From Paenibacillus riograndensis SBR5 (GTDB lineage Bacteria; Bacillota; Bacilli; Paenibacillales; Paenibacillaceae): a DNA stretch of 64,000 nucleotides. A program made the translations under genes and the position numbers. The notes beneath the pieces were generated by a model. It made no database searches. It was given only the letters and a program-made list of their open reading frames with translations, and had not been told where the DNA came from. The DNA lies in assembly GCF_000981585.1 (NCBI RefSeq), contig NZ_LN831776.1, positions 6,887,216 through 6,951,215 of the forward strand, written 5' to 3'. Positions 1 through 64,000 of the stretch are shown here, one piece after another (the stretch's first letter is position 1; every line of letters starts with the position of its first letter).

Positions 1-190
1 CAGCCCGGAGGTATGGCGGAAGACGCACCGCTTCTCCGGTGTGATGTGGATGATCGGCGGTCTGCTGATCGCGCTGGGAGCATTTTTACCACAAAGCCTG
101 TCCATCAGTATGATTATTGCCGCGCTGGTGATTGCCATCATCCTGCCCTTTGCGTATTCGTGGCTGATCTCATCCCGCACCAAGGCTTAA
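1..190 (+). CDS. SdpI family membrane protein, C-terminal fragment
   Basis: Reading from base 2, an open frame runs from the window edge to TAA at 188-190. It gives about 62 residues, beginning SPEVWRKTHRFSGVMW and followed by two hydrophobic stretches that would form membrane helices. The sequence WRKTHRFSG followed by a Gly-rich helix is typical of the C-terminal half of SdpI-family proteins, known as immunity or membrane proteins protecting against the SdpC toxin. The gene starts before the window, so the N-terminal half and any autorepressor partner (SdpR) cannot be seen. The family call rests on a short segment; many members are not true immunity proteins. Confidence 0.6.
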   Translation, partial: SPEVWRKTHRFSGVMWMIGGLLIALGAFLPQSLSISMIIAALVIAIILPFAYSWLISSRTKA

Positions 191-239
191 AGCCATCTTA
201 TTTATTTCGCAATCTGAAATGGTTCCAAAAGGCAGTCCT

Positions 240-426
240 CTTTAGTGGAAAAAGTATCACTAATCGAACCGATTGGGCCCATGAAGGTACCCTATGTGGG
301 AAAAAGTATCACTAATCCGGCTGAAATCACCCTTATGGAGTAAAAACCCAGGAATTAGGTGTACAAAATCCCACTAAAGGTTGTTGCCGACAGGATTTCA
401 GCGAATTAGTTTTACTTTTTCCACTT
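240..426. repeat. Dispersed ~190-bp nested-inverted element, copy A
   Basis: This 303-bp gap between the SdpI-like gene and the O-antigen ligase-like gene is mostly one copy of an element found five times in the window. Two forward units (244-264 and 295-315) contain GTGGAAAAAG or GTGGGAAAAAG followed by TATCACTAAT. Two reverse-complement units follow: a degenerate one at about 352-375 and a clear one at 403-426 (AATTAG...CTTTTTCCACTTA). This is the most diverged of the five copies. I see no gene in the gap. Confidence 0.75.
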
Positions 427-492
427 AGCTTACGTTCTCCAATGCAACTTCGAGGTTCAATGATAGATATGGGGACGAAAAAACCCACAAAG

Positions 493-3162
493 TCAAGGCT
501 CAACTTCCGGCTCGGTGCCCTCCCCGCTTACAGGAAGCATTGCCGTCCGTAAATAGCATGCAGCAGCACGTGCTTCCGTCAGCCGAAGGTCTATGCCTTC
601 GGCTTCTTTTTGGGCGCCAAACCGGCGGTCATTATGCTGCAGCCCCTTGCTGCCTTCTTGTTCAATCAACAGACGGTACTCCCGCAGCAGCTCCAATCCG
701 GCATCGGCGCTCTGGAGCGCCCCTAGCTCATCCCCGTCCTTCAGTTTCCGTACACTCATATCCAGCATTCCTTCGGCTGCTTCTACCCGTTTGACTACAT
801 TAAAAACATCCAGTGCTTCCCCTTTGCGCACCCGGTACAGAGCCGTTCCCGGATGTTTTCCGCGCATGGCCCGTTTAGCGAGTTCCCAGTTCAAAGCGGC
901 ATCTTCCGGAGCATAGCCCAGAGCCTTCCGGAGCAGGGCGCTTCCCTCCGGCTCCGGAAGCATCCGGGATAAAGCCGCAGCGGCCTTCGGCTGACGGGGG
1001 TTCCACTGCAGGGATTGCCGCAGCAGGGATATCCTCTCTTCTCTGTGGGAAGCACCCGCCGCCTGCTTATATAACGACTCCCCTTTCATCATTTGAAAGG
1101 ACAACACAGACAGCGCTAGAGTGACGCCGCAGAGCAGTGTCACTAACGAAACTCTCAACAGAGGATGCTGCACTGCAAAAGGTACCAGCCGCCAGGGGTC
1201 TCCAGTGATAGGCGGCGACTTGGCAGAGACGAGGCGTACCGGTGAGTTGTCTGCGGCTCCAGCTGGCGCAGCGTGTAAAGGGAGCGGAGCTGCTGGCGCG
1301 AGGCCAGGCTCTGCTGCCAGACTTCCGGGGCCGCCTGTGATGGGCAGCGACTTGACAGCTATGTCGCGTACCGGTAAGTTGTCTGTGGCAGCGTGGTGAA
1401 GCTTCTCGGCACGGGCAAGCGCCGGCAGCAGGAGCAGCAGCAGCCAGACAAGGCCGTAGCTCCAGTCAAAATCGACGGCGCTATGCAGGGCAAGCGCCAG
1501 CAGGGGCGGCAGCAGCCTTGGCGCCCCTGCCGCCACCAGCCATCCTGCGGCCAACAGGAGCAGCAGGATTACCGCAAGGCCGACGCCTCCCAGGTTCAGC
1601 AGGAGGTCCAGGTAGCCGCTGTGCACCTGGCTGCCCACGTAGGGGCGGGACTGGGCGGCGAGATACGTGCTCCGCCAAGTCCCGCCCCCGCGCCCCAGCC
1701 AGGGCGCTTCTGCCGCGAGCTTCCAGGCATCGCGGTAGAACAGGCCGCGAGCGGCGACCGTCGATGACGGTCCGGTGATCCGCTCGCTCACCTGCAGGAG
1801 GACGGCGCTGCCCGCAGCCGTCCAAAGTGCCGCCGCCAGCGCTGCCCTGGCGGCATGCCACCCGCCTGCCGCGCCAGTCCGGCGGCGGCACAGCCAGGCG
1901 CCGCCAAGCAGCGCGGCGCCCCACAGTCCGGCCAGCAGAAGCAGGCCGGACACCGGCTCTACCGCCAGCCCGGTCCGGGCCAGCTGGCGGTAAAGCCATG
2001 CCGCGGCGGCCACAGGCGCGGCACCGGCAAGCAGAAGCGGCATGCAAAGCTGCCGCTTCCAGAGCAGGGCCGCGGCAGAGGCCAAGGCCGCGGCCAGCCA
2101 CGCGCCGCGCGACTCGCTGAGCAGCAGCGCGGCGGCGCAGGGGAAAAGCGGCAGCATGCGCAGCAGCTGCCGCCCTCCTGCGCTACTGCACAGCCCGCTC
2201 AACTTTCTAATCCGTTTCTTGCCGCTCTGCTCCCACTCGATAATCCTGTGCGCAACGCCCCGCTCTCTCTGCATGTTTCTCGACCCGCTTATCCCCTTCT
2301 CGCCGCTCCACTCCCACTCAATAATCCTGTGCGCATTCCCCCGCTCTCTCCGCATGTTTCTCCACACGCTAGTCCCTGTCTTGCCGCTCCGCTCCCTAAT
2401 CCCCTGCGCAGCCTCCCGCTTTCTGCCCTTCCGAGTACCTTCCCGCCCGCTAGTGCCGTTTTTCCCGCTCCGCTCCTTAGTTCCAGCGCCACGTTCTGCC
2501 GCCCGGGACTGTGCCCGCTGCACATGGACCGCAGCGGCAAACAGCCGCTCCAGCAGGAATACAGCCATGACCACCCCAAAGGTATTCGGATACTGCAGCA
2601 GGCCAGCCAGTCTGGCGCCTGTGGCGCTGACTTCAGGCGCTGCGGTGTATGCTACCGCATAGGGGAGCTTCAGCTGAGCGCATACTGCAAGCAATGCGCT
2701 TAAGCTGAGGGTCATTCCCGTCACATGCCAAATTGCCGCAAGAAGCCGTGCACCTTGGCGGTCAGCCGCACAGAAATAGGCCAGTAGGGCAAAAGTGGCA
2801 TAAAATGCCCAGCGCAGCAGCTCATCCGCTGTATCTTGAGCAGACACTGGACCACGCAGACCCGCCCACGCGTATAGGACAAAGATTGCCAACGGGCAGC
2901 CCAGCAGGATCAGAGCCGGCTTATTCACCACAGCGATCTTAAGGACATGATCCCTTCCTTCATCATTGCGCGATGCAGATACTGCCTGGCCCCAGGCGCA
3001 AAAAATCCCGCACAGCACCAGCCACACTGTGAGAAACGGATAGATCTCTCCGGCAAAAAACATCCCCCTCAGCAGGGAAGCTGCCATGACCGCAGCGAAT
3101 ACTGCGCCTGTACAAGCGAAGACCAGCGCTTTTTTCTGGCTGTCCTGGTTATTCAATCTCAT
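493..3162 (-). CDS. O-antigen ligase-like polytopic membrane protein with C-terminal TPR
   Basis: An 889-residue protein with about ten to twelve hydrophobic helices and a Wzy_C/O-antigen-ligase-like loop around residues 490-520 (VHSGYLDLLLNLGG). The soluble C-terminal part from about residue 700 has TPR-like helices (SLQWNPRQPKAAAALS). Such proteins join or polymerise surface polysaccharides at the outer face of the membrane. I chose the ATG at 3160-3162 because AGGGG lies at the right distance; the frame is open for 24 codons further upstream without a better ribosome site. Residues about 220-320 form a highly charged, repetitive insertion (ERSGK, RNMRRERG, HRIIEWE) between two membrane helices, encoded by an 81-bp tandem repeat. 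The gene stands alone, with no other polysaccharide genes beside it, so the substrate is unknown. Confidence 0.8.
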   Translation of the reverse strand: MRLNNQDSQKKALVFACTGAVFAAVMAASLLRGMFFAGEIYPFLTVWLVLCGIFCAWGQAVSASRNDEGRDHVLKIAVVNKPALILLGCPLAIFVLYAWAGLRGPVSAQDTADELLRWAFYATFALLAYFCAADRQGARLLAAIWHVTGMTLSLSALLAVCAQLKLPYAVAYTAAPEVSATGARLAGLLQYPNTFGVVMAVFLLERLFAAAVHVQRAQSRAAERGAGTKERSGKNGTSGREGTRKGRKREAAQGIRERSGKTGTSVWRNMRRERGNAHRIIEWEWSGEKGISGSRNMQRERGVAHRIIEWEQSGKKRIRKLSGLCSSAGGRQLLRMLPLFPCAAALLLSESRGAWLAAALASAAALLWKRQLCMPLLLAGAAPVAAAAWLYRQLARTGLAVEPVSGLLLLAGLWGAALLGGAWLCRRRTGAAGGWHAARAALAAALWTAAGSAVLLQVSERITGPSSTVAARGLFYRDAWKLAAEAPWLGRGGGTWRSTYLAAQSRPYVGSQVHSGYLDLLLNLGGVGLAVILLLLLAAGWLVAAGAPRLLPPLLALALHSAVDFDWSYGLVWLLLLLLPALARAEKLHHAATDNLPVRDIAVKSLPITGGPGSLAAEPGLAPAAPLPLHAAPAGAADNSPVRLVSAKSPPITGDPWRLVPFAVQHPLLRVSLVTLLCGVTLALSVLSFQMMKGESLYKQAAGASHREERISLLRQSLQWNPRQPKAAAALSRMLPEPEGSALLRKALGYAPEDAALNWELAKRAMRGKHPGTALYRVRKGEALDVFNVVKRVEAAEGMLDMSVRKLKDGDELGALQSADAGLELLREYRLLIEQEGSKGLQHNDRRFGAQKEAEGIDLRLTEARAAACYLRTAMLPVSGEGTEPEVEP
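2221..2480. repeat. In-frame 81-bp tandem repeat inside the O-antigen ligase-like gene
   Basis: Repeat units begin with GCCGCTCYRCTCC at 2221, 2302, 2383 and (as CCCGCTCCGCTCC) 2464, an exact 81-bp period, i.e. 27 codons. The first two units are very similar, the third has diverged and the fourth is partial. On the coding strand they encode a hydrophilic, Arg/Glu/Gly-rich loop. The period keeps the reading frame, so copy number could vary without breaking the protein. Confidence 0.85.
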
Positions 3163-3306
3163 TCGGATTTCCCCTATATGAGTCAAGTTACCTCTAGTAT
3201 TTCCAGAATATGCATAAACCAAAAGGCAGCACAAACAGGACGAACCTGCTCCCGCGGGGAAGCGGCCGTCCTGTCATGGCATTAATGATTCATCGTATGA
3301 AAGAGA

Positions 3307-4500
3307 TTAGCCCTGCACTGTGCTTTCACCCGGCAGCAGATCAGTGCAGACGCGTTCAAGATACGGCTTCGCACCGAGAAAATCACGGAATGCGCTGTAT
3401 TCGCGCCATTTGGCGGCATTGTCTCCGCTTGCGCCTTTGACCGCACGGATCAAAATGTTCTTCGGGGTATGCTCCATGTCAATGAACTCCAGCAGCTGTG
3501 TGCGGTATCCCATAAGGTCGAGCAGCTTCGCCCGGATCGCGTCGGTTGCGAGGGCTGAGAAGCGCTCCTTCAGGATGCCATGCGACAGCAGCGGATTCAG
3601 CACCCCGCTTTCGATCTGGGCAAACAGCTCATGCTGGCAGCAGGGAACAGACAGAATCACTGAGGCACCCCAGCGGACCGCTTTTTCCAGTGCTGCATCG
3701 GTTGCAGTATCACAGGCATGAAGCGTTACGACCATATCCACCTGCTCCAGCTCGTTGTAATCCGCGATATCCCCGACCAGGAAACGGAGTTTGCCGTAGC
3801 CGAGCTTGGCCGCAAGCGCGCTGCAGTGCTCAATCACATCGGCTTTGAGATCAAGCCCGACAATATTCAGCTCCCGCTGCTCGCGAATGGCCAGGTAGTG
3901 ATACAGTGCAAAGGTCAAGTAGGATTTGCCGCAGCCAAAATCCACAATGGTCAGCGGACGGCCGGTTGGCAGATCGGCCAGCACATCCTCTACCATCTCC
4001 AGGAAACGGTTGATCTGACGGAACTTATCGTACTTCTTGGCCAGCACCTTTCCCTCGCTGTTCATAATGCCCAGTTCAACCAGAAACGGCACCGGCTCGC
4101 CTTCATCCAGCACATACCGCTTGCGACGGTTATGGTCCAGATTGGGCGCCTCCTGCTTGCTCGGTGATTTGGTCAGGATGGATACCTTATACTTTTTACT
4201 GATCAGCACTTGATAATCAGCCTCGACGGTACAGAGCAGCCCCTGACGAAACTTCTCTCTAAACAGCGACATTAATTCCGCCGCCGCAGACTCCGCCGGA
4301 ATATTGCGGTGCTCGACCTTGGGACCGGTATAGTAGGCAAACTGGTAATGCAGCTTGCCCTTTAATTCAACGGGCTTCACCTGCACCTTGGTGTAGGTGG
4401 TTTCACCTTTGCTTCGCAGCTGGCTAAGAGTTGCCGTAATCAGTGTACGGCCGCTCATGACTTGTTCAATCAAAGCATTTAAAGATTCCACAGGGTACAT
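3307..4500 (-). CDS. Class I SAM-dependent methyltransferase
   Basis: A 397-residue protein with a Rossmann methyltransferase domain in its second half. The SAM-binding loop VDFGCGKSYLTFALYHYL lies around residues 185-202, with a following acidic motif (NIVGLDLKADVI) and the motif MVVTLHACDTATDAAL. HACDTAT-type motifs occur in uncharacterised methyltransferases related to those acting on RNA or small molecules; the substrate is not clear. The start at MYPVESLN is preferred because GAAAG precedes it. An in-frame ATG at 4555-4557 would add 19 residues but has no ribosome site and lies within a palindromic repeat. The gene appears monocistronic. Confidence 0.8.
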   Translation of the reverse strand: MYPVESLNALIEQVMSGRTLITATLSQLRSKGETTYTKVQVKPVELKGKLHYQFAYYTGPKVEHRNIPAESAAAELMSLFREKFRQGLLCTVEADYQVLISKKYKVSILTKSPSKQEAPNLDHNRRKRYVLDEGEPVPFLVELGIMNSEGKVLAKKYDKFRQINRFLEMVEDVLADLPTGRPLTIVDFGCGKSYLTFALYHYLAIREQRELNIVGLDLKADVIEHCSALAAKLGYGKLRFLVGDIADYNELEQVDMVVTLHACDTATDAALEKAVRWGASVILSVPCCQHELFAQIESGVLNPLLSHGILKERFSALATDAIRAKLLDLMGYRTQLLEFIDMEHTPKNILIRAVKGASGDNAAKWREYSAFRDFLGAKPYLERVCTDLLPGESTVQG

Positions 4501-4552
4501 CTCACTTTCGCCAAATAGAAGATAATTTATAGTATGATACTTAAGGTCTGCA

Positions 4553-4748
4553 CGCATTCTATTGCACTTTATGCAGCAGATGCCCGATAAATCGGCTGTT
4601 AAACGGGATCTGTTGCAATCTCTGCAGTAGAATCCCCTGGAAAAGTTGTTTTTGGCCTAAAATCCGGTAATACATTGCACGAAATGCAGTAGAATGTGAT
4701 TCATCGCTGAATCTTGGGCAATTCTATTGCAGAAAGTGCAGTCATGCA
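4553..4748. repeat. Cluster of four ~26-bp imperfect palindromes
   Basis: The gap between the methyltransferase and the DUF6483 gene holds four related palindromic units, at about 4556-4581, 4611-4635, 4673-4696 and 4719-4745. Their shared core is TTGCA, five variable bases, then TGCAG, with AGAAT or its complement ATTCT at the outer edges. Spacing is irregular (50-63 bp), which differs from a simple tandem repeat. Each unit could form a short hairpin or bind a dimeric protein. The rest of the gap shows nothing further. Confidence 0.7.
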
Positions 4749-4853
4749 ACAATTTCTCTGTTGTGATCTGTTGTGAACGCTACGGATTATAAGTTCAATC
4801 TATATAGTATAGCATTTTTTCAGCTGCAAAATTGCAGTCCGCGCAAGGCATCA

Positions 4854-5516
4854 TTACTGTCTGACAGCAGCCGTACGTCTTTCCCATTCTTTCAGGCCGT
4901 CTCTGACCTCTTGTTCGGGAAGTCCGCCGAGTTCCAGTTCTTCCGGACTTTTCAGCAGCAGCCGGCTGTACAGTTCTTTGCCTTCCTGGACAACATCCTC
5001 TCCTTGCTCCCACAGCCTGTAGAGACTGTCTTCCGCCTTGGCGTAGCGCCCGAGCGATTCCATGTAGGACAGCAGCAGCCGCTCTGTTTTTGCCGGCAGA
5101 CTGTATGCCTGGGTTTCTCTCAAAAGCTCGTCGATATCAGCGGGCATTTGCAGCAAAGTACGGTCAGCACCATGCAGATCAGCATACAAAAACAGATGCA
5201 GTGACCTCATGGCTCTGAACAGCCCTGCGTCCTTGTCTCCCGCCGCTGTATAGATGGCTCCTTCCTCCTTAAGCAGCCGGGCCACACCCTGAAGCTTATC
5301 GGATTCCACAACGCCCCCCAGCAGATACATATCAATAATATCCTCTACGGATAATGAATTCAGCAGCCGGGAATTCAGGCGGAAATGCCGGATCAGCAGC
5401 TCGTCAACCTCCCACAGGGCTTCGGTTGTCTTTTTCTCCTGCTTAAGCGTCATTACCTTGGCGACCATTGCGGTCATGTCCTCAATCATCCGCACGATGT
5501 AATCTCTCCGGAACAT
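4854..5516 (-). CDS. DUF6483 family protein
   Basis: A 220-residue, mostly helical, soluble protein beginning MFRRDYIVRMIEDMTAMVAK. This opening and the following EALWEVDELL segment resemble a Firmicutes family of unknown function (DUF6483). No catalytic motif or membrane segment is visible. The start is set by AAGGAG eight bases upstream of ATG at 5514-5516; the longer frame would place this ribosome site inside the gene. It stands alone between a palindrome cluster and a divergent regulator gene. Confidence 0.7.
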   Translation of the reverse strand: MFRRDYIVRMIEDMTAMVAKVMTLKQEKKTTEALWEVDELLIRHFRLNSRLLNSLSVEDIIDMYLLGGVVESDKLQGVARLLKEEGAIYTAAGDKDAGLFRAMRSLHLFLYADLHGADRTLLQMPADIDELLRETQAYSLPAKTERLLLSYMESLGRYAKAEDSLYRLWEQGEDVVQEGKELYSRLLLKSPEELELGGLPEQEVRDGLKEWERRTAAVRQ

Positions 5517-5675
5517 ATTGCACACTCCTTCCATAGCTGCAGCACCTGGACTGCAATTCTTCCTTCAGCGGCCAGCTTTTTAAGACTGCCCTTGGGATTC
5601 ATCTTAAACCATTACACCGCTTAGCGCTACTTGGCAAGTCGGAGCCATGCAGCAGCTCATTGCAGCGATTGTCTG

Positions 5676-5705
5676 TTGACAGATCTGCACAAGATGGAAT
5701 ACACT
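5676..5705 (+). promoter_or_regulatory. Candidate sigma-A promoter for the wHTH-MFS pair
   Basis: TTGACA at 5676-5681 is followed after 18 bp by TACACT at 5700-5705, about 75 bp before the regulator start codon. The -35 box is perfect and the -10 moderate. The gap 5517-5779 holds nothing else clear. Confidence 0.45.
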
Positions 5706-5779
5706 GCCATCAATACGATCTGTAATCCAGATCGAACTAAATTGCAGTACGGACTGATTCCAGATAGGAGGATTTACAG

Positions 5780-6283
5780 ATGAATGAAGATAAGGAATAT
5801 CAAGCTTCCATCCAGCGCCAGCCTCTGAAGGTGTCCCCCGAACAGGAAAAGCTGCTGGAAAGTGCACTGCGGATCAAGATCATGCATCTGCTGGCTGCAG
5901 AGCCCCTGACCTCCAAGCAGGTTGCCGAAAAGCTGGAGAAGACTCCGGGGAATGTCCATTATCATATCAGCAAGCTGTTTGAGGGCGGACTGCTGGAGCT
6001 TGTCCGGACAGAGGCTGCCGGAGGCATTATCCAGAAATTTTACCGTTCAAAGGCCACCTGGTTCCGTGCGGAAAATTTCAGCGGTTTTCAATTCCGGGCG
6101 GAGGATCAGGTGGACCATTTCACTACAAGACTGACCTTATCCCCGGAAGAGCTGGAGAGCTTCCGGCGGGAGATGATGGATTTCATTTCCTCCTGGGAAT
6201 CCAGGGTTACCTTGGGGACTGAATATGGCGTTGACATCGTCATCGGACACTTAAGGACTCCTGAGCCGGAGGTGAACCCTTAG
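5780..6283 (+). CDS. Winged-helix (ArsR-like) transcriptional regulator
   Basis: A 167-residue protein with an ArsR/GntR-like winged helix-turn-helix at about residues 25-95: the recognition segment LTSKQVAEKLEKTPGNVHYH is followed by the wing ISKLFEGGLLELV. The C-terminal half has no recognisable ligand domain. AGGAGG precedes the ATG. It is directly followed, two bases after its stop, by an MFS exporter whose ribosome site (GGAGGTGA) lies inside this gene, so the two are one coupled transcription unit. It most likely controls that exporter; the effector is unknown. Confidence 0.8.
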   Translation: MNEDKEYQASIQRQPLKVSPEQEKLLESALRIKIMHLLAAEPLTSKQVAEKLEKTPGNVHYHISKLFEGGLLELVRTEAAGGIIQKFYRSKATWFRAENFSGFQFRAEDQVDHFTTRLTLSPEELESFRREMMDFISSWESRVTLGTEYGVDIVIGHLRTPEPEVNP

Positions 6284-6285
6284 AG

Positions 6286-7581
6286 ATGATGCCTGCAAGC
6301 ACTTCTGAATCAGGTAAAACCAATCCGTTCCGCGGGTTTGCCGCACCTTTTGCCAAATCCCGGGCGTTCCCCTTTTTGTGGCTGGGACATCTGATTTCTT
6401 TCCTGGGAAGCTCAGTAACTATGGTTATTCTCCCTGTCCTGGTCTATTCCCTGACCGGATCTACGACAACCATGGGTGTCGTAATGGCTGTCTACATGCT
6501 GCCCAACATCCTCATGCTGCCGGTCTCCGGACACATTGTGGACCGTTATGACCGGGTGGGGATCATGATGCTGGCCGATATTTTCCGCGCTTTAATCATG
6601 CTCGCTACGGCCGTGCTGGCCTTGACCGGACTGCTCAGCATTCCGTTATTGCTGATATTAATCGGCTGCTATGGCCTGCTTGACGGCCTCTTCCAACCGG
6701 CATATGCGGCGGTCCGGGCTACTGTATTTACACCGGACATCCGGGTCACGGCAAACTCGGTAACCCAAATAACTACACAGACCGTCCGTTTGATCGGTCC
6801 TGCTCTCGGCGGGCTGCTTATCACTCATCTGTCGGCAGGAATCGGCTTTGGGCTCGATGCTTTTACGTATGTGTTCTCATTCATATGCTTAATTTATTTG
6901 CGCAGAGCGCTGATTGCCAGAGTGCGGACTGATGCATCCGGCACGGCCGGGTCCATGGCCGCTCCGTCCCCCTCAGCCGACTGGAAGCAGGATTTCATGG
7001 AGGGGCTTGCCGTGCTGCGCAGCCACCCCTGGCTCTGGATCACCATTCTTGCGTTTTCATTTATCAATATCTGTTATGGCGGAATTACGAGCATTCTGGT
7101 TCCGTGGCTCTTTAAAGTCCAGCATGGCTGGGACCCCTACCTCTATGGGCTTGCCGTCACTTGTTCCGGTGCCGGAGCCATCCTTGCCGGCCTGATCTTC
7201 GGGACCCGGCAGAGATGGAGCCGCCGCGGCCTGATGGCTTATGGCGGAGCTTTTATTAGCGGGGTGTCTCTCCTTCTCCTTCCCTTCGTTCCCAGTGCGG
7301 CGGGTGCTGTGATTCTTTTCTCCCTGGAGGGCTTCGGGCTCATGGTATTTATGCTGATCTGGGAGATCAGCATGCAGGAGCTGGTTCCGCAGGAAGCATT
7401 CGGGCGTGTAGCAAGCCTTGATCTCCTGGGCTCCTTCGCCCTGCTGCCGGTCGGCTATATTCTGGTCGGCTGGCTGGCCGATCTGATCGGCGGTGTAGCA
7501 ACCATTGCCATCTTTTCGGGGCTGGGCATGGCCTGCATTGCGCTCGTGCTGAGCATTCCGGCTATCCGTAATTTCCAGTAA
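6286..7581 (+). CDS. MFS transporter, drug/macrolide-efflux type
   Basis: A 431-residue membrane protein with about twelve hydrophobic segments. It has the MFS loop motif after TM2 (GHIVDRYDRVGIMMLAD), matching the GxxxDRxxRR signature, and the VTANSVTQI-type segment seen in MefA-like exporters. It is expected to export a small molecule using the proton gradient. Translation is coupled to the upstream winged-helix regulator: GGAGGTGA at 6268-6275 lies inside that gene. A second ATG immediately follows the first and could also serve. The substrate cannot be predicted. Confidence 0.85.
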   Translation: MMPASTSESGKTNPFRGFAAPFAKSRAFPFLWLGHLISFLGSSVTMVILPVLVYSLTGSTTTMGVVMAVYMLPNILMLPVSGHIVDRYDRVGIMMLADIFRALIMLATAVLALTGLLSIPLLLILIGCYGLLDGLFQPAYAAVRATVFTPDIRVTANSVTQITTQTVRLIGPALGGLLITHLSAGIGFGLDAFTYVFSFICLIYLRRALIARVRTDASGTAGSMAAPSPSADWKQDFMEGLAVLRSHPWLWITILAFSFINICYGGITSILVPWLFKVQHGWDPYLYGLAVTCSGAGAILAGLIFGTRQRWSRRGLMAYGGAFISGVSLLLLPFVPSAAGAVILFSLEGFGLMVFMLIWEISMQELVPQEAFGRVASLDLLGSFALLPVGYILVGWLADLIGGVATIAIFSGLGMACIALVLSIPAIRNFQ

Positions 7582-7635
7582 TATACATTAGGCAGCCGTT
7601 TTAGATTTCAGTTTAGCGTTGCCTGTAGAACCCTT

Positions 7636-7842
7636 TATGAATCCTTCGGTAATTCCAAGTGGAAAAAGGATAACTAATTCGCCCGGGTACCCTGTTCTCC
7701 GCAGCTGAAGTGGAAAAAGGTTAACTAATTTAGCTGATTTCGCTCCTTACGCAGTCATACGACCCAATTAAGTTTCCTTTTTCCACTTAAATCTCATAAT
7801 TATTGATTTTGGGGTGGAATAAGTTTCCTTTTTCCAACTATA
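7636..7842. repeat. Dispersed nested-inverted element, copy B
   Basis: Forward units lie at 7657-7679 and 7708-7730 (AAGTGGAAAAAGG, then TAACTAATT), 51 bp apart. Reverse units lie at 7766-7788 and about 7818-7840, about 51 bp apart. The 5' flank ATGAATCCTTCGG resembles that of copies C and D. The element lies downstream of the MFS gene and makes up the first half of a 640-bp gap. Confidence 0.85.
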
Positions 7843-7865
7843 TAGAGTGAACTTAAGATATTTAC

Positions 7866-8060
7866 ATTAGGGACTTCGTCGGGACTCCGGAGAATGTTTG
7901 GACTTCCGGCCGCTGCCCTTCTGCAGATTTCTTGATTGTTACCGCTGTTCGCGGTGGAAATCCGCAGACTGCCTATGCTTTCGATGAGAGCTTTCCTACG
8001 GAAAGCTTTTAGGCGGACGCATTCGCTCCGTAAGTATCCAAACTTCCCCTCCATCCCTTT
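7866..8060. other. Multi-hairpin element, possible structured RNA or repeat
   Basis: This stretch folds on paper into a closed multi-branch shape. The outer arms are GTTTGGA (7896-7902) and TCCAAAC (8037-8043). Inside are a stem CTGCAGATTTC (7921-7931) with GAAATCCGCAG (7957-7967) capped by ACCGC-TGTTC-GCGGT, a stem GCCTA (7971-7975) with TAGGC (8010-8014) containing GCTTTCC-TAC-GGAAAGC, and a small hairpin CGGA...TCCG (8014-8030). A 106-codon frame on the minus strand (7800-8120) crosses it. From memory, very similar short hypothetical proteins are annotated in many Paenibacillus genomes, which would fit a dispersed structured repeat better than a gene. Confidence 0.5.
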
Positions 8061-8138
8061 TCCCTTTTGTTCGTTTTTCAAGTTCGCTTTATATAAATAA
8101 GTTGAACTATAGTTTATCATTGTGGGGTATGGTCATAA

Positions 8139-8180
8139 TAAAAAGAGGCAGTCCCGTTCCGTCGGGTGCTGCCTCTTTGG
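8139..8180 (-). terminator. Terminator after the alpha/beta hydrolase
   Basis: The stem AAAGAGGCAG...CTGCCTCTTT has a T-run on the minus strand, 40 bp after the hydrolase stop codon. The stem is symmetrical and may also act on the plus strand. Confidence 0.8.
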
Positions 8181-8220
8181 GGTGTTCTCTGCAGGATTTT
8201 GCCCCGCATAAGGTCTCTGA

Positions 8221-9006
8221 TTATTTGCGCACAGCCGCATGCACATAGTCCTTGATGATTTCGGCCAAACGTTCAGGTGCTTCGTACATGCTCATATGCC
8301 CTACCCCGGATATGGTTGCCTGGGTGACATTTGGCTTGTTCGAGGTAAATGTCTGTTCCGGGGTCACCTTGCTGTCCTCTGCACCGGCTACGAGCAGCAC
8401 CGGCAGTGCCGTAGCTGAGATCACGTCGCGGCGGTCAGGACGCTCACGCATCGCCATTGCCGCTCCGACTGCCCCTTGCGGAGGTGTTCTGTAACCAATT
8501 TCCTTTGTGCGTTCGAGAAGCTGCGGAGCAGCTCCCGGTGCAAAGAGGCCCGGTACCAGCCCATCCACAAAAGCGAAGATTCCTTCATTCTGAATCATGC
8601 TGACACTTTTCAGACGGTTCTCCCTGGCTTCCCCGCTGTCCGGATAACCGGTAGAGTGAATCAGACCGAATCCCTTCAGACGGGAGGCGTGGCGCTGGGC
8701 AAAGGAAAGCGTGATATAGCCGCCAAGGGAATGCCCCAGCAGATAACACTCTGGAATCTCCAGGGCATCAAGCAGAGACAACACATCATCAGCCATCTGG
8801 TCTATGCTGTACGCCCCGAGTGGAGCATCCGAGACGCCATGGCCCCGTAAATCCGGAGCGATTACCCGGTAATTGCCGCTCAAGAGCGGAATCACCTGCT
8901 CCCAGTAGCTGGAGCTTCCACAGAAGCCGTGCAGCAGTACAATAACGTCACCTGTGCCTTGATCACTGTAACAAATATTGCTTCCTTCACAACGAACAAT
9001 TTCCAT
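8221..9006 (-). CDS. Alpha/beta hydrolase
   Basis: A 261-residue cytosolic protein of the alpha/beta hydrolase fold. The oxyanion-hole segment LLHGFCGSSSYW is near residue 25, the nucleophile elbow GHSLGG near residue 92, a likely acid residue in GAEDSKVTPE, and the catalytic histidine in GVGHMSMYEAPE near the C-terminus. It belongs to the broad group of esterases, BioH-like and 3-oxoadipate-lactonase-like enzymes; the substrate is not predictable. AGAGGGG precedes the ATG. It is monocistronic, with its own terminator. Confidence 0.85.
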   Translation of the reverse strand: MEIVRCEGSNICYSDQGTGDVIVLLHGFCGSSSYWEQVIPLLSGNYRVIAPDLRGHGVSDAPLGAYSIDQMADDVLSLLDALEIPECYLLGHSLGGYITLSFAQRHASRLKGFGLIHSTGYPDSGEARENRLKSVSMIQNEGIFAFVDGLVPGLFAPGAAPQLLERTKEIGYRTPPQGAVGAAMAMRERPDRRDVISATALPVLLVAGAEDSKVTPEQTFTSNKPNVTQATISGVGHMSMYEAPERLAEIIKDYVHAAVRK

Positions 9007-9111
9007 GGCAGCTTCCCCTCTTTCTATGTAGTAGTCAAACCCGGCCCGCAGGCTACTTGACGACCTGTGGTCTGAGACGGTTTGCTTGTCTTAATTATTT
9101 AAGCTATTTCT

Positions 9112-9657
9112 TCAATCTTGAAACGCTTTCCCGGTCTCCATCCCGAAACCGGCCGCAGCCGCCAGCGCTATCTGTTTGGCCATTACCATCACTCTGTGCA
9201 GGGGAGTACTCTGCAGCGTCCGGTATGGCCGTGGTCCATAGACATCTACAATAGCTGCCAAGCTGTAATGCCCCACTGCCGGAAGGTTAAGCCCCACCGA
9301 TTGTGCCGGCCGCAGCGGCTCATCAGCCGTCAGGAAATAGCCAAGTGAAGCCGGGGGACCCAGACAGGCGTCAACGGCGATAACAATCTGCCCGGCAGGA
9401 ATCTCCGCTATCCGTGCCTCCAAATTATCTGCGTCGCACGGAGAAGGCATTGTCCCGCTTACATGCGGAAAGCCTTGCTCCAAGAGCTGGCTGCCGGTCA
9501 GCGGCCCAAGCGCATCACCTGTGGACCGGTCTGTGCCGATGCACAGAAACGTGATCTGCTCCGGCGGATGCTGGGACGCGATCTCCCGGAAGAAGAATAT
9601 CAGCCCGGAAGCATCCCTTTTCTTGCGTTTTCTGCTTTCCTGCTCCCTGATTGCCAA
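9112..9657 (-). CDS. yyaC: Spore protease-like YyaC (DUF1256)
   Basis: A 181-residue member of the YyaC/DUF1256 family, related to the germination protease GPR fold and made during sporulation. Diagnostic motifs are FLCIGTDRSTGDALGPL, ALGPLTG, AVDACLG and the C-terminal LPAVGHYSLAAIVD. I chose a TTG start at 9655-9657, because GAAGGAGG sits eight bases upstream of it. An in-frame ATG eleven codons earlier would put this strong ribosome site inside the gene. The presence of yyaC supports an endospore-forming host. Confidence 0.85.
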   Translation of the reverse strand: MAIREQESRKRKKRDASGLIFFFREIASQHPPEQITFLCIGTDRSTGDALGPLTGSQLLEQGFPHVSGTMPSPCDADNLEARIAEIPAGQIVIAVDACLGPPASLGYFLTADEPLRPAQSVGLNLPAVGHYSLAAIVDVYGPRPYRTLQSTPLHRVMVMAKQIALAAAAGFGMETGKAFQD

Positions 9658-9802
9658 TGTCCTTGCCTCCTTCTGTTTTTTATGGCACATGTATTGTTTT
9701 TAATTTAACAGATATCACCGAAATGGACAAAACAATGGTGTTTGCACCCTCAAACATGTTAGAATGTTTGAATTAATAATATAGAGAGGACTGTTAAACC
9801 CA

Positions 9803-10027
9803 ATGGATTTATCGCAGCCTACCCAGGAAAATGTTGAATATATGATCGAGGGCATTAAGAGCAAGCTGAAGATGGCGAGTGCGGCAGCCATGCAGGCCTC
9901 TGCCTTTTCAGTGAAGAATTACGAGGACATTCTTGATATTTATGAAGTCGCGATGGGCAGTGACAGGCTGAGCATTTCCCAGGTGGAAGCGCTGGTCTCC
10001 GAGCTTGGACGCCTGCGGGACAAATAA
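9803..10027 (+). CDS. DUF1128 family small protein
   Basis: A 74-residue soluble helical protein with the segments NVEYMIEGIKSKLKMA and KNYEDILDIYEVAM, typical of the DUF1128 family found across Bacillales (YfkK in B. subtilis). No function is established. GAGAGGA precedes the ATG, and a good terminator follows, so it is transcribed alone, divergently from yyaC. Confidence 0.85.
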   Translation: MDLSQPTQENVEYMIEGIKSKLKMASAAAMQASAFSVKNYEDILDIYEVAMGSDRLSISQVEALVSELGRLRDK

Positions 10028-10048
10028 ACAGGAATACACACGGACAGT

Positions 10049-10101
10049 AGCCCCATCCTGACATCCACCGGCTGACGGATGTTTGGATGGGGCTCTCTTT
10101 T
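10049..10101 (+). terminator. Terminator after the DUF1128 gene
   Basis: The stem AGCCCCATCC...GGATGGGGCT encloses an inner hairpin (CATCC...GGATG) and is followed by CTCTTTT. Confidence 0.8.
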
Positions 10102-10120
10102 GACTCGTCCGCTCTGGAAA

Positions 10121-10846
10121 CTATGGAAGGTCAATCAGTATGAACTCCGCGTTGCTGTCACTGCCCGTTCCTTTAAGGTGCAGATCACAGCTCTTGCGGA
10201 TGCGGGCCGCATCGCCCGGCTCTAGCTGGAAGACTCCGTCCGAGCAAGCAATCTCCAGATGGCCGGAGATGAGATAGATATGCGTCCGCCTGTCTTCACG
10301 CTGCTGGTATTTCAGTTCCCGGCTCCGCTCCAGAGAAGACAGGTAGACGGTTACATTCTCATGGATCTCCAGCGCACCCTCTTCCCCTTTTCCTGATGCT
10401 ACAGGCAAAAGAGTATTGGTCTTATGCTCTGCCGGATAGAACTTTGCATCCCATTTGGGCTGCCGCCCCGGCTGATCCGGGAGCAGCCATATTTGCAGAA
10501 ACCGGACATGCTCACTGTCTGACGGGTTCGTTTCCGAATGATTGATCCCCGTCCCCGCGCTCATGACCTGAACACTCCCCCCTTGCAGTTCTGCATGATT
10601 GCCGAGGTCATCCTGATGCTTCAGCACCCCGGAGACTACATAAGTAATAATCTCCAGATCATGATGCGGATGCTCATGCATGCCTTGCCCGGGGCTAAGC
10701 TCATTGTCGTTATGGGCCAGCAAGGCTCCAAAGTGCGCATTGCTCGGGTCATCATAATCGGCAAAAGAAAAGCTGAACTCACTGTGTATCCATTCTCTAT
10801 TCGAAGTATGGCGCTCTGCTGATGTAATGACTTTGATCATAATCAT
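10121..10846 (-). CDS. Pirin family protein
   Basis: A 241-residue bicupin of the pirin family (YhhW-like). The N-terminal cupin carries the metal-binding pattern MHEHPHHDLEIITYV around residues 55-70 and the glutamate in HAELQGGSVQVM. Family members bind iron or other metals, and some have quercetinase activity. AGGTG just before ATG-ATT-ATG sets the start, four codons inside the longest frame. The gene is monocistronic; the physiological role is unknown. Confidence 0.85.
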   Translation of the reverse strand: MIMIKVITSAERHTSNREWIHSEFSFSFADYDDPSNAHFGALLAHNDNELSPGQGMHEHPHHDLEIITYVVSGVLKHQDDLGNHAELQGGSVQVMSAGTGINHSETNPSDSEHVRFLQIWLLPDQPGRQPKWDAKFYPAEHKTNTLLPVASGKGEEGALEIHENVTVYLSSLERSRELKYQQREDRRTHIYLISGHLEIACSDGVFQLEPGDAARIRKSCDLHLKGTGSDSNAEFILIDLP

Positions 10847-10994
10847 TTGCACCTCCAATGATGTAGGAACCTTATCCTTACTTCAGGGTATGGCCGCTTC
10901 TCAATTGATTGTTGTCTTAGGCGCTGTAATTATGTATTTTTTACCCGCATACCTTCCAGGTCAATCAGCATTATTTACTAAATAGTTCCATGCC

Positions 10995-11047
10995 AAAAAA
11001 CCACCTTGCGGGGAACTGTGTATGGAACTGCAGCTCCCCGCAAGGCG
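10995..11047 (-). terminator. Terminator of the malEFG operon
   Basis: The strong stem CCTTGCGGGGA...TCCCCGCAAGG, followed on the minus strand by GGTTTTTTGG, lies 40 bp after the malG stop. Confidence 0.85.
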
Positions 11048-11087
11048 GCCAATTATTGATGTGTACCGTCTATCCGCCTGACCCCGG

Positions 11088-11924
11088 TCAGCCTTTCATC
11101 GCGCCTGCAGTCAGGCCGTCAATCAGGAACCGCTGCAGAAATATGAAGAGCAGTGTTACCGGGAGAGCGACCAGAACCGCGCCTGCCGCGAACAGGGTGA
11201 ACTCGGTGGAATTGCTCTGATTCACCATGCGGAACAGGCCAACAGCAAGCGTCCTCTTCTCCTCTGTGCGCAGAATAAGGTCAGCGAATATAAAGTCCAC
11301 AAAGCAGCCGTTAAAGATCATCAGACTGGCATAGGTGAGCATTGGCTTCGACAGCGGCATCATGATGGAGAGGAACACTTTCATGTGGCTCGCCCCGTCT
11401 ATCCGCGCGGCATCCTCCAGGCTTTTCGGGATGGTGTCAAAGAAGCCTTTGGCTACAAAAACGTTCGTAATTATTGAGCCGCTGCTATAAACAAGCACAA
11501 GGGCCCAGTGCGAATTCAGCAGCCCCAGTGTGTTCAGCAGCACGTAAATGGCAATCATCGCCATGAATCCCGGGAACATTTGCAATACCAAAAACGCCGT
11601 CAGCATACTTTTTCTGCCCGCAAAACGATACCGGGATATAGCATAAGAGGCCAGCAGTAAAAGAGAGGTGCCGATGAGTGTCGAGAGCGCCGCAACTTTG
11701 AGTGTGTTCAGGAACCACTGCAGATACTTGGTCTGCTCAAACAATTCCTGGTAATGAACTAAGGTCATCCTGCGCGGAATCAAGGTGTCGCTGAACAGGC
11801 TGTTTCCCGTCTTGAACGAGGACATCACAATCCAAAAAGCGGGGAACAGGCTGATGAAGCTAAGCAGAATAAGCAAGGCATAGCTGCCAATCGTTTTTGC
11901 GGCTTCCTCCGGTTTCCGGTTCAT
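11088..11924 (-). CDS. malG: Maltodextrin ABC transporter permease MalG/MdxG
   Basis: A 278-residue integral membrane permease with six hydrophobic segments and the EAA loop (EDAARIDGASHMKVFLSIMMP) around residues 185-205, where the ATPase docks. It is most like MalG/MdxG, the second permease of maltose/maltodextrin importers. Its ATG overlaps the malF stop by four bases (ATGA), so the two are translationally coupled. No ATPase gene is present in the locus; a shared MsmX-like ATPase encoded elsewhere is likely, as in B. subtilis. Confidence 0.88.
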   Translation of the reverse strand: MNRKPEEAAKTIGSYALLILLSFISLFPAFWIVMSSFKTGNSLFSDTLIPRRMTLVHYQELFEQTKYLQWFLNTLKVAALSTLIGTSLLLLASYAISRYRFAGRKSMLTAFLVLQMFPGFMAMIAIYVLLNTLGLLNSHWALVLVYSSGSIITNVFVAKGFFDTIPKSLEDAARIDGASHMKVFLSIMMPLSKPMLTYASLMIFNGCFVDFIFADLILRTEEKRTLAVGLFRMVNQSNSTEFTLFAAGAVLVALPVTLLFIFLQRFLIDGLTAGAMKG

Positions 11925-13228
11925 GTAATCATGTCCTCCTCTTTATAGGATCGTGTCCGGCGGTAGCTCCAGATGGAGAATGTGGCAACCAGCAGGAAGA
12001 TGATAATTCCGATGACGGAAGCGAAGCTGTACTGCGATTGGTTCAGCGCCAATTTATACAGCCAGGTCACGAGCAGATCGGTGTCGCCCGCATACTGATA
12101 ATGGGGATTGACCGGCTCTCCGTTAGTCATAAGATAGATCACGTTAAAGCTGTTGATATTGCCTGCGAATTGCATAATGAGAATGGGGGCGGTTGCAAAA
12201 AGCACCATCGGCAATGTGATCATCCGGAACTTATGCGCCGATCCGGCACCGTCCACCTCAGCTGCCTCATACAAGTCCCGCGGTATGGTCGTCAGCACAC
12301 CGAAGGCAAGGATCATCGTAACCGGAATGCCGATCCACATGTTGGCCAGTATAACGGTGACTTTAGCCCAGAACGGGTCTGTCAGCCAAGGCAGGCCGTT
12401 CAGCCCAATCATCCCCAGATATTTATTGACCGGTCCGAACTGGTTGTTGAACATATTGCGCATCACGAGCAGCGAGATCATATTGGGAATGGCAAAAGGC
12501 ACGATCAGCAGAGTCCGCCACAGCTTTTTGAAGCGGACGCGCGGCTGGTGAATGAGCACTGCGACAAGGACCCCTCCGATGTAAGTCGTTACCGTGGCGA
12601 TCACCGCCCAGCACAAGGTCCATGTCAGAATACCGCCAAAAGTGGTGCTCCATACATCCAGGCTCAGCATCTTCTTAAAGTTGCCGAAGCCGACCCAGTC
12701 CACCAGATTAGCCGGGGGCAGAATCGGGTCCGCATAGTTTGTAAACGCCAGGAGGACCGAGAACACAAGCGGCAGGATCGTCAGAAAAACTATAGCCGTT
12801 AAGGGGATGGCCAGCACCAGATAGGCAAAATGTCTGCGGCCCATATACTTAAGCGATTGGCCAAAGGACCGGATCTGCTCCTGTCTCGCCCGCGCAGCTC
12901 CGACCATGAAGGCATCTCTGATATTCAGCAGATAAAATCCGCAGTACAAGAGCAGCGCAAGCAGGGCCATCAGGCCGTTAATCATCATGAAAATGGAGTG
13001 GTCGCCCTCTACCATCCGGGTCATTTTACCCACCTTGACCATGCGGCTTGGCAGCTCGCCTAATGTAATCAGACCGCGCAGATGACCGGTCAAACCATGG
13101 GTCATGAAATAGAACCAGGCCATACCCGTCAGCAGGAACGCCAGCCCTTTCAACCACTGCCTATTGTACATCTGGCCCAGGCCCGGGATTACAGCCGAAA
13201 GCACCGCTGCGCCTGTTTTTTTTGGCAT
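11921..13228 (-). CDS. malF: Maltodextrin ABC transporter permease MalF/MdxF
   Basis: A 435-residue permease. The N-terminal 120 residues contain two or three extra membrane segments (AVIPGLGQMYNRQWLKG), a feature of the MalF/MdxF branch, followed by a six-helix permease domain with the EAA loop (YEAAEVDGAGSAHKFRMITL) around residues 320-340. It pairs with MalG to form the membrane channel for maltodextrins. AGGTGATT precedes the ATG. It sits 19 bp after malE and overlaps malG by four bases. Confidence 0.88.
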   Translation of the reverse strand: MPKKTGAAVLSAVIPGLGQMYNRQWLKGLAFLLTGMAWFYFMTHGLTGHLRGLITLGELPSRMVKVGKMTRMVEGDHSIFMMINGLMALLALLLYCGFYLLNIRDAFMVGAARARQEQIRSFGQSLKYMGRRHFAYLVLAIPLTAIVFLTILPLVFSVLLAFTNYADPILPPANLVDWVGFGNFKKMLSLDVWSTTFGGILTWTLCWAVIATVTTYIGGVLVAVLIHQPRVRFKKLWRTLLIVPFAIPNMISLLVMRNMFNNQFGPVNKYLGMIGLNGLPWLTDPFWAKVTVILANMWIGIPVTMILAFGVLTTIPRDLYEAAEVDGAGSAHKFRMITLPMVLFATAPILIMQFAGNINSFNVIYLMTNGEPVNPHYQYAGDTDLLVTWLYKLALNQSQYSFASVIGIIIFLLVATFSIWSYRRTRSYKEEDMIT

Positions 13229-13247
13229 AAGTCAAATCACCTGTCCT

Positions 13248-14570
13248 TTATTTCGACTCCAGATCGGACTGAATCGTCTTAACCGTCTGATCCATAGTCT
13301 GCTTGACATCAAGACCCGGATCATTCCACAAGGACACAAATGCGGCCTTCAAGGGTTCCCATACGGCGTTGATTTCTGATATGGCAGGCATTGGCACAGA
13401 GTGTTGGAACTGCTCAAAGAACCCGAGGGTAATGGGGTCATTTTTGATTTCTTGTGATTCTCCGGCTTCAATGCTTGCAGGGATCGCTCCGGTCATTTTA
13501 TAATTTTTAAGCTGATTGTCCTTGCTGCTGGCAAAATGTGCGAATAACCGGGCAGCAACGGGATAAGCGGTATAAGAGTTAACATAATAGGATTTGACGC
13601 CAGAAAAAGATATCATTTCCTCTCCGTTAGGCCCTTTTGGAAGCGGTACCACACCGAAGTTGACATGATCCTTGAACGACCCTGTGGACCACGGACCGTC
13701 AATGTTCATGGCAAGTTTCCCTTCCTGGAAAAGCTGGGTTTTTACGTCAAAGGTGATATCTCCCGCATTCAGCGGCAGGATTTTTTTCAGGCTCTGGAGA
13801 AAGGTGAACCCTTTGATTGTCCCTTCATTATTCAAACCGATATCCTTTGGATTGCTATTGCTGTCGCCAAAAATATAGCCGCCGAAGCTGCCGATAAACG
13901 GATACGTATAATACCCGACAAATTCCCACATGATTGCAAATTTATTTTCTTTCGGTTTGTTGTACGTATTGGCAAAAGCTATAATATCATTCCAGGTCTT
14001 GGGGGCCTCGGGAACCAGGTCCTTATTATAAAACAGCGCATAAGTCTCTACCGACTTGGGATAACCGTACAGAACCCCATCATAGGATGATGCCTGCACC
14101 GCTGTCTCCACCATGCTTGCTTTCGTTTCCTCCTCAAACACATCATTGGGCAACAGCAGACCGGCTTTGACGGCCTGGCTGATCTGGTCATGCGGAAGGG
14201 TCAGCACATCGGCCGCAAGCTTGGCTGGGCCATCCGTGGCCAGCCGTCCCCCCTGATCGCCACCCGCCAATTCTTCAACGTTGACGGGGACACCGTATTT
14301 TTTTTCAAAATCGGCGGCAACCCCCTTCATGTACTCAAGCTGCTCCTTGGCTTCCCAAACCATCAGCTTCGCTCCCTGCTCCGGCTCCATTTCCGGATCG
14401 GCGGTATTCTCTGGAGCAGAAGTTTCGGCAGTCTGGTTGTTCCCGCCCTTCGGGCTGGGGGCAGTATTCGGGCTGTTGGAGCTGCAGGCTGTGGCCGTCA
14501 TAACCAGAAGCATACATAGAACTACAATCTTTGATACCGCATTCATTTTGGAACGCTTAAATCTCTTCAT
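13248..14570 (-). CDS. malE: Maltodextrin-binding lipoprotein MalE/MdxE
   Basis: A 440-residue extracellular solute-binding protein. The N-terminal signal peptide ends in a lipobox (MTATAC, cysteine near residue 29) followed by a low-complexity Ser/Asn/Pro linker. The binding domain resembles family 1 maltose-binding proteins (YDKF-free but with LMVWEAKEQLEYMKG and FGVVPLPKGPNG). AGGGGAGA lies seven bases before the ATG at 14568-14570; the longer frame lacks a site. It is first in malE-malF-malG, and divergent from the GH13 enzyme. Transcription must pass a terminator-like leader before reaching the gene. Confidence 0.88.
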   Translation of the reverse strand: MKRFKRSKMNAVSKIVVLCMLLVMTATACSSNSPNTAPSPKGGNNQTAETSAPENTADPEMEPEQGAKLMVWEAKEQLEYMKGVAADFEKKYGVPVNVEELAGGDQGGRLATDGPAKLAADVLTLPHDQISQAVKAGLLLPNDVFEEETKASMVETAVQASSYDGVLYGYPKSVETYALFYNKDLVPEAPKTWNDIIAFANTYNKPKENKFAIMWEFVGYYTYPFIGSFGGYIFGDSNSNPKDIGLNNEGTIKGFTFLQSLKKILPLNAGDITFDVKTQLFQEGKLAMNIDGPWSTGSFKDHVNFGVVPLPKGPNGEEMISFSGVKSYYVNSYTAYPVAARLFAHFASSKDNQLKNYKMTGAIPASIEAGESQEIKNDPITLGFFEQFQHSVPMPAISEINAVWEPLKAAFVSLWNDPGLDVKQTMDQTVKTIQSDLESK

Positions 14571-14632
14571 GTACTCATCTCCCCTGTAATTACTCATTGA
14601 ACAAACCTGTCACTCATACAAATTCAGGCAAA

Positions 14633-14705
14633 TAAAAAAGGCACAACCCCTTTTGCACAAAGTGCCGAGGTTGTACCCTTACAGGTAACATTGCCTTTAA
14701 TTTAG
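14633..14705 (-). promoter_or_regulatory. malE leader: antiterminator/terminator attenuator
   Basis: Read on the minus strand, AAAGGCAATGTTACC is followed by AAGGGTACAACCTC and then a strong terminator: GGTACAACCTC (plus positions 14667-14677) pairs with GGGGTTGTGCC (14640-14650), with an inner GCAC-TTT-GTGC hairpin, then TTTTTT. An alternative upstream fold pairs AGG with CCT and CC with GG around a short loop; it shares the GGGTACAACCT bases with the terminator, so the two folds exclude each other. The arrangement matches the leader of the divergent GH13 gene. The regulator is not known. Confidence 0.7.
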
Positions 14706-14741
14706 TGTATTAATGAAATACCCAAGTTTGTTTGCCATCAT

Positions 14742-14779
14742 TTTATAATAACCGGAAATTCGAATGCAAGCGCTTTATT
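14742..14779 (-). promoter_or_regulatory. malE promoter candidate overlapped by a cre-like site
   Basis: On the minus strand, TTGCAT (14764-14769) and TATAAA (14742-14747) are 16 bp apart. The plus-strand sequence ATGCAAGCGCTTTATT at 14764-14779 matches the CcpA cre pattern (TGNAANCGN) except for one core base and overlaps the -35 box. LacI-type MalR could also bind such a site. A second start nearer the leader is possible. Confidence 0.5.
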
Positions 14780-14891
14780 TTAAAAATCCCTCCGTTTTTC
14801 CAAGCTTTCCATATTGTTTTCTTCCGATTTCTGCCATTATCTAAGTATATCTCCATTTTCCAACCCTCCCGGCTTAACAAAAATAAGACGC

Positions 14892-14921
14892 TTGCCATAA
14901 CCGGAAAACATGTGTTATGAT
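14892..14921 (+). promoter_or_regulatory. Promoter of the GH13 amylase gene
   Basis: TTGCCA at 14892-14897 and TATGAT at 14916-14921 are 18 bp apart. Transcription would begin near 14928, just before the conserved leader AAATTTAAAGGCAATG. Confidence 0.65.
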
Positions 14922-14930
14922 GCAGGAAAA

Positions 14931-14991
14931 TTTAAAGGCAATGAAACCGAAAGGGTTCAACCTCCACAATTGTGAGGTTGAACCTTTTTTT
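14931..14991 (+). promoter_or_regulatory. GH13 amylase leader: antiterminator/terminator attenuator
   Basis: The leader starts TTTAAAGGCAATG, then AAACC-GAAA-GGGTT. The terminator is near perfect: GGTTCAACCT (14954-14963) pairs with AGGTTGAACC (14975-14984), with CAC-AATT-GTG at the tip, followed by seven T. The 5' arm of the terminator also belongs to an upstream fold (GAAACC with GGGTTC around a GAAA loop; AGG with CCT), so the folds compete. The amylase ATG is only 32 bp after the T-run. The matching design on the divergent malE side suggests one shared trans-acting factor or ligand. Confidence 0.72.
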
Positions 14992-15022
14992 ATGTTTGCT
15001 GCCGCGAAGGGATGATGTGGGT

Positions 15023-16774
15023 ATGATTCACCTGGAAAGCGTTTATCACCGGATGGGCCAGAACTGGTCCTATGCCTACGACGAGACTGTAATCCATATT
15101 CGCCTCCGGACGAAACGGGACGATGTATCACGGGTAGATTTGATTTGCGGAGACAAATACGGCTGGGACAGAACCCATTCCGAATATGCGATGGAACGTC
15201 TGTCCAGCGATAATTTGTTCGATTACTGGCAGGCTGCCGTTCGGCCGCCTCACCGCCGGCTGGCCTATTATTTTGCGCTGCACCAAGACGGAAATACAGT
15301 ATATTTTCTTGAAAAGGGGTTTCTGGAACATCCCCCTGAAATTATCTATGAGGGCTTATTTGACTTTCCAATACTGAGTCCTGAAGATGTGCACCAGCCG
15401 CCCGCTTGGGTGAAGGATGCTGTTTTTTATCAGATATTCCCGGAACGTTTCGCGAACGGGGACCCTTCCAATGATCCCGAAGGCGTATTGGAATGGGGGG
15501 GCACACCGAGCCCGACAAATTTTTTTGGCGGAGACCTGCAAGGCGTGCTGGAGCATTTGGATTATCTGTGCGCACTTGGCATTAACGCCATCTATTTTAA
15601 CCCGCTCTTCGCGGCAACCACCAATCACAAATACGACACTGCAGATTATTTAAGAATAGACCCCCATTTCGGGACAAATGAACTGCTGAAAGAACTTGTG
15701 GATGCTTGCCATGCAAAGGGAATCCGTGTGCTGCTGGACGGCGTATTTAACCATTGCGGCCATACCTTCCCCCCCTTTATGGATGTGCTGGAGAACGGGC
15801 GCGCTTCGCGTTATGCTGACTGGTTTCATGTGAAAGAGTGGCCTCCCGTCGTAAACGGAGGAATCCCTACCTATGATACCTTCGCCTTTGAGCCGATTAT
15901 GCCTAAATTTAACACAGCGAATCCGGAAGTCAAGGAATACCTGCTGAAGGTCGGCCGCTATTGGATTGAGGAAATCGGTGTGGACGGATGGCGCCTGGAT
16001 GTCGCCAATGAGGTTTCCCATCAATTCTGGCGCGATTTCCGCACGATGGTCAAACAGATCAATCCCGATGCTTATCTCGTTGGAGAAATCATGCATGATT
16101 CCTTGCCATGGCTGCTCGGAGACCAGTTCGACGCCGTAATGAATTATCAGCTGACGAACATGCTGCTGAACTTTTTTGCCCGTGGGCAGACCAGTGCCGG
16201 GCAGTTCTCGCGGTCGGTCGGAACTTTACTGGCCAATTATCCGCAGCAGATTACGGAAGTCTCCTTTAATTTGCTGGACAGCCACGATACCGTACGTTTC
16301 CTGACCCTGTGCGGCGGGGATATCCGGCGTCTGAAACTGGCCTTTCTGTTCCTGATGACCTATCAGGGCACGCCTTGTATTTATTACGGGGATGAAATCG
16401 GCATGGATGGGGAGTATGATCCACACAACCGGAAATGCATGGAATGGGAACCCCGGAAACAGAATCAGGACCTGCTGGAGTATTACCGCTGGGCTATCCG
16501 GCTGCGCAAAGCGAACTCCGCATTCCGCAGCAGTGCGATTAAATTTCTTGAACACCCGGAGCACCCGGAGCTGCTTGTTTATGAACGGTGGGATGAGCAC
16601 GACCGGTTCCTGGTAATCATGAACAACTCCGAACTTCCCATAGACGCCCACATTTCAGCGCTTAAACCAGAAAGCACCTGGATCAATCTGGAGCTCCAGC
16701 AGCCGGCAGACATCGGGGAACGGGGACAGCTCCAGCTGCCCGCCTACGGATATGTGATTCTTCGCGAGACTTAA
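15023..16774 (+). CDS. GH13 maltogenic amylase / neopullulanase / cyclomaltodextrinase
   Basis: A 583-residue intracellular enzyme with no signal peptide. An N-terminal CBM34-like domain (about 1-125) is followed by a GH13 barrel with all conserved regions: [21 protein letters not shown] (nucleophile Asp), [11 protein letters not shown] (acid Glu), [12 protein letters not shown]. Length and N-terminal domain match the GH13_20 group, which hydrolyses maltodextrins, cyclodextrins and pullulan in the cytosol. AAGGGA precedes the ATG at 15023; an upstream in-frame start lies inside the terminator hairpin. Placed divergently from malEFG, it would cut the imported dextrins. Exact specificity within the group is uncertain. 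Confidence 0.88.
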
Positions 16775-16959
16775 GGATAGGCAATCATTTCAAGTGGTTT
16801 GCGCAATCTTTCCCATGCTTTTTTGCTGTTTCAGCCCATTCACCCACGTTTATATACGAAGTAAGAACCTACAGGCCACCCTGGTATCCAGATGACGGCC
16901 CAGGTCATTACCTGCAGCCGGGATGCTGGACTACAATAATCCAATGAGGAGTGATTGGA

Positions 16960-17463
16960 ATGAATAAAGCAGAAACGGAATATCCGGTAGAGAGTGGAAG
17001 CACATTTTTCAAAGGAGTTTTTATCGGAGGTTTGATTGGTGCTGCTGCAGCATTGCTGTTCGCTCCCAAGCCGGGCCGTGAAATGCGCAGTGACTTGTCG
17101 GAAAAATTCTCGACCGCTACGGACAAAACCAAAGAGGTTGCCGGTGTCGTAACGGATAAAACCAAATCGATTGCTGCAACTGTTGGGGAAAAGGCTACGG
17201 ACCTTGCCAGCACTGTGTCGGCCAAAGCTTCGGATATTTTCACCACAGTCAACGACAGCAAACAGCAAATAGCCGCCACTTTATCGGAAACGGGTAAAAA
17301 AATCGGTGATACGGTGGGGAGCGCATCCGCTGATGTCGCCTCTGACGTAAAAGACGCTTCCAAAGATGTTGCCGAAGAAGCTTCCGCTTCTTCCAAGGAT
17401 ATAGCGGATACGGCAAATGATGCCAAAGAGGAAGTTAAAGCCTCTTATAAATCCTCTTACTAA
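16960..17463 (+). CDS. YtxH domain-containing protein
   Basis: A 167-residue protein. One N-terminal hydrophobic, Gly/Ala-rich segment (FKGVFIGGLIGAAAALLFAPKPGREMR, residues about 17-43, quoted here by its YtxH signature AALLFAPKPG) is followed by a long Ala/Thr/Lys/Asp-rich helical repeat resembling LEA or apolipoprotein-like segments. YtxH family members are often stress-induced. GAGGAG lies eight bases before the ATG. The low-complexity tail contains repeated DKTK, SAKASD and DVAS motifs. No clear sigma-B promoter was found upstream despite the stress theme. Confidence 0.8.
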   Translation: MNKAETEYPVESGSTFFKGVFIGGLIGAAAALLFAPKPGREMRSDLSEKFSTATDKTKEVAGVVTDKTKSIAATVGEKATDLASTVSAKASDIFTTVNDSKQQIAATLSETGKKIGDTVGSASADVASDVKDASKDVAEEASASSKDIADTANDAKEEVKASYKSSY

Positions 17464-17498
17464 TCTGTGGTGACCCGGGGCTTGATCTAAATGCAGGG

Positions 17499-17527
17499 AA
17501 CAGCCAGCTCACTAGCAGCTGGCTGTT
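17499..17527 (+). terminator. Stem-loop after the YtxH gene
   Basis: AACAGCCAGCT and AGCTGGCTGTT form an 11-bp stem; the following T-run is short (GTT), so termination strength is uncertain. Confidence 0.55.
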
Positions 17528-17616
17528 GTTATGTGAAAGATGGCTTCTTACTGGCGAATGAGGCTTAATTCCCTTATTAAAGTCCGGTTACGGGCTATAG
17601 AAAGCAGGTATGCCTT

Positions 17617-17949
17617 ATGGGAGATGCGGGCAGCAACACGAAAAGGTACGAAGTGGAAGAGCATCCCTTCGAGCTGAGGCATGAGGTCAAACGGTTGAAT
17701 GCCCGGCTTGATAAAATTGCTGATTCCCTGGAAAAATCGGAATTCAAGGATATCCTTGAAAACTATACCAACCCTAAAAAACGGATTATTACCAATCTGA
17801 TGGCAGGCATATCCCGCGGTCTGGGACTCTCGCTTGGCACCTTTGTGATTCTCGGCTTACTGGGCTATATTCTCAGCCTGTTCCTGAATGTGCCGGTGAT
17901 CGGAGAATATCTTGGTGAAATCAAAAAATATATTGATGCCAATAGCTGA
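17617..17949 (+). CDS. DUF5665 domain-containing small membrane protein
   Basis: A 110-residue protein: a charged helical N-terminal half (VKRLNARLDKIADSLEKSEF) then two hydrophobic segments (residues about 65-95, LGTFVILGLLGYILSLFL), ending with a charged tail. The pattern matches DUF5665, a Bacillales family of unknown function. The ribosome site is weak (AGCAGG). It follows the YtxH gene by 150 bp in the same direction. Confidence 0.75.
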   Translation: MGDAGSNTKRYEVEEHPFELRHEVKRLNARLDKIADSLEKSEFKDILENYTNPKKRIITNLMAGISRGLGLSLGTFVILGLLGYILSLFLNVPVIGEYLGEIKKYIDANS

Positions 17950-18000
17950 TCCCTCCCGGGATCAGCACCATCCGCTTATACATTTGCTGCACCCAAACCA

Positions 18001-18045
18001 AAAGGACATGCCCTATTCCCGGCCGGGAAGGGCATGTCCTTTTGG
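18001..18045. terminator. Bidirectional terminator between DUF5665 and sigB
   Basis: AAGGACATGCCCT pairs with AGGGCATGTCCTT, with CCAAAAGG and CCTTTTGG on the two sides. It can end both the rightward DUF5665 transcript and the leftward sigB operon. Confidence 0.8.
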
Positions 18046-18082
18046 TTACAAGACTTATACAGGCTTATACACGTTATCTATA

Positions 18083-18853
18083 TCAATAGGATGAATTCGC
18101 CATGATCTGCTTCAGCTTTTCTGTAGCCCGTTTTTGAATCCGCGATACGCTCATTTGCGACACTCCAAGCTTCTGGGCAATGGCACGCTGTGACTGGCCA
18201 TCCTGGAAAGCCAGCAGCAGCACCTGCTGCTCCTGTTCTTTCAGTTGTCCCAGAGCCTGCTGCAGGTCCATTCGCTTCTCCACGGTCTCATAATCATTGG
18301 CTTCAGAGCTGATGAGTTCCCCAAGAGTAGCACCTGTCTCCTCTTGAGAAAGCGGGGAATCCAGGGATACGTAATGGTAACACTCTCTTCCGGCCAGGAC
18401 TTCGACTGTTTCTTCTACGGTAAGATCAAGATAATGGGCAATTTCCTCAACTGCAGGAGAACGTTCCAATCTGATGGTTAGCTCATCAATGGCCTGCTGA
18501 ACAAGGGCACCCTTCTCTTTGATCCTTCTAGGAACCTGTATGTACCAGGATTTGTCGCGCAGAAAATTTTTCATATGCCCGATCATGCTTTTCATAGCAT
18601 AAGGCTCAAACGGAATTCCCAGGCTGATGTCATATTGCTGCAGCAGTCTAATCAGCGCCATTTGGCCTACCTGATACAGATCTTCATAAAGGTCAGGACG
18701 GTTGCGGGCAATCTTCCCGGCAGCCATCTTCACCATCGGTTCATATTTCCGGATCAAAGCTGTTGCAATTTCATTATCTTTGGTCTGCTGGTATTCCCAG
18801 ATCAGACTTACCGCTTCGTTCATGGACTCAGGGGGAGTCACTTTTTCGTTCAT
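18083..18853 (-). CDS. sigB: RNA polymerase sigma-B factor
   Basis: A 256-residue sigma-70 family factor of the SigB/SigF/SigG group. Region 2 (DLYEDLYQVGQMALIRLLQQYD), region 3 (VPRRIKEKGALVQQAIDEL) and region 4 with its helix-turn-helix (QRAIAQKLGVSQMSVSRIQ) are all present. It directs transcription of general stress genes when freed from RsbW. Its ATG overlaps the rsbW stop by four bases. It is the last gene of a seven-gene operon. The position after rsbV-rsbW distinguishes it from sporulation factor SigF. Confidence 0.92.
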   Translation of the reverse strand: MNEKVTPPESMNEAVSLIWEYQQTKDNEIATALIRKYEPMVKMAAGKIARNRPDLYEDLYQVGQMALIRLLQQYDISLGIPFEPYAMKSMIGHMKNFLRDKSWYIQVPRRIKEKGALVQQAIDELTIRLERSPAVEEIAHYLDLTVEETVEVLAGRECYHYVSLDSPLSQEETGATLGELISSEANDYETVEKRMDLQQALGQLKEQEQQVLLLAFQDGQSQRAIAQKLGVSQMSVSRIQKRATEKLKQIMANSSY

Positions 18854-19302
18854 ACCTTCTCCTCGCTGAAATTAAGCCGTTTGGTCAGGGTTACGACTGT
18901 CCCTTTTCCTGCTTCGCTCACAACGCTAACGTCATCCATGAGCGCTTGCATTAGGTAAAATCCCAGCCCGCCTACCTGAACATCATTCAGCTCTTTGTCA
19001 TGCAGCGTCATGCGTTCACCGGACGCATCCATACCGTCAAAGCTCTCCCCCTCATCTTTGACCGTGATGGACAAGGCACTTGATCCAACTTCAAAGATTA
19101 CGTCAACCAAACCGTCTTCCTGACCGTAGGCATAGAGTACAGAATTGTTACAGGCTTCCGATACAGCTACTTTCATATCCTCAATGTCCTCATAAGTAAA
19201 ACCCATCTTGGAGGCAATGCCATATAAATTCAATCTGACGATATCGACATATTCTGCGCTTGCGGGTAACTGAAGAACTACTTTTTGCACGTCATCACTC
19301 AT
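18850..19302 (-). CDS. rsbW: Anti-sigma-B factor / serine kinase RsbW
   Basis: A 150-residue GHKL-type kinase: N-box EACNNSVLYAYG around residues 50-60, G1 box VKDEGESFDG and G2 box VGGLGFYLMQALMDDV. RsbW binds SigB to hold it inactive and phosphorylates RsbV. The ORF overlaps sigB by four bases and follows rsbV by 18 bp, so stoichiometric expression is expected. Confidence 0.92.
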   Translation of the reverse strand: MSDDVQKVVLQLPASAEYVDIVRLNLYGIASKMGFTYEDIEDMKVAVSEACNNSVLYAYGQEDGLVDVIFEVGSSALSITVKDEGESFDGMDASGERMTLHDKELNDVQVGGLGFYLMQALMDDVSVVSEAGKGTVVTLTKRLNFSEEKV

Positions 19303-19320
19303 CCTTAGTTCGATCCTTTC

Positions 19321-19659
19321 CTAGTGGGAATTCTCTTGGGGGGCAAAAAACTTGGAGATACCTGTCATGTCAAATAATTTCTGTATTTGCGGCGGAACTT
19401 CTTCGACCGAAAACTTAACATCCATTCCATGTCTTGCTTTTAAAATAGAGAGCAGAATCCCAATCCCTGTGCTGTCGATATATCTCAATTCCTTCAGATT
19501 AATCACAAGATCAAGCCCAGTGTCCCCTACGAGCGGTTCCATAACCAGACGAAAATCGGGAGCAACCGACAAATCGAGCTCACCGATTAAATAAACCGTG
19601 CTTACATTGCCTTCAGTTTCAGTTCTTGTGTGGAACTTTTCGCTTTTATTTGTATTCAT
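19321..19659 (-). CDS. rsbV: Anti-anti-sigma factor RsbV (STAS domain)
   Basis: A 112-residue STAS protein. The phosphorylation site is in LRYIDSTGIGILLSIL (serine near residue 63). Unphosphorylated RsbV binds RsbW and frees SigB. AGGAGAGA before the ATG at 19657-19659 fixes the start; a longer frame runs back into the hybrid kinase gene but would cross the sigma-B promoter. It lies 97 bp downstream of the second hybrid kinase gene, and that gap holds the candidate autoregulatory promoter. Confidence 0.92.
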   Translation of the reverse strand: MNTNKSEKFHTRTETEGNVSTVYLIGELDLSVAPDFRLVMEPLVGDTGLDLVINLKELRYIDSTGIGILLSILKARHGMDVKFSVEEVPPQIQKLFDMTGISKFFAPQENSH

Positions 19660-19694
19660 AGACAATCTCTCCTGATAAATGTTTTCTTTACCAA

Positions 19695-19720
19695 TAACCC
19701 TAAAGCTGTACCCTTGAAAC
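19695..19720 (-). promoter_or_regulatory. Candidate sigma-B promoter for rsbV-rsbW-sigB
   Basis: On the minus strand GTTTCA (19715-19720) and GGGTTA (19695-19700) are exactly 14 bp apart, close to the sigma-B consensus GTTTAA-N14-GGGTAT, and sit 35 bp before the rsbV start. An internal sigma-B promoter here gives positive feedback, as in Bacillus. Confidence 0.75.
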
Positions 19721-19756
19721 AAAAAGCGCGACATTGACACACTGGTACTTATTGGA

Positions 19757-21427
19757 TTATGCCTTAAAAAGAGTGGTATTCCGCTGTGTTGCCGGATGAT
19801 CCTCACTAGCATAACGTGAAATAATCTGCTGTACACTGCTCATCTTCAAAGGCTTGCTAATGTACCCGTCCATTCCCGCAGCCGAACAGCGGTTTTGGAC
19901 TCCTTCCATTACATTGGCTGTCATGGCGATAATAACGGCTTTGGTGGCGTTATGGCCGGAACTCTGCCGGATTTTGGAGGTCGCCGTTAGGCCATCCATC
20001 ACCGGCATCTGCAGGTCCATAAAAATAAAATCGTAATCCTCATGAAGCGACCGCTCCACTGCCTGCTGTCCATCCTCTGCGACTGTGGTTTCATACCCCA
20101 GCTTATCCAGCATACTGACCATCAGACGCTGATTGATGGGATGATCATCCACTACAAGCACTTTTTTGCGCCATTGCTGACCGGATATACCGCCAGGATG
20201 CTCTTCTTCCTGAAGGTTTTTCCCAAGCTCGTCTTCAGGAACGGCAGTCTTGATTGTAAAAACAAAGGTTGCACCTTTTTCCTCCATGGATTCCACGCGG
20301 ATTTCACCGCCCATCATCCCTACCAAAGATTTGCAAATGGCCAGTCCCAGACCTGTTCCGCCATATTTGCGGGTCATCGAGGAATCCAGCTGGGAGAAAG
20401 GCTGGAACAGCCGGTCACATTTCTCGGGAGAGATTCCGATGCCGGTATCCTTAATGGTAAACTCGACCGTTAATTTATTATCTTCCGAAGGCACGCTGGA
20501 AGCAACAAGATAAACCCCGCCCTGGTTGGTAAATTTAACCGCATTAGCCACCAGATTGATCAATACCTGACGCAAACGGGCCATATCCCCGTAAATCAGC
20601 CTAGGCAGCTTCTGGTCGATGAAATAGGCCAGTTCGAGATTTTTTTTGCCGGCTTCTGCAGAAAATAAGCTAAACACCTCCTGGATAGTGGTCTGCAGCT
20701 CAAATAACTGCTCCTCCATTTCCATCTTACCTGATTCCATTTTGGTGAAATCAAGAATATCGTTAATGACGGTGATCAGGGTATCGGCACTTTTACGGAT
20801 AATTTCCGTGTACTCTTTCTGCTCAGGGGCAAGCTCTGTTTCCATCAGCAGATCAATCATGCCCACTACACCGTTCATAGGCGTCCGGATCTCATGGCTC
20901 ATCATGGCAAGGAACTCCGTTTTGGCTTTGGCGGCAATTTCCGCCTCTTCCTTGGCCCTGGTCAGCTCTCCGTTTATTCTCTCCAGCTCCTGCGTCTTTT
21001 GCTGCAGAAGCATAGTCTGCATCTGATGTTTCTTGGTCGTAAGGTACATATCAACGAAGCCTTCAATTTTGGATTTCAGAATCTGGGGAATGAAGGGCTT
21101 GACCATATAATCAATCGCGCCGGCAGAATATCCCGCGAATAAATGCTCCGCCTCTTTGCTGTTGGCTGAGATAAAGATAATCGGAATATCCTTCGTTTTC
21201 TCCCTGGCTTTGATTAATTTGGCGGTTTCAATTCCATCCATACCCGGCATCTGTACGTCCAGTACAATCACTGCAAATTCATGTTTTAATAAACACCGCA
21301 GTGCTTCTTCACCGGAATTGGCTTTGACAAGCGTATAATGCTGGCTTTCAAGCACTGCTTCCAGTGCCAGCAGATTCTCAGGACGGTCATCGACAAGCAG
21401 TATATGAATCGGTTCTTGAACCCCCAT
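19757..21427 (-). CDS. Soluble hybrid histidine kinase, REC-HisKA-HATPase-REC
   Basis: A 556-residue cytosolic hybrid kinase. An N-terminal receiver (residues about 8-125, phospho-Asp in [13 protein letters not shown]) leads through a coiled coil (130-170) to HisKA ([13 protein letters not shown], about 180), HATPase (G-boxes DTGIGIS and GGTGLGLAI, about 285-400) and a second receiver ([13 protein letters not shown], about 420-540). It has no membrane segment or sensor domain, so it probably receives phosphate or a partner signal through the first receiver. TTAGGAGGG precedes the ATG. Its place between rsbM and rsbV implies a role in sigma-B signalling that has no counterpart I know in B. cereus. 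Confidence 0.88.
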
Positions 21428-21445
21428 TGGCCCCCTCCTAACCCG

Positions 21446-22324
21446 CTATTTATTTTTGCGGTATATTTTTTCTACTCTATCCAAGGGCTCGTAGCTGTCG
21501 CTGTACCTGGTGAAATGAATAGACTCCTTGGAACCGAGTACCAGGACTCCGAAACGGCTTAGGCTCTCATGGAACAGTCCGTGAACGTGATCTCTAAGCT
21601 CGTCGTTGAAATAGATCATGACATTACGGCAGAAAATTACATTGAATTCATTAAACGATGTATCTGTCGCCAAATTATGCTCTGCAAAAATAATATTCTT
21701 GCGCAAATAAGGCTGGAGAATCACTGAGTTATATTTCGCTGTATAGTATTCAGAGAACGCGCGGGTACCGCCCGCTTCCATGTAGTTCTTGGTATACTGC
21801 CTCATCTTGCTGATCTCGTATACGCCTTCCTTGGCCTGCTGCAGCGAGCGTGCGTTCATGTCCGTGGCATAGATGCGCGCTTTGTCATACAGCCCTTCCT
21901 CATGCAGCAGGATGGCCATGGAGTATACTTCTTCTCCGGTGGAGCATCCGGCATGCCAGATCCGGATATAGGGATAAGTCCGGAGCAGCGGGATGACCTT
22001 CTGGCGGAAGGTCAGGAAAAGTCCGGGGTCCCGGAACATCTCCGTCACCGGTATGGACAGGCTGTATACAAACCGCTCAAAGCAGGCACGGTCATGCAGC
22101 ACCTTCTCCTGCAGTGCGGATATTGTCGGCACATTCTCCGCATGTACGTGATGCCAGATGCGGCGTTTCAGGGAAGGCAGCGCATAGTTCCTGAAGTCAT
22201 ATCCATAGAAGCGGTGTACACCGCTGAGAAGCAGTTCTATCTCAATCTGCTCCAGCTCCTGTCTGGTGGCGGTCTGGATCATTTGCTCTTCGTACCCGCG
22301 TTCCATCGCTGTCATTGTTATCAA
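21446..22324 (-). CDS. rsbM: CheR-type methyltransferase, RsbM-like
   Basis: About 290 residues with the CheR layout: an N-terminal helical domain (GVHRFYGYDFRNY, LKRRIW), the EMFRDP motif, the SAM-binding loop WHAGCSTGEEVYSMA around residue 125, and the NVIFCRNVMIYF motif. CheR enzymes methylate glutamates on receptors. In the B. cereus group RsbM methylates the kinase RsbK and dampens sigma-B activity. No chemotaxis genes are nearby and the neighbours are RsbK- and RsbY-like genes, so the RsbM role is favoured. The start may be TTG at 22324 or ATG at 22315; both have GGAG-type sites upstream. Confidence 0.82.
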   Translation of the reverse strand: MITMTAMERGYEEQMIQTATRQELEQIEIELLLSGVHRFYGYDFRNYALPSLKRRIWHHVHAENVPTISALQEKVLHDRACFERFVYSLSIPVTEMFRDPGLFLTFRQKVIPLLRTYPYIRIWHAGCSTGEEVYSMAILLHEEGLYDKARIYATDMNARSLQQAKEGVYEISKMRQYTKNYMEAGGTRAFSEYYTAKYNSVILQPYLRKNIIFAEHNLATDTSFNEFNVIFCRNVMIYFNDELRDHVHGLFHESLSRFGVLVLGSKESIHFTRYSDSYEPLDRVEKIYRKNK

Positions 22325-22397
22325 GGCTCCCTTGCTCCTGACGTATTACCGGCACGGTGATATTTTATACTGTAATCCTATTACCCCAAAAGCAGGC

Positions 22398-25300
22398 TTA
22401 CGAATACAACCACACACGCATTAGCGAAAGAAGCTGTTCCGTACTGATAGGTTTCTTCATATAATCGGAGGCACCGGCTTCAATACACTTGGCGCGGTCC
22501 TCTTTCATCGCCTTGGCTGTAAGCGCAATAATCGGCAGCTTCTGGTATTGCGGCATCTGCCTGATCCGGCGCATCGCCTCGTATCCATCCATCTCCGGCA
22601 TCATCATGTCCATCAGCACCAGATCGAAGTCCTCCTGCTCGACCAGCATGTCCAGCGCCTCCCGGCCATTCTCCGCAAATTTCACTTCCATATGGTAACC
22701 TTCCAGTACGCTGGACAGAGCGAATACGTTGCGGATATCGTCATCGACCAGCAATATCTTCTTACCGTCAAAGAGCTCTTCTTTATTGTGCAGCTTTTGC
22801 AGGATTTTACGCTTGTCTTCAGGCAGATTGGCTTCCACACGATGCAGGAACAATGTGGTTTCATCCAACAGCCTTTCCGGAGAACGCACATCTTTAATGA
22901 TAATCGATTCTGCATATTTTCGCAGCCTGGTCTCTTCCTTGTTGTCCAGATCCTTGCCGGTATAGATAATAATCGGCAGATCATTCAGCTCTTCATCATC
23001 ACGGATCTGGTCCAGCAGCTCGAAGCCGGTCATATCGTCCAGCATCAGATCCAGAACCATACAGTCGTATTTTTGCTTGCGCAGTTCTGCCAGCGCTTCA
23101 TGGCCGGTGGAGACTGCAGTGATGGCCACATCATCATGTCCGATAAGCTCCATAATGGAACGGCGCTGAATATCGTCATCCTCTACAACCAGCAAATGCT
23201 TCAGGGTGCTGGCTGTATAGCTCTCAATCTGTGAGAACGCCCGCTCCAGCGCTTCCCTGGTAGAAGGTTTTCTTAAATAAGCCATAGCCCCCATCATCAG
23301 TCCCTGCTTCACTTCATCATTCACAGAAATGACATGAACAGGAATATGCCGGGTCTGTGAAGAGCCCTTGAGCTCCCGGAGAATGGCCCAGCCATCCATA
23401 ACCGGCAGCTGAATATCAAGAATAATGGCGTCCGGCAGATACGTTGTAGCCATGTTCAGACCGGTATCCCCCTGGAGAGCCACCAGACCTTTGAACCCGC
23501 GGCTCCGGGCCATATCGAGCAGAATCCTGGCGAACTTCTCATCATCTTCAATAATCAGGAGAACCTTGTCCTTGGAAGACAAATCCTCACGGTCATCCTC
23601 CACAACTACAGATTCCAGCGGTGCAGGCGATGCTTCCTGAGTATAGTCCTCCCCCCGGCCGCTATCATAATCAGGCACAGCATAAGCCTCTTGGGCGGCT
23701 GCAGCCTGGACCGCACCTGGAAGCAGGCTGTATTGGCCTTTAACCGGCAGGTACAAGGTGAAAATGCTGCCTTGGCCTTCGCGCGAATCCAGTCCAATGG
23801 CTCCCCCCATCAGCCGGGCAAGCTCACGGCTGATGGACAAGCCCAGTCCTGTACCGCCATATTTGCGGCTGGTCGTTCCATCCACCTGCTGGAAAGCTTC
23901 AAAGACAATGTCTGTCTTATCCGCAGGAATGCCAATCCCGCTATCCTTCACGGAAAGCGCAATATAATTGTACTCATGCGGAAGAAAGGCCGGCAGCTGT
24001 TCCTTATCTGCGGCACTCACCGAAAATTCCACAAAGCCCTCACTTGTAAACTTGAAGGCGTTGGACAGCAGGTTCCGGAGAATTTGTTTCAGGCGGTGGC
24101 TGTCCGTATAAATCGCATCCGGCAGCGGCTCGTCGAATAAAAGGCGCAGAGACAACCCTTTCTTGGCAGCCTGCGGTGCAAAATTCTGCTTCACAAAGGT
24201 TTTCAAATCGGTCAGCGGTATTTCTTCGTAGTTCAATTCCATTTTGCCGGCGTCCACCTTGGACAGATCAAGAATCTCATCGATCATTTTGAGCAGGTCC
24301 GCACCGGACATATAGATGGTATGTGCAAATTCCACCTGCTTCTCTGTCAGATTCCCTTCCTTGTTCTCCGTAAGCAGCTGGGATAGAATCAGCAGACTGT
24401 TCAATGGAGTGCGAAGCTCATGGGACATATTGGCCAGGAACTCGGATTTATATTTACTGGTCACTGCAAGCTGCATCGCCTGCTTCTCCAACTGGCGGCG
24501 GGCTTGCTCGATTTCATCCTTCTTCTCCTCAACCTCTTGGACCTGATCCTCCAGGGCCCGGGTTTTGGCGACCAGCTCGGTATTGTAGTGCTCCAGTTCT
24601 TCCTGCTGGCGCTGCAGCAAATCTTCGGAACGTCTGAGCGCATCCGTCTGCTCCTCCAGATTTTCGTTGGAGCGGCGGAGCTCTTCCTGCTGTGTCTGCA
24701 GTTCCTCCGACTGGCACTGCAATTCTTCGGTAAGCGCCTGGGATTCCCGCAGCAGCTCTTCCACCACAAGCCGCCGGCTGATATTATTCAGAATCACACC
24801 CAGGTTGTTCGCAAGCTGATGCAGCAGTTCATTCTGCAAGTTGCTGAGTGGTGTAAAGGAAGCAAACTCCACAACCCCCATCAGCTCATCTTCGAAGAGC
24901 ACCGGATAAATCAGAATATGATCCGGGTGCGAACCTCCAAATCCGGATGTAACCGAAACGTAGTCCTCCGGAGCGTTGGCCAGCTTTATCGGCTTTTTGT
25001 CCAGCGCGCTTTGCCCCACAAGACCCTGGCCGATTTCAAAGCTGTCCTTAGGCTTCCCGCCTGCTTCACCTGCATAATAGGCGCTGCTGGAGAGCAGGTT
25101 CGGATGGTTCTGATCCTTCAGATAGATCGCCCCGTATTCGGCTCCGAGTACAGGAGTGAATTCACTGATAAAGGTCTGCGATACCTGCTCCAGCGAGCTG
25201 ACCCCGCGCAGCAGTTCCGTCACACGGGCAATATTCGCATTCAGCCAGGCCTGATCGCTTTGCGCCTGCGCATAAGCCTTCTCCATCTCCTGTTTCTGTT

Positions 25301-26066
25301 CGAGATCGCCCGCCATGTTCTGAAACACCCTGGCCACCTCCCCAATCTCATCCTTGGAGGTAACCTTGATCCGGCGGATAGCCCTCATTTTGCCATTGCC
25401 AAAGCTCTTAATCATCATGGAAACGACATTAAGACCGCGTGTAATGCTCGGAATTACCCACAACACAACTCCAAGCCCCAGCAGCAGCCCCACAATCATA
25501 ATTAAGGTCACCATTTGAATAGACCGCTCATAAGCAGCCTGAGCATTGTTGTTTTCCTCGGTCATTCTGAAGGCGTTATAATCCGAGAGGGCATTCAGGC
25601 TGTCCAGCACCTCATTCTGAATCTTCTGCCCCTCCGAATTCCGGTAAGCATTCGCATTCTGAAAATAGCCGGCGGAGAGCATATCAAGCGCTTTGTTCTG
25701 ATAAGTCATATAAGCGGTGTACGCCGCTTTAATCCGGGTCAGCAGCTGCATTTCTTCCGCTGTTTCCGTCGACTCCTCTATCGCCTTCAAGTATCCCTCA
25801 GCTTTTTTGACTTTTGCCTCAATCTCGTTTTTTTGGGAATCGACCGAGAGCTGATCAGCATTCAGCATAGATGTCGTAAGAATACGCGCCATGTCGTTAA
25901 CTTCCCCCCGGAGTCCTGAGGAAGAGCGGCCCTTGCTGTATCTGTCCTGAAAGCTGTCCAGCTGGCTGCTCATATAATTGAGCCGATCGTATCCGATAAA
26001 GGTCAGCGCCAGCATAATGGCGAGTATTGCGCTGAAGCCGATCAGCAGTTTTGCCTTTATTTTCAT
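22398..26066 (-). CDS. rsbK: Membrane hybrid histidine kinase with three receivers, RsbK-like
   Basis: A 1222-residue sensor: TM1 at about 7-27, a helical extracellular region (CHASE3-like), TM2 at 184-205, HAMP to 260, GAF at about 290-440, a long coiled coil to 545, HisKA (LANMSHELRTPLNS), HATPase (SGIGIPADK, GGTGLGLSI; about 660-770), then three receivers starting near 835, 958 and 1103, with phospho-Asp in ILDIQLPVMDG, VLDLMLDDMTG and LMDMMMPEMDG. ATG overlaps the rsbY stop by four bases. In B. cereus RsbK senses stress and activates phosphatase RsbY. The three receivers are more than I recall for B. cereus RsbK. The coiled coil has heptad-rich Gln/Glu repeats. Confidence 0.82.
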   Translation of the reverse strand: MKIKAKLLIGFSAILAIMLALTFIGYDRLNYMSSQLDSFQDRYSKGRSSSGLRGEVNDMARILTTSMLNADQLSVDSQKNEIEAKVKKAEGYLKAIEESTETAEEMQLLTRIKAAYTAYMTYQNKALDMLSAGYFQNANAYRNSEGQKIQNEVLDSLNALSDYNAFRMTEENNNAQAAYERSIQMVTLIMIVGLLLGLGVVLWVIPSITRGLNVVSMMIKSFGNGKMRAIRRIKVTSKDEIGEVARVFQNMAGDLEQKQEMEKAYAQAQSDQAWLNANIARVTELLRGVSSLEQVSQTFISEFTPVLGAEYGAIYLKDQNHPNLLSSSAYYAGEAGGKPKDSFEIGQGLVGQSALDKKPIKLANAPEDYVSVTSGFGGSHPDHILIYPVLFEDELMGVVEFASFTPLSNLQNELLHQLANNLGVILNNISRRLVVEELLRESQALTEELQCQSEELQTQQEELRRSNENLEEQTDALRRSEDLLQRQQEELEHYNTELVAKTRALEDQVQEVEEKKDEIEQARRQLEKQAMQLAVTSKYKSEFLANMSHELRTPLNSLLILSQLLTENKEGNLTEKQVEFAHTIYMSGADLLKMIDEILDLSKVDAGKMELNYEEIPLTDLKTFVKQNFAPQAAKKGLSLRLLFDEPLPDAIYTDSHRLKQILRNLLSNAFKFTSEGFVEFSVSAADKEQLPAFLPHEYNYIALSVKDSGIGIPADKTDIVFEAFQQVDGTTSRKYGGTGLGLSISRELARLMGGAIGLDSREGQGSIFTLYLPVKGQYSLLPGAVQAAAAQEAYAVPDYDSGRGEDYTQEASPAPLESVVVEDDREDLSSKDKVLLIIEDDEKFARILLDMARSRGFKGLVALQGDTGLNMATTYLPDAIILDIQLPVMDGWAILRELKGSSQTRHIPVHVISVNDEVKQGLMMGAMAYLRKPSTREALERAFSQIESYTASTLKHLLVVEDDDIQRRSIMELIGHDDVAITAVSTGHEALAELRKQKYDCMVLDLMLDDMTGFELLDQIRDDEELNDLPIIIYTGKDLDNKEETRLRKYAESIIIKDVRSPERLLDETTLFLHRVEANLPEDKRKILQKLHNKEELFDGKKILLVDDDIRNVFALSSVLEGYHMEVKFAENGREALDMLVEQEDFDLVLMDMMMPEMDGYEAMRRIRQMPQYQKLPIIALTAKAMKEDRAKCIEAGASDYMKKPISTEQLLSLMRVWLYS

Positions 26067-27235
26067 TCCGGATCTGTTCCTTTCTTCAGCGAAATCCATA
26101 CCAGGCATTTATCATCGTCCCGCTCCTGATTAGGAGCCTCATTGAAGAAAGCGGCACGCATTGGCTCTTCCAGCCATTCATGCCCCCCATTCAAATGAGA
26201 GGTCATAAATTCCAGCTGTTCTTCCTGGCCGCCCTCGGCCATTTCCAGCAACCCGTCCGTATACAGCACCAAGTGGCCTTCATCCTCAAAGGTCAGGGTC
26301 TGCGGCTGGATCTCAATACTGTCGAATAAACCCACAGGATGGCAGTTGCTCTCCAGTAAAACCGGTTTGGCGGCTCCCCCTTCAAAGAAGAGCCCGGGCG
26401 GGTGTCCGGCATTCACGTAGTCAATGCGTTTCAGCCGGGTATCGATGACAAGATAGATCGCGGTAAAATAATACTGCACCAGCTGCTTCTCGATATATAG
26501 CTGGTTAAAACGCCGGTTCAGCTCCTGAATGACTTTCTCCGGCTGCACATAGGTGGTTACGGTATCCTTGAGCACGGAGGCCAAAAACATGCAGAACAGT
26601 GACGAGGAAATCCCGTGTCCCATCATATCCAGCAGAATAACGGCATACCGTCCATCCCCCAGGGGATACCAGGCATACAGGTCCCCCGCGAGTTCAAATG
26701 ACGGCTGATAGATGGCATGGACTTCAAACGCCTCATCCTTCAGCGGCAGACTGAGAACCGCATTCTGCACCAGGGCGGCCAGCTTCAGCTCATCCTGTAT
26801 CCGCTGATCCCGCTCCACATGCCAATCCTTCTCGCGTTTCAGGCGCAGCGCCAGCCGGATACGCGCCATCAGCTCAACCTTGTTAATCGGCTTGGTCACA
26901 TAGTCCACAGCACCGGCGTCCAGCGCCTCCGCTAACTTCTTGGAATCGCCGACGGCGGTAACCATGATAATCGGGATATCCCGCAGATGTTCATGCTGCT
27001 GGACAACCCGGCAGGCTTCAATCCCATCCATCTCCGGCATCATCATATCCAGCAGAATCAAATCTATATCGGACTGTCTGGAACGCTTCTCTTCATTTTC
27101 TGAGCCGATACCCAGCAGTTTGAGCATTTCTTTGGCAGAAGCTGCGGTTATAAAATTCCGGTAATTCTCTTTTTTTAGAATTTCACGGATAATGATTACG
27201 TTGGTCGGATTATCGTCTACGATCAAAATTCTCAA
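26063..27235 (-). CDS. rsbY: REC-PP2C phosphatase, RsbY-like
   Basis: A 390-residue protein: a receiver domain (residues 1-125, phospho-Asp in LILLDMMMPEMDG, Lys in YVTKPINK), a linker helix, and a SpoIIE-type PP2C phosphatase domain (170-380) with metal-binding motifs ELAGDLYAW, DMMGHGISSS, LYTDGLLE and DDKCLVW. This is the B. cereus RsbY layout, which dephosphorylates RsbV to release SigB. The start is TTG, with GGGGTG seven bases upstream. It opens the operon; rsbK overlaps its stop by four bases. A generic RsbU/RsbP-like phosphatase is the alternative name. Confidence 0.88.
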   Translation of the reverse strand: MRILIVDDNPTNVIIIREILKKENYRNFITAASAKEMLKLLGIGSENEEKRSRQSDIDLILLDMMMPEMDGIEACRVVQQHEHLRDIPIIMVTAVGDSKKLAEALDAGAVDYVTKPINKVELMARIRLALRLKREKDWHVERDQRIQDELKLAALVQNAVLSLPLKDEAFEVHAIYQPSFELAGDLYAWYPLGDGRYAVILLDMMGHGISSSLFCMFLASVLKDTVTTYVQPEKVIQELNRRFNQLYIEKQLVQYYFTAIYLVIDTRLKRIDYVNAGHPPGLFFEGGAAKPVLLESNCHPVGLFDSIEIQPQTLTFEDEGHLVLYTDGLLEMAEGGQEEQLEFMTSHLNGGHEWLEEPMRAAFFNEAPNQERDDDKCLVWISLKKGTDPE

Positions 27236-27368
27236 TCTTCTTCACCCCGCACGTATAGTGTGTCAACGTAAAATTCAGCAATAGTCCATTCTATCATACG
27301 ATATTTAAACGGCTGGTTTCCATTAAACAATATACTGGAAGAAAGGCATGTTATCGTATTCAACAAAG

Positions 27369-27409
27369 TAACCTCCAGCACCACCACGTGTAGTGGGACT
27401 GGAGGTTAC
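27369..27409 (-). terminator. Terminator between the YflT-like gene and rsbY
   Basis: TAACCTCCAG and CTGGAGGTTA form the outer stem with an inner CCAC...GTGG. It lies 40 bp after the YflT-like stop and before the rsbY leader. Confidence 0.7.
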
Positions 27410-27449
27410 GCTATTGTTCCATAGGACTCTTCATACGAAAACAATCAGA

Positions 27450-27797
27450 TTAATGCAGATTTTTTTTGGCGATCACGAGAACCTTGCCCGAATCAAGCTC
27501 TTTCTCGTAATATGCCGCTTCTGCGGCACTGAATCCCAGTGACGTGATCTTGTTCCGGAGCGCGTCACCCCGCGAGCGGAACATGTTGGCAATTGCGCCG
27601 AACAGCCCCTCTTCATGCAATCCCACTTCATTCGTATCCGCAGCATCCGCAATCCGGCCTTCGCGGTCCTCATTATGGCTGATTACATAGAGGTCATCCC
27701 TTGTGTAGCCGCTGCCCAACAGCCGGTTCACTTCTTCTATCGCCTGAATACCATTCTCCAGCAGCTTGGCATAAGCCTGCGTACGGATTGAATCCAT
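27450..27797 (-). CDS. General stress protein 17M / YflT-like
   Basis: A 115-residue soluble protein of the general stress protein 17M/YflT family. The N-terminal AIEEVNRLLGSGYTRDDLYVI and the C-terminal YYEKELDSGKVLVIA are characteristic. The function is unknown, but homologues belong to sigma-B regulons. AAGGAG precedes the ATG. A sigma-B promoter candidate sits 60-85 bp upstream and its own terminator follows, so it is monocistronic beside the sigma-B operon. Confidence 0.85.
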   Translation of the reverse strand: MDSIRTQAYAKLLENGIQAIEEVNRLLGSGYTRDDLYVISHNEDREGRIADAADTNEVGLHEEGLFGAIANMFRSRGDALRNKITSLGFSAAEAAYYEKELDSGKVLVIAKKNLH

Positions 27798-27856
27798 GAA
27801 ATCACGCTCCTTGTATAATATGAGAGGACAACGCTATTAAGATGGCTGAATTTCAT

Positions 27857-27882
27857 TAACCATTTTATCGTCCTATTGAAAC
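27857..27882 (-). promoter_or_regulatory. Candidate sigma-B promoter for the YflT-like gene
   Basis: On the minus strand GTTTCA (27877-27882) and TGGTTA (27857-27862) are 14 bp apart, the same -35 and spacing as the rsbV promoter, with one base changed in the -10. Confidence 0.65.
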
Positions 27883-27885
27883 GCC

Positions 27886-28419
27886 TCAGGAAGAATTTCC
27901 GTCAAACAAATCAATACCGTCCCACTCACCTGTCTGGGAATTACGGTAAATTTTGAGTGCGGTAGTTCCTCTCATATATACATCTCCGTCCTCGGCAACA
28001 AAATCAGGTGTGCCCAGCAGCTGGGCGAGATTATTCTTATGCGGTTCAATCCGCTGGTCATTCAGATACAGGCCGTATTGTCTTGCTTCCATTGGAGTGA
28101 CATGCACATACAGTACAGCCCCCTCACAAATTCCTGCAGACATATCGGCATAATGGTACTCCTGGCAGCCCTGCCAAGGATCTGGCGTAACCTCAAGCGG
28201 TGAGCCCTTAACCTGCAGCAGTTCTTCGAGCGGCATGTAGAGCGACACCCCTGCTAAGGAGTTAAAACTTCCTATATAGGGACTGATATTCACACTGTGC
28301 TCAAAGGACTGGACTACGGGCGGTTGCGGGTACATCCAAGCGGCAGCAACAGGCTCCTGTTGCGGAGATGCAGAAAAATAGGGAGAAAGGAGACCCAGCA
28401 AGAGAAGGATAACGTTCAT
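27886..28419 (-). CDS. Hypothetical secreted protein
   Basis: A 177-residue protein with an N-terminal hydrophobic segment (VILLLLGLLSPYFSA) that looks like a signal peptide or anchor. The rest is soluble, with LEELLQVKGSPLEV and LAQLLGTPDFVAEDG, two similar 'leader-LLG/KGxP' segments resembling paired copies of a small beta-rich domain seen in secreted Bacillales proteins of unknown function. The pairing suggests an internal duplication. I do not recognise a named family. The ribosome site is moderate (GGCGGG). Confidence 0.6.
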   Translation of the reverse strand: MNVILLLLGLLSPYFSASPQQEPVAAAWMYPQPPVVQSFEHSVNISPYIGSFNSLAGVSLYMPLEELLQVKGSPLEVTPDPWQGCQEYHYADMSAGICEGAVLYVHVTPMEARQYGLYLNDQRIEPHKNNLAQLLGTPDFVAEDGDVYMRGTTALKIYRNSQTGEWDGIDLFDGNSS

Positions 28420-28491
28420 TGAACCATCCCGCCTTTCATCAGGTTTCTGCTGCCTGTCATTGCCGCCGAGGGCTTTCCTCAGCTTTGCCGG

Positions 28492-28998
28492 TTAATGACG
28501 GAATTTCTGCCAGATGGCAGCAGCTGTGTCTACGCCTTTTAGTGCCATGGCGATCTTTCCTGGAGCTTTCTTGGCATTTACAGTCTCGTAGGATTTCACG
28601 GTCCGTTCTTCCGCAGGAGTAAGCGGAGTATTTTCTATAGATACAGCCTTGGCCTTTTCCTTCAGCTCACGCGATTTGCGGTATTTCTCAATTACAGTTA
28701 CGGATACCTGCTTCACAGTCAGTGTCAATTCGTTCATGACATCGCCAAGGTTCTTCACGGAATCGACAATCGGATCAATCTTTTGAATTTTGTTTTGAAC
28801 ATCTGCGGTAATATCGTTAGCGTGTCTGACCGTTGTTTTCACTTCATACGTAAGCTCATCGATCGTTTTCTGAACTTCCTGCAGAGTCTGGCTGACCTTG
28901 TCGAGGGATTCCTTCGCTGATTTCAAGGTTTTAATTAAAAAGAAGACAAGTACGGCGAATGCAATCGCAACCAGTGCGACGCTAAGATCAATGATCAT
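28492..28998 (-). CDS. DUF948 domain-containing protein
   Basis: A 168-residue protein with one N-terminal membrane helix (LSVALVAIAFAVLVFFLI), then a long helical region with heptad features (SLDKVSQTLQEVQKTIDEL), matching DUF948, often annotated as general stress proteins. The start is set by AAGGGG eight bases before ATG at 28996-28998. A sigma-B promoter candidate lies about 55 bp upstream, making it a probable regulon member. Confidence 0.82.
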   Translation of the reverse strand: MIIDLSVALVAIAFAVLVFFLIKTLKSAKESLDKVSQTLQEVQKTIDELTYEVKTTVRHANDITADVQNKIQKIDPIVDSVKNLGDVMNELTLTVKQVSVTVIEKYRKSRELKEKAKAVSIENTPLTPAEERTVKSYETVNAKKAPGKIAMALKGVDTAAAIWQKFRH

Positions 28999-29053
28999 TT
29001 CCAAAACCCCTTCCAATCTTGAATGTCGGCTTGCTCTGCCTTGTACTGCATAG

Positions 29054-29079
29054 TTACCCTTACCGGAATGGGCCGAAAC
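29054..29079 (-). promoter_or_regulatory. Candidate sigma-B promoter for the DUF948 gene
   Basis: On the minus strand GTTTCG (29074-29079) and GGGTAA (29054-29059) are 14 bp apart, fitting the sigma-B pattern. Confidence 0.65.
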
Positions 29080-29180
29080 AAAATGTCAAGGGCCCCTGCT
29101 CCTTGTTTCAAAACAAAAGTCCCCGTTTAAACAATGACTACATTCGACTATATTCTTCATCACCGAAAGGATGACACATC

Positions 29181-29348
29181 ATGCTAAAATGGTCGGTAAT
29201 TCTGCTCGTCATAGCTTTAATCGCCGGTATTTTCGGATTCTTCAATGTTGTTGCAGCCGCTGTAGGCATTGCAAAGGTACTGTTCTACATCTTCCTGATT
29301 CTGTTCATCGTTTCACTCTTCATGGGACGCAGGGGAAGATCGTTGTAA
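29181..29348 (+). CDS. DUF1328 family small membrane protein
   Basis: A 55-residue protein beginning MLKWSVILLVIALIAGIF with two hydrophobic helices and a basic tail (MGRRGRSL). The opening MLKW-xx-hydrophobic and the GFFNVVAAAVGIAKVLF segment are typical of DUF1328 (YtjA-like) proteins. GAAAGGATG lies just upstream of the ATG. It is divergent from the DUF948 gene. Homologues are widespread and often stress-linked; the function is unknown. Confidence 0.8.
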   Translation: MLKWSVILLVIALIAGIFGFFNVVAAAVGIAKVLFYIFLILFIVSLFMGRRGRSL

Positions 29349-29645
29349 CCCCGGCCTGCTGTCTTCAACATAATCTGCATAGGCAGACCTCTGAGCCTGA
29401 ACTCCTTTGGAGTTTCGGGCTTTTTGTGCGTTAAGCTTTCTGCTCCGCACCCCCCGCTTCTAAATTCCCTATATCTTATTCACATTACAGAAATTGTAGG
29501 CCTCGCATCCTCAACAGTGCTGCGTAAAATAAAAAAAATAATCCGATTGGTTCATAGGGTCCTTTTTCTGTTTACATCATATTAGCACAGATAAACATGG
29601 GAAATCCCACTACAACAACCAAACTTATCCTAGGAGGAATCACCG

Positions 29646-30029
29646 ATGAAAAAATTCGCCAGCATCGCAGTAGCAATGGGACTTGTAGCTTCTTTTGCAG
29701 CAACGGCTTCAGCCGATGAAGTATCCGGTACCGCCGCTAACGCCACAACCGTAACAGGCAGCACTTATGGTGATAAATTCGAAACGGTAATCACGCAAAC
29801 AGATCTCAAACCGGCAACACCTATGATTATTCTGACAAAAGCCACTCCTTTCCACCTTTCCGTGGGCAGCATGACTCCAGCCGGCTGGCTGAGCGCCCAG
29901 ACCATAGATACTACAGGAGCTGTAACGACCGACAGCGCGGGCAATGAATGGAGAGAAATTTACACATGGCTGGGCAAAGCATGGATCAAGGTACCTTCAT
30001 CCGCCTATGTAATCACTCCAGCCCTGTAA
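29646..30029 (+). CDS. Hypothetical secreted protein
   Basis: A 127-residue protein with a clear signal peptide (MKKFASIAVAMGLVASF, cleavage likely after ATASA near residue 23). The mature part is Thr-rich with a hydrophobic centre and one Trp-rich C-terminal stretch (WLGKAWIKVP). AGGAGG precedes the ATG and a strong terminator follows, so it is a real monocistronic gene. The final segment resembles short SH3-like or wall-binding motifs, but I cannot name a family. Confidence 0.7.
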   Translation: MKKFASIAVAMGLVASFAATASADEVSGTAANATTVTGSTYGDKFETVITQTDLKPATPMIILTKATPFHLSVGSMTPAGWLSAQTIDTTGAVTTDSAGNEWREIYTWLGKAWIKVPSSAYVITPAL

Positions 30030-30142
30030 TCACTCCCTCCATTGTAGCCTGGAACTCAAAAACATGCTGTGAAGCTTATCTACAGCTTTGATGGGGCCCG
30101 TAAACCGCGTCCTATACTCTCTCTGCGGGCGTACATACAAGC

Positions 30143-30181
30143 AGCCGGGCAGGATCTGTACAGATCCTGCCCGGCTTTTTT
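30143..30181 (+). terminator. Terminator after the secreted protein gene
   Basis: A 14-bp perfect stem GCCGGGCAGGATCT / AGATCCTGCCCGGC followed by seven T. Confidence 0.9.
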
Positions 30182-30219
30182 GCGGCTGCCAGTGAAAATC
30201 CGGCCGCGCCATAGAAATA

Positions 30220-30264
30220 GGGGCTATCCCTACAGTAGAATCATTCCACTGAAGGGATAGCCCC
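30220..30264. terminator. Long hairpin after the NlpC/P60 gene
   Basis: GGGGCTATCCCT pairs with AGGGATAGCCCC, and the inner CAGT-GAAT pairs with ATTC-ACTG, giving an almost unbroken stem. No T-run follows, so it may be an RNA end-stabiliser or a weak terminator for the leftward NlpC/P60 gene. Confidence 0.55.
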
Positions 30265-30334
30265 GCCAAACACCCGCCCTAGTTCACCCGTCACAAACTG
30301 TACTGCTCTCGCTTCATGCCCTACACTCTATATT

Positions 30335-31417
30335 TTAGCGGATGACCGAACCTCCGTAAAGGAAACGTTTCATCCAAGAAGCGCTTAATTTATCAACCCG
30401 TACGCCGCCGGAGGCCACGGAATAAGTCTGGAGCAGCTGGCCGTCACCCAAATACATAGCCACATGCGTAATTCTTGCCGTAGACTTGTCAATTCCGGCA
30501 TAAGCTGAATCCGAGCTGCCTTTATAATCCATAAAAAACATCAGATCCCCGCGCTTGAGCCCCGAGATATCCGTCACTACCGTACTGTTCTGCTTGATCC
30601 AATCTCCTTGCTGCCGCGAATCGGCAGGAAGCTTCAGATTGGCTGCGTCCATGAAGATCTGCCGGATGAAATCGGAGCAATCGAAGGTGCTGGTATCGCT
30701 GCGGCTGGAGCCGAACTCATAAGGAGTCCCAAGATAACCCATACCGGCGGCGATTACACTCTCAATTACATTCGCCTGCGGAGGAGCCGTAGGCACCGGG
30801 GCTGGCGCCGGCACAGGCGTTGGGGCTGGCGCCGGAGTTGGTACAGGCGCCGGAGCTGGAGCCGGTGTTGCTGTTCCCCCATCCGCTGCAATGTACTGAT
30901 CCGACGAGCTGGTATAACCAACATTGCCATTTGCCGTTCTCACCTTATACCAGTAACTATTCGTTTCTTCCACAATAGTTACCCGGTCACCTGTGTATAA
31001 ATAGCCTATCACCTGTCCGCTGGTTGAGGGGGCCTCCCGAAGCCGGACAGTTGCTTGAATCACTCCCGTTTGAGCTGCCGGGGCTGCAGCCACACTGATA
31101 TACTGCTCTCCCCTGCTGGTATACCCCACGTCGCCGCCTGCTGTTCTGACTTTATACCAATAGCTGTTCGTTTCTTCAAGAATGGCCACCTGGTCGCCTT
31201 TATTCAAATATTTCAGCACTTTCCCGCTTGTCGACGGCTCTGAGCGCAGACGGACAGAAGATATAATCACACCTGTTTGCGCTGCAGATGCTGTAATAGA
31301 TGAATTAGCAGCAACAGAAGCCGCCTGCACCTGCTGAGGATTGAATACTCCGGATGACAGTGCAAGTGATGCCGAGACGAGCAGCGATGCTGCTATCCTT
31401 TTATGTGGTACGATCAT
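30335..31417 (-). CDS. SH3-domain NlpC/P60 cell wall peptidase
   Basis: A 360-residue secreted protein: signal peptide (about 1-32), two bacterial SH3 repeats (about 48-105 and 118-175, each with YLxxGDxVxIxEETNSYWYKV), a Pro/Ala/Val-rich spacer (about 182-212, repeated PAPAP), and a C-terminal NlpC/P60 domain with catalytic Cys in TFDCSDFIRQIF, His in ITHVAMYLGDG and a polar third residue near QTYS. Such enzymes cut peptide crosslinks in peptidoglycan. The two SH3 repeats are highly similar, indicating a recent duplication. GGGGGA precedes the ATG. The gene stands alone. Confidence 0.88.
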   Translation of the reverse strand: MIVPHKRIAASLLVSASLALSSGVFNPQQVQAASVAANSSITASAAQTGVIISSVRLRSEPSTSGKVLKYLNKGDQVAILEETNSYWYKVRTAGGDVGYTSRGEQYISVAAAPAAQTGVIQATVRLREAPSTSGQVIGYLYTGDRVTIVEETNSYWYKVRTANGNVGYTSSSDQYIAADGGTATPAPAPAPVPTPAPAPTPVPAPAPVPTAPPQANVIESVIAAGMGYLGTPYEFGSSRSDTSTFDCSDFIRQIFMDAANLKLPADSRQQGDWIKQNSTVVTDISGLKRGDLMFFMDYKGSSDSAYAGIDKSTARITHVAMYLGDGQLLQTYSVASGGVRVDKLSASWMKRFLYGGSVIR

Positions 31418-31628
31418 AGAGTTCCCCCGGTTAGCGTAGTGAGAAATTCAACAACGTCGCGCGCTTCGTTAGTTGCTTTCTGCACTCATTATAGGCTTGA
31501 CCGGGAATTGGAACATGCTCCAAATTTCACAAAAAAGCTTGCCAACTTATGGTAACATCCGGGTCTATAGTCTTGATTCCTCCTTGAATTTGGTGGAAAT
31601 TACAGCTAACTAGGAGAAATTCAGGATA

Positions 31629-32498
31629 TTATTGCTTGGGTTCCACATGAACCTGCACATTCATAATATTATGAAGCGTGCTCATCCGCTCCTCGATGGA
31701 GTCGCTAATCTCATGGCCCTGCATTACTGTAATCTCGGCATTGACTTCTACAACCACATCCACCAGCACATGGTTGCCGTGAACGCGGGCTTTTAAATCC
31801 TTGATGCCTTCGACTCCGGGTGTCCGGGCAATCGTGCTGCGCAGGTCCAGCAATCGATCCTGATCGAATCCGTCCGTCAGGCGGTACGTGGAATCGCGGA
31901 AAATATCCCAAGCCGTCTTCAAAATGAGCAAGCCGACGGCCACGGCTGCGGCCGAATCAATCCAGGGCAAGCCGAACTGCGCACCGACGATCCCTACCGC
32001 AGCACCTATGCTGACCATGGCATCGGAGAAATTATCCTTGGCTGCTGCCAGCAGCGCACCGTTATTAATCTGTCTGGCGAGCCGCTTGTTATATATATAT
32101 ACCCCCATCATGGCTGCGGCACACACCACCGCCACCCCGGCAGACCATAGCTGCGGGGTTTCTTTGGCCCCTTCAAACAAGGAGCGGACCGCTTCCACAA
32201 TAACCTGAATGCCGACCATGGCCATGATAAAGGAAGCCAGCAGCGCCGCCACCGTCTCCGCGCGGAAATGCCCGTAGGTATGATCGGAATCAGGCGGCTT
32301 CCGCGAAATGCGCAGGCCGATCAAGACCGCCAGCGAAGCCACAATGTCGGTGAGGTTGTTGAAGCCGTCCGCCAGCAGCGCGCTTGAGCCAAATACATAG
32401 CCGCTGATCAGTTTGAAGGCCGAAAGAATGATATAGGCGATAATGCTGATCAGAGCGCCCCGTTCACCTTTACGAATATCATCATAGATATCAGCCAC
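31629..32498 (-). CDS. CDF family metal exporter, MneP-like
   Basis: A 289-residue cation diffusion facilitator with six membrane segments and a cytosolic C-terminal domain. The TM2 site reads DGFNNLTD and the TM5 site DNFSD, the D-x3-D pattern linked to manganese-type CDFs rather than the H-x3-D of zinc exporters. The N-terminus (DIRKGERGA) and TM1-2 closely resemble B. subtilis MneP. The GTG at 32496-32498 lies seven bases after AGGGGGGA, while an in-frame TTG two codons earlier is too close to it. Substrate by similarity: Mn(II) export. Confidence 0.82.
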   Translation of the reverse strand: MADIYDDIRKGERGALISIIAYIILSAFKLISGYVFGSSALLADGFNNLTDIVASLAVLIGLRISRKPPDSDHTYGHFRAETVAALLASFIMAMVGIQVIVEAVRSLFEGAKETPQLWSAGVAVVCAAAMMGVYIYNKRLARQINNGALLAAAKDNFSDAMVSIGAAVGIVGAQFGLPWIDSAAAVAVGLLILKTAWDIFRDSTYRLTDGFDQDRLLDLRSTIARTPGVEGIKDLKARVHGNHVLVDVVVEVNAEITVMQGHEISDSIEERMSTLHNIMNVQVHVEPKQ

Positions 32499-32634
32499 TG
32501 CCAATCCCCCCTATTGATCTCTATACGGTTCCGGAGCACCGGCAGATCATTCTTTGAATTATTCTTGCCCTTGTGGCAGCATTTAAAAACAATTAGAATG
32601 AAGGAAAGAACTTGCTACCTAAGGGGGTTACATA

Positions 32635-32820
32635 ATGAGCGAGAGCAACGACAAACCAAAGATCAATCTGGCGGATGCCATCCGCCAAAAGCTGGAACAG
32701 AAGAAGCAGCAAACTTCCGCCAGACCCGGCTCCACGTTTCAGGCCGGTTCCGCCAAACCGCTGAAAAGCCAGAACAACAAAAAGCCCAACAACCAGCGCC
32801 GACGGACCGGAGGCTCATAG
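32635..32820 (+). CDS. Small basic Paenibacillus-type hypothetical protein
   Basis: A 61-residue, very hydrophilic, Lys/Gln/Asn/Arg-rich protein (LADAIRQKLEQKKQQ, then RRRTGGS at the end) with a disordered C-terminal half. AAGGGGG lies seven bases before the ATG and a strong terminator follows, both supporting a real gene. No known domain. The basic, flexible composition would suit RNA or nucleic acid binding, but this is speculation. Confidence 0.7.
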   Translation: MSESNDKPKINLADAIRQKLEQKKQQTSARPGSTFQAGSAKPLKSQNNKKPNNQRRRTGGS

Positions 32821-32840
32821 ATCTGTTAGATTCGAACATA

Positions 32841-32882
32841 AACGGCTGCGTTATCCCTTCCGGGATGACGCAGCCGTTTTTC
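32841..32882 (+). terminator. Terminator after the small basic protein gene
   Basis: A 17-bp near-perfect stem AACGGCTGCGTTATCCC / GGGATGACGCAGCCGTT, then TTT. Confidence 0.88.
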
Positions 32883-32921
32883 CTATGAACGGATTAGTGT
32901 TCAAAGCCTCATATATAGTTC

Positions 32922-34547
32922 TTACACCTCTACAGGATACATACGGGCGCGCATTTCCTTGATTTCCGGATTCTCCAGATATTCATCATAGGTCATGGTG
33001 CGGTCAATAACCCCTGCCGGTGTAATTTCAATGATACGGTTGGCAATCGTCTGGATGAACTGATGGTCATGGGAAGTGAACAGGATGGTACCGTCAAAAT
33101 CAATCAGCCCGTTGTTCAGCGCAGTGATCGACTCCAGATCCAAGTGGTTGGTAGGCTCATCAAATACGAGCACATTCGCCCCGTTCAGCATCATCTTGGC
33201 CAGCATACAGCGGACCTTCTCGCCCCCGGACAGCACACTGGCCTTCTTCAGCGCTTCCTCACCGGCAAAGAGCATCCGGCCCAGAAATCCGCGCAGGAAG
33301 GTTTCGTCCTGATCCTTGGAATATTGGCGCAGCCATTCCACCAGGTTCAGATTCACCCCGTCGAAGTAACTGGAGTTGTCCTTCGGGAAATAAGCCTGGG
33401 TGGTTGTAACCCCCCAGGTATACTCTCCGGCGTCGGCTTCCTTCTCCCCCATGATGATGTCGAACAGCAGGGATTTCGGCTGGGAATTTGGACCGACAAA
33501 AGCGATTTTGTCGCCTTTATTGACCACAATGCTGAATTCATCCAGCATTTTTTCGCCTTCAACTGTTTTGGTCAGGCCGCTGATCGTAAGCAGCTGCTTG
33601 CCGGCCTCACGCTCAGGCTTGAAGTTGAGGAACGGATATTTCCGGTTCGATGGGCGGATATCGTCCAGCGTAATCTTTTCCAGCTGCTTCTTGCGGGAGG
33701 TTGCCTGCTTGGACTTGGAAGCATTGGCCGAGAAGCGCTGGATAAACGCCTGCAGCTCCTTGATCTTGTCTTCCTTCTTCTTGTTCGCGTCACGCTGCAG
33801 CGCCTGCGCAAGCTGGCTGGACTCGTACCAGAAGTCGTAGTTGCCGACATACATCTGGATTTTGCCGAAGTCAATGTCCGCAATATGGGTACATACCTTG
33901 TTCAGGAAGTGGCGGTCATGGGATACAACAATAACAGTGCCCTCATAATCCATGAGGAAGTTCTCCAGCCAGCCGATGGATTCCAGATCCAAATGGTTGG
34001 TAGGCTCATCTAACAGCAGGTTGTTCGGGCGCCCGAACAGAGCCTGGGCCAGCAGAACACGGACCTTCTCGTTGCCGCTGAGTTCGGCCATCTTTTTGTC
34101 ATGCATCTCGCGCATAATGCCAAGGCCGATCAGCATCGCCGCCGCATCCGGCTCGGCGTCCCAGCCGTTCAGCTCGGCGAACTCCCCTTCAAGCTCACCG
34201 GCGCGCAGGCCGTCGGCTTCGGAGAAATCGCTTTTGGCATAGAGGGCATCCTTCTCTTTCATAATGTCATACAGGCGGGTATGCCCCATGATTACCGTTT
34301 CCAGCACCGGGTATTCATCATACTCGAAATGATTCTGCTTCAAAACTGCCAGCCGCTCACCAGGAGTCATGTGCACTTCACCGGTATTGGCTTCAATCTC
34401 TCCGGACAGAATTTTCAGGAACGTGGATTTGCCGGCACCGTTGGCCCCGATCAGGCCGTAGCAGTTGCCGGGTGTGAATTTTATGTTTACATCCTCAAAT
34501 AGTGCGCGTTTTCCGTAGCGGAGTGTTACGCCGCTTGTACTGATCAT
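32922..34547 (-). CDS. ykpA: ABC-F family ATPase, YkpA-like
   Basis: A 541-residue soluble protein with two ATP-binding domains and no membrane segment. Domain 1 has Walker A GANGAGKST, signature LSGNEKV and Walker B LLLDEPTNHLD. After a basic linker (SKSKQATSRKKQLEK), domain 2 has signature LSGGEKV and Walker B VFDEPTNHLD. ABC-F proteins act on ribosomes. The second Walker A reads GPNSQPKS: two glycines of GxxGxGK are lost although Lys-Ser remains, so the second site may bind nucleotide poorly. AAAGGATGG precedes the ATG. Confidence 0.85.
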   Translation of the reverse strand: MISTSGVTLRYGKRALFEDVNIKFTPGNCYGLIGANGAGKSTFLKILSGEIEANTGEVHMTPGERLAVLKQNHFEYDEYPVLETVIMGHTRLYDIMKEKDALYAKSDFSEADGLRAGELEGEFAELNGWDAEPDAAAMLIGLGIMREMHDKKMAELSGNEKVRVLLAQALFGRPNNLLLDEPTNHLDLESIGWLENFLMDYEGTVIVVSHDRHFLNKVCTHIADIDFGKIQMYVGNYDFWYESSQLAQALQRDANKKKEDKIKELQAFIQRFSANASKSKQATSRKKQLEKITLDDIRPSNRKYPFLNFKPEREAGKQLLTISGLTKTVEGEKMLDEFSIVVNKGDKIAFVGPNSQPKSLLFDIIMGEKEADAGEYTWGVTTTQAYFPKDNSSYFDGVNLNLVEWLRQYSKDQDETFLRGFLGRMLFAGEEALKKASVLSGGEKVRCMLAKMMLNGANVLVFDEPTNHLDLESITALNNGLIDFDGTILFTSHDHQFIQTIANRIIEITPAGVIDRTMTYDEYLENPEIKEMRARMYPVEV

Positions 34548-34666
34548 TAAGCATTACCATCCTTTTCACTTAGGGTTCCGGCTCATTATAGCATAAATAT
34601 AAGGGAAAAGGCCCGCAGATCACCCTATAAAGTGTAGTTTTGCCCTAAAAGTGGATGCAGGCGATT

Positions 34667-35656
34667 CTATGGGCCAGGCATGCGTTCCTCGGGATGCACA
34701 ATCAGCGTTTCCCCGTAGGCCAGCGTGCGTATCCGCTCCCCGGCAATCCCCTGTGCCAGCCGCGCCTGCTCCATCCGGTCCAGCGCCTCACGCGCGGTGT
34801 CATCGGCCAGACGGAAGGTTCCGAAATGCATCGGAATCATCAGCTCTGCGCCAACATCCAAAAAGGCCTGAATGGCCTCCTCAGGGGTCACATGCTGTGA
34901 GCTCATGAACCATTCCGGCTCATAGGCCCCGATCGGCATCAGCGCCACATGCAGCTTGAAGCGCCTGCCAATCTCCTTGAACCCCGGGAAAAAGCCGCTG
35001 TCCCCGGCAAAATACAGATTGGGCGGCAGCTTTCGCGAGCCTCCGTCTCCCTGGGGATGCTTGCGGGGTTCAGCAGGCTCCAGCACAAAGCCGCCCCAGT
35101 GCGAGGTATTGGTATCGAACGGCGTCCGCCGCGTCCAGTGCTGCGTCGGGACAAAGGTCAGCTTCACCGCACCTACCTTTATCTCCTCCCACCACTGCAT
35201 TTCCAGGCAGTTCACAAACCCTTTGCGCACCATCTTGCGCTTCAGCCCCACCGGCACCACAAGCGTAGTTCCCGCCTTGTACAGCTTACGGATAGAAGCG
35301 AGATGCAGATGATCGTAATGGGAGTGGGAGATCAGAATCAGATCCACGGGCGGAATCCCGCTGAGCGGAATCCCGGGCGGGGTAATACGTTTCTCAAACC
35401 CGAGCCGCCGGGCCCATACAGGATCGGTTATAATATTTACCCCTTCATATTGAAGCAAAAAAGTGGAATGCCCGATCCAGGTAACGGTCGTATCCAGACG
35501 GTTCTCCGACAGATAGTCCAGCTTTGGAGGAAGATTGGGTACTTTATAGGAGTAATCCTTTTTCTTCATCCGCCGTTCCTCGCGCCATTGGCGGAGCTGC
35601 TTAAGCGTTTTATCCGTACTGACATTGTCGATGTTATTGTAGCGTACTCTGGCCAT
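34667..35656 (-). CDS. MBL-fold metal-dependent hydrolase
   Basis: A 329-residue metallo-beta-lactamase-fold protein of the NAPE-PLD/UlaG-like branch. Motif HSHYDHLH (HxHxDH) near residue 118, a first strand TWIGHSTFLLQYEG, then FAGDSGFFPGF and PMHFGTFRLADD supply the metal ligands. Such proteins hydrolyse phosphoesters or lactones; the substrate is unknown. AAGGAGAGA lies nine bases before ATG at 35654-35656, which I take as the start; a longer frame adds 21 residues containing that site. Confidence 0.82.
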   Translation of the reverse strand: MARVRYNNIDNVSTDKTLKQLRQWREERRMKKKDYSYKVPNLPPKLDYLSENRLDTTVTWIGHSTFLLQYEGVNIITDPVWARRLGFEKRITPPGIPLSGIPPVDLILISHSHYDHLHLASIRKLYKAGTTLVVPVGLKRKMVRKGFVNCLEMQWWEEIKVGAVKLTFVPTQHWTRRTPFDTNTSHWGGFVLEPAEPRKHPQGDGGSRKLPPNLYFAGDSGFFPGFKEIGRRFKLHVALMPIGAYEPEWFMSSQHVTPEEAIQAFLDVGAELMIPMHFGTFRLADDTAREALDRMEQARLAQGIAGERIRTLAYGETLIVHPEERMPGP

Positions 35657-35898
35657 TCCGTATCTCTCCTTAACAAGCTGCCGGAATATATCTCTTTTTT
35701 GTGAATTATAGGATTCCACGGCTCGTTTTGCAAAACGTGCGCTGAGCGCATATCCTTATTTAATTAAAAGTTTAACCATTTCGTACCAGGCTTAAGCGGA
35801 CATATGCGGTCTGCCTTTTGTGTTGGGTGCCCGAAATGAGGTAAAATGCGGGTAAAGTACTTACGGCCAGCATGCCGTTCAAAGGGGGAGCCTAGCGT

Positions 35899-37032
35899 AT
35901 GAAGATTACATTTATAGAACCGACTCCAAGTCCCAATACGATGAAGCTTCATCTGGATGAGACTCTGGAGCCCGGAGTCCGCCGTACCTATACACCGGAA
36001 AGCCAGCGTTCCGCCCCTTCCTGGGCGCGGGAAATGCTCACGATTCCGGGCGTTACCAGCATTTATCACGCTGCCGATTTCGCTGCACTGGAGCGCAAAG
36101 GCAGCGCTGACTGGGCCGCCATTCTCCGCGAGGTCCAGACCCGGTTCGGCGCAGAGGGCTTAAGTGCAGACTTCAACCTGGAGGATGAGAATGCCGGTGC
36201 ACACTTCGGGGAATCGCAGGTATTCGTGCAGATGTTCCGCGGCATCCCGATCCAGATCCGCGTCAAAACCGGCGCGAGTGAGGAGCGCATCGCCCTCTCC
36301 GCCCGGTTCACAAAGGCGGTAACGGATGTCGCCAGCGCCGTACTGATCAAAGAGCGCAAGCTCACCGATTACGGCGTGCGGTACGGCGAGCCTGAGACCA
36401 TCGCGCGCGAGGTCGAGCAGGAGCTGGAAGCGGCGTATCCGCAGGAACGCCTCGACTCCCTCGTGCAGCAGGCCATCGCGCACGGGGCCGGCGGCGAGTT
36501 CGTCGAGCAGCGGGAGAAGAAGGATCAGGCCGAGCTGCTGCGAGACCTGAAGGACGAGGACTGGCGCGTGCGCTACGCCGCGCTGGAGGACCTTGCGCCG
36601 ACGGCAGAGCTCCTGCCGGAGCTGCGCGCGGCGCTGCACGACCCCAAGCTGCATATCCGCAGGCTGGCGGTCGTGTACCTGGGCGACATCCGCACGCCCG
36701 AGGCGATGGAGCTGCTCTATGAGGCGATGGCAGACAGCGCCCCGGCCGTGCGGCGCACGGCCGGAGACACGCTGTCCGACATCGGCGATCCCGCAGCGAC
36801 GCCGATGATGACGGCGTCGCTCACGGACAAGAGCAAGCTGGTCCGCTGGCGGGCAGCGCGCTTCCTCTATGAGGTCGGCACGGCCGAGGCTCAGGAGGCA
36901 TTAAGCCTGGCTGTGGACGACCCGGAATTCGAGGTAGGTCTGCAGGCCAGAATGGCGCTGGAGCGCATCGCCTCCGGTGAAGAGGCTGCCGGTACTGTAT
37001 GGCAGCAGATGTCGGAGCGCCGGAGAACCTAA
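35899..37032 (+). CDS. CvfC-like protein: NifU-N-like domain plus HEAT repeats
   Basis: A 377-residue cytosolic protein. The N-terminal 75 residues resemble the Nfu/NifU N-terminal fold (PTPSPNTMKLHLDETL). The C-terminal third consists of HEAT-type helical repeats (RYAALEDLAPTAELLPELR, VRRTAGDTLSDIGDP). The layout matches conserved virulence factor C of Staphylococcus and YpgR of B. subtilis. The molecular role is not established; the fold suggests protein-protein contacts, perhaps in iron-sulphur or regulatory assemblies. AAGGGGGAG precedes the ATG. GC content rises in the HEAT region (36450-36850). Confidence 0.8.
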   Translation: MKITFIEPTPSPNTMKLHLDETLEPGVRRTYTPESQRSAPSWAREMLTIPGVTSIYHAADFAALERKGSADWAAILREVQTRFGAEGLSADFNLEDENAGAHFGESQVFVQMFRGIPIQIRVKTGASEERIALSARFTKAVTDVASAVLIKERKLTDYGVRYGEPETIAREVEQELEAAYPQERLDSLVQQAIAHGAGGEFVEQREKKDQAELLRDLKDEDWRVRYAALEDLAPTAELLPELRAALHDPKLHIRRLAVVYLGDIRTPEAMELLYEAMADSAPAVRRTAGDTLSDIGDPAATPMMTASLTDKSKLVRWRAARFLYEVGTAEAQEALSLAVDDPEFEVGLQARMALERIASGEEAAGTVWQQMSERRRT

Positions 37033-37055
37033 CGCTTACCTGCCGTAATTTGTCA

Positions 37056-37084
37056 TTGCTTGCCCAGGCAAGTTGCATTATACT
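37056..37084 (+). promoter_or_regulatory. Promoter of the lysine riboswitch transcript
   Basis: TTGCTT (37056-37061) and TATACT (37079-37084) are 17 bp apart, about 30 bp upstream of the aptamer. Confidence 0.6.
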
Positions 37085-37111
37085 AATCCCTGTTGTGTTC
37101 ATATCATTATA

Positions 37112-37407
37112 AAGATAGCCTCATCATACCTAGGATGAGGTAGAGGTCGCGGATATAAAGAGTACGCGCGAGGAGACGCTATAAGAGCCGTCTGTGAAAC
37201 GCCGCCGAAAGGAATATCCGCCGAAGTCTGCGCCGCTGCTCTTATTATGCTGCGCCGGCTGGGGCCGTTGCCGAAAGGTACGGAACTGTCACAGGGCATG
37301 GCCCGTCAGGAAACTGCGTCCAGGCACTGTGTTGCGCTATCTGAACAGGGAGTATGGTGCGGAGCTGTAAATACGAAAACCGCAGAATCTGTCTGCGGTT
37401 TTTTTAC
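37112..37407 (+). promoter_or_regulatory. Lysine riboswitch (L box) with terminator
   Basis: The conserved L-box pieces appear in order: GGTAGAGGTCGCGG, AGTA, GAGGAGACGC, TGTGAAACGCCGCCGAAAGG (37193-37212), CCGCCGAAG, GGGGCCG, GCCGAAAGG, AACTGTCACAGGGC, AGGAAACTGC and GCGCTATC at 37335-37342, which can close the basal stem with GATAGC near 37114. An expression platform follows: AAAACCGCAGA...TCTGCGGTTTTTTT (37376-37407). In this class lysine binding favours the terminator. The downstream permease is therefore expected to be made when lysine is scarce. The basal stem of this copy contains an extra CCTCATCATACC...GGATGAGG hairpin. Confidence 0.92.
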
Positions 37408-37481
37408 GCTTGCGAATGGATATGCTTCTTGGTTAGAGCCCTTGAACAGAAACATTATAATTCAGAGGGAGTGTCCTATTT

Positions 37482-38975
37482 ATGCAAGTCAGGAACAACA
37501 ATCAGCCGCACCAACCGGGGCAGAACAGCAATACATCCGCGCCGGGGCTGCGCAAAACCTTCAAGGCCAGACATTTAACCATGATCGCCCTCGGCGGCTC
37601 CATCGGAACCGGACTGTTCCTCGCCAGCGGCGGTGCGATCGCCTCTTCGGGTCCGGGAGGCGCCCTGCTGGCTTACACTGCTGTCGGCATTATGGTGTAT
37701 TTTCTGATGACCAGCCTGGGTGAGCTGGCAACTTACTTGCCGGACTCCGGCTCTTTCAGCACCTACGGCACGCGGTTTGTCAGCCCCGCCTTCGGCTTTG
37801 CCATCGGCTGGAACTTCTGGTACAACTGGGCGGTCACTATCGCTGCAGAGCTATCCGCTGCCACTGTCATTATTAAGTACTGGTTCCCGGACAGCCCTTC
37901 CATCCTCTGGAGCCTTCTGTTTCTGCTGCTGATGTTCGGACTCAACTTTTTGTCTGCACGCGGCTATGGGGAATCGGAATACTGGTTTGCCATTATCAAA
38001 ATCATTACCGTTATCGTCTTTCTAACGGTCGGTGTGTTGATGATCTTCGGTATTTTGGGCGGCAAGGCGGTTGGTTTCAGCAACTTCCAGCTTGGCGGCA
38101 GTTCTTTCCACGGCGGATTTTTTGCCTTCGTTGGCGTCTTCATGGCTGCGGGCTTCTCGTTCCAGGGGACTGAACTTGTCGGGGTCGCCGCAGGTGAGAG
38201 TGAAAATCCGCGCCGGAATGTGCCGCTGGCCATCCGCCGGGTGTTCTGGCGCATTCTAATCTTCTATATCTTCGCCATACTTGTCATCGGGCTGCTGATC
38301 CCTTACACCAACCCCGATCTGCTCCGCAGCGGAATTGATGATATCGGCGTCAGCCCGTTCACGATTGTCTTCAATAAAGCAGGACTTGCGATTGCGGCAT
38401 CTGTCATGAACGCAGTCATCCTGAGTTCAGTGCTGTCAGCCGGGAACTCGGGCATGTATGCTTCCACCCGCGTCCTGTATGCGATGGCCAAGGACGGCAT
38501 GGCCCCGCGTGCCCTCGGCAGACTCAACCGCCGCGGGGTACCTGTAGGTGCGCTGCTGGTTACCACTGCAGTCGGCATGCTGGCTTTTCTGGCCTCATTC
38601 TTTGGCGACGGGGCGGTCTATAACTGGCTGCTCAATGCATCCGGTATGTGCGGCTTCATTAACTGGCTGGGCATCGCCGTGTGCCATTACCGTTTCCGCC
38701 GCGCTTTTGTGAAGCAGGGACATTCGCTGGAGGAACTGCCTTACCGGGCCAGATGGTTCCCTTTTGGCCCGATCTTCGCACTGGTCCTATGCCTCATTGC
38801 TGTTTTTGGCCAGAATCTCGGCGCTTTCAACGGCGGAAGCATCGACTGGTACGGCATCCTTGTCTCCTATATCAGTCTGCCGTTGTTCCTGCTGATCTGG
38901 TTCGGCTACCGCTGGTTCCGCAAGAGCCGCATTGTCCCGCTGGATCAATGCGACCTAAGCACGCATCCGGAGTAA
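37482..38975 (+). CDS. lysP: Lysine-type amino acid permease, APC family
   Basis: A 497-residue APC-family transporter with about twelve membrane segments. The TM1 motif IALGGSIGTGLFLASG and TM6 motif FSFQGTELVGVAAGESENP are close to E. coli LysP, and the stretch RRVFWRILIFYIFAILVIG also matches it. The short Gln/Asn-rich N-terminal tail is cytosolic. The lysine riboswitch directly upstream independently supports lysine as substrate. GAGGGAG precedes the ATG. The import would be proton-driven, and a terminator follows. Confidence 0.9.
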   Translation: MQVRNNNQPHQPGQNSNTSAPGLRKTFKARHLTMIALGGSIGTGLFLASGGAIASSGPGGALLAYTAVGIMVYFLMTSLGELATYLPDSGSFSTYGTRFVSPAFGFAIGWNFWYNWAVTIAAELSAATVIIKYWFPDSPSILWSLLFLLLMFGLNFLSARGYGESEYWFAIIKIITVIVFLTVGVLMIFGILGGKAVGFSNFQLGGSSFHGGFFAFVGVFMAAGFSFQGTELVGVAAGESENPRRNVPLAIRRVFWRILIFYIFAILVIGLLIPYTNPDLLRSGIDDIGVSPFTIVFNKAGLAIAASVMNAVILSSVLSAGNSGMYASTRVLYAMAKDGMAPRALGRLNRRGVPVGALLVTTAVGMLAFLASFFGDGAVYNWLLNASGMCGFINWLGIAVCHYRFRRAFVKQGHSLEELPYRARWFPFGPIFALVLCLIAVFGQNLGAFNGGSIDWYGILVSYISLPLFLLIWFGYRWFRKSRIVPLDQCDLSTHPE

Positions 38976-39080
38976 TCCGCTTCTCAGAGCCGAAGCCGGG
39001 ACCAGAAGCTCTCTCCGTCCGTATGAGTAGTGGTTGGGACAGAACATGCGAGGAGTTGTGCAATATTTTCTTAAATCAGG

Positions 39081-39130
39081 AACCAAAACGGCTGTGCCGT
39101 CCTCCACAGGACAGCGCAGCCGTCTTGGTT
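39081..39130 (+). terminator. Terminator after lysP
   Basis: AACCAAAACGGCTG pairs with CAGCCGTCTTGGTT around an inner GTCCT...AGGAC hairpin. The T-run is weak. Confidence 0.65.
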
Positions 39131-39156
39131 CTAGCGTTACCTGGAGAACGACTCTT

Positions 39157-39365
39157 CATGAATCCTACGGCAACTCTTTAAGTGGAAAAAGGTACACTAA
39201 TTTGCCGAAGTACCCTACCCTCGGGCAGATGAAGTGGAAAAAGGGATACTAATTAAGCTCATTTCGCCATTGGACCAGAAATGTGGCCCAATTAGTTTTA
39301 CTTTTTCCACTTCACTCTCAGGATTTCTTAATTTCCGGAAAAATAAGTTCCCTTTTTCCAACTAG
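39157..39365. repeat. Dispersed nested-inverted element, copy C
   Basis: Forward units 39180-39202 and 39231-39253; reverse units about 39289-39313 and 39340-39364. The flanks (GAATCCTACGGCAACTC before, CTAGCACCTG...GAAGCCGGTAAA after) are shared with copy D, so these two are recent duplicates about 9 kb apart. This copy begins the 1.48-kb gene-free stretch 38976-40453. Confidence 0.88.
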
Positions 39366-39584
39366 CACCTGTGAGGAAGCCGGTAAAGACGGATCGCCCT
39401 ATTCCTTCACGATCGATCCGCAGCCGTTACGGACAGGAGAGCCGTTATGGATAGAAGATTCGGCTATTCCGCAGGGACGGACTGAGATGCCTTTATTTCT
39501 CCCTTTCCCCTTGATTCCAGGCTCCATCGAACGTGATAACGTCTCCTGAGTCCGTAATTGTAGATAAAGTTAGATTTTTGGTAA

Positions 39585-40222
39585 AATAAGGGCTCCTCTG
39601 TCCGCTTCAGTCCGCTGATGGAGCCCTATCCTCCTGCATCGCGTATATTCCTGTGAGGCTTCCAAGATATCCACATTTTTTCACACTGTTTTACAGTTAA
39701 ATAAGGGGAAGTCAGTTCCCCCAAAACATATAAATTTCTTTTAAAAAAGGGGATGCATTTGGAGCCAACCAGCTCCAGATGCATCCCTTTTTGATGATCA
39801 GTATCGTACATTCATTGCTTAACTTTCTGATCAGTACCCTACTGCCATTGCTTAACTTTCTGATCAGTATCGTACTCCCATTGCTTAACTCTCTGATCAG
39901 TATCCTACTGCCGTTCTTGCCTTTCTGCCCAGGTGACCAGGAAGGTTGCCCGCACAGATAAGATGGATGCCAGTCCCCAGGGCCATTGTTCTGTAGGCAG
40001 CAGCCCCTCCTTTCAGCCCCATCGGCTAGGTGTATCTATGCGGACTCACGTTCCGCTGATTCTCTGCAAACGGGCAATATACAAGGTGATCCGGACACAC
40101 AAGCCGTTATTGAGGTGAAAAAGGCTGCAATCTCCCCGAAAACAAGGAAATAAGGGCTCTGTAGTCCGGGAGCGCCGAAAAATCCGTGTTTTCTTATAAA
40201 TAAGGGCTTCTGTGTCCGGAAG
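39585..40222. repeat. AATAAGGGCT-type short repeats
   Basis: Three copies of a short motif, AATAAGGGCTYCTSTGTCCG-like, occur near 39586-39606, 40149-40165 and 40197-40217. The first forms a hairpin (AGGGCTCC at 39590 with GGAGCCCT at 39618). Between them lie the 33-bp array and otherwise unstructured sequence; I find no gene in the interval. Confidence 0.5.
39796..39927. repeat. 33-bp tandem repeat, four units
   Basis: Units begin GATCAGTA at 39796, 39829, 39862 and 39895, an exact 33-bp period. Bodies alternate between TATCGTAC and TACCCTAC/TATCCTAC and share ATTGCTTAACTTTCT. The fourth is partly diverged. There are no spacers, so this is not CRISPR. Confidence 0.88.
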
Positions 40223-40234
40223 ACAGCCGGGGCG

Positions 40235-40420
40235 GGGAGACGCAAAGCGGATGGACATAGCGGGAAACGTTTGGCCAGGAGACGATCAGCAGCTAGGCAC
40301 ATAACGGGAACGTCCGGTCGGGAGACGATCAGCAGCTAGGCACATAACGGGAACGTCCGGCCAGGAGACGATCAGCAGCTAGGCCCATAGCAGGAAACAT
40401 CCGGCCGGGAGACGCACAAC
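40235..40420. repeat. 43-bp tandem repeat, about four units
   Basis: GGAGACGATCAGCAGCT begins at 40278, 40321 and 40364, exactly 43 bp apart. A fourth diverged unit starts at about 40407 (GGAGACGCACAAC) and a leading one at about 40235. Each includes CATAACGGGAACGTCCGG. The array ends 35 bp before the stop codon of the transglutaminase-like gene. Confidence 0.85.
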
Positions 40421-40453
40421 AAGCGGCATTCAGCCAAAAAACACGCCAGCTGC

Positions 40454-41590
40454 CTACTTCCAGGTCACATAAACCTTCAAATCCCCGGTGTTGTCAAACG
40501 GGGAGCTGGTGTAGGCCAAGTTCTCCAGGCCTAAGCTGTAAAGCCCCTGCAGATCTATTTTGAGCAGTTTTTCACTGCCCCGGTAACGGAATAACAGGGA
40601 TTGCTTGCCGGAAGCAGCCGCCTCACGCACGAGCGTATTCAGCTCTGCCGCAGAAGTAATCACCTCATCCTCCTCGTACAGCCGGTAATCGAGCTTTTTT
40701 TGAAGCTCCTGGTATACCGGCACGCTCTGCCCGCCGCGGCTGACCAGTTCGGACAGGGTCTGGGCATAGCCGACAGACGCTGCCGGGTAGGATTTGGTCC
40801 AGCTGTGGTCACGGCGCATCTGGGCGTCTGTCCTCATGTAGTAGACCGTGCTGACGCCACCCTCCGGGCTGGGAGTTGGATCGTCCCAGGTTGTGTCCAA
40901 ATGGTACCAGCGTCCGTCCAATTGCACCAGATTCCAGGCATGTGACTGGGCAACGCCTCCCTCTGGTTTTGCCGTACCTTCCACAATTTTGTTCGGGATG
41001 CCTGCGCCAAGGAGCAATTTGTAGGTCAAAAGCGAATACCCCTGGCAAACGGCGCTGCCGGTCTGCAATCCTTCATAGGCGGTATATTTGCGGTATGTGT
41101 TATCATATTGCAAATGCAGCACCACCCAGTCATGGATCACCTTCACCTTCTGGTGCTGGTTCATTCCAGGGGTAATGATCTGCTGTAAAAGGGTTTTCAC
41201 CTGCTTGTTCACCAGAGCCGTCTGCTGCAGCGTCTCCCGGTACGCCACCTGCACTGTTACCTTGGCCGACCGGCTGCTTCCGCGATACGAAAAAGCGTAG
41301 CTGTCGATAATATAATAGAGGTAAGGATCGCTGCCCATCGCCTGGTCAATCGCCTTCTGCACCTGGGATTTCAGGTTGGTTGTCTTGCCTTCGTATACGA
41401 ACGTAATGTTCTCTCTGCGGTTATTCATGGCTGCAGTCAGCTTCTGGGCCATCTCCGCCCCCGATTGCAGCACCGCTGAAGTGCTGGCGGCGTAAGCATG
41501 ATCCCAGCCCCAGTACAGGGCAGGCGGCAGAGCAGCGCATACCAGCATTCCTCCAAGCATGGCTTTGACCAGTGTATATCGTTTTTTCAT
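40454..41590 (-). CDS. Secreted transglutaminase-like domain protein
   Basis: A 378-residue exported protein with an N-terminal signal or anchor helix (LGGMLVCAALPPALYWGW, cleavage likely near HAYAAS). The transglutaminase-like core carries the Cys-His-Asp triad: AVCQGYSLLTYKLL (Cys about residue 187), SHAWNLVQLDGRWYHLD (His about 220) and TTWDDPTP. This group includes proteases and wall-associated enzymes of unknown substrate. The C-terminal 100 residues are a separate mixed domain. It stands alone next to the 43-bp repeat array, and no clear terminator follows. Confidence 0.85.
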   Translation of the reverse strand: MKKRYTLVKAMLGGMLVCAALPPALYWGWDHAYAASTSAVLQSGAEMAQKLTAAMNNRRENITFVYEGKTTNLKSQVQKAIDQAMGSDPYLYYIIDSYAFSYRGSSRSAKVTVQVAYRETLQQTALVNKQVKTLLQQIITPGMNQHQKVKVIHDWVVLHLQYDNTYRKYTAYEGLQTGSAVCQGYSLLTYKLLLGAGIPNKIVEGTAKPEGGVAQSHAWNLVQLDGRWYHLDTTWDDPTPSPEGGVSTVYYMRTDAQMRRDHSWTKSYPAASVGYAQTLSELVSRGGQSVPVYQELQKKLDYRLYEEDEVITSAAELNTLVREAAASGKQSLLFRYRGSEKLLKIDLQGLYSLGLENLAYTSSPFDNTGDLKVYVTWK

Positions 41591-41772
41591 ATATGCCCCT
41601 GCTTTCTCTGCTGCAATGGATATGGATGAAGTTCCGCGTGTATACTCTATTTTATTAAATGCGGAAATACGGCATTACACGACTATAATATTTCAGAAGA
41701 TCAGAAAGACCAACTGCGCCCTCCTGGTTATTATTATCGGTCCAGCAGGCCTGGTGAATAAGTCCGGCAGGC

Positions 41773-41820
41773 AAAAAAAGCGGTTTCCGCGCAGAGTAAC
41801 CCTCTGCTGCGGAAACCGCC
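41773..41820 (-). terminator. Terminator of the GH95 gene
   Basis: GCGGTTTCCGC pairs with GCGGAAACCGC, with an inner GCAGAG...CTCTGC stem. On the minus strand it ends in seven T. Confidence 0.9.
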
Positions 41821-41836
41821 TTGATGCGCTTGCGCT

Positions 41837-44215
41837 TTAGTTCTTTTTATGCTGCGGGATCAGAATATAAGTTTCTCCGGCAATGGTCTCAAAAACAGCG
41901 CCCGCATCTGAAAGCGCCCCATCCGGTTTCTGCAGCGTTAGTGGAAGGCTGCCGGACACGCTGCACGGATAGCCATGCGTAGACACAAGCACTGCCCGGA
42001 CCAGCTGGCCGCCGCTCCACTCCATATCAACGATAAAACCGCCGCGCGCCCGAAGTCCGCTGACCCGGCCCCCGCTCCAGCTCCCGGGAAGCGCCGGCAG
42101 CAGCTGCAGCCCGTTCTGGTGGCTCTGGAGCAGCATTTCGGCGATCCCTGCCGCAACGCCGAAGTTGCCGTCGATCTGGAAAGGCGGGTGGTTGCCAAAC
42201 AGATTCGGCAGCGTGGCTGCCTCCAGAATCCGCTGCACACAGCGGTAAGCCTTTTCGCCATCCTGCAGCCGGGCATACAGATTAAGCAGCCAGGAGGCGC
42301 TCCAGCCGGTATGTCCGCCGCCGGACTCGAGACGCGTCTCCAGCGACAAAGCCGCTGCAGCCGCCAGCTCCGGCGTTTGGTCAGGGCTGATCACATTACC
42401 CGGATACAGGCCGTACAGATGGGAGACATGACGGTGTCCCGGCTCCTTCTCGGCAAAATCCCTGTGCCATTCCCGTATCCGCCCGTCCGGAGCGATCCCG
42501 GGATGCGCAAGACGGGCCCGCTTAGCGGTTAATTCCCTGCGGAATTCAGGCTCCGTATCCAGAATTTCCGCAGCCTGAATACAGTGGGAGAACAATTCGG
42601 CAATCAGCGACATATCCATAGCTGATCCGGCAGACACACTGCAGGGCTCCCCATCGGCGGTAAGAAAAACATTCTCCGGTGAGGTGGACAAGCCCGTAGT
42701 CAGCCGGCCATCCGGCAGCTCTACCAGAAAGTCCAGACAGAACAAAGCGGCTCCTTTGAGCACAGGAAATGCAGTGTCCTGCAGAAAAGCCCTGTCGGGG
42801 CGGAAGGCATAGCGTTCCCACAGGTGCCGGGAAAGCCACACGCCGCCCATCGGCCAGAAAGCCCACATGGACAGTCCATCGGAGGGGGTGGTCATCCGCC
42901 AGAGGTCGGTATTGTGATGAACGCTCCAGCCGCGCGCTCCATAATGAATATTTGCGGTGCGTCTCCCGGCCAGGCTAAGCTCTGTAATTAAATCCATTAA
43001 TGGTTCATGGCATTCACCTAATCCGCACGGCTCGGCTGGCCAATAATTCATTTCTGCATTAATGTTCGTGGTATAGTTGCTGTTCCATGGCGGCTGAACA
43101 TGCGGGTTCCAGATCCCTTGAAGATTCAGAGCCTGTGTGCCGGGCCGGGAGCCTGCGATCATCAGGTAGCGGCCATATTGGAACAGCAGCACTTCCAGGG
43201 CCGGATCTGCTTGCCCTTCGCGGTACTGTGCCAGCCGGTCATCGGTTGGCAGCTCCGCCAGAGAAGAAGCAGGGGCAAGTTCAAGACTCACACGCCGGAA
43301 CAAGGTCTGGTGATCCCGGATATGGTGCAGCCTTAGCTCTGCATATGCTTGAGAGGCCGAAGCCAGCTGCTTGAGGCACAGCTCTGAAGGCACTGTGCCG
43401 CCCCTTCCCGGCATCTTGTCATACCCGGCAAAATCGGTTGCCGCCGCCAGCCGGAGGGTAACGGCGTTCGCACCGGAAACCGACAGACTTCCGTTCTCAG
43501 CCGTACAAGTGCCGCCATCCGTACGGATCTCCAGGGCCGCCGCATAACTTATGCCCAGGCCCTCTTCATACAAGACGGAGCGCGGATGGTCCCCCGTATA
43601 ATTATCGGCCACATGTGACGGAGCGCGTCCGGTCATGATCAGTGTTCCGTCCGGAGTCATCCGGAAACAGGAAGGATGAGGCGAACTTAGCTCCGCGGTG
43701 AAATCCGGCAATACGTTCAGTTCTCCCCGGCCCTCCGCACGGATATGGATCGCTATAAGCTCATCGGGTCTGCTGGCGAGTACTTCACGAACGATCTTAA
43801 CGCCTCCGGCGGTATAGGAGACGGCAGCCAATGCCTGCTCCAAATCAAGCTCTCTGCGGTAATCTTCTACTGGACCTGCGAGGTCGAACCTGATCTTCAG
43901 ATCCCCTAACGGTTGATAGGATTCCGTACGTCTGCCGAGCATTTTGGCATCAATCAGCGCTTCCGCTTCCTTGTATTTCCCCTCCGCTACCAGCTGCTTG
44001 GCCGGAGCCAAATGGCGCAAGGCTTCATAATTGGTTGTATCGCGCGGGAAGCCCGACCACAGGGTATCCTCATTTAACTGGATCAGCTCCTCCTCCACTC
44101 CGCCGAAGATCATCCCCCCAAGCCGGCCGTTGCCCACCGGCAGCGCCTCTTCCCATACGGCGGCCGGTCTGTTGTACCACAGTTTATGCCGGCCGGTATT
44201 CCTGCTCTCTCCCAC
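41837..44215 (-). CDS. GH95 alpha-L-fucosidase
   Basis: A 792-residue glycoside hydrolase of family 95. The N-terminal domain reads [22 protein letters not shown]. The (alpha/alpha)6 barrel holds [16 protein letters not shown] (catalytic Asn pair), [21 protein letters not shown] (Glu general acid) and [16 protein letters not shown] (Asp), so the catalytic set looks intact. No signal peptide, so it acts in the cytosol on imported oligosaccharides, releasing alpha-1,2-linked fucose or, in some members, galactose. I chose GTG at 44213-44215: AGGAGG lies seven bases before it, but only one base before the upstream ATG. It follows the Lpl-type importer. Confidence 0.87.
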
Positions 44216-44289
44216 GTACATGCCTCCTGTCTGTCTCGTTAGGACTCAGTGATAAACGACATCTTCCTGATGTTACAGGGTAAACAGCA

Positions 44290-44331
44290 ATCGGCGGGAA
44301 GCCCGGACTTACATTAGGGCTTCCCGCCGTC
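44290..44331. terminator. Hairpin between lplA-like and GH95 genes
   Basis: A 13-bp perfect stem CGGCGGGAAGCCC / GGGCTTCCCGCCG without a clear T-run on the minus strand. It may reduce read-through or stabilise the upstream importer mRNA. Confidence 0.6.
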
Positions 44332-44361
44332 TTCATGCTTTTCTGAAGGAGTAACGACTAA

Positions 44362-46098
44362 TTATTCATTCCACAGTTTCACACGTTTTTTAACCAGCTC
44401 TTCACGTAAATCTTCTGCCTTCGATACACCGGCTTTATCAAGTTCTCCCATGTAGGCATCCCAAACTTTATCAAAATCAGCCGGTTTGGACAGGATAGCT
44501 TCTGGAATACGTTTCCAGGTAATATCCTTCAGCTTGTTGTCAAGCACAACAATTTCGCTGTCGCCAGGGATAGTGATGTTCCAGGCAGCGCCCCAAGGCT
44601 TAACCTTGAATTCATCTTCGCTTGGAAACAAATCTTTCCAGGTGTTGGCTTTGTAGGCCGCCAGTGTTTCTTTCTCTACTTTATTGTAGCCTGCTGTAAC
44701 TTGCTCAGGGAAACGGGTGGTATAGTAGCTGCCGGTCGGATCCAATACGCCGTCGCCATAGTGAGCGCTAAGCAGTGCGTAGCTGGAGCCGACATTTCCC
44801 AGTCCGGTTTCCTTTTGGAAATTGGTGGTGTCATTATATTTACGGTTATTTACATCTTCAGGGATGACGCGTTTGCCGTCAACAACGTTGTAGTGCTTGC
44901 CTTCGATCCCCCAGTTAATCAGCACTTGGCCTTCATCCGAAGCCAGGTAGTCCAGGAATTTAATGGCACGCACCGGATCTTTAGCATCTACGCTGATCCC
45001 GACTCCGTTGCCGGCCATAAAGCCTGTAGGCCAGAAGGAAGTATCCTTGTACTCCTCAGACAAGGTCACAGGGAAGTGTGCATATCCTTGATCCAGCTTG
45101 CCTGCAGCTTTCAGTGCTTTTTCTCCGTCTCCGTAACCCCAGTCTTGGTCAATCAGACCAATGACACGGCCTGTAGCAATCTTGGCTTTGTACTGGTCAT
45201 ATTTCTGAACGAAGCTCTCCGGATCAAGCAAACCGATGTCGTTCATATGGTTCAGCCAGCGGAAATATTCTTTCTCGGCCGGACGGCGGAAGTGATAGGT
45301 CACTTCTTGCGTATCAATATCAATCGCATATTCTCCATCATCAGGGGAACCTGTAGTAATGAAAGCCGGGTTGGTCACTGTAATGTACATGTACCAGTCA
45401 TCTGCATTCAGAGTCATACCGATGTTTTTGTTGCCGTTCTCATCGGTCGGATGTTTTTCAAGGTAAGCCTTGATGACGTTTTCATAATCCTGAACGGTCT
45501 TGATTTCCGGATAACCGGCTTCTTTAACGGCACGGTGCTGAAGTTCAAAGCCGCCGCCTGCATCAAAATATTTGTTATCCACACCTGCATAGGTAGGAAT
45601 AGCATATATCGCATGGTCATCATCACTGTAACGTGAACGTTTCAGGCCTTCTTCGCCAAGCACTTTTTTGATGTTGGGAGCATATTTATCAATCAGGTCC
45701 GTAAGATCCAGCATTGCGCCTGCATCCACGAGCTTGCTGATGTCAGTCTTGGCACTGATCAGATCGGGATATTCACCGCTGGCAGCGATCAGGGCTACTT
45801 TTTGTTGGGGATCACCGACTGCAAATTCCGCTTCTAGGGTCACACCTGTCTTTTCGGTAAGAACCTTCCCCACTTCATCCTGCATTCCTGTCCAGTTCGG
45901 GTTAGGGTCTGCACTGAAGTAAGTCATGGTCAGTGGAGAAGTATCCTCAGCCTTGTTGGCATTGTTTCCCGTATTCGCGGCATTTCCGGCTGCGTTATTC
46001 CCGTTATTACCGCCGCAGCCGGCGAGCAAGCCGAGCAGCATAACAGAAGTGAGCGTAATCGCCGATGCTTTGGCTTTTATTTGTCTATTCCTTGCCAT
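44362..46098 (-). CDS. Extracellular sugar-binding lipoprotein, LplA-like
   Basis: A 578-residue solute-binding protein. The signal peptide ends in a lipobox (LLGLLAGC, Cys about residue 28), followed by a Gly/Asn-rich linker (GNNGNNAAGNAANTGNN). The binding domain is the large LplA/YtcQ type seen beside YesMN systems (TMTYFSADPNPNW; AGNGVGISVDAKDPVRAIKF). It would capture an oligosaccharide for LplB/LplC. AAGGAGGG precedes the ATG. It is the third gene in lplB-lplC-lplA-GH95. Substrate by context: a fucosylated glycan. Confidence 0.87.
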   Translation of the reverse strand: MARNRQIKAKASAITLTSVMLLGLLAGCGGNNGNNAAGNAANTGNNANKAEDTSPLTMTYFSADPNPNWTGMQDEVGKVLTEKTGVTLEAEFAVGDPQQKVALIAASGEYPDLISAKTDISKLVDAGAMLDLTDLIDKYAPNIKKVLGEEGLKRSRYSDDDHAIYAIPTYAGVDNKYFDAGGGFELQHRAVKEAGYPEIKTVQDYENVIKAYLEKHPTDENGNKNIGMTLNADDWYMYITVTNPAFITTGSPDDGEYAIDIDTQEVTYHFRRPAEKEYFRWLNHMNDIGLLDPESFVQKYDQYKAKIATGRVIGLIDQDWGYGDGEKALKAAGKLDQGYAHFPVTLSEEYKDTSFWPTGFMAGNGVGISVDAKDPVRAIKFLDYLASDEGQVLINWGIEGKHYNVVDGKRVIPEDVNNRKYNDTTNFQKETGLGNVGSSYALLSAHYGDGVLDPTGSYYTTRFPEQVTAGYNKVEKETLAAYKANTWKDLFPSEDEFKVKPWGAAWNITIPGDSEIVVLDNKLKDITWKRIPEAILSKPADFDKVWDAYMGELDKAGVSKAEDLREELVKKRVKLWNE

Positions 46099-46247
46099 GA
46101 ATGAAACCCTCCTTAAAATTGTTAATCTATCGTATCACAGGTAAATGCCTGTTAATACCTTGTCCAAATGCGGTTTGCTGCAGGAAAACGGATATATCCC
46201 GGAGTAAATGACAGGGGAGACCTGCTCCCCTGCAACTGAAAATGTGA

Positions 46248-47153
46248 CTAGCTCTTCACGGCTCCAAGCGTCATGCCTTTGACGAAATATTTCTGAATAA
46301 ACGGATAGACCATCAGGATGGGCACTGTTACAACAATCGTAATCGCCATCTTGAGCGACTCCGGGGAGACCTGATTGGATGCCATTGAAGCAATATTGGA
46401 GCGGTAATCGCCGTTATTGCCGCTGGTTGTAGTCTGCAGGACCTTCATCAGCTCATATTGCAGCGTGGTCAGATGAGGGCTGGACCCGTTATACAGATAC
46501 GTATCAAACCAGGCATTCCATTGGCCCACGGCCAGGAACAGCGAGATGGTCGCCAGCGCCGGCTTCAAAAGCGGCAAAATGACACGCAAGTAGATCGTGA
46601 AATCATTGGCCCCGTCCAGCTTCGCGGATTCCTGCAGCGCATAAGGCAAGCCGTCGATAAAGGAGCGGATAACGAACACATTGAAGGCACTAACCAGACC
46701 GGGAACAATGTAGACTGCAAAAGAGTTCATCATGCCCAGATCCTTAACCAGCATGTAAACCGGGATCATACCTCCGGATATATACATGGTCATCGCCAGA
46801 AATGTCGAAACGAACTTGCGGCCTTGAAAGTCCGGACGGCTGACGGTGAATGCCAGCATGGAGGCGCTGATCAACCCGAGCAGGGTTCCGGCGACGGTCC
46901 GTAAAGCGGATATCTTGAACCCTGTGACCAGCCCCGAGAAGGTGAAAATTTTCAAATAATTGTCCCAGGTAAATTCCCGGGGATAGATTGTGATGCCGCC
47001 GCGTACACTGTCCACTGAATCATTCAGCGAGATCGCAAGCACATTTAGAAAAGGGTATATCGTGACCACAATCACGATTAGTACCACGAGATATACGATG
47101 AAATCAAAAATCCGGTCTGCCCACGACTTTCCTGTAAGAGCTGTATTTCCCAC
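46248..47153 (-). CDS. Carbohydrate ABC transporter permease, LplC/YtcP-like
   Basis: A 301-residue permease with six membrane segments and the EAA loop (QESAKLDGANDFTIYLRVILP) about residues 190-210. It is the CUT1-type second permease of an Lpl-like importer. The start is GTG, with AAAGGAG nine bases upstream. No ATPase gene is in the cluster. Confidence 0.87.
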   Translation of the reverse strand: MGNTALTGKSWADRIFDFIVYLVVLIVIVVTIYPFLNVLAISLNDSVDSVRGGITIYPREFTWDNYLKIFTFSGLVTGFKISALRTVAGTLLGLISASMLAFTVSRPDFQGRKFVSTFLAMTMYISGGMIPVYMLVKDLGMMNSFAVYIVPGLVSAFNVFVIRSFIDGLPYALQESAKLDGANDFTIYLRVILPLLKPALATISLFLAVGQWNAWFDTYLYNGSSPHLTTLQYELMKVLQTTTSGNNGDYRSNIASMASNQVSPESLKMAITIVVTVPILMVYPFIQKYFVKGMTLGAVKS

Positions 47154-47218
47154 AATAATATTCTCCTTTCACGAAAAGGCAATTTGCCGCCACGATTGGT
47201 TAAAGGGACCTTGTCTAT

Positions 47219-48199
47219 TTACAGAAGGCTCTCTTTGGTTGTGCGTTTGAAGATTCCATTAATCGTAAACAGCAGAATTACACTGATCACAGAGTTGAAT
47301 ATATTGATCGCGGTACCGTAGGAATATCTCGCCATGCCCAGCCCGTATTTCAGAGAGTACAGATCGAGCACCTGCGAATAATCGGTAACGAGGTTGTTCT
47401 GAAGTAAAAATTGCTTCTCAAAGCCGATATTAAGCAAGTTCCCAATCGACATGATCAGCAGAACGATAATGGTCGGGCGGATACCCGGCAGTGTAATATG
47501 CCATACCTGGCGGAGCCTGCTGGCACCGTCCACCCGGGACGCTTCGTAGAGCTCAGGTCCGATACCCGAAATAGCCGCAAGATAAATGATCGCGTTCCAT
47601 CCGGTTTCTTTCCACACATCCGATAAGGTAACGATTCCCCAGAAGAGATGGCCCTGGGCCATAAACTGGATAGGCGAGTCTATAAACCCTATTCCTAACA
47701 GGATATCGTTTACAAGACCATTTTCACTGGACAGCATTTTGGTTACAATACCGGCCGCAACCACCCATGATACAAAGTGGGGCAGATACGAGACGGTCTG
47801 AGCAAACCGTTTGAAAATGCCGAGGCGGACCTCATTAAGCAAAATGGCAAACGTTATCGGAAAAATAAAGCCTGCGACCAGGCCCATTCCGCTCATCGCC
47901 AGCGTATTGCGCAGCGCCAGAAGGAATTGCGAATCGCTGAACAGCGTCTTAAAGTGGTCGAAGCCCACCCATTCTTGTTCAAAAAAGCCGCGTGCGGGCT
48001 TGTACTTCTGGAACGCCATCGTCCAGCCCCATAACGGCAGATAGCTGAAGACGAATGCCCAGATTACAAAGGGGATCGACATCATCCATAAATACTTCTG
48101 ATTCTTAAAGTTTCTCCAAAACCGTCCTCCTGAAGCAGGCTTTTTGTTGCGTTTTCGGGTATCCGGCGGGATTGGAGCAGTTGCTGTGTCCGCTTTCAT
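47219..48199 (-). CDS. Carbohydrate ABC transporter permease, LplB/YteP-like
   Basis: A 326-residue permease: a basic, Pro/Lys-rich cytosolic N-terminus (about 1-30), then six membrane segments with the EAA loop (YEASRVDGASRLRQVWHITLPG) about residues 215-235. It resembles LplB/YteP, partner of LplC in uptake of complex sugars. GGAGGGGG precedes the ATG. It is the first gene of the importer-GH95 operon, directly after a copy of the dispersed element. Confidence 0.87.
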   Translation of the reverse strand: MKADTATAPIPPDTRKRNKKPASGGRFWRNFKNQKYLWMMSIPFVIWAFVFSYLPLWGWTMAFQKYKPARGFFEQEWVGFDHFKTLFSDSQFLLALRNTLAMSGMGLVAGFIFPITFAILLNEVRLGIFKRFAQTVSYLPHFVSWVVAAGIVTKMLSSENGLVNDILLGIGFIDSPIQFMAQGHLFWGIVTLSDVWKETGWNAIIYLAAISGIGPELYEASRVDGASRLRQVWHITLPGIRPTIIVLLIMSIGNLLNIGFEKQFLLQNNLVTDYSQVLDLYSLKYGLGMARYSYGTAINIFNSVISVILLFTINGIFKRTTKESLL

Positions 48200-48310
48200 A
48201 AAGCCCCCTCCTCTCTATGTCTATTATTCTAGAACGCTGTAAGCGATTGCAGTACCCTATAAATTTGATCTAAAATCAGATAGAAATTAGAGATTTGAGA
48301 ACGCCCCCCC

Positions 48311-48518
48311 GTGAACCCTACGGCAACTCTTTATGTGGAAAAAGGGACACTAATTTGCCGGAGTACCCTATCCTCGGGCAGATGAAGTGGAAAAAGGGAC
48401 ACTAATTCAGCTCATTTTGCCATTGGACAAGAAAAGTGGCCCAATTAAGTTTACTTTTTCCACTTAAAGCTCAGGATTTTTTAATTTCCGGAATAATAAG
48501 TTCCCTTTTTCCAACTAG
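48311..48518. repeat. Dispersed nested-inverted element, copy D
   Basis: Forward units 48333-48355 and 48384-48407; reverse units 48442-48465 and 48493-48517. It is very similar to copy C over more than 200 bp including flanks. It sits between the lplB promoter region and the yesN terminator in the 429-bp gap 48200-48628; nothing else stands out there apart from that terminator. Confidence 0.9.
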
Positions 48519-48574
48519 CACCTGCGTAGAAGCCGGTAAACAAGTGTTAGTTGGAATTAGGATAAGTATCTTTC

Positions 48575-48615
48575 AAAAAAAGCAGCCCGGCTGAAAGAGC
48601 CGGACCGCTTTTTTC
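48575..48615 (-). terminator. Terminator of the yesM-yesN operon
   Basis: AAAAGCAGCCCGGCT pairs with AGCCGGACCGCTTTT, with a T-run on the minus strand; it starts 13 bp after the yesN stop. Confidence 0.85.
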
Positions 48616-48628
48616 AATGCAAACGCAC

Positions 48629-50182
48629 TCATTTATTTTTGCGGAAGGAACTTGGGGAGGTCCCGACATATTTACGGAACTTTGCGTTGAAATAATCAGA
48701 GTTCATGTAGCCCACCTTCTCGGCCACTTCATATACCTTCATCCCCTGGGCCAGAAACTCTTTGGCTTTCTCAATCCGCACCTTATCCAGGTACGTGTTG
48801 AAATACTCGCCGGTGGTATTCTTGAACATCTTGCCCAGATAGGCACTGTTATAACTGAACAGCTCGGATAACGTCTCCAGCTTCAGGTTCTCGTTATACC
48901 TGCGCTGGATCAGCTCCGTAATTTTCTTGATCTCGTTCCCCTTGACGCCGCTGGTCATCTGCCCTGCGATCTCAGCCAGAAAGGCGACGGATTGCTCCTG
49001 AAGATCCTCAAGATAATGGCTCTGGTACAGCTCTCCAATCGGCGGAAAGTGCTTGACTGTATTATTGCGGATCTCCGGGTATACCGGCTCCAGCCTAGCT
49101 AATACCGTGCTGAGAATGCGCACGAAGGTGTCTTTGATCTGCTGCTCCTCTCCGCCTGCGGCGATCAGTCCGGCGCTGATCGCCTGTACCAGCGGCTCAA
49201 TGGCCGCCCGGCTCCCGGTTTCGACGGCCAGCAGCAGACGGCTCTCCGCATCCGTCACCTGCTCTGTATCCGCTTCCCCGGAATCAGGGAACAACATGCC
49301 TGATGGATCTGCAGTAAGCATCATTCCTTTGCGATAAAAGAAGGCCCGCCGCAATAAGTCACGCGCCGCATTGAACGATTCCGCTGCTTCTTCCGGCCGG
49401 GGAACCGCCCCTCCCGCAGCAGCGGTGAAGTTGAACCCGCATGGGCAGATCAGCCCGGCGAGTTCTTCAATCAAGCGCTCCCGGCGCATCCCATCCTGCA
49501 GCGGCTCCTTCAGCAGCAGGCCGATATACGGCGGCAGCGTAAAAAACAGCCGGTCTCCGCTGCCGGAGAAATGCTGCTCCACAGCAGCAATGATCTTCCG
49601 TTCTTCCTCTTCGATGGCATGGGCAGGCGCAAGCAGCTCTATCAGAACCACCTCCACACGGCCGGGCGTAAGGCCAAGCGCAGCAGCCTGCTTGCCCGGA
49701 TCATCCGCCCCGGACTCTTCTGCCGGCGGCTGCAGCAATGCACGCAGCAGACTCTCCCGGTTGCGGGTGGGCTCCTCTTCGTTCCAGCGGCTGAAGCGGT
49801 CTTCCCGGTCAATGGTTTCCCGCAGCTCCTTCAGGAGGGAGATCATCTCCTCCTCATCCACCGGTTTCAGCAAATACCCGTCGATCCGGTAGCCAATCGC
49901 CCGCTTCGCATAATCAAAATCGGCATGCCCGCTTAAGATCAGCACATGGCTTGTCGAGCCTTCGTTCCGAAGCTCACCGATCAGCTCCAGCCCGTCCATT
50001 CCGGGCATGCGGATATCCACCACAATCAGCTCGGGATCATGGATATGGTATTTTTCAAGGGCTTGCAAGCCATTAGCCGCTGTGGCCACTACTGTAAATC
50101 CCAACTGTCCCCATGGAATCAAAGCTCTCAGGCCTTCACGCAGCTTGGGCTCATCATCCACAATCAGCACTTTAATCATCAT
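48629..50182 (-). CDS. YesN-like response regulator, REC-AraC
   Basis: A 517-residue regulator: receiver domain (1-120, phospho-Asp in LIVVDIRMPGMDG, Lys in GYLLKPVDEEE), a long middle region, and a C-terminal AraC-type DNA-binding domain with two helix-turn-helices (KLETLSELFSYNSAYLGKMF and KVYEVAEKVGYMNSDYFNAKF). It is the partner of the adjacent YesM-like kinase; its ATG overlaps that gene's stop (ATGA). By position it probably activates the lplB-lplC-lplA-GH95 operon located just downstream. Confidence 0.88.
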   Translation of the reverse strand: MMIKVLIVDDEPKLREGLRALIPWGQLGFTVVATAANGLQALEKYHIHDPELIVVDIRMPGMDGLELIGELRNEGSTSHVLILSGHADFDYAKRAIGYRIDGYLLKPVDEEEMISLLKELRETIDREDRFSRWNEEEPTRNRESLLRALLQPPAEESGADDPGKQAAALGLTPGRVEVVLIELLAPAHAIEEEERKIIAAVEQHFSGSGDRLFFTLPPYIGLLLKEPLQDGMRRERLIEELAGLICPCGFNFTAAAGGAVPRPEEAAESFNAARDLLRRAFFYRKGMMLTADPSGMLFPDSGEADTEQVTDAESRLLLAVETGSRAAIEPLVQAISAGLIAAGGEEQQIKDTFVRILSTVLARLEPVYPEIRNNTVKHFPPIGELYQSHYLEDLQEQSVAFLAEIAGQMTSGVKGNEIKKITELIQRRYNENLKLETLSELFSYNSAYLGKMFKNTTGEYFNTYLDKVRIEKAKEFLAQGMKVYEVAEKVGYMNSDYFNAKFRKYVGTSPSSFRKNK

Positions 50183-51963
50183 TTTGCAACCTCCATTGGG
50201 ATGCGGAAGGAGATCCTGGTGCCTTCGTCCGGATGGCTTTCGATCGTCAGTCCGTACTTCTCACCATAGGACAGCTTTAAGCGGTCATGCACATTGCGCA
50301 GACCAATCCTTGCCCCTTCCTGCTCCTCCTGAGTCTCCAGCGTACTCCGTACCTGCTCCAGCCTGTCCTGTGTGATTCCTACTCCGTTATCCGTAATCGT
50401 AAATACGGCATGCTCCTGCTCATACCGGATCTCCACCGTCACCACCGCCCCTTCCAGGGTGTTGTCCAATCCATGAATGACCGCATTCTCCACAAGCGGC
50501 TGAATGATCAGCGGCGGCATGGAGAGAGATTCTATGGCCGGGTCTACGATAAAATGATATTTTAACCGCTCTTCATAGCGGAATTGCTGAATCTCCAAGT
50601 AACATCTGACCATATCCAGTTCCTGCTTCAGTGTAACCTTACTGCGCCCGACTTCAAGGCTGCTGCGCATCATTTGGCCGAGAAGGCGGACAACCCTGGC
50701 AATTTCCTGCTGGTTTTTCATATGGGCTTCCATTCGGATCGACTCCAGCGCATTGAATAAAAAATGAGGGTTGATCTGGCTCGCCAGCATTTTGAAGCGG
50801 ATATCATTCTGCTTCTGCTGCAGCAGGCTGTTCTGCTCATTAGATACCTGCACTTCAAGCATCAGATCATGGATACTGCGCACCATGGAATTGAACTGCC
50901 GCGCGAGCAGCGCAATCTCATCCTTGCCGTCAATTTGCAGAGAGGTGTCAAAATCCCCTGTGCCCACCCGGTTGATATGCTTGCTGAGATGCAGCAGACG
51001 CCGGGAGAAGAGCGAAGAAAAGCTGAAAATCAGCAGGAAAGCCAATACTACGCTGATGGCGATGACCGAAAGCGCCAGCCGGATAATCCGGTTGGGTTCT
51101 TTGACAATGCTGTCAATGGAAAAGACTGAGACGACCCTTAGGGCGTTGCGGCTGGCCTGCGGACTCAGCTCATCAATCACAATTTGGGACGGCTCCCCCT
51201 CCACTACTGCCTCATAGCTGCCGCTCCCCCGCCCCAGCAGTTTGGTATCAAATGAGATATCGGCCAATGTCTTGCCTTCCCGTTCTTTCCGGTTCGAGGC
51301 AATAATATTGTTCTGGTCATCCACAATCATGGTATCAAATGATTCCTGGTTCAAAATGGACGTCAGCTTATTGCTGTTGACATTGATGACCAGCACTCCG
51401 GTTTTGCTGGACCCCTCCAGCTCTATTTTGCGGACAAGACTTAAATACTTGTGGTGATCCCGCTCGTCTTCAATATATTCCCAGCCTACCAACCCCTCAT
51501 ACCGCTGTGCGCGCTGATACCACTCGCTCTCTTTAATGGCCGGTGAAGGGTTAATCAGCTCCCAGTTATTAAGCAGTGAGGAGTTGTCCGTATATAGACG
51601 AATATTGCTGATCTCCGAATACAGCCGTATGTATTCCCGCACGTCTGTATAGTCCTGGTAAGCCTTCACCACTTCATAAATACTCTCATATTTTCGGACA
51701 GCCAATCGTTTCAGCCGGGTATCGTTGTTCAACCGGTAGGAAATATCCTGGGAGACACCAATAACCTCTTCCGTTCTTTTGCGGACCCGGTCTACGTTAG
51801 TGGAGGCTTGCTCCAGGGCATTGTCAAAGGCCATCGTCCTCATCTCAAAAGTCAGATACCCCCCTACCAGCAGCACGGGCAGCAAGGTCACCCCCAAAAA
51901 GGCAAGCAGCAGCTTATTACGGATTTTTATATCATTCATCAATTTGACGAACCAGTGAAACAT
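50179..51963 (-). CDS. YesM-like sensor histidine kinase
   Basis: A 594-residue membrane kinase: TM1 (LLAFLGVTLLPVLLVGGYL, about 17-37), an extracellular sensor region (40-285), TM2 (ALSVIAISVVLAFLLIF, about 285-305), HAMP, the His_kinase motif NPHFLFNALESIRMEA near residue 395 and HATPase (DNGVGITQDR). Kinases of this type sense extracellular sugars or their binding proteins. GGGGAGG lies nine bases before ATG at 51961-51963; an earlier in-frame start lacks a site. Confidence 0.88.
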   Translation of the reverse strand: MFHWFVKLMNDIKIRNKLLLAFLGVTLLPVLLVGGYLTFEMRTMAFDNALEQASTNVDRVRKRTEEVIGVSQDISYRLNNDTRLKRLAVRKYESIYEVVKAYQDYTDVREYIRLYSEISNIRLYTDNSSLLNNWELINPSPAIKESEWYQRAQRYEGLVGWEYIEDERDHHKYLSLVRKIELEGSSKTGVLVINVNSNKLTSILNQESFDTMIVDDQNNIIASNRKEREGKTLADISFDTKLLGRGSGSYEAVVEGEPSQIVIDELSPQASRNALRVVSVFSIDSIVKEPNRIIRLALSVIAISVVLAFLLIFSFSSLFSRRLLHLSKHINRVGTGDFDTSLQIDGKDEIALLARQFNSMVRSIHDLMLEVQVSNEQNSLLQQKQNDIRFKMLASQINPHFLFNALESIRMEAHMKNQQEIARVVRLLGQMMRSSLEVGRSKVTLKQELDMVRCYLEIQQFRYEERLKYHFIVDPAIESLSMPPLIIQPLVENAVIHGLDNTLEGAVVTVEIRYEQEHAVFTITDNGVGITQDRLEQVRSTLETQEEQEGARIGLRNVHDRLKLSYGEKYGLTIESHPDEGTRISFRIPMEVAK

Positions 51964-52052
51964 GGCTTTACGCCTCCCCTGACCCTCTTTTTCCCGGTAA
52001 GGCTCCTCCCTTGGAATACACATACATTACAGAAATTCGCTGAAAACGGCAA

Positions 52053-52086
52053 CAAAAAGCCCTCCGCGCGTAGCGAAAGGCTCTTG
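52053..52086 (-). terminator. Terminator of xylB
   Basis: On the minus strand GAGCC-TTTCGC...GCG-GGGCTTTTT forms an imperfect stem followed by a T-run, about 40 bp after xylB. Confidence 0.65.
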
Positions 52087-52123
52087 GGGATAAAGTGAAG
52101 CAGCCATTACAGCACGCGGGAAG

Positions 52124-53620
52124 CTATTTCCGGTAAGCCGCCAGTTTGTCGTTAAGTTCACGGGTTTGGCCGTATACTTGCTGATAGAGATGAAACAATC
52201 CGTTATAGACTTCAGCCTGCTGCGCATTGGGTTTGTACACTTCCGCAGGACGGATGAAGGCCTCTGCGCATTCACTCAGGGAGGCAAACCAGCCGCTGCC
52301 GTAAGCTGCAAGCATTGCCGCCCCCATAGCCGGTCCCTGCTCGCTCTCCAGCTTGATGATCGAGGCATTGAAAATATCCGCCTGCATCTGCAGCCAGGCT
52401 TCATTTTTGGCGCCGCCGCCGATGGCTACAACCTCGGTGATTTCCTTGCCGGAATCACGCACGATATCAATAGATTCACGCAGCGAGAACGTAATCCCCT
52501 CCAGCACCGAACGGGTGAAGTGGGCCAGCGTATGGCCGGCATCCATGCCGATGAAGCTGCCGCGGATATTCGGGTCAGGATGCGGGGTGCGTTCGCCGAC
52601 AATATACGGTGTGAACAACAGGCCGCCGCTGCCGGCCGGAATGGAGTCTACGCCTTGAAGCAGCTCATCAAAGCTTTTATCCCCGGCAAAGGTTTCCTTG
52701 AACCAGGTAAGGCTGTAACCGGCAGCCAGCGTAACGCCCATGATGTAATAGGCATCCTTCTCTCCGTGATTGAAGAAATGCACCTTGCCTTCCAGGTTCA
52801 GATCCTTATTGCTCTCATAAGACAGCACCACCCCGGAAGTGCCGATGCTGCACATGGTCCGGCCTTCGCCAAGAATACCGGCACCAAGTGCGCCGCAGGC
52901 GTTATCTGCGCCGCCGGCGAACACTTTGGTGGAAGGCAGCAGGCCGGAAGCTTCGGCAATCTCAGGCAGCAGTGTGCCGGTCAGATCGAATGATTCCACA
53001 AGCTTCGGACAGAGTGAGAACGGCAAGCCGAAGGCCTCCGCAATTTCGGCGCTCCAGGTTTTGGCACCAACATCCAGCAGCAGCGTACCTGCCGCATCGG
53101 AGTAATCCATGGCATAGTCACCGGTCAGCCGGTAGCGCACATAATCCTTCGGCAACAGGAACAGCGCGGCCTGTGCCAGCACTTCAGGTTCATTCTCCTG
53201 CACCCACAGAATCTTGGGCAGCGTGAAGCCTTCCAGCGCACGGTTTCTGGCAATCCCGATCAGCTTGCTGCCGAGTGTCTGCTCGATCTTCCGGCACTGC
53301 GCCGTAGTCCGGGTATCGTTCCAGAGAATGGCTGGGCGCAGCACCTTGCCTTCACGGTCCACCAGCACCAGCCCGTGCATCTGCCCGGAGAAGCTGATGC
53401 CATCTACCTGCGAAGGGTCCACGCCTGAAACTTCGATCAGACGGCGCAGGCTGACCAGAGTGCCCTGTACCCAATCCTCAGGGTTCTGCTCGCTCCAGTT
53501 CGGCTGCGGACGGCTTAAGGGATACGATTCGGAATGCTCAAAAGCCACCTTCCCCTGCGGGTCTACCAATACTGTCTTTACCGCACTGGTACCAAGATCG
53601 ACACCGATTACATATTTCAT
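52124..53620 (-). CDS. xylB: Xylulokinase XylB
   Basis: A 498-residue FGGY-family kinase converting D-xylulose to xylulose 5-phosphate. Motifs: DLGTSAVKTVLVD (phosphate 1), SGQMHGLVLVD, the catalytic Asp region (DYSDAAGTLLLD), and the C-terminal VVAIGGGAKNEAWLQMQADI. Length is typical. AGGAGGATAACT precedes the ATG, in a leader shared with the glutaredoxin gene. It lies 189 bp after xylA, separated by a terminator-like hairpin, so its level relative to xylA may be lowered. Confidence 0.93.
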   Translation of the reverse strand: MKYVIGVDLGTSAVKTVLVDPQGKVAFEHSESYPLSRPQPNWSEQNPEDWVQGTLVSLRRLIEVSGVDPSQVDGISFSGQMHGLVLVDREGKVLRPAILWNDTRTTAQCRKIEQTLGSKLIGIARNRALEGFTLPKILWVQENEPEVLAQAALFLLPKDYVRYRLTGDYAMDYSDAAGTLLLDVGAKTWSAEIAEAFGLPFSLCPKLVESFDLTGTLLPEIAEASGLLPSTKVFAGGADNACGALGAGILGEGRTMCSIGTSGVVLSYESNKDLNLEGKVHFFNHGEKDAYYIMGVTLAAGYSLTWFKETFAGDKSFDELLQGVDSIPAGSGGLLFTPYIVGERTPHPDPNIRGSFIGMDAGHTLAHFTRSVLEGITFSLRESIDIVRDSGKEITEVVAIGGGAKNEAWLQMQADIFNASIIKLESEQGPAMGAAMLAAYGSGWFASLSECAEAFIRPAEVYKPNAQQAEVYNGLFHLYQQVYGQTRELNDKLAAYRK

Positions 53621-53621
53621 A

Positions 53622-53697
53622 GTTATCCTCCTAAAAGTTTTGCGAGCTTCTGCTTCCTGAATTTACTTCAAGCAAAACCCGCTTCGTAAGCATCTGC
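53622..53697 (-). repeat. Leader repeat ahead of xylB
   Basis: On the minus strand GAAGCGGGTTTTGC...GCAAAACTTTTAGGAGGA ends in the xylB ribosome site. GTTTTG and CAAAAC can pair, placing a stem-loop next to the ribosome site. A similar leader precedes the gene at 58451-58684. Confidence 0.65.
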
Positions 53698-53730
53698 TTA
53701 GTTATATGAAGCGTTGCCTGTCTATTCATC

Positions 53731-53772
53731 AAAAAAGGGGCTGCCGAAGAATGCTCTCTTCAGCAACCCCCG
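53731..53772 (-). terminator. Terminator between xylA and xylB
   Basis: GGGGCTGCCGAAGA pairs with TCTTCAGCAACCCC; six T follow on the minus strand. Confidence 0.85.
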
Positions 53773-53809
53773 TTGCGTTAGTGTTTCAGGCTTGACCTAA
53801 GTCCCGCTC

Positions 53810-55129
53810 TTATTGCTCAGCAAGGATGTATTGGTTGAGTGTAGCTCTCAGCAGTTCTTGACGTCCGGACTCATTCTTGCGCGGATTCTCATTGTTCAGC
53901 GCATAGTCAGCCAGCGAAGCCAGAGTGGCTTTGCCGGATACGATGTCAGCGCCAACGCCTTCAGTGAAGCTGCTGTATCGCTTATCGATGAAGTTCTCAA
54001 ATACGCGGTCTTCAAGCAGCTTGGCAGCCACTTTCAGGCCTTTGGCATAGATGTCCATACCGGAGATGTGGGCCAGGAACAGATCTTCCGGCTCAAAGGA
54101 AGGACGGCGTACTTTGGAGTCGAAGTTGATTCCGCCTTTGCCAAGTCCATCGTTCTTCAGCACTTCATACAGCGTCAGGGTAGCATCATAAATGCTTGCA
54201 GGGAATTCATCGGTATCCCAGCCGAGCAATGGATCGCCCTGGTTGGCATCAAGGGATCCCAGCATGCCGTTGATGCGGGCTACGCGCAGCTCATGCTCGA
54301 AAGTATGGCCGGCAAGTGTCGCATGGTTGGCTTCAAGGTTCAGCTTGAAGTGCTTGTCGAGATTATATTTCTGCAGGAACGCAATCGTTGTTGCTGCATC
54401 GAAGTCATATTGGTGTTTGGTAGGCTCTTTTGGTTTAGGCTCGATCAGGAATTGGCCGTCGAAGCCGATTTCCTTAGCGTAATCTACAGCCATGCTGAAC
54501 AGGCGGGCAATGTTGTCCTGCTCCAGGCTCATGTCGGTATTCAGCAGTGTTTCGTAGCCTTCACGGCCGCCCCAGAACACATAGTTGTCTGCACCCAGAC
54601 GTTTACCCACTTCCAGGCCTTTCTTCACTTGTGCAGCAGCGTGTGCGTATACATCAGCATTGCAGGTGGAGCCTGCACCGTGCATGTAGCGCGGGTTAGT
54701 GAACATGTTGGCAGTGTTCCACAGCAATTTTTTGCCGGAAGCCTTCATGCCTTGTTCGAGGATATCTACGATAGTATCGATGTTGCTGTAGAATTCGCGC
54801 AAAGATGCGCCTTCAGGAGCGATGTCCACATCATGGAAGCAGTAGTAATGAAGGTCCATCTTTTCCATGAATTCAAAAGCTGCTTCCGCACGGGCTTTCG
54901 CTTTGTCCAAAGTGCTGAGTTTATCCCAGGCCCGGACTGCAGTTTCTGCGCCGAACGGATCGGAACCGCCAGCGGTTAGTGTATGCCAATAAGCCATTGC
55001 AAACTTCAGGTGCTCTTCCATGGTTTTGCCGGCTACGATTTCTTTCGGGTTGTAGAATTTAAATGCGTAAGGGTTGGTGGAACGGCTTCCCTCGTAAGAG
55101 ATCTTGCCTACAGATTCAAAATAAGCCAT
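53810..55129 (-). CDS. xylA: Xylose isomerase XylA
   Basis: A 439-residue TIM-barrel isomerase (type II length) converting D-xylose to D-xylulose. Active-site motifs: [10 protein letters not shown] (catalytic His), [34 protein letters not shown] (metal Glu and Lys), [15 protein letters not shown] and [26 protein letters not shown] precedes ATG at 55127-55129; the longer frame has the ribosome site inside. Candidate xylO and cre sites lie in the upstream region, and xylR is divergent. Confidence 0.95.
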
Positions 55130-55160
55130 TGTGAAATCCTCCTCGATATTTTGCTTCGCC

Positions 55161-55174
55161 CGCAAGCGTTTACA
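55161..55174 (-). promoter_or_regulatory. cre (CcpA) site in the xylA leader
   Basis: Minus-strand TGTAAACGCTTGCG matches the cre pattern TGNAANCGNTNNCA apart from the last base, 30-45 bp before the xylA start. It suggests glucose repression, as in Bacillus xyl operons. Confidence 0.7.
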
Positions 55175-55198
55175 GCATCATCTTAACACATCTTTTTG

Positions 55199-55232
55199 AC
55201 TTTGTATATTGGTTAAACAAAGTTTTTTGCAA
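55199..55232 (-). promoter_or_regulatory. xylA promoter with xylO-like operator
   Basis: A perfect 7-bp inverted repeat ACTTTGT / ACAAAGT with an 11-bp spacer (55199-55223) resembles Bacillus xylO. It overlaps the candidate promoter: -35 TTGCAA (55227-55232) and -10 TATACA (55203-55208), 18 bp apart. XylR bound here would block xylA-xylB. The rest of the 404-bp gap up to xylR shows no further clear feature. Confidence 0.75.
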
Positions 55233-55533
55233 CTTTATTTTCCGCTGGCATGGCCTCCGGCCAGTCCCTTCAATTACGCGATTCTCTCTTCAGACTGTCT
55301 GCTAATCATGAACATAAAATACCCCTGAGCACTGCTCGCTATGCGTCTGCCGCAGCAAGACTTGCAGTCCCACAGCTGATAGACTCTCATTCATGCTTCT
55401 CCCTCGCTGTACCTGGTGCCGTAACCTTTCAGAATAAAAATGCTGGCGCTTGCCTGTTGCATTTTCCCGCGCATCACACTAGACTAAGTGGCATACTGTA
55501 CATGAGAACGTTGCCAAGAAGGAAGTGTAAGAC

Positions 55534-56694
55534 GTGAAGGTTACCGGTGATCAGGCGCTGGTCAAAAAAATCAACAAATCGATTATTTTACATACGATTC
55601 GCAAGCATTCTCCGGTATCCCGGGCACGGGTATCCGAAATGACGGGGCTGAATAAGGCCACCGTCTCCAACCTCGTCTCTGAGCTTTGCGGACAGGAGCT
55701 GGTTACCGAAGCCGGGCCGGGAGAATCAAGCGGCGGCCGCAAACCGCTGATGCTGCATTTCAACAGCATGGCCGGCAGTGTAATCGGCATCGAGCTGCAG
55801 GTGAAGCAATTGAAGGCAGTGCTGTGCGATTTGGGGGGCAGCACTCTTCAGGAATTGGACTGCCCGCTGGAAGTCCACGATCTGCCTTATGTCCTGGAGA
55901 AAATGAAGGCGATCATTTCAGAGCTGATTGCATCCGCCCCCTCCTCGCCTTACGGCATTGTGGGGATTGGGGTAGGTGTGCCGGGAATGGTCGATGAGCA
56001 TGGCATGGTGCTGTTTGCGCCCAATCTGGGCTGGGAAATGGTTGATCTGCGGGCCATTCTGGAGCAGTCATTCGCAGTCCCCGTCACCATTGACAACGAG
56101 GCTAACGCGGGAGCACAAGGGGAGCTGAATTTTGGCGCAGCGCGCGATGTGCGCCATCTGCTCTATATCAGTGCAGGTTCGGGGATTGGTTCTGGAATCA
56201 TTATTGGCGGAGAGCTGTACAAGGGGGCACGCGGGTATGCCGGGGAAACCGGCCATATGACCATAGAGGCCGAAGGAAAACCCTGCAGCTGCGGCAGCCG
56301 GGGATGCTGGGAACTGTACGCCTCGGAGAGAACCTATGACAATCCCGGGCTGGCGCTCCCCGCCCGGAGTACAACCGAGCTGGTCCGGTATGCGCATGAG
56401 GGACAGGAGGACACGCTGCGCCATTTCACAACCATTGGCGAATATCTCGGTATTGGGGTAACCAATCTGATCAACAGCTTCAACCCTGAGCTGATTGTGA
56501 TCGGCGGCGCCCTGTCCGAAGCCGAGCCCTGGCTCGGAGAGCCACTGCGCAGAGTGGTGGCCGAACGGACGCTTCCTTATCACAAACAGCAGCTCGAAAT
56601 CACCTTCTCCCGGCTGGGCAGCCGGGGAACCATGATTGGAGCAGGCTTTTCGGCAGTGATGCATTTCCTGGGGAACATCCGCGTGACGCTCTAG
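55534..56694 (+). CDS. xylR: ROK-family xylose repressor XylR
   Basis: A 386-residue regulator: N-terminal winged helix (RARVSEMTGLNKATVSNLV, residues about 25-45) and a ROK sugar-binding domain with VIGIGVGVPGMVDE-like (GIVGIGVGVPGMVD), NEANAGAQGELNFGAA and the zinc motif CSCGSRGCWE. XylR represses xyl genes in the absence of xylose. GTG start with AAGGAAG upstream. It is divergent from xylA, with the operator lying in the shared gap. Confidence 0.92.
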   Translation: MKVTGDQALVKKINKSIILHTIRKHSPVSRARVSEMTGLNKATVSNLVSELCGQELVTEAGPGESSGGRKPLMLHFNSMAGSVIGIELQVKQLKAVLCDLGGSTLQELDCPLEVHDLPYVLEKMKAIISELIASAPSSPYGIVGIGVGVPGMVDEHGMVLFAPNLGWEMVDLRAILEQSFAVPVTIDNEANAGAQGELNFGAARDVRHLLYISAGSGIGSGIIIGGELYKGARGYAGETGHMTIEAEGKPCSCGSRGCWELYASERTYDNPGLALPARSTTELVRYAHEGQEDTLRHFTTIGEYLGIGVTNLINSFNPELIVIGGALSEAEPWLGEPLRRVVAERTLPYHKQQLEITFSRLGSRGTMIGAGFSAVMHFLGNIRVTL

Positions 56695-56824
56695 AGCAAA
56701 TTGACGTAAATTCGCCGCAATTACGGAAGAATCAGGTACAGTCAAAGGAAGATCAATCCTATATAATAAGGGATAAAAGTGTGATATATGTCACCATACC
56801 CCTTTTTCTGAACGGAGAGAATCC

Positions 56825-57019
56825 ATGACCTATGTTGATACGTCTGATATTTCGGCGCAGATGTTCATCACTGTGCTGCTGCTGCTGCTCATCATCGCTC
56901 CACTCATCAGCCTCGGCGTTCTCCGGCTGTTCCAGTCGAGGAAGAAATCGGGACTGCTGCTCATTGTCAGCGGAATTGCCGTGTATGCTCTTTTTCAAAT
57001 CATTATGTACTTTATCTGA
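56825..57019 (+). CDS. Small membrane protein, unknown
   Basis: A 64-residue protein with two hydrophobic helices (FITVLLLLLIIAPLISLGVL and GLLLIVSGIAVYALFQIIM) joined by a basic loop (RLFQSRKKS). GGAGAG precedes the ATG. It is probably an inserted membrane protein with the basic loop in the cytosol. No family is recognised. It follows xylR by 130 bp in the same direction but is probably unrelated in function. Confidence 0.65.
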   Translation: MTYVDTSDISAQMFITVLLLLLIIAPLISLGVLRLFQSRKKSGLLLIVSGIAVYALFQIIMYFI

Positions 57020-57110
57020 ACTGGCGGATACTTTGCCACTGCAAATGGACCGAAACCAAAGCCTTAGTCAAAATAGCTGCCTGCCTAGCGGGGCAAAAAG
57101 CCACCCTGAC

Positions 57111-57314
57111 GCTTCAACAACGGCATTTCTGCCGTTATTTCAGAGCAAACTGACCTCTAGCGCTTCAACAACGGCATTTTTGCCGTTATTTCGGAACACA
57201 TCGACTGTTTGGGCTTCAACAACGGCGTTTCCGCCGTTATTTCGGAGCACACCGACCGTTTGGGCTTCAACAACGGCGTTTCTGCCGTTATTTCGGAGCA
57301 CACCGACCGTTTAG
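57111..57314. repeat. 51-bp tandem hairpin repeat, four units
   Basis: Units begin GCTTCAACAACGGC at 57111, 57162, 57213 and 57264, exactly 51 bp apart. Each carries AACGGC-RTTTNY-GCCGTT, a hairpin, then ATTTCRGARCA. Frames on both strands stay open because 51 is divisible by three, but no ribosome site supports a gene. A decayed trace (GCAACTGCATTTATGCC) occurs near 57668. Nothing else is seen between 57020 and 57110. Confidence 0.88.
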
Positions 57315-57373
57315 CAGCGTCTCGAAGTTTTGTGTAAGAAGCGCACGTATCTTCTAAGGCTTTCGTCAGCTCG

Positions 57374-57560
57374 TTAAGTGGAAAAAAGGTCACTAATTTG
57401 CTCAAGCACTTTTCGCTCAGCAGCTTAAGTGGAAAAAGGGTCACTAATTCAGCTCATTTCACTCCTGACGAGGTAATATTGCCTAATTAAGTTCCCTTTT
57501 TCCACTTAAACCTCACAATTGTTGATTTTAGGGAGAAATAAGTTCCCTTTTTCCACTTGC
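57374..57560. repeat. Dispersed nested-inverted element, copy E
   Basis: Forward units 57375-57398 and 57426-57449; reverse units 57484-57508 and 57536-57559, all about 51 bp apart within each pair. It directly follows the 51-bp tandem array. The remainder to 57763 shows no gene. Confidence 0.9.
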
Positions 57561-57763
57561 TAACCTGCTGGATGGGCAGAAACATGCCTTTGTTTGGACA
57601 GGTCGGGCACAGACGGTGGGAACAATGGCAGAAATACTTTTGATTGGGCTGATCCGCCAGGGCTTCAGCAACTGCATTTATGCCATAATTAGCAAAAAAT
57701 ACCTATTCCCAACTTTATATACATCTTATCCACAACAGAAGGCAATCATCATTTGCTAAATAA

Positions 57764-57798
57764 CAAAAAACCCGGTGATGACCGCATCAACCGGGTTG
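57764..57798 (-). terminator. Terminator of the GNAT gene
   Basis: AACCCGGTGATG pairs with CATCAACCGGGTT; a T-run follows on the minus strand, 70 bp after the stop. Confidence 0.8.
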
Positions 57799-57869
57799 GC
57801 AATTCCTATGAACAAGCAATGGTCTGAATTATAACAGAACAGATTATACAGGAACAAAACTGCGAATCA

Positions 57870-58310
57870 TCAAAGCGCATATTCCGCTTGGCTGCTGACC
57901 GGCAGAACACAGTCGAAGCGCTCCACGCCCGGATCCTTTTCGCTGAGGCTGGTGACCACAAATCCGCTTTTTCTGAAAAAGCCCGCGCCAGCAAGGTCCG
58001 TCTCTGCCCGCAGCATATCATTCCCTTGGCATCTCCGTAGCTCTTCGATCATTGCCCGGCCAATGCCGCGGCCCCGCAAGCGGGCTTGTACAGCAATATG
58101 CAGGAGTCCGATCGCCTCCCCCGGTTCATGACGGATGCCGGCCAGACCGGCCAACTCGCCATTTACGAAGGTGCCCAGCAATTCCCGGGAATCCCCGGTA
58201 AGATACCGGTCTACTTCTTCTGCGATCTCAGCAGCCCCGGCCTCCATACACTCTGCCAGCAGCCGCTCTACTGCATCTCTGTCCCAATAATTCTTTAGGC
58301 TGATTAACAA
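57870..58310 (-). CDS. GNAT family N-acetyltransferase
   Basis: A 146-residue acetyltransferase. Motif A for acetyl-CoA binding reads RLRGRGIGRAMIEEL around residues 78-92, preceded by LLHIAVQA. The N-terminal half (RDAVERLLAEC) matches small stand-alone GNATs. The substrate is unknown. The start is TTG, with AAAGGAG nine bases upstream. It is monocistronic. Confidence 0.82.
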   Translation of the reverse strand: MLISLKNYWDRDAVERLLAECMEAGAAEIAEEVDRYLTGDSRELLGTFVNGELAGLAGIRHEPGEAIGLLHIAVQARLRGRGIGRAMIEELRRCQGNDMLRAETDLAGAGFFRKSGFVVTSLSEKDPGVERFDCVLPVSSQAEYAL

Positions 58311-58389
58311 ATGTCCCAGCTCCTTTCAGCAAAAATACAAGGAATAATAAATAGCATAAAGCAATCCGCTGCTCATATTTCGAGAAAGA

Positions 58390-58422
58390 AAAGACCGCTT
58401 CCCGTGTGGAAGCAGCCTTTTC
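58390..58422 (-). terminator. Terminator of the glutaredoxin-like gene
   Basis: On the minus strand GCTGCTTCC...GGAAGCGGT is followed by CTTTTCTTT, about 30 bp after the stop. Confidence 0.75.
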
Positions 58423-58450
58423 CCTAATGCAGGCTATTTAGTGGAAATGA

Positions 58451-58684
58451 TTATACGTTCGCCAATGCCTTGTCGAATTGGGTTTTGTTCATGCCGACAA
58501 TCTTGAAGTCGCCAATGACAGTGACTGGCACAGCTCTCATCCCCATATCCCAAACCTGCTGGGCATAATCATCATTTTGTTCAATGTTGCGCTCCTCGTA
58601 GGAGATGCCCTTCTCGCTCAGGAAGCTTTTGACCTGACGGCAATGCGGACAGTTGGTTGAAGTGTACACAATTACATTTTCCAT
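58451..58684 (-). CDS. Glutaredoxin/NrdH-like thiol protein
   Basis: A 77-residue thioredoxin-fold protein with the active site CPHC near residue 12 and the cis-proline segment AVPVTVIGD near residue 52. It is of the NrdH/glutaredoxin-like type, reduced by thioredoxin reductase in related systems. The next gene upstream is trxB, which fits. AGGAGGAG precedes the ATG within a leader shared with xylB. Confidence 0.85.
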   Translation of the reverse strand: MENVIVYTSTNCPHCRQVKSFLSEKGISYEERNIEQNDDYAQQVWDMGMRAVPVTVIGDFKIVGMNKTQFDKALANV

Positions 58685-58690
58685 AGTAAA

Positions 58691-58783
58691 ATCTCCTCCT
58701 AAAAGTTTTGTGAGCGTTACTTCGTGAATCAGCTTCGTACAAAACTCGCTCCGGAAGCATAGTCCAAGTTTTGTGAGCGTTGC
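58691..58783 (-). repeat. Leader repeat ahead of the glutaredoxin-like gene
   Basis: On the minus strand GGAGCGAGTTTTGTACGAAG...CGCTCACAAAACTTTTAGGAGGA mirrors the xylB leader. AGTTTTGT and ACAAAACT pair beside the ribosome site. A partial second copy (CGCTCACAAAACTTGG) lies upstream at about 58764-58783. Confidence 0.65.
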
Positions 58784-58839
58784 TAATATATCAATGTTCT
58801 ATATTGTAGCACCGCAGTGCCTGCTATACCAAGTTAGGG

Positions 58840-59781
58840 TTACAGAATAACCGCGCTGTGCTCCAGGCTCTCAATGTACTTCTCGGCATCCATTGCTGCC
58901 ATACATCCGCTGCCTGCTGCGGTAATCGCTTGTTTGTAACGGGTATCCTGCACATCTCCGCAAGCGAATACGCCGGGAATGTTGGTTTCTGAGGTGCCTG
59001 GATTCGTTACGATATAGCCATTCGCATCCGTTGTAATCTGTCCGCCCAGGAACGCTGTGTTCGGGTGGTGCCCGATAGCGACGAATACACCGCTGGCTTC
59101 AATGAACTCTTCTTCTCCAGTCACGTTGTTAAGCACCTTAATGCCGTTCACGCCCCTGTCGCCGGAAGTCACTTCCAGCGGGGTGCGGTTGAGGCTCCAG
59201 GCCACCTTTTCATTGTCGCGGACGCGGTCCTGCATGATTTTGGAGGCACGCAGTTCTTCGCGGCGGTGAACAAGGGTTACTTTGGAAGCAAAACGGGTCA
59301 GGAAGCCTGCTTCCTCCAGCGCTGAATCGCCGCCACCAACCACTACGATCTCCTTGCCGCGGAAGAAAAATCCGTCGCAGGTCGCACAAGTGCTGACACC
59401 GCGTCCGATGTTGTCCTGCTCACCCGGAATACCCAGGTATTTGGCCGTTGCACCCGTCGACAGAATCAAGGTATCCGTAGTCAGCGCGCCCATTCCTTCC
59501 ACATTGAGCTTAAACGGACGCTCGCCCAGTTCAACACTGTTGACCCAGCCTGTCACAAACTTGGCGCCGAAGCGTTCAGCCTGCTTGCGCATATTGTCCA
59601 TCAGTTCCGGGCCCATGATCCCGTCAGGAAACCCCGGAAAGTTCTCTACTTCAGTAGTTGTGGTAAGCTGGCCTCCCGGCTGAGGACCTTCAATAACCAA
59701 CGGATTCAGATTGGCCCGGGCCAAGTAGATGGCTGCAGTCAATCCGGCAGGTCCGGTACCAATAATGATTGATTTATACAT
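58840..59781 (-). CDS. trxB: Thioredoxin reductase TrxB
   Basis: A 313-residue flavoprotein that reduces thioredoxin with NADPH. The FAD motif is GTGPAGLTAAIYLARA, the redox pair is CATCDG, the NADPH motif is VVGGGDSALEEA, and the C-terminal FAD motif is GVFACGDVQD. AAGGAGGATA precedes the ATG. A TATAAT-like -10 lies at 59843-59848 on this strand. Length is standard. It is followed by the glutaredoxin-like gene about 155 bp downstream. Confidence 0.95.
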   Translation of the reverse strand: MYKSIIIGTGPAGLTAAIYLARANLNPLVIEGPQPGGQLTTTTEVENFPGFPDGIMGPELMDNMRKQAERFGAKFVTGWVNSVELGERPFKLNVEGMGALTTDTLILSTGATAKYLGIPGEQDNIGRGVSTCATCDGFFFRGKEIVVVGGGDSALEEAGFLTRFASKVTLVHRREELRASKIMQDRVRDNEKVAWSLNRTPLEVTSGDRGVNGIKVLNNVTGEEEFIEASGVFVAIGHHPNTAFLGGQITTDANGYIVTNPGTSETNIPGVFACGDVQDTRYKQAITAAGSGCMAAMDAEKYIESLEHSAVIL

Positions 59782-59984
59782 GACTATATCCTCCTTGAGA
59801 TGGACGGCTTGGTCGCCGGTTTATATTTCCTTAATTAAAATTATTATAATGTAGTACTAATTATGCTCACCTTAAGCGAATCTGTCAATATGCCAGACAC
59901 AATGTAATCGCTCCATTTTGTGAACAATTCAATTTTAAACAATTAAATTTCTGGAATTGACAAAAAACTTGGACACTGCCGTCC

Positions 59985-61940
59985 TCACCGCAATAATCTC
60001 AGTCCATTAAGGATGACCAGAATCGTGCTGCCTTCATGGCCAACAACACCGAACGGAAGGGCAATTCCCTGTAAAAAGTTGCTCAGCATCAATGTAGCGA
60101 TTACTGTCACGGCAAAAACCATATTCTGCTTCACAATCCGCTGCGAGCGGCGGGCCAGGGTAATTGTGGAGGCAATCTCTTCAATATTGTCGTTCATCAG
60201 CACGACATCGGCGATTTCAAGCGCTGCGCCGCTGCCCTTCATGCCCATTCCTATACCAACCGTCGCTGTGGCCAGTGCCGGGGCATCATTCACCCCATCG
60301 CCCACCATAACCACATTCCCGTATTGCTTACGCAGCGCTTTGATATGTGTTACTTTATCCTCAGGAAGCAGTCCTGCAAACACCAAGTCTACACCGGTCT
60401 GTCCGGCAATCACTTCCGCCGTCGCCGCGCGGTCACCGGTCAGCATGGCTACTTTTACACCCAGCTCCTGCAGTTTGCGAACCGCTGCAACGGCCTGCGG
60501 CCGCACCGTATCCTGCAGCGCAATCATCCCGGCAATCTTTTCGACGTCAAGAATCAGCGATACCGTCTTGCCTTCCTTCTCCAGCTGCCGCCGCAGCGTT
60601 TTCCACTGCTCATCTCCGTCCTCATTCCGTTCATCCAGCAGATTGGACTTGCCGATTCTCCACAGCCGCCCTTCGATCAGCCCTTCAATCCCCCAGCCGG
60701 TAACAGAGGTGCTTTCTTCAATCACATGCAGCACAAGATGCTCCTCCTCGGCCTTGCGCACAATCGCTTCCGCCAGCGGATGGCGCGACAGCTTCTCAAT
60801 CGAGGCGCTGACTGCCAGCAGTTCAGTGCGGTCATATCCTTCTCCGGCAATAAAATCAGTTACCTGCGGAAGCCCCTCCGTCAGTGTGCCGGTCTTGTCA
60901 AAAGCCACCACCGAGGTTTTCGCCATGTTCTCCAAATGAACGCCGCCTTTGAAGAGAATACCTTTACGCGCACTTTTGGAGATGGCCGACAGCATCGCCG
61001 GCATGATGGAAGATACCAATGCACAGGGGGAAGCTACTACAAGAAACACCATTGCTTTATAAAAGGCCGCGCTCCAGCTCCAATCAAGCAAAAATGGCGG
61101 CAGAGCAATCAGCGCTGCCGTTGCAGCAACCACTACCCGGGCATAAATCGACTCCAGCCGCTTGATGAAGCGCTGCGATTCCGGCACCTCGGTTTCCGCT
61201 TCTTCGACCATCTTGATGATTTTGGCAAAAAGAGTGTTCTCCGCCGACTTGGTCACTTCTATATAAAGAGGGCCTTCTCCATTGATGGTTCCGGCAAATA
61301 CATCGCTGCCCGCGCTTTTCTCAACAGGCAGGGATTCACCCGTAATGGAGGCCTGGTTAACCGCGGATTCCCCGCGATAGACCGTACCGTCTGCCGGAAT
61401 AATCTCTCCCGGACGGACAAGCAGCTGATCGCCGACCGCGAGCAGATCAATCGCAACCTCGCTCATACCGCCTTTTTCAATCCGCACAGCGGTGGCCGGC
61501 TTCAGGGCCATGAGCGACGAAATATCTTTTTTGCTGCGTTCCATCGTATAGCTCTCCAGTGCTCCACTCAGAGCAAAGATAAAGATCAGCATCGCACCTT
61601 CGTTCCAATACCCGATTGAAGCCGCGCCCAGCGCGGCGGCAATCATCAGCAGATTCACGTCCAGGTCCCGTTCCTTCACCAGCGTCTCGACGCCTTCCTT
61701 CGCCTTGATCCAGCCGCCTACCGAGTAAGAAACAATATACAGCAGAATGGAGAAAATCTCCGACCAGCCGCTGACCGCCCAGGCAATAAGCAGAAGCAGC
61801 CCGCTACCGAGTGCTGCCTGCATTTCAGCATTGCTGAGCATAGCCTTGGGATCGAACCGGCGCGGCCGCGGAGTACGCGGCTGCTGGGCGCTGCCTTCGC
61901 GCGCCAGGGATTTAGGCAGTTGTTTGGATGTCGCTTGCAT
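59985..61940 (-). CDS. P1B-4-type heavy-metal ATPase (PfeT/ZosA-like)
   Basis: A 651-residue P-type ATPase with no N-terminal metal-binding domain. TM4 has SPC (VASPCALV) rather than CPC, the phosphorylation site is DKTGTLT, the hinge is GDGVNDAP, and the final helices carry HEGSTILVILNGLRLL, the HEGGT-type signature of P1B-4 pumps. Known members (B. subtilis PfeT) export Fe(II), others cobalt. ATG at 61938-61940 is preferred because AGGAGAG precedes it; an ATG eight codons earlier has no site. A Fur-like box upstream agrees with an iron role. Confidence 0.85.
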   Translation of the reverse strand: MQATSKQLPKSLAREGSAQQPRTPRPRRFDPKAMLSNAEMQAALGSGLLLLIAWAVSGWSEIFSILLYIVSYSVGGWIKAKEGVETLVKERDLDVNLLMIAAALGAASIGYWNEGAMLIFIFALSGALESYTMERSKKDISSLMALKPATAVRIEKGGMSEVAIDLLAVGDQLLVRPGEIIPADGTVYRGESAVNQASITGESLPVEKSAGSDVFAGTINGEGPLYIEVTKSAENTLFAKIIKMVEEAETEVPESQRFIKRLESIYARVVVAATAALIALPPFLLDWSWSAAFYKAMVFLVVASPCALVSSIMPAMLSAISKSARKGILFKGGVHLENMAKTSVVAFDKTGTLTEGLPQVTDFIAGEGYDRTELLAVSASIEKLSRHPLAEAIVRKAEEEHLVLHVIEESTSVTGWGIEGLIEGRLWRIGKSNLLDERNEDGDEQWKTLRRQLEKEGKTVSLILDVEKIAGMIALQDTVRPQAVAAVRKLQELGVKVAMLTGDRAATAEVIAGQTGVDLVFAGLLPEDKVTHIKALRKQYGNVVMVGDGVNDAPALATATVGIGMGMKGSGAALEIADVVLMNDNIEEIASTITLARRSQRIVKQNMVFAVTVIATLMLSNFLQGIALPFGVVGHEGSTILVILNGLRLLR

Positions 61941-62097
61941 AGGGAAATCACTCTCCTGTTTCATTTTCGGGAATTGCTTGGGGTAAACAAATGCTTAGGA
62001 AAATACTTCGCAGCTTCTCCTACTGGCATACATGCTGACTGAGAATAACTGTGTCCTTACTGAGAATGAGAGCCATTATTAAGGCCCTTAAAATGAC

Positions 62098-62130
62098 ACA
62101 TGCTGCCCCGGCTCAGCCGGGACAGCATGG
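62098..62130. other. Strong GC hairpin upstream of the metal ATPase
   Basis: CATGCTGCCCCGGCT pairs with AGCCGGGACAGCATG, a stem of about 14 bp with one mismatch. No clear T-run on either side. It sits in the 399-bp gap before the ATPase gene, within its likely leader or promoter region. Confidence 0.5.
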
Positions 62131-62133
62131 TAA

Positions 62134-62152
62134 ATGAGAATGATAATCGTTG
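62134..62152. promoter_or_regulatory. Fur/PerR-like box upstream of the metal ATPase
   Basis: ATGAGAATGATAATCGTTG resembles the 7-1-7 Fur box TGATAAT-N-ATTATCA (TGAGAAT-G-ATAATCG). Related TGAGAAT half-sites occur at about 62040 and 62064. B. subtilis pfeT is under Fur and PerR control, so such a box fits. Confidence 0.55.
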
Positions 62153-62253
62153 TTGCAATTGTACAAATTTATTTCCTCAGTGCAACTTGTAGCTATAATA
62201 TACCATGATCTGCGAAAAAGTAAAGCAGGAGACTAACCTGAACATTTTGGGGT

Positions 62254-62307
62254 AAAAAAAAGGCATCCCAAACCACTGATTAGCGGCTGCCGGGATGCCT
62301 TTTTTTT
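62254..62307 (-). terminator. Terminator of the GH94 gene
   Basis: AAAAAAAAGGCATCCC pairs with GGGATGCCTTTTTTTT, efficient in both directions. Confidence 0.9.
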
Positions 62308-62339
62308 GCTGACGCTTACTGTCCGTGAACTTGCAAGGG

Positions 62340-64000
62340 CTACAGGATAACCTCTACCTTAACCATAGCTTTTTCCGGGTAAGCGGGCACTATGTTGCCT
62401 TCCAGCCGCTGGCCATCCACACGGATTTCCTTCACACCCTTGCAGTTATGTGAGCTGTTGGTTACAGAAATCTCGTAGAGGCAGCCGCGGAATCTCCGGT
62501 TCACCGTGAAGCCTTCCCACTCCGAGGGAATGCACGGATCAATGGACAGCCCCTCCAGGACTGGCTTAATGCCCATAATATACTGGGTAGCAGCAATATA
62601 CATCCAAGCGGCAGTACCGGTCAGCCAGGATACGTTGGCCAGTCCGAACTTATCCGATTCCGGCCCGAACAGATTGGAGGCATAGACATACGGTTCTGCC
62701 TTATAGCGCCATATTCCGGCCTGCTCCATAGCGACGTTCGGAATCAGCTGGCGGTAATACTTGTAGGCCTGATCTCCTCTACCCAGCATACATTCCGCAA
62801 TAATAGCCCAGGTATTGGCATGGCAGAAGACCGCGCCATTTTCACCCGTGCCCTTGTTGTAATTGGTCAGCGGGTCTGCAGGATCAGGGAAAGTGGTGAT
62901 GGAAGGATGCAGCTTCTTAATGCCCAGCTCCGTATCCAGAATATCACGCACGCTGTCCATAGCCTGCACGGCTTTGTCTGGCTCGGCCATGCCGGACAGG
63001 GTGGCCCAGGTTTGCGCGTTGAGCCAGATTTTGGCCTCGTCGTGCTCATCCGTACCGAGGAAACGCCCGTCATCCATCACCGCCCGCCGGAACCACTGCC
63101 CATCCCAGCCCAGCGTGTTCACCAGGTCCTTCTGGTTCTCATACATCGCTTCATAACCTGCTGCATGCTCCGGATGGCCGGATGCCGCTGCCAGATCCTT
63201 CATGCGCAGCAGTACCGTCCCGAGCTGCATCGCCGTCCAGATGCTCTCCCCTTTGCCCTGGCGGCATACACGGAAAAGCTGGTCGTTCCAGTCCGAACGC
63301 AGCATTAACGGGAAGCCGTTCGGTCCCAGCCGGGAGGCGGTAAAATCGATGGCCCGCTTCAAATGCTCATACAGCGTGCCTTCGCCGCCGTCATAAAAGG
63401 GCAGGCTCTCCTGCAGAAATCCGGCATCCCCGGTCTCCGCGAGAATGTCCCATACCGCAAGCGCGGTCCACAGATGGTCATCGGAATGAATGCTGGTCAC
63501 CGGGTCCCAGCCCTCATTCGGGAAGAAATAATGGTTCACATGTCCATCCTGATATTGCTGCCCCAGCAGCAGGCGGACCTTCTCTTTCGCCGCCTCCGGA
63601 TCAAACGGGGCCACGGCCAATATATCCTGCGCGGTATCCCGGAAGCCTACACCCCGGAAGGTGCCGGTGGCATAAAAGGAAATATTGCGTGAGAAGAGGA
63701 AGTTCCGCTGGGCCTGATACGGGTTCCAGATGTTGAGCATCCGCTGCGCATCTGCATCCGGCAATTCGCAATTCCAAGCGCCCAGATAGCTGTCCCAGTT
63801 CTCTTTAAGGGCTGCATAGGAACGGGCGACGAAATCCGCCTCCCGCGAATGCTCAATAGCCTGCTCTACTTCCACTTCATCCATTGCCGTCCCCAGGAAA
63901 AAGTTCACGGTCCGGGTTTCACCGGGCTGCAGGGTCACCTGTACCTGGAGCGCGCCGCAGGGGTCCCCGCCCAGGAGCGTTGAGCCCGTGCAGCCTCCCT
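62340..64000 (-). CDS. GH94 family glycoside phosphorylase, N-terminus outside the window
   Basis: At least 553 residues are visible, reading in from the right edge (GDPCGALQVQVTLQPGETRT near the start of the visible part). The catalytic domain shows GFRDTAQDILAV, HSDDHLWTALAVWDI (Asp expected as general acid), GFPLMLRSDWNDQL and NGAVFCHANTWAII, all typical of GH94 cellobiose/chitobiose-type phosphorylases, which split beta-linked disaccharides with phosphate to give a sugar 1-phosphate. The specificity loop cannot be judged with the N-terminal part missing. No signal peptide can be assessed. A terminator follows. Confidence 0.85.
   Translation of the reverse strand, partial: GGCTGSTLLGGDPCGALQVQVTLQPGETRTVNFFLGTAMDEVEVEQAIEHSREADFVARSYAALKENWDSYLGAWNCELPDADAQRMLNIWNPYQAQRNFLFSRNISFYATGTFRGVGFRDTAQDILAVAPFDPEAAKEKVRLLLGQQYQDGHVNHYFFPNEGWDPVTSIHSDDHLWTALAVWDILAETGDAGFLQESLPFYDGGEGTLYEHLKRAIDFTASRLGPNGFPLMLRSDWNDQLFRVCRQGKGESIWTAMQLGTVLLRMKDLAAASGHPEHAAGYEAMYENQKDLVNTLGWDGQWFRRAVMDDGRFLGTDEHDEAKIWLNAQTWATLSGMAEPDKAVQAMDSVRDILDTELGIKKLHPSITTFPDPADPLTNYNKGTGENGAVFCHANTWAIIAECMLGRGDQAYKYYRQLIPNVAMEQAGIWRYKAEPYVYASNLFGPESDKFGLANVSWLTGTAAWMYIAATQYIMGIKPVLEGLSIDPCIPSEWEGFTVNRRFRGCLYEISVTNSSHNCKGVKEIRVDGQRLEGNIVPAYPEKAMVKVEVIL

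Follow-up and report, generated by a model that had tools for sequence, protein, structure and literature searches.

A conserved leader element with two alternative predicted folds precedes amylase, sugar importer and nucleotidyltransferase genes in Paenibacillus and other Bacilli

A leader element of about 37 nucleotides looks like an undescribed cis-regulatory RNA family with defined target genes, extending across Paenibacillus, Cohnella and several other Bacilli. Two copies lie back to back between divergent genes in the window (the whole 64,000-nucleotide stretch of DNA analysed here, which comes from the 7.92-Mb, single-contig genome of Paenibacillus riograndensis SBR5). In each leader, the element consists of AAAGGCAATG, a short ACC/GGT hairpin and CAACCTCG. 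The hairpin is followed by CAACCTC and then by a strong terminator, for which the 3' half of the element doubles as the 5' arm (GGTNCAACCTC in both window leaders). A switch as such is probable, whether its factor is a protein or the ligand of a small-molecule aptamer, and a factor-dependent antiterminator appears to be the best fit. We tentatively prefer, with slightly less than even confidence, the more specific reading in which each leader is an ON-type transcription attenuator that would be opened by an RNA-binding protein from a family with no known link to antitermination.

The features of the locus are given below in window coordinates, where R1 denotes a covariance model built from 18 leaders.

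14665..14703, minus strand: R1 element in the leader of the malE-type operon (R1 match, 58.9 bits)
14929..14966, plus strand: R1 element in the leader of the GH13 amylase gene (R1 match, 54.2 bits)
14668..14696, minus strand: putative antiterminator hairpin of the malE leader, with P1 AGG/CCU, internal loop CAA/A, and P2 UG/CA plus a bulge plus UACC/GGUA (from nascent-chain folds and P2 covariation)
14936..14963, plus strand: putative antiterminator hairpin of the amylase leader, with P1 AGG/CCU, internal loop CAA/A, and P2 UG/CA plus a bulge plus AACC/GGUU (from the covariation model)
14634..14680, minus strand: intrinsic terminator of the malE leader, its 5' arm common with the hairpin, six T after it (fold -24.8 kcal/mol, z -3.33)
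14949..14991, plus strand: intrinsic terminator of the amylase leader, seven T at its end (fold -24.4 kcal/mol, z -5.07)
14892..14921, plus strand: promoter of the amylase gene, TTGCCA-18-TATGAT, with TG ahead of the second hexamer (the only site in the scanned 14 kb to reach 10 of 12 matches)
14742..14769, minus strand: possible promoter for the malE-type operon, TTGCAT-16-TATAAA (picked out by eye)
13248..14570, minus strand: sugar ABC transporter binding protein, malE-type, the first gene after the leader (PF13416/PF01547)
11088..13228, minus strand: two permease genes of the same operon, putatively malF/malG-type (open reading frames 11921-13228 and 11088-11924)
15023..16774, plus strand: GH13 amylase of the neopullulanase/cyclomaltodextrinase type, after the second leader (PF02903, PF00128, PF16657)

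A first-pass annotation of this DNA had proposed two matching terminator/antiterminator leaders, and the proposal holds up. The window contains two copies of the joint pattern AAAGGCAATG-NN-ACC-N4..8-GGT-N-CAACCTC and no more, at 14667-14698 (minus strand) and 14934-14964 (plus strand), none of 100 shuffles contains it, and both leaders give strong terminator folds. By itself, AAAGGCAATG is not rare, with six occurrences in the window against 7.65 expected when one mismatch is permitted. A simple terminator scan lists neither window terminator, though both fold strongly. The scan of 14 kb for promoters returned 19 sites in total, which is not above the number in shuffles (mean 17.3).

The gene that follows the minus-strand leader had been named malE. 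It does encode an ABC sugar binding protein, but its NCBIfam scores are below cut-off both for the best match, GanS (galacto-oligosaccharide; 268 bits, cut-off 700), and for the next, MalE (177 bits, cut-off 291). The ‘maltodextrin’ label therefore rests mainly on the adjoining neopullulanase-type gene. The window permeases are akin to proteins encoded next to the GH13 gene of another leader locus (L187). By eye, LacI/CcpA-like operator sequences (GCAAGCGCTT at 14765-14777 and GACGCTTGCC at 14887-14896) overlap the -35 regions of the divergent promoters, and palindromes resembling such operators are also present in other divergent loci. Four of the 15 neighbourhoods compared contain LacI-type genes, as judged by eye and from mutual similarity. 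Given such operators and regulator genes, substrate induction may already happen at the promoter, and the leader RNA may read a second signal.

Conservation of the element is sharply bounded. Among 133 distinct elements, the information content is 1.4-2.0 bits at 23 of 33 aligned positions, compared with 0.01-0.38 bits over the 30 bases upstream and 0.01-0.43 bits over the first 20 bases downstream. AAAGGC, the TG two bases further on and CAACCTCG are near-invariant in a set of 113 distinct elements, where variation is greatest at the first A, replaced by G in 11, and at the final G, replaced in 8. The lower pairs, AGG/CCU (P1) and UG/CA, are invariant except for one G-U, so covariation bears on the upper stem only.

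The upper stem mostly keeps its pairing while varying in these 113 elements, which were collected with the R1 model itself and come in many cases from close relatives, so that the counts lean towards the model. Its first pair is TA in 60, AT in 49 and AA in 4; the second is AT in 100, GT in 3, GC in 1 and unpaired in 9; the third is CG in 105, TG in 4 and unpaired in 4; and the fourth is CG in 88, TG in 22, TA in 1 and GG in 2. The A-T/T-A exchange that had been noticed between the two window hairpins is real, and divides the 18 seed leaders 10 to 8. None of 500 pair shuffles reaches the observed covariation score in each of three tests, and pairing is lost when the partners are slid out of register. 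Doubly changed pairs and pair-type counts discriminate less well, being reached by all 500 shuffles in two of the tests and by 5 and 126 of 500, respectively, in the third; one upper-stem pair carries most of the covariation. Terminal loops are anywhere between 3 and 45 nucleotides long, and recognition should therefore involve the stem together with the internal loop, as it does in RAT sites bound by protein.

One base, W' in GGT-W'-CAACC, has two alternative partners: W when the upstream hairpin forms, and W'' when the terminator does. These contacts were followed in 162 leaders, which are the 164 collected less L173, whose 31-bit match in G503 looks spurious (without a fitting gene or terminator), and L084, which is without a gene of reference type and has no evident terminator. 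The same two are likewise excluded from the 113 and the 133 distinct elements. A T-run is present in 155 of the 162, and 7 are without a clear one. Among the 155, the W/W'/W'' combinations are T/A/T in 75, A/T/G in 54 and A/T/A in 16, so that the shared base covaries with both alternative partners in 145; the remaining 10 are A/A/T (4), A/T/unpaired (4) and T/A/unpaired (2). This double covariation is, as judged from aligned sequences, the best comparative evidence in our analysis that both folds would be used.

Nascent-chain folding of the window leaders agrees, with the upstream hairpin appearing first and being displaced once the terminator 3' arm is present. In the amylase leader, the minimum-energy nascent fold has UGA/UCA and CC/GG pairs, a slight variant of the hairpin in the covariation model. 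The earlier suggestion that the upstream fold and the terminator exclude each other is thereby corroborated, and an intrinsic terminator exclusive with the hairpin, as RAT-type elements have, is found here by comparison and folding. Hairpin energy alone is unremarkable (z -2.49, with 7 of 200 shuffles as good, for the amylase leader; z 0.00, with 96 of 200 as good, for the malE leader). The median fold is -22.9 kcal/mol for the terminator versus -5.0 for the element alone. A terminator so much stronger than the hairpin should win unaided, which suggests that expression would be off by default and turned on by a factor. We infer both this direction and the existence of the factor.

We hypothesize the following sequence of events. 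In the commonest arrangement, RNA polymerase would start at or just ahead of the element; a promoter-like site (at least 9 of 12 matches) lies within about 100 bases upstream of 135 of 162 leaders, compared with 37 of 162 shuffled ones, and ends 12-15 bases ahead of the A of AAAGG in 65 of the 135. The transcript AAAGGCAAUG...GGUNCAACCUCG could then form a short hairpin whose internal loop is asymmetric. Some 25 nucleotides later, the 3' half of this hairpin, GGUNCAACC, would be captured by the far stronger terminator stem, and transcription would stop. A trans-acting factor might recognise the internal loop of the hairpin together with the invariant bases that flank it, and a hairpin held in this way would keep the terminator from forming, so that the downstream genes would be transcribed.

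The terminators could also be constitutive. It is improbable, in our estimate, that attenuation is set by a general factor (polymerase speed, for instance, or a protein of the cold-shock or Nus type), or that the leader is a constitutive partial terminator, because the 5' half of the element is strictly conserved though the terminator does not need it, which suggests specific recognition. Such an account would nonetheless accommodate a downstream gene set that is functionally mixed over several genera of Bacilli and, since factors of this kind are universal, would predict no particular gene neighbourhood. The conserved 5' half also includes the ATG of AAAGGCAATG, from which a leader peptide could be translated so that ribosome stalling would control the terminator. 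This triplet is ATG in 149 of 162 leaders, CTG in 12 and TTG in 1, and the reading frames are not conserved: they range from 1 to 145 codons, with an immediate stop after the ATG in 47 of the 149. The spacing in AAAGG-CA-ATG is moreover too short for good translation initiation. A leader peptide was accordingly rejected, and we regard it as the least credible of the explanations weighed here.

The element is common among relatives of the window's genome. At the genus level, R1 matched 96 of 100 genomes (E<=0.1), at the order level 152 of 296 (E<=0.01) and at the class level 36 of 398 (E<=0.001, own genome counted); the leader that the first-pass annotation knew from one locus is thus conserved in relatives when searched with a covariance model. 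The class matches outside the order lie in eight Bacilli genomes, G608 among them; seven are credible, and the one that looks spurious is G503. In a phylum sample, R1 matched 6 of 398 genomes, all of the window's own family, so spread beyond Bacilli is not seen in this 398-genome sample. The strict joint pattern has copies in 22 of 60 genomes, own genome counted, and was not found in viral contigs. A scan of named genomes gave at least 120 stretches, and the genera among the 80 listed are Paenibacillus, Cohnella, Bacillus, Peribacillus, Robertmurraya, Neobacillus, Evansella and Thermobacillus.

The window's genome holds four credible copies. In addition to the two in the window, a third, found by the strict pattern, precedes a nucleotidyltransferase gene, and a fourth, at G000:C1:2646716-2646756, precedes a second GH13 gene. 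Divergent leader pairs are present in 13 genomes, the window's counted; 965 nucleotides separate the two leaders in the pair of L098, and in the pairs of L015 and L161 the malE-type gene is cut off at the end of the locus.

The genes behind the 164 leaders encode GH13 enzymes (84), the nucleotidyltransferase (56), MalE-type binding proteins (13), PF00756 esterases (2) and a MATE transporter (1), and 8 are of none of the reference types. The GH13 count includes L107, although the CBM48-type GH13 gene there, after a broken nucleotidyltransferase copy, matches weakly (19.6% identity). The eight unclassed leaders comprise L173 and L084; L015 and L161, which by eye are malE-type; L132, with an apparent nucleotidyltransferase remnant by eye; L166; and L154 and L168, for which no explanation was found. 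At least 81 matches from named genomes, a set that overlaps with the 164 leaders, are distributed as follows (GH13 39, nucleotidyltransferase 28, MalE 10, gene incomplete 2, none 2). One leader each was seen ahead of a gene for an AraC regulator (L344), one for a D-Ala-D-Ala carboxypeptidase (L279) and a further type of GH13 gene (L218). The large nucleotidyltransferase class, the second largest, argues against a purely maltodextrin signal, and with esterases, MATE, AraC and carboxypeptidase genes also among the targets, the original idea of a switch specific to maltodextrin is not supported in that form.

The nucleotidyltransferase tested had no Pfam match. Its profile has a weak likeness to Lnu(F/G/H), its similarity to a solved lincosamide nucleotidyltransferase is weak (E 0.0057), and several relatives bear the source name ‘lincosamide nucleotidyltransferase’. 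As a universal regulator acting on the element, this protein was rejected, since it was matched in just 23 of 66 element genomes, one match being a 49-residue fragment. The leader persists at broken, split or apparently decayed nucleotidyltransferase copies (L107, L132, L138 and L122), and in G608 (L166/L178) a transposase-like gene, of the IS110 type by eye, separates the leader from the nucleotidyltransferase gene. In G000, G598 and G630, the nucleotidyltransferase under leader control has a MATE-type gene a short way upstream; in G001, the leader is directly before a MATE gene, and that nucleotidyltransferase was not found there (the MATE-adjoining leaders are L001, L185, L186 and L191).

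The design resembles that of the RAT leaders of BglG/SacY/LicT, as had been pointed out, in that both have an imperfect hairpin of about 30 nucleotides with a GG/CC base, a 3' half common with the terminator and sugar-use genes downstream. The element differs in its internal loops (CNA/A plus a one-base bulge), which are laid out unlike those of a RAT, in serving an ABC importer rather than the PTS, and in having non-sugar genes among its targets. Mismatches number 8-13 over 23 positions when the 162 leaders are set against the RAT consensus, GGATTGTTACTG-N6/7-CAGGCGAGACC as stated in the relevant passage of PMC12628678, and 160 shuffled leaders, to which the filter that removed L173 and L084 was not applied, likewise have 8-13. 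Eight mismatches, the lowest number, are seen in 11 of 162 leaders versus 1 of 160 shuffled. Five of the seven loci with CAT_RBD genes in the window's genome were examined: against that same stated consensus, four have RAT sites with 0, 1, 4 and 5 mismatches and the fifth has 8, and R1 has no match at any of the five.

No BglG-type gene had been noted in the window, but the genome itself has seven CAT_RBD matches. CAT_RBD was found in 44 of the 66 genomes with an R1 match and had no match in 22; the leader itself was read in 14 of these 22 and, among the 66, some leaders were read (one of the 66, G503, has a spurious R1 match and does have CAT). With leaders about as far from the quoted consensus as shuffles and a third of hosts without a CAT_RBD match, a divergent RAT is already refuted as a general account. 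We consider it very improbable that the element is such a site, even with its similar size, position and logic, the CAT_RBD genes of the window's genome and the excess of leaders at the low end of the mismatch range.

Two other antiterminator families were searched for in 23 genomes (the 22 without a CAT_RBD match plus the window's own). GlpP leaders are a known case in which carbon-source genes of Bacillota are positively controlled via antitermination. GlpP was rejected as the general factor, as G3P_antiterm (PF04309) had no match in 5 of the 23; none of the 156 classed leaders is at a glycerol gene, a comparison in which glycerol genes are absent from the references and 8 of the 164 leaders are unclassed. 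ANTAR targets were judged by the presence of an ANTAR protein and of two hexaloop hairpins with A1 and G4. The ANTAR-domain dual-hexaloop attenuators (EutV, NasR), as described in a passage of PMC8934654, are like the element in having a hairpin that excludes a terminator. They were rejected since PF03861 had no match in 9 of the 23 genomes and the element has a single hairpin with a loop of 3-45 nucleotides, not two hexaloops. G598 and G040 are without CAT, GlpP and ANTAR matches alike. Because each family is missing from some hosts, identifying the sensor could bring to light either a new antiterminator protein or a riboswitch class not yet described.

The leaders had no match in Rfam 15 at the gathering score, in keeping with the early suspicion that the RNA is new; permissive filters gave three matches at chance level, the best being a snoRNA under its cut-off (E 0.08). 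A literature search of titles and abstract openings found no description of the element, and the passages with term matches in PMC11109978, PMC8632094, PMC5670726 and PMC2965389 do not concern it.

Small ON riboswitches that prevent a terminator, such as guanidine-IV/mepA and preQ1-I, are alike in size class and antitermination logic; the element differs in having no Rfam match and no evident pseudoknot. A small-molecule riboswitch, in which the internal loop and flanking AA/CG bases would bind a metabolite and the bound hairpin would block termination, is possible but in our judgement unlikely. High conservation at 23 of 33 positions speaks for it, as does the lone credible copy, ahead of a nucleotidyltransferase gene, in distant Bacilli such as G522 and G598. 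The genes listed in 15 neighbourhoods of 16-19 kb, which were judged by eye and from mutual similarity, included none for an RNA-binding regulator that recurred, and none of the three known antiterminator families is universal in hosts. The MATE and nucleotidyltransferase targets also resemble the detoxification genes that known riboswitches control. The aptamer would however be very small, with one asymmetric internal loop of about four bases, one of them variable, and a terminal loop of free length, and there is no obvious ligand that would be common to genes for an amylase, an importer, a nucleotidyltransferase, a MATE transporter and an esterase.

Small size, indifference to loop length and catabolic target genes favour an RNA-binding protein, the reading that we prefer, while a ligand or a universal factor fits better with single-gene occurrences that are scattered and with neighbourhoods in which no RNA-binding gene was seen to recur. 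We give an even chance to the broader proposal that the element is the target of a new RNA sensor class, be it an antiterminator protein family not seen before or a riboswitch that is among the smallest, which would switch on maltodextrin import and hydrolysis plus the nucleotidyltransferase in many Bacilli; this would hint at one signal common to oligosaccharide use and detoxification. The proposed switch is a simple one and open to testing, and common control with a sugar hydrolase could reveal the role of the lincosamide-nucleotidyltransferase-like enzyme.

Elsewhere in the window, genes named by eye as a sigma-B-type sigma factor and an anti-sigma kinase (18083-19302) come after the amylase locus on the opposite strand. 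The sole Rfam match in the window at the gathering score is a lysine riboswitch (RF00168) at 37133-37347 on the plus strand, with 79.9 bits.
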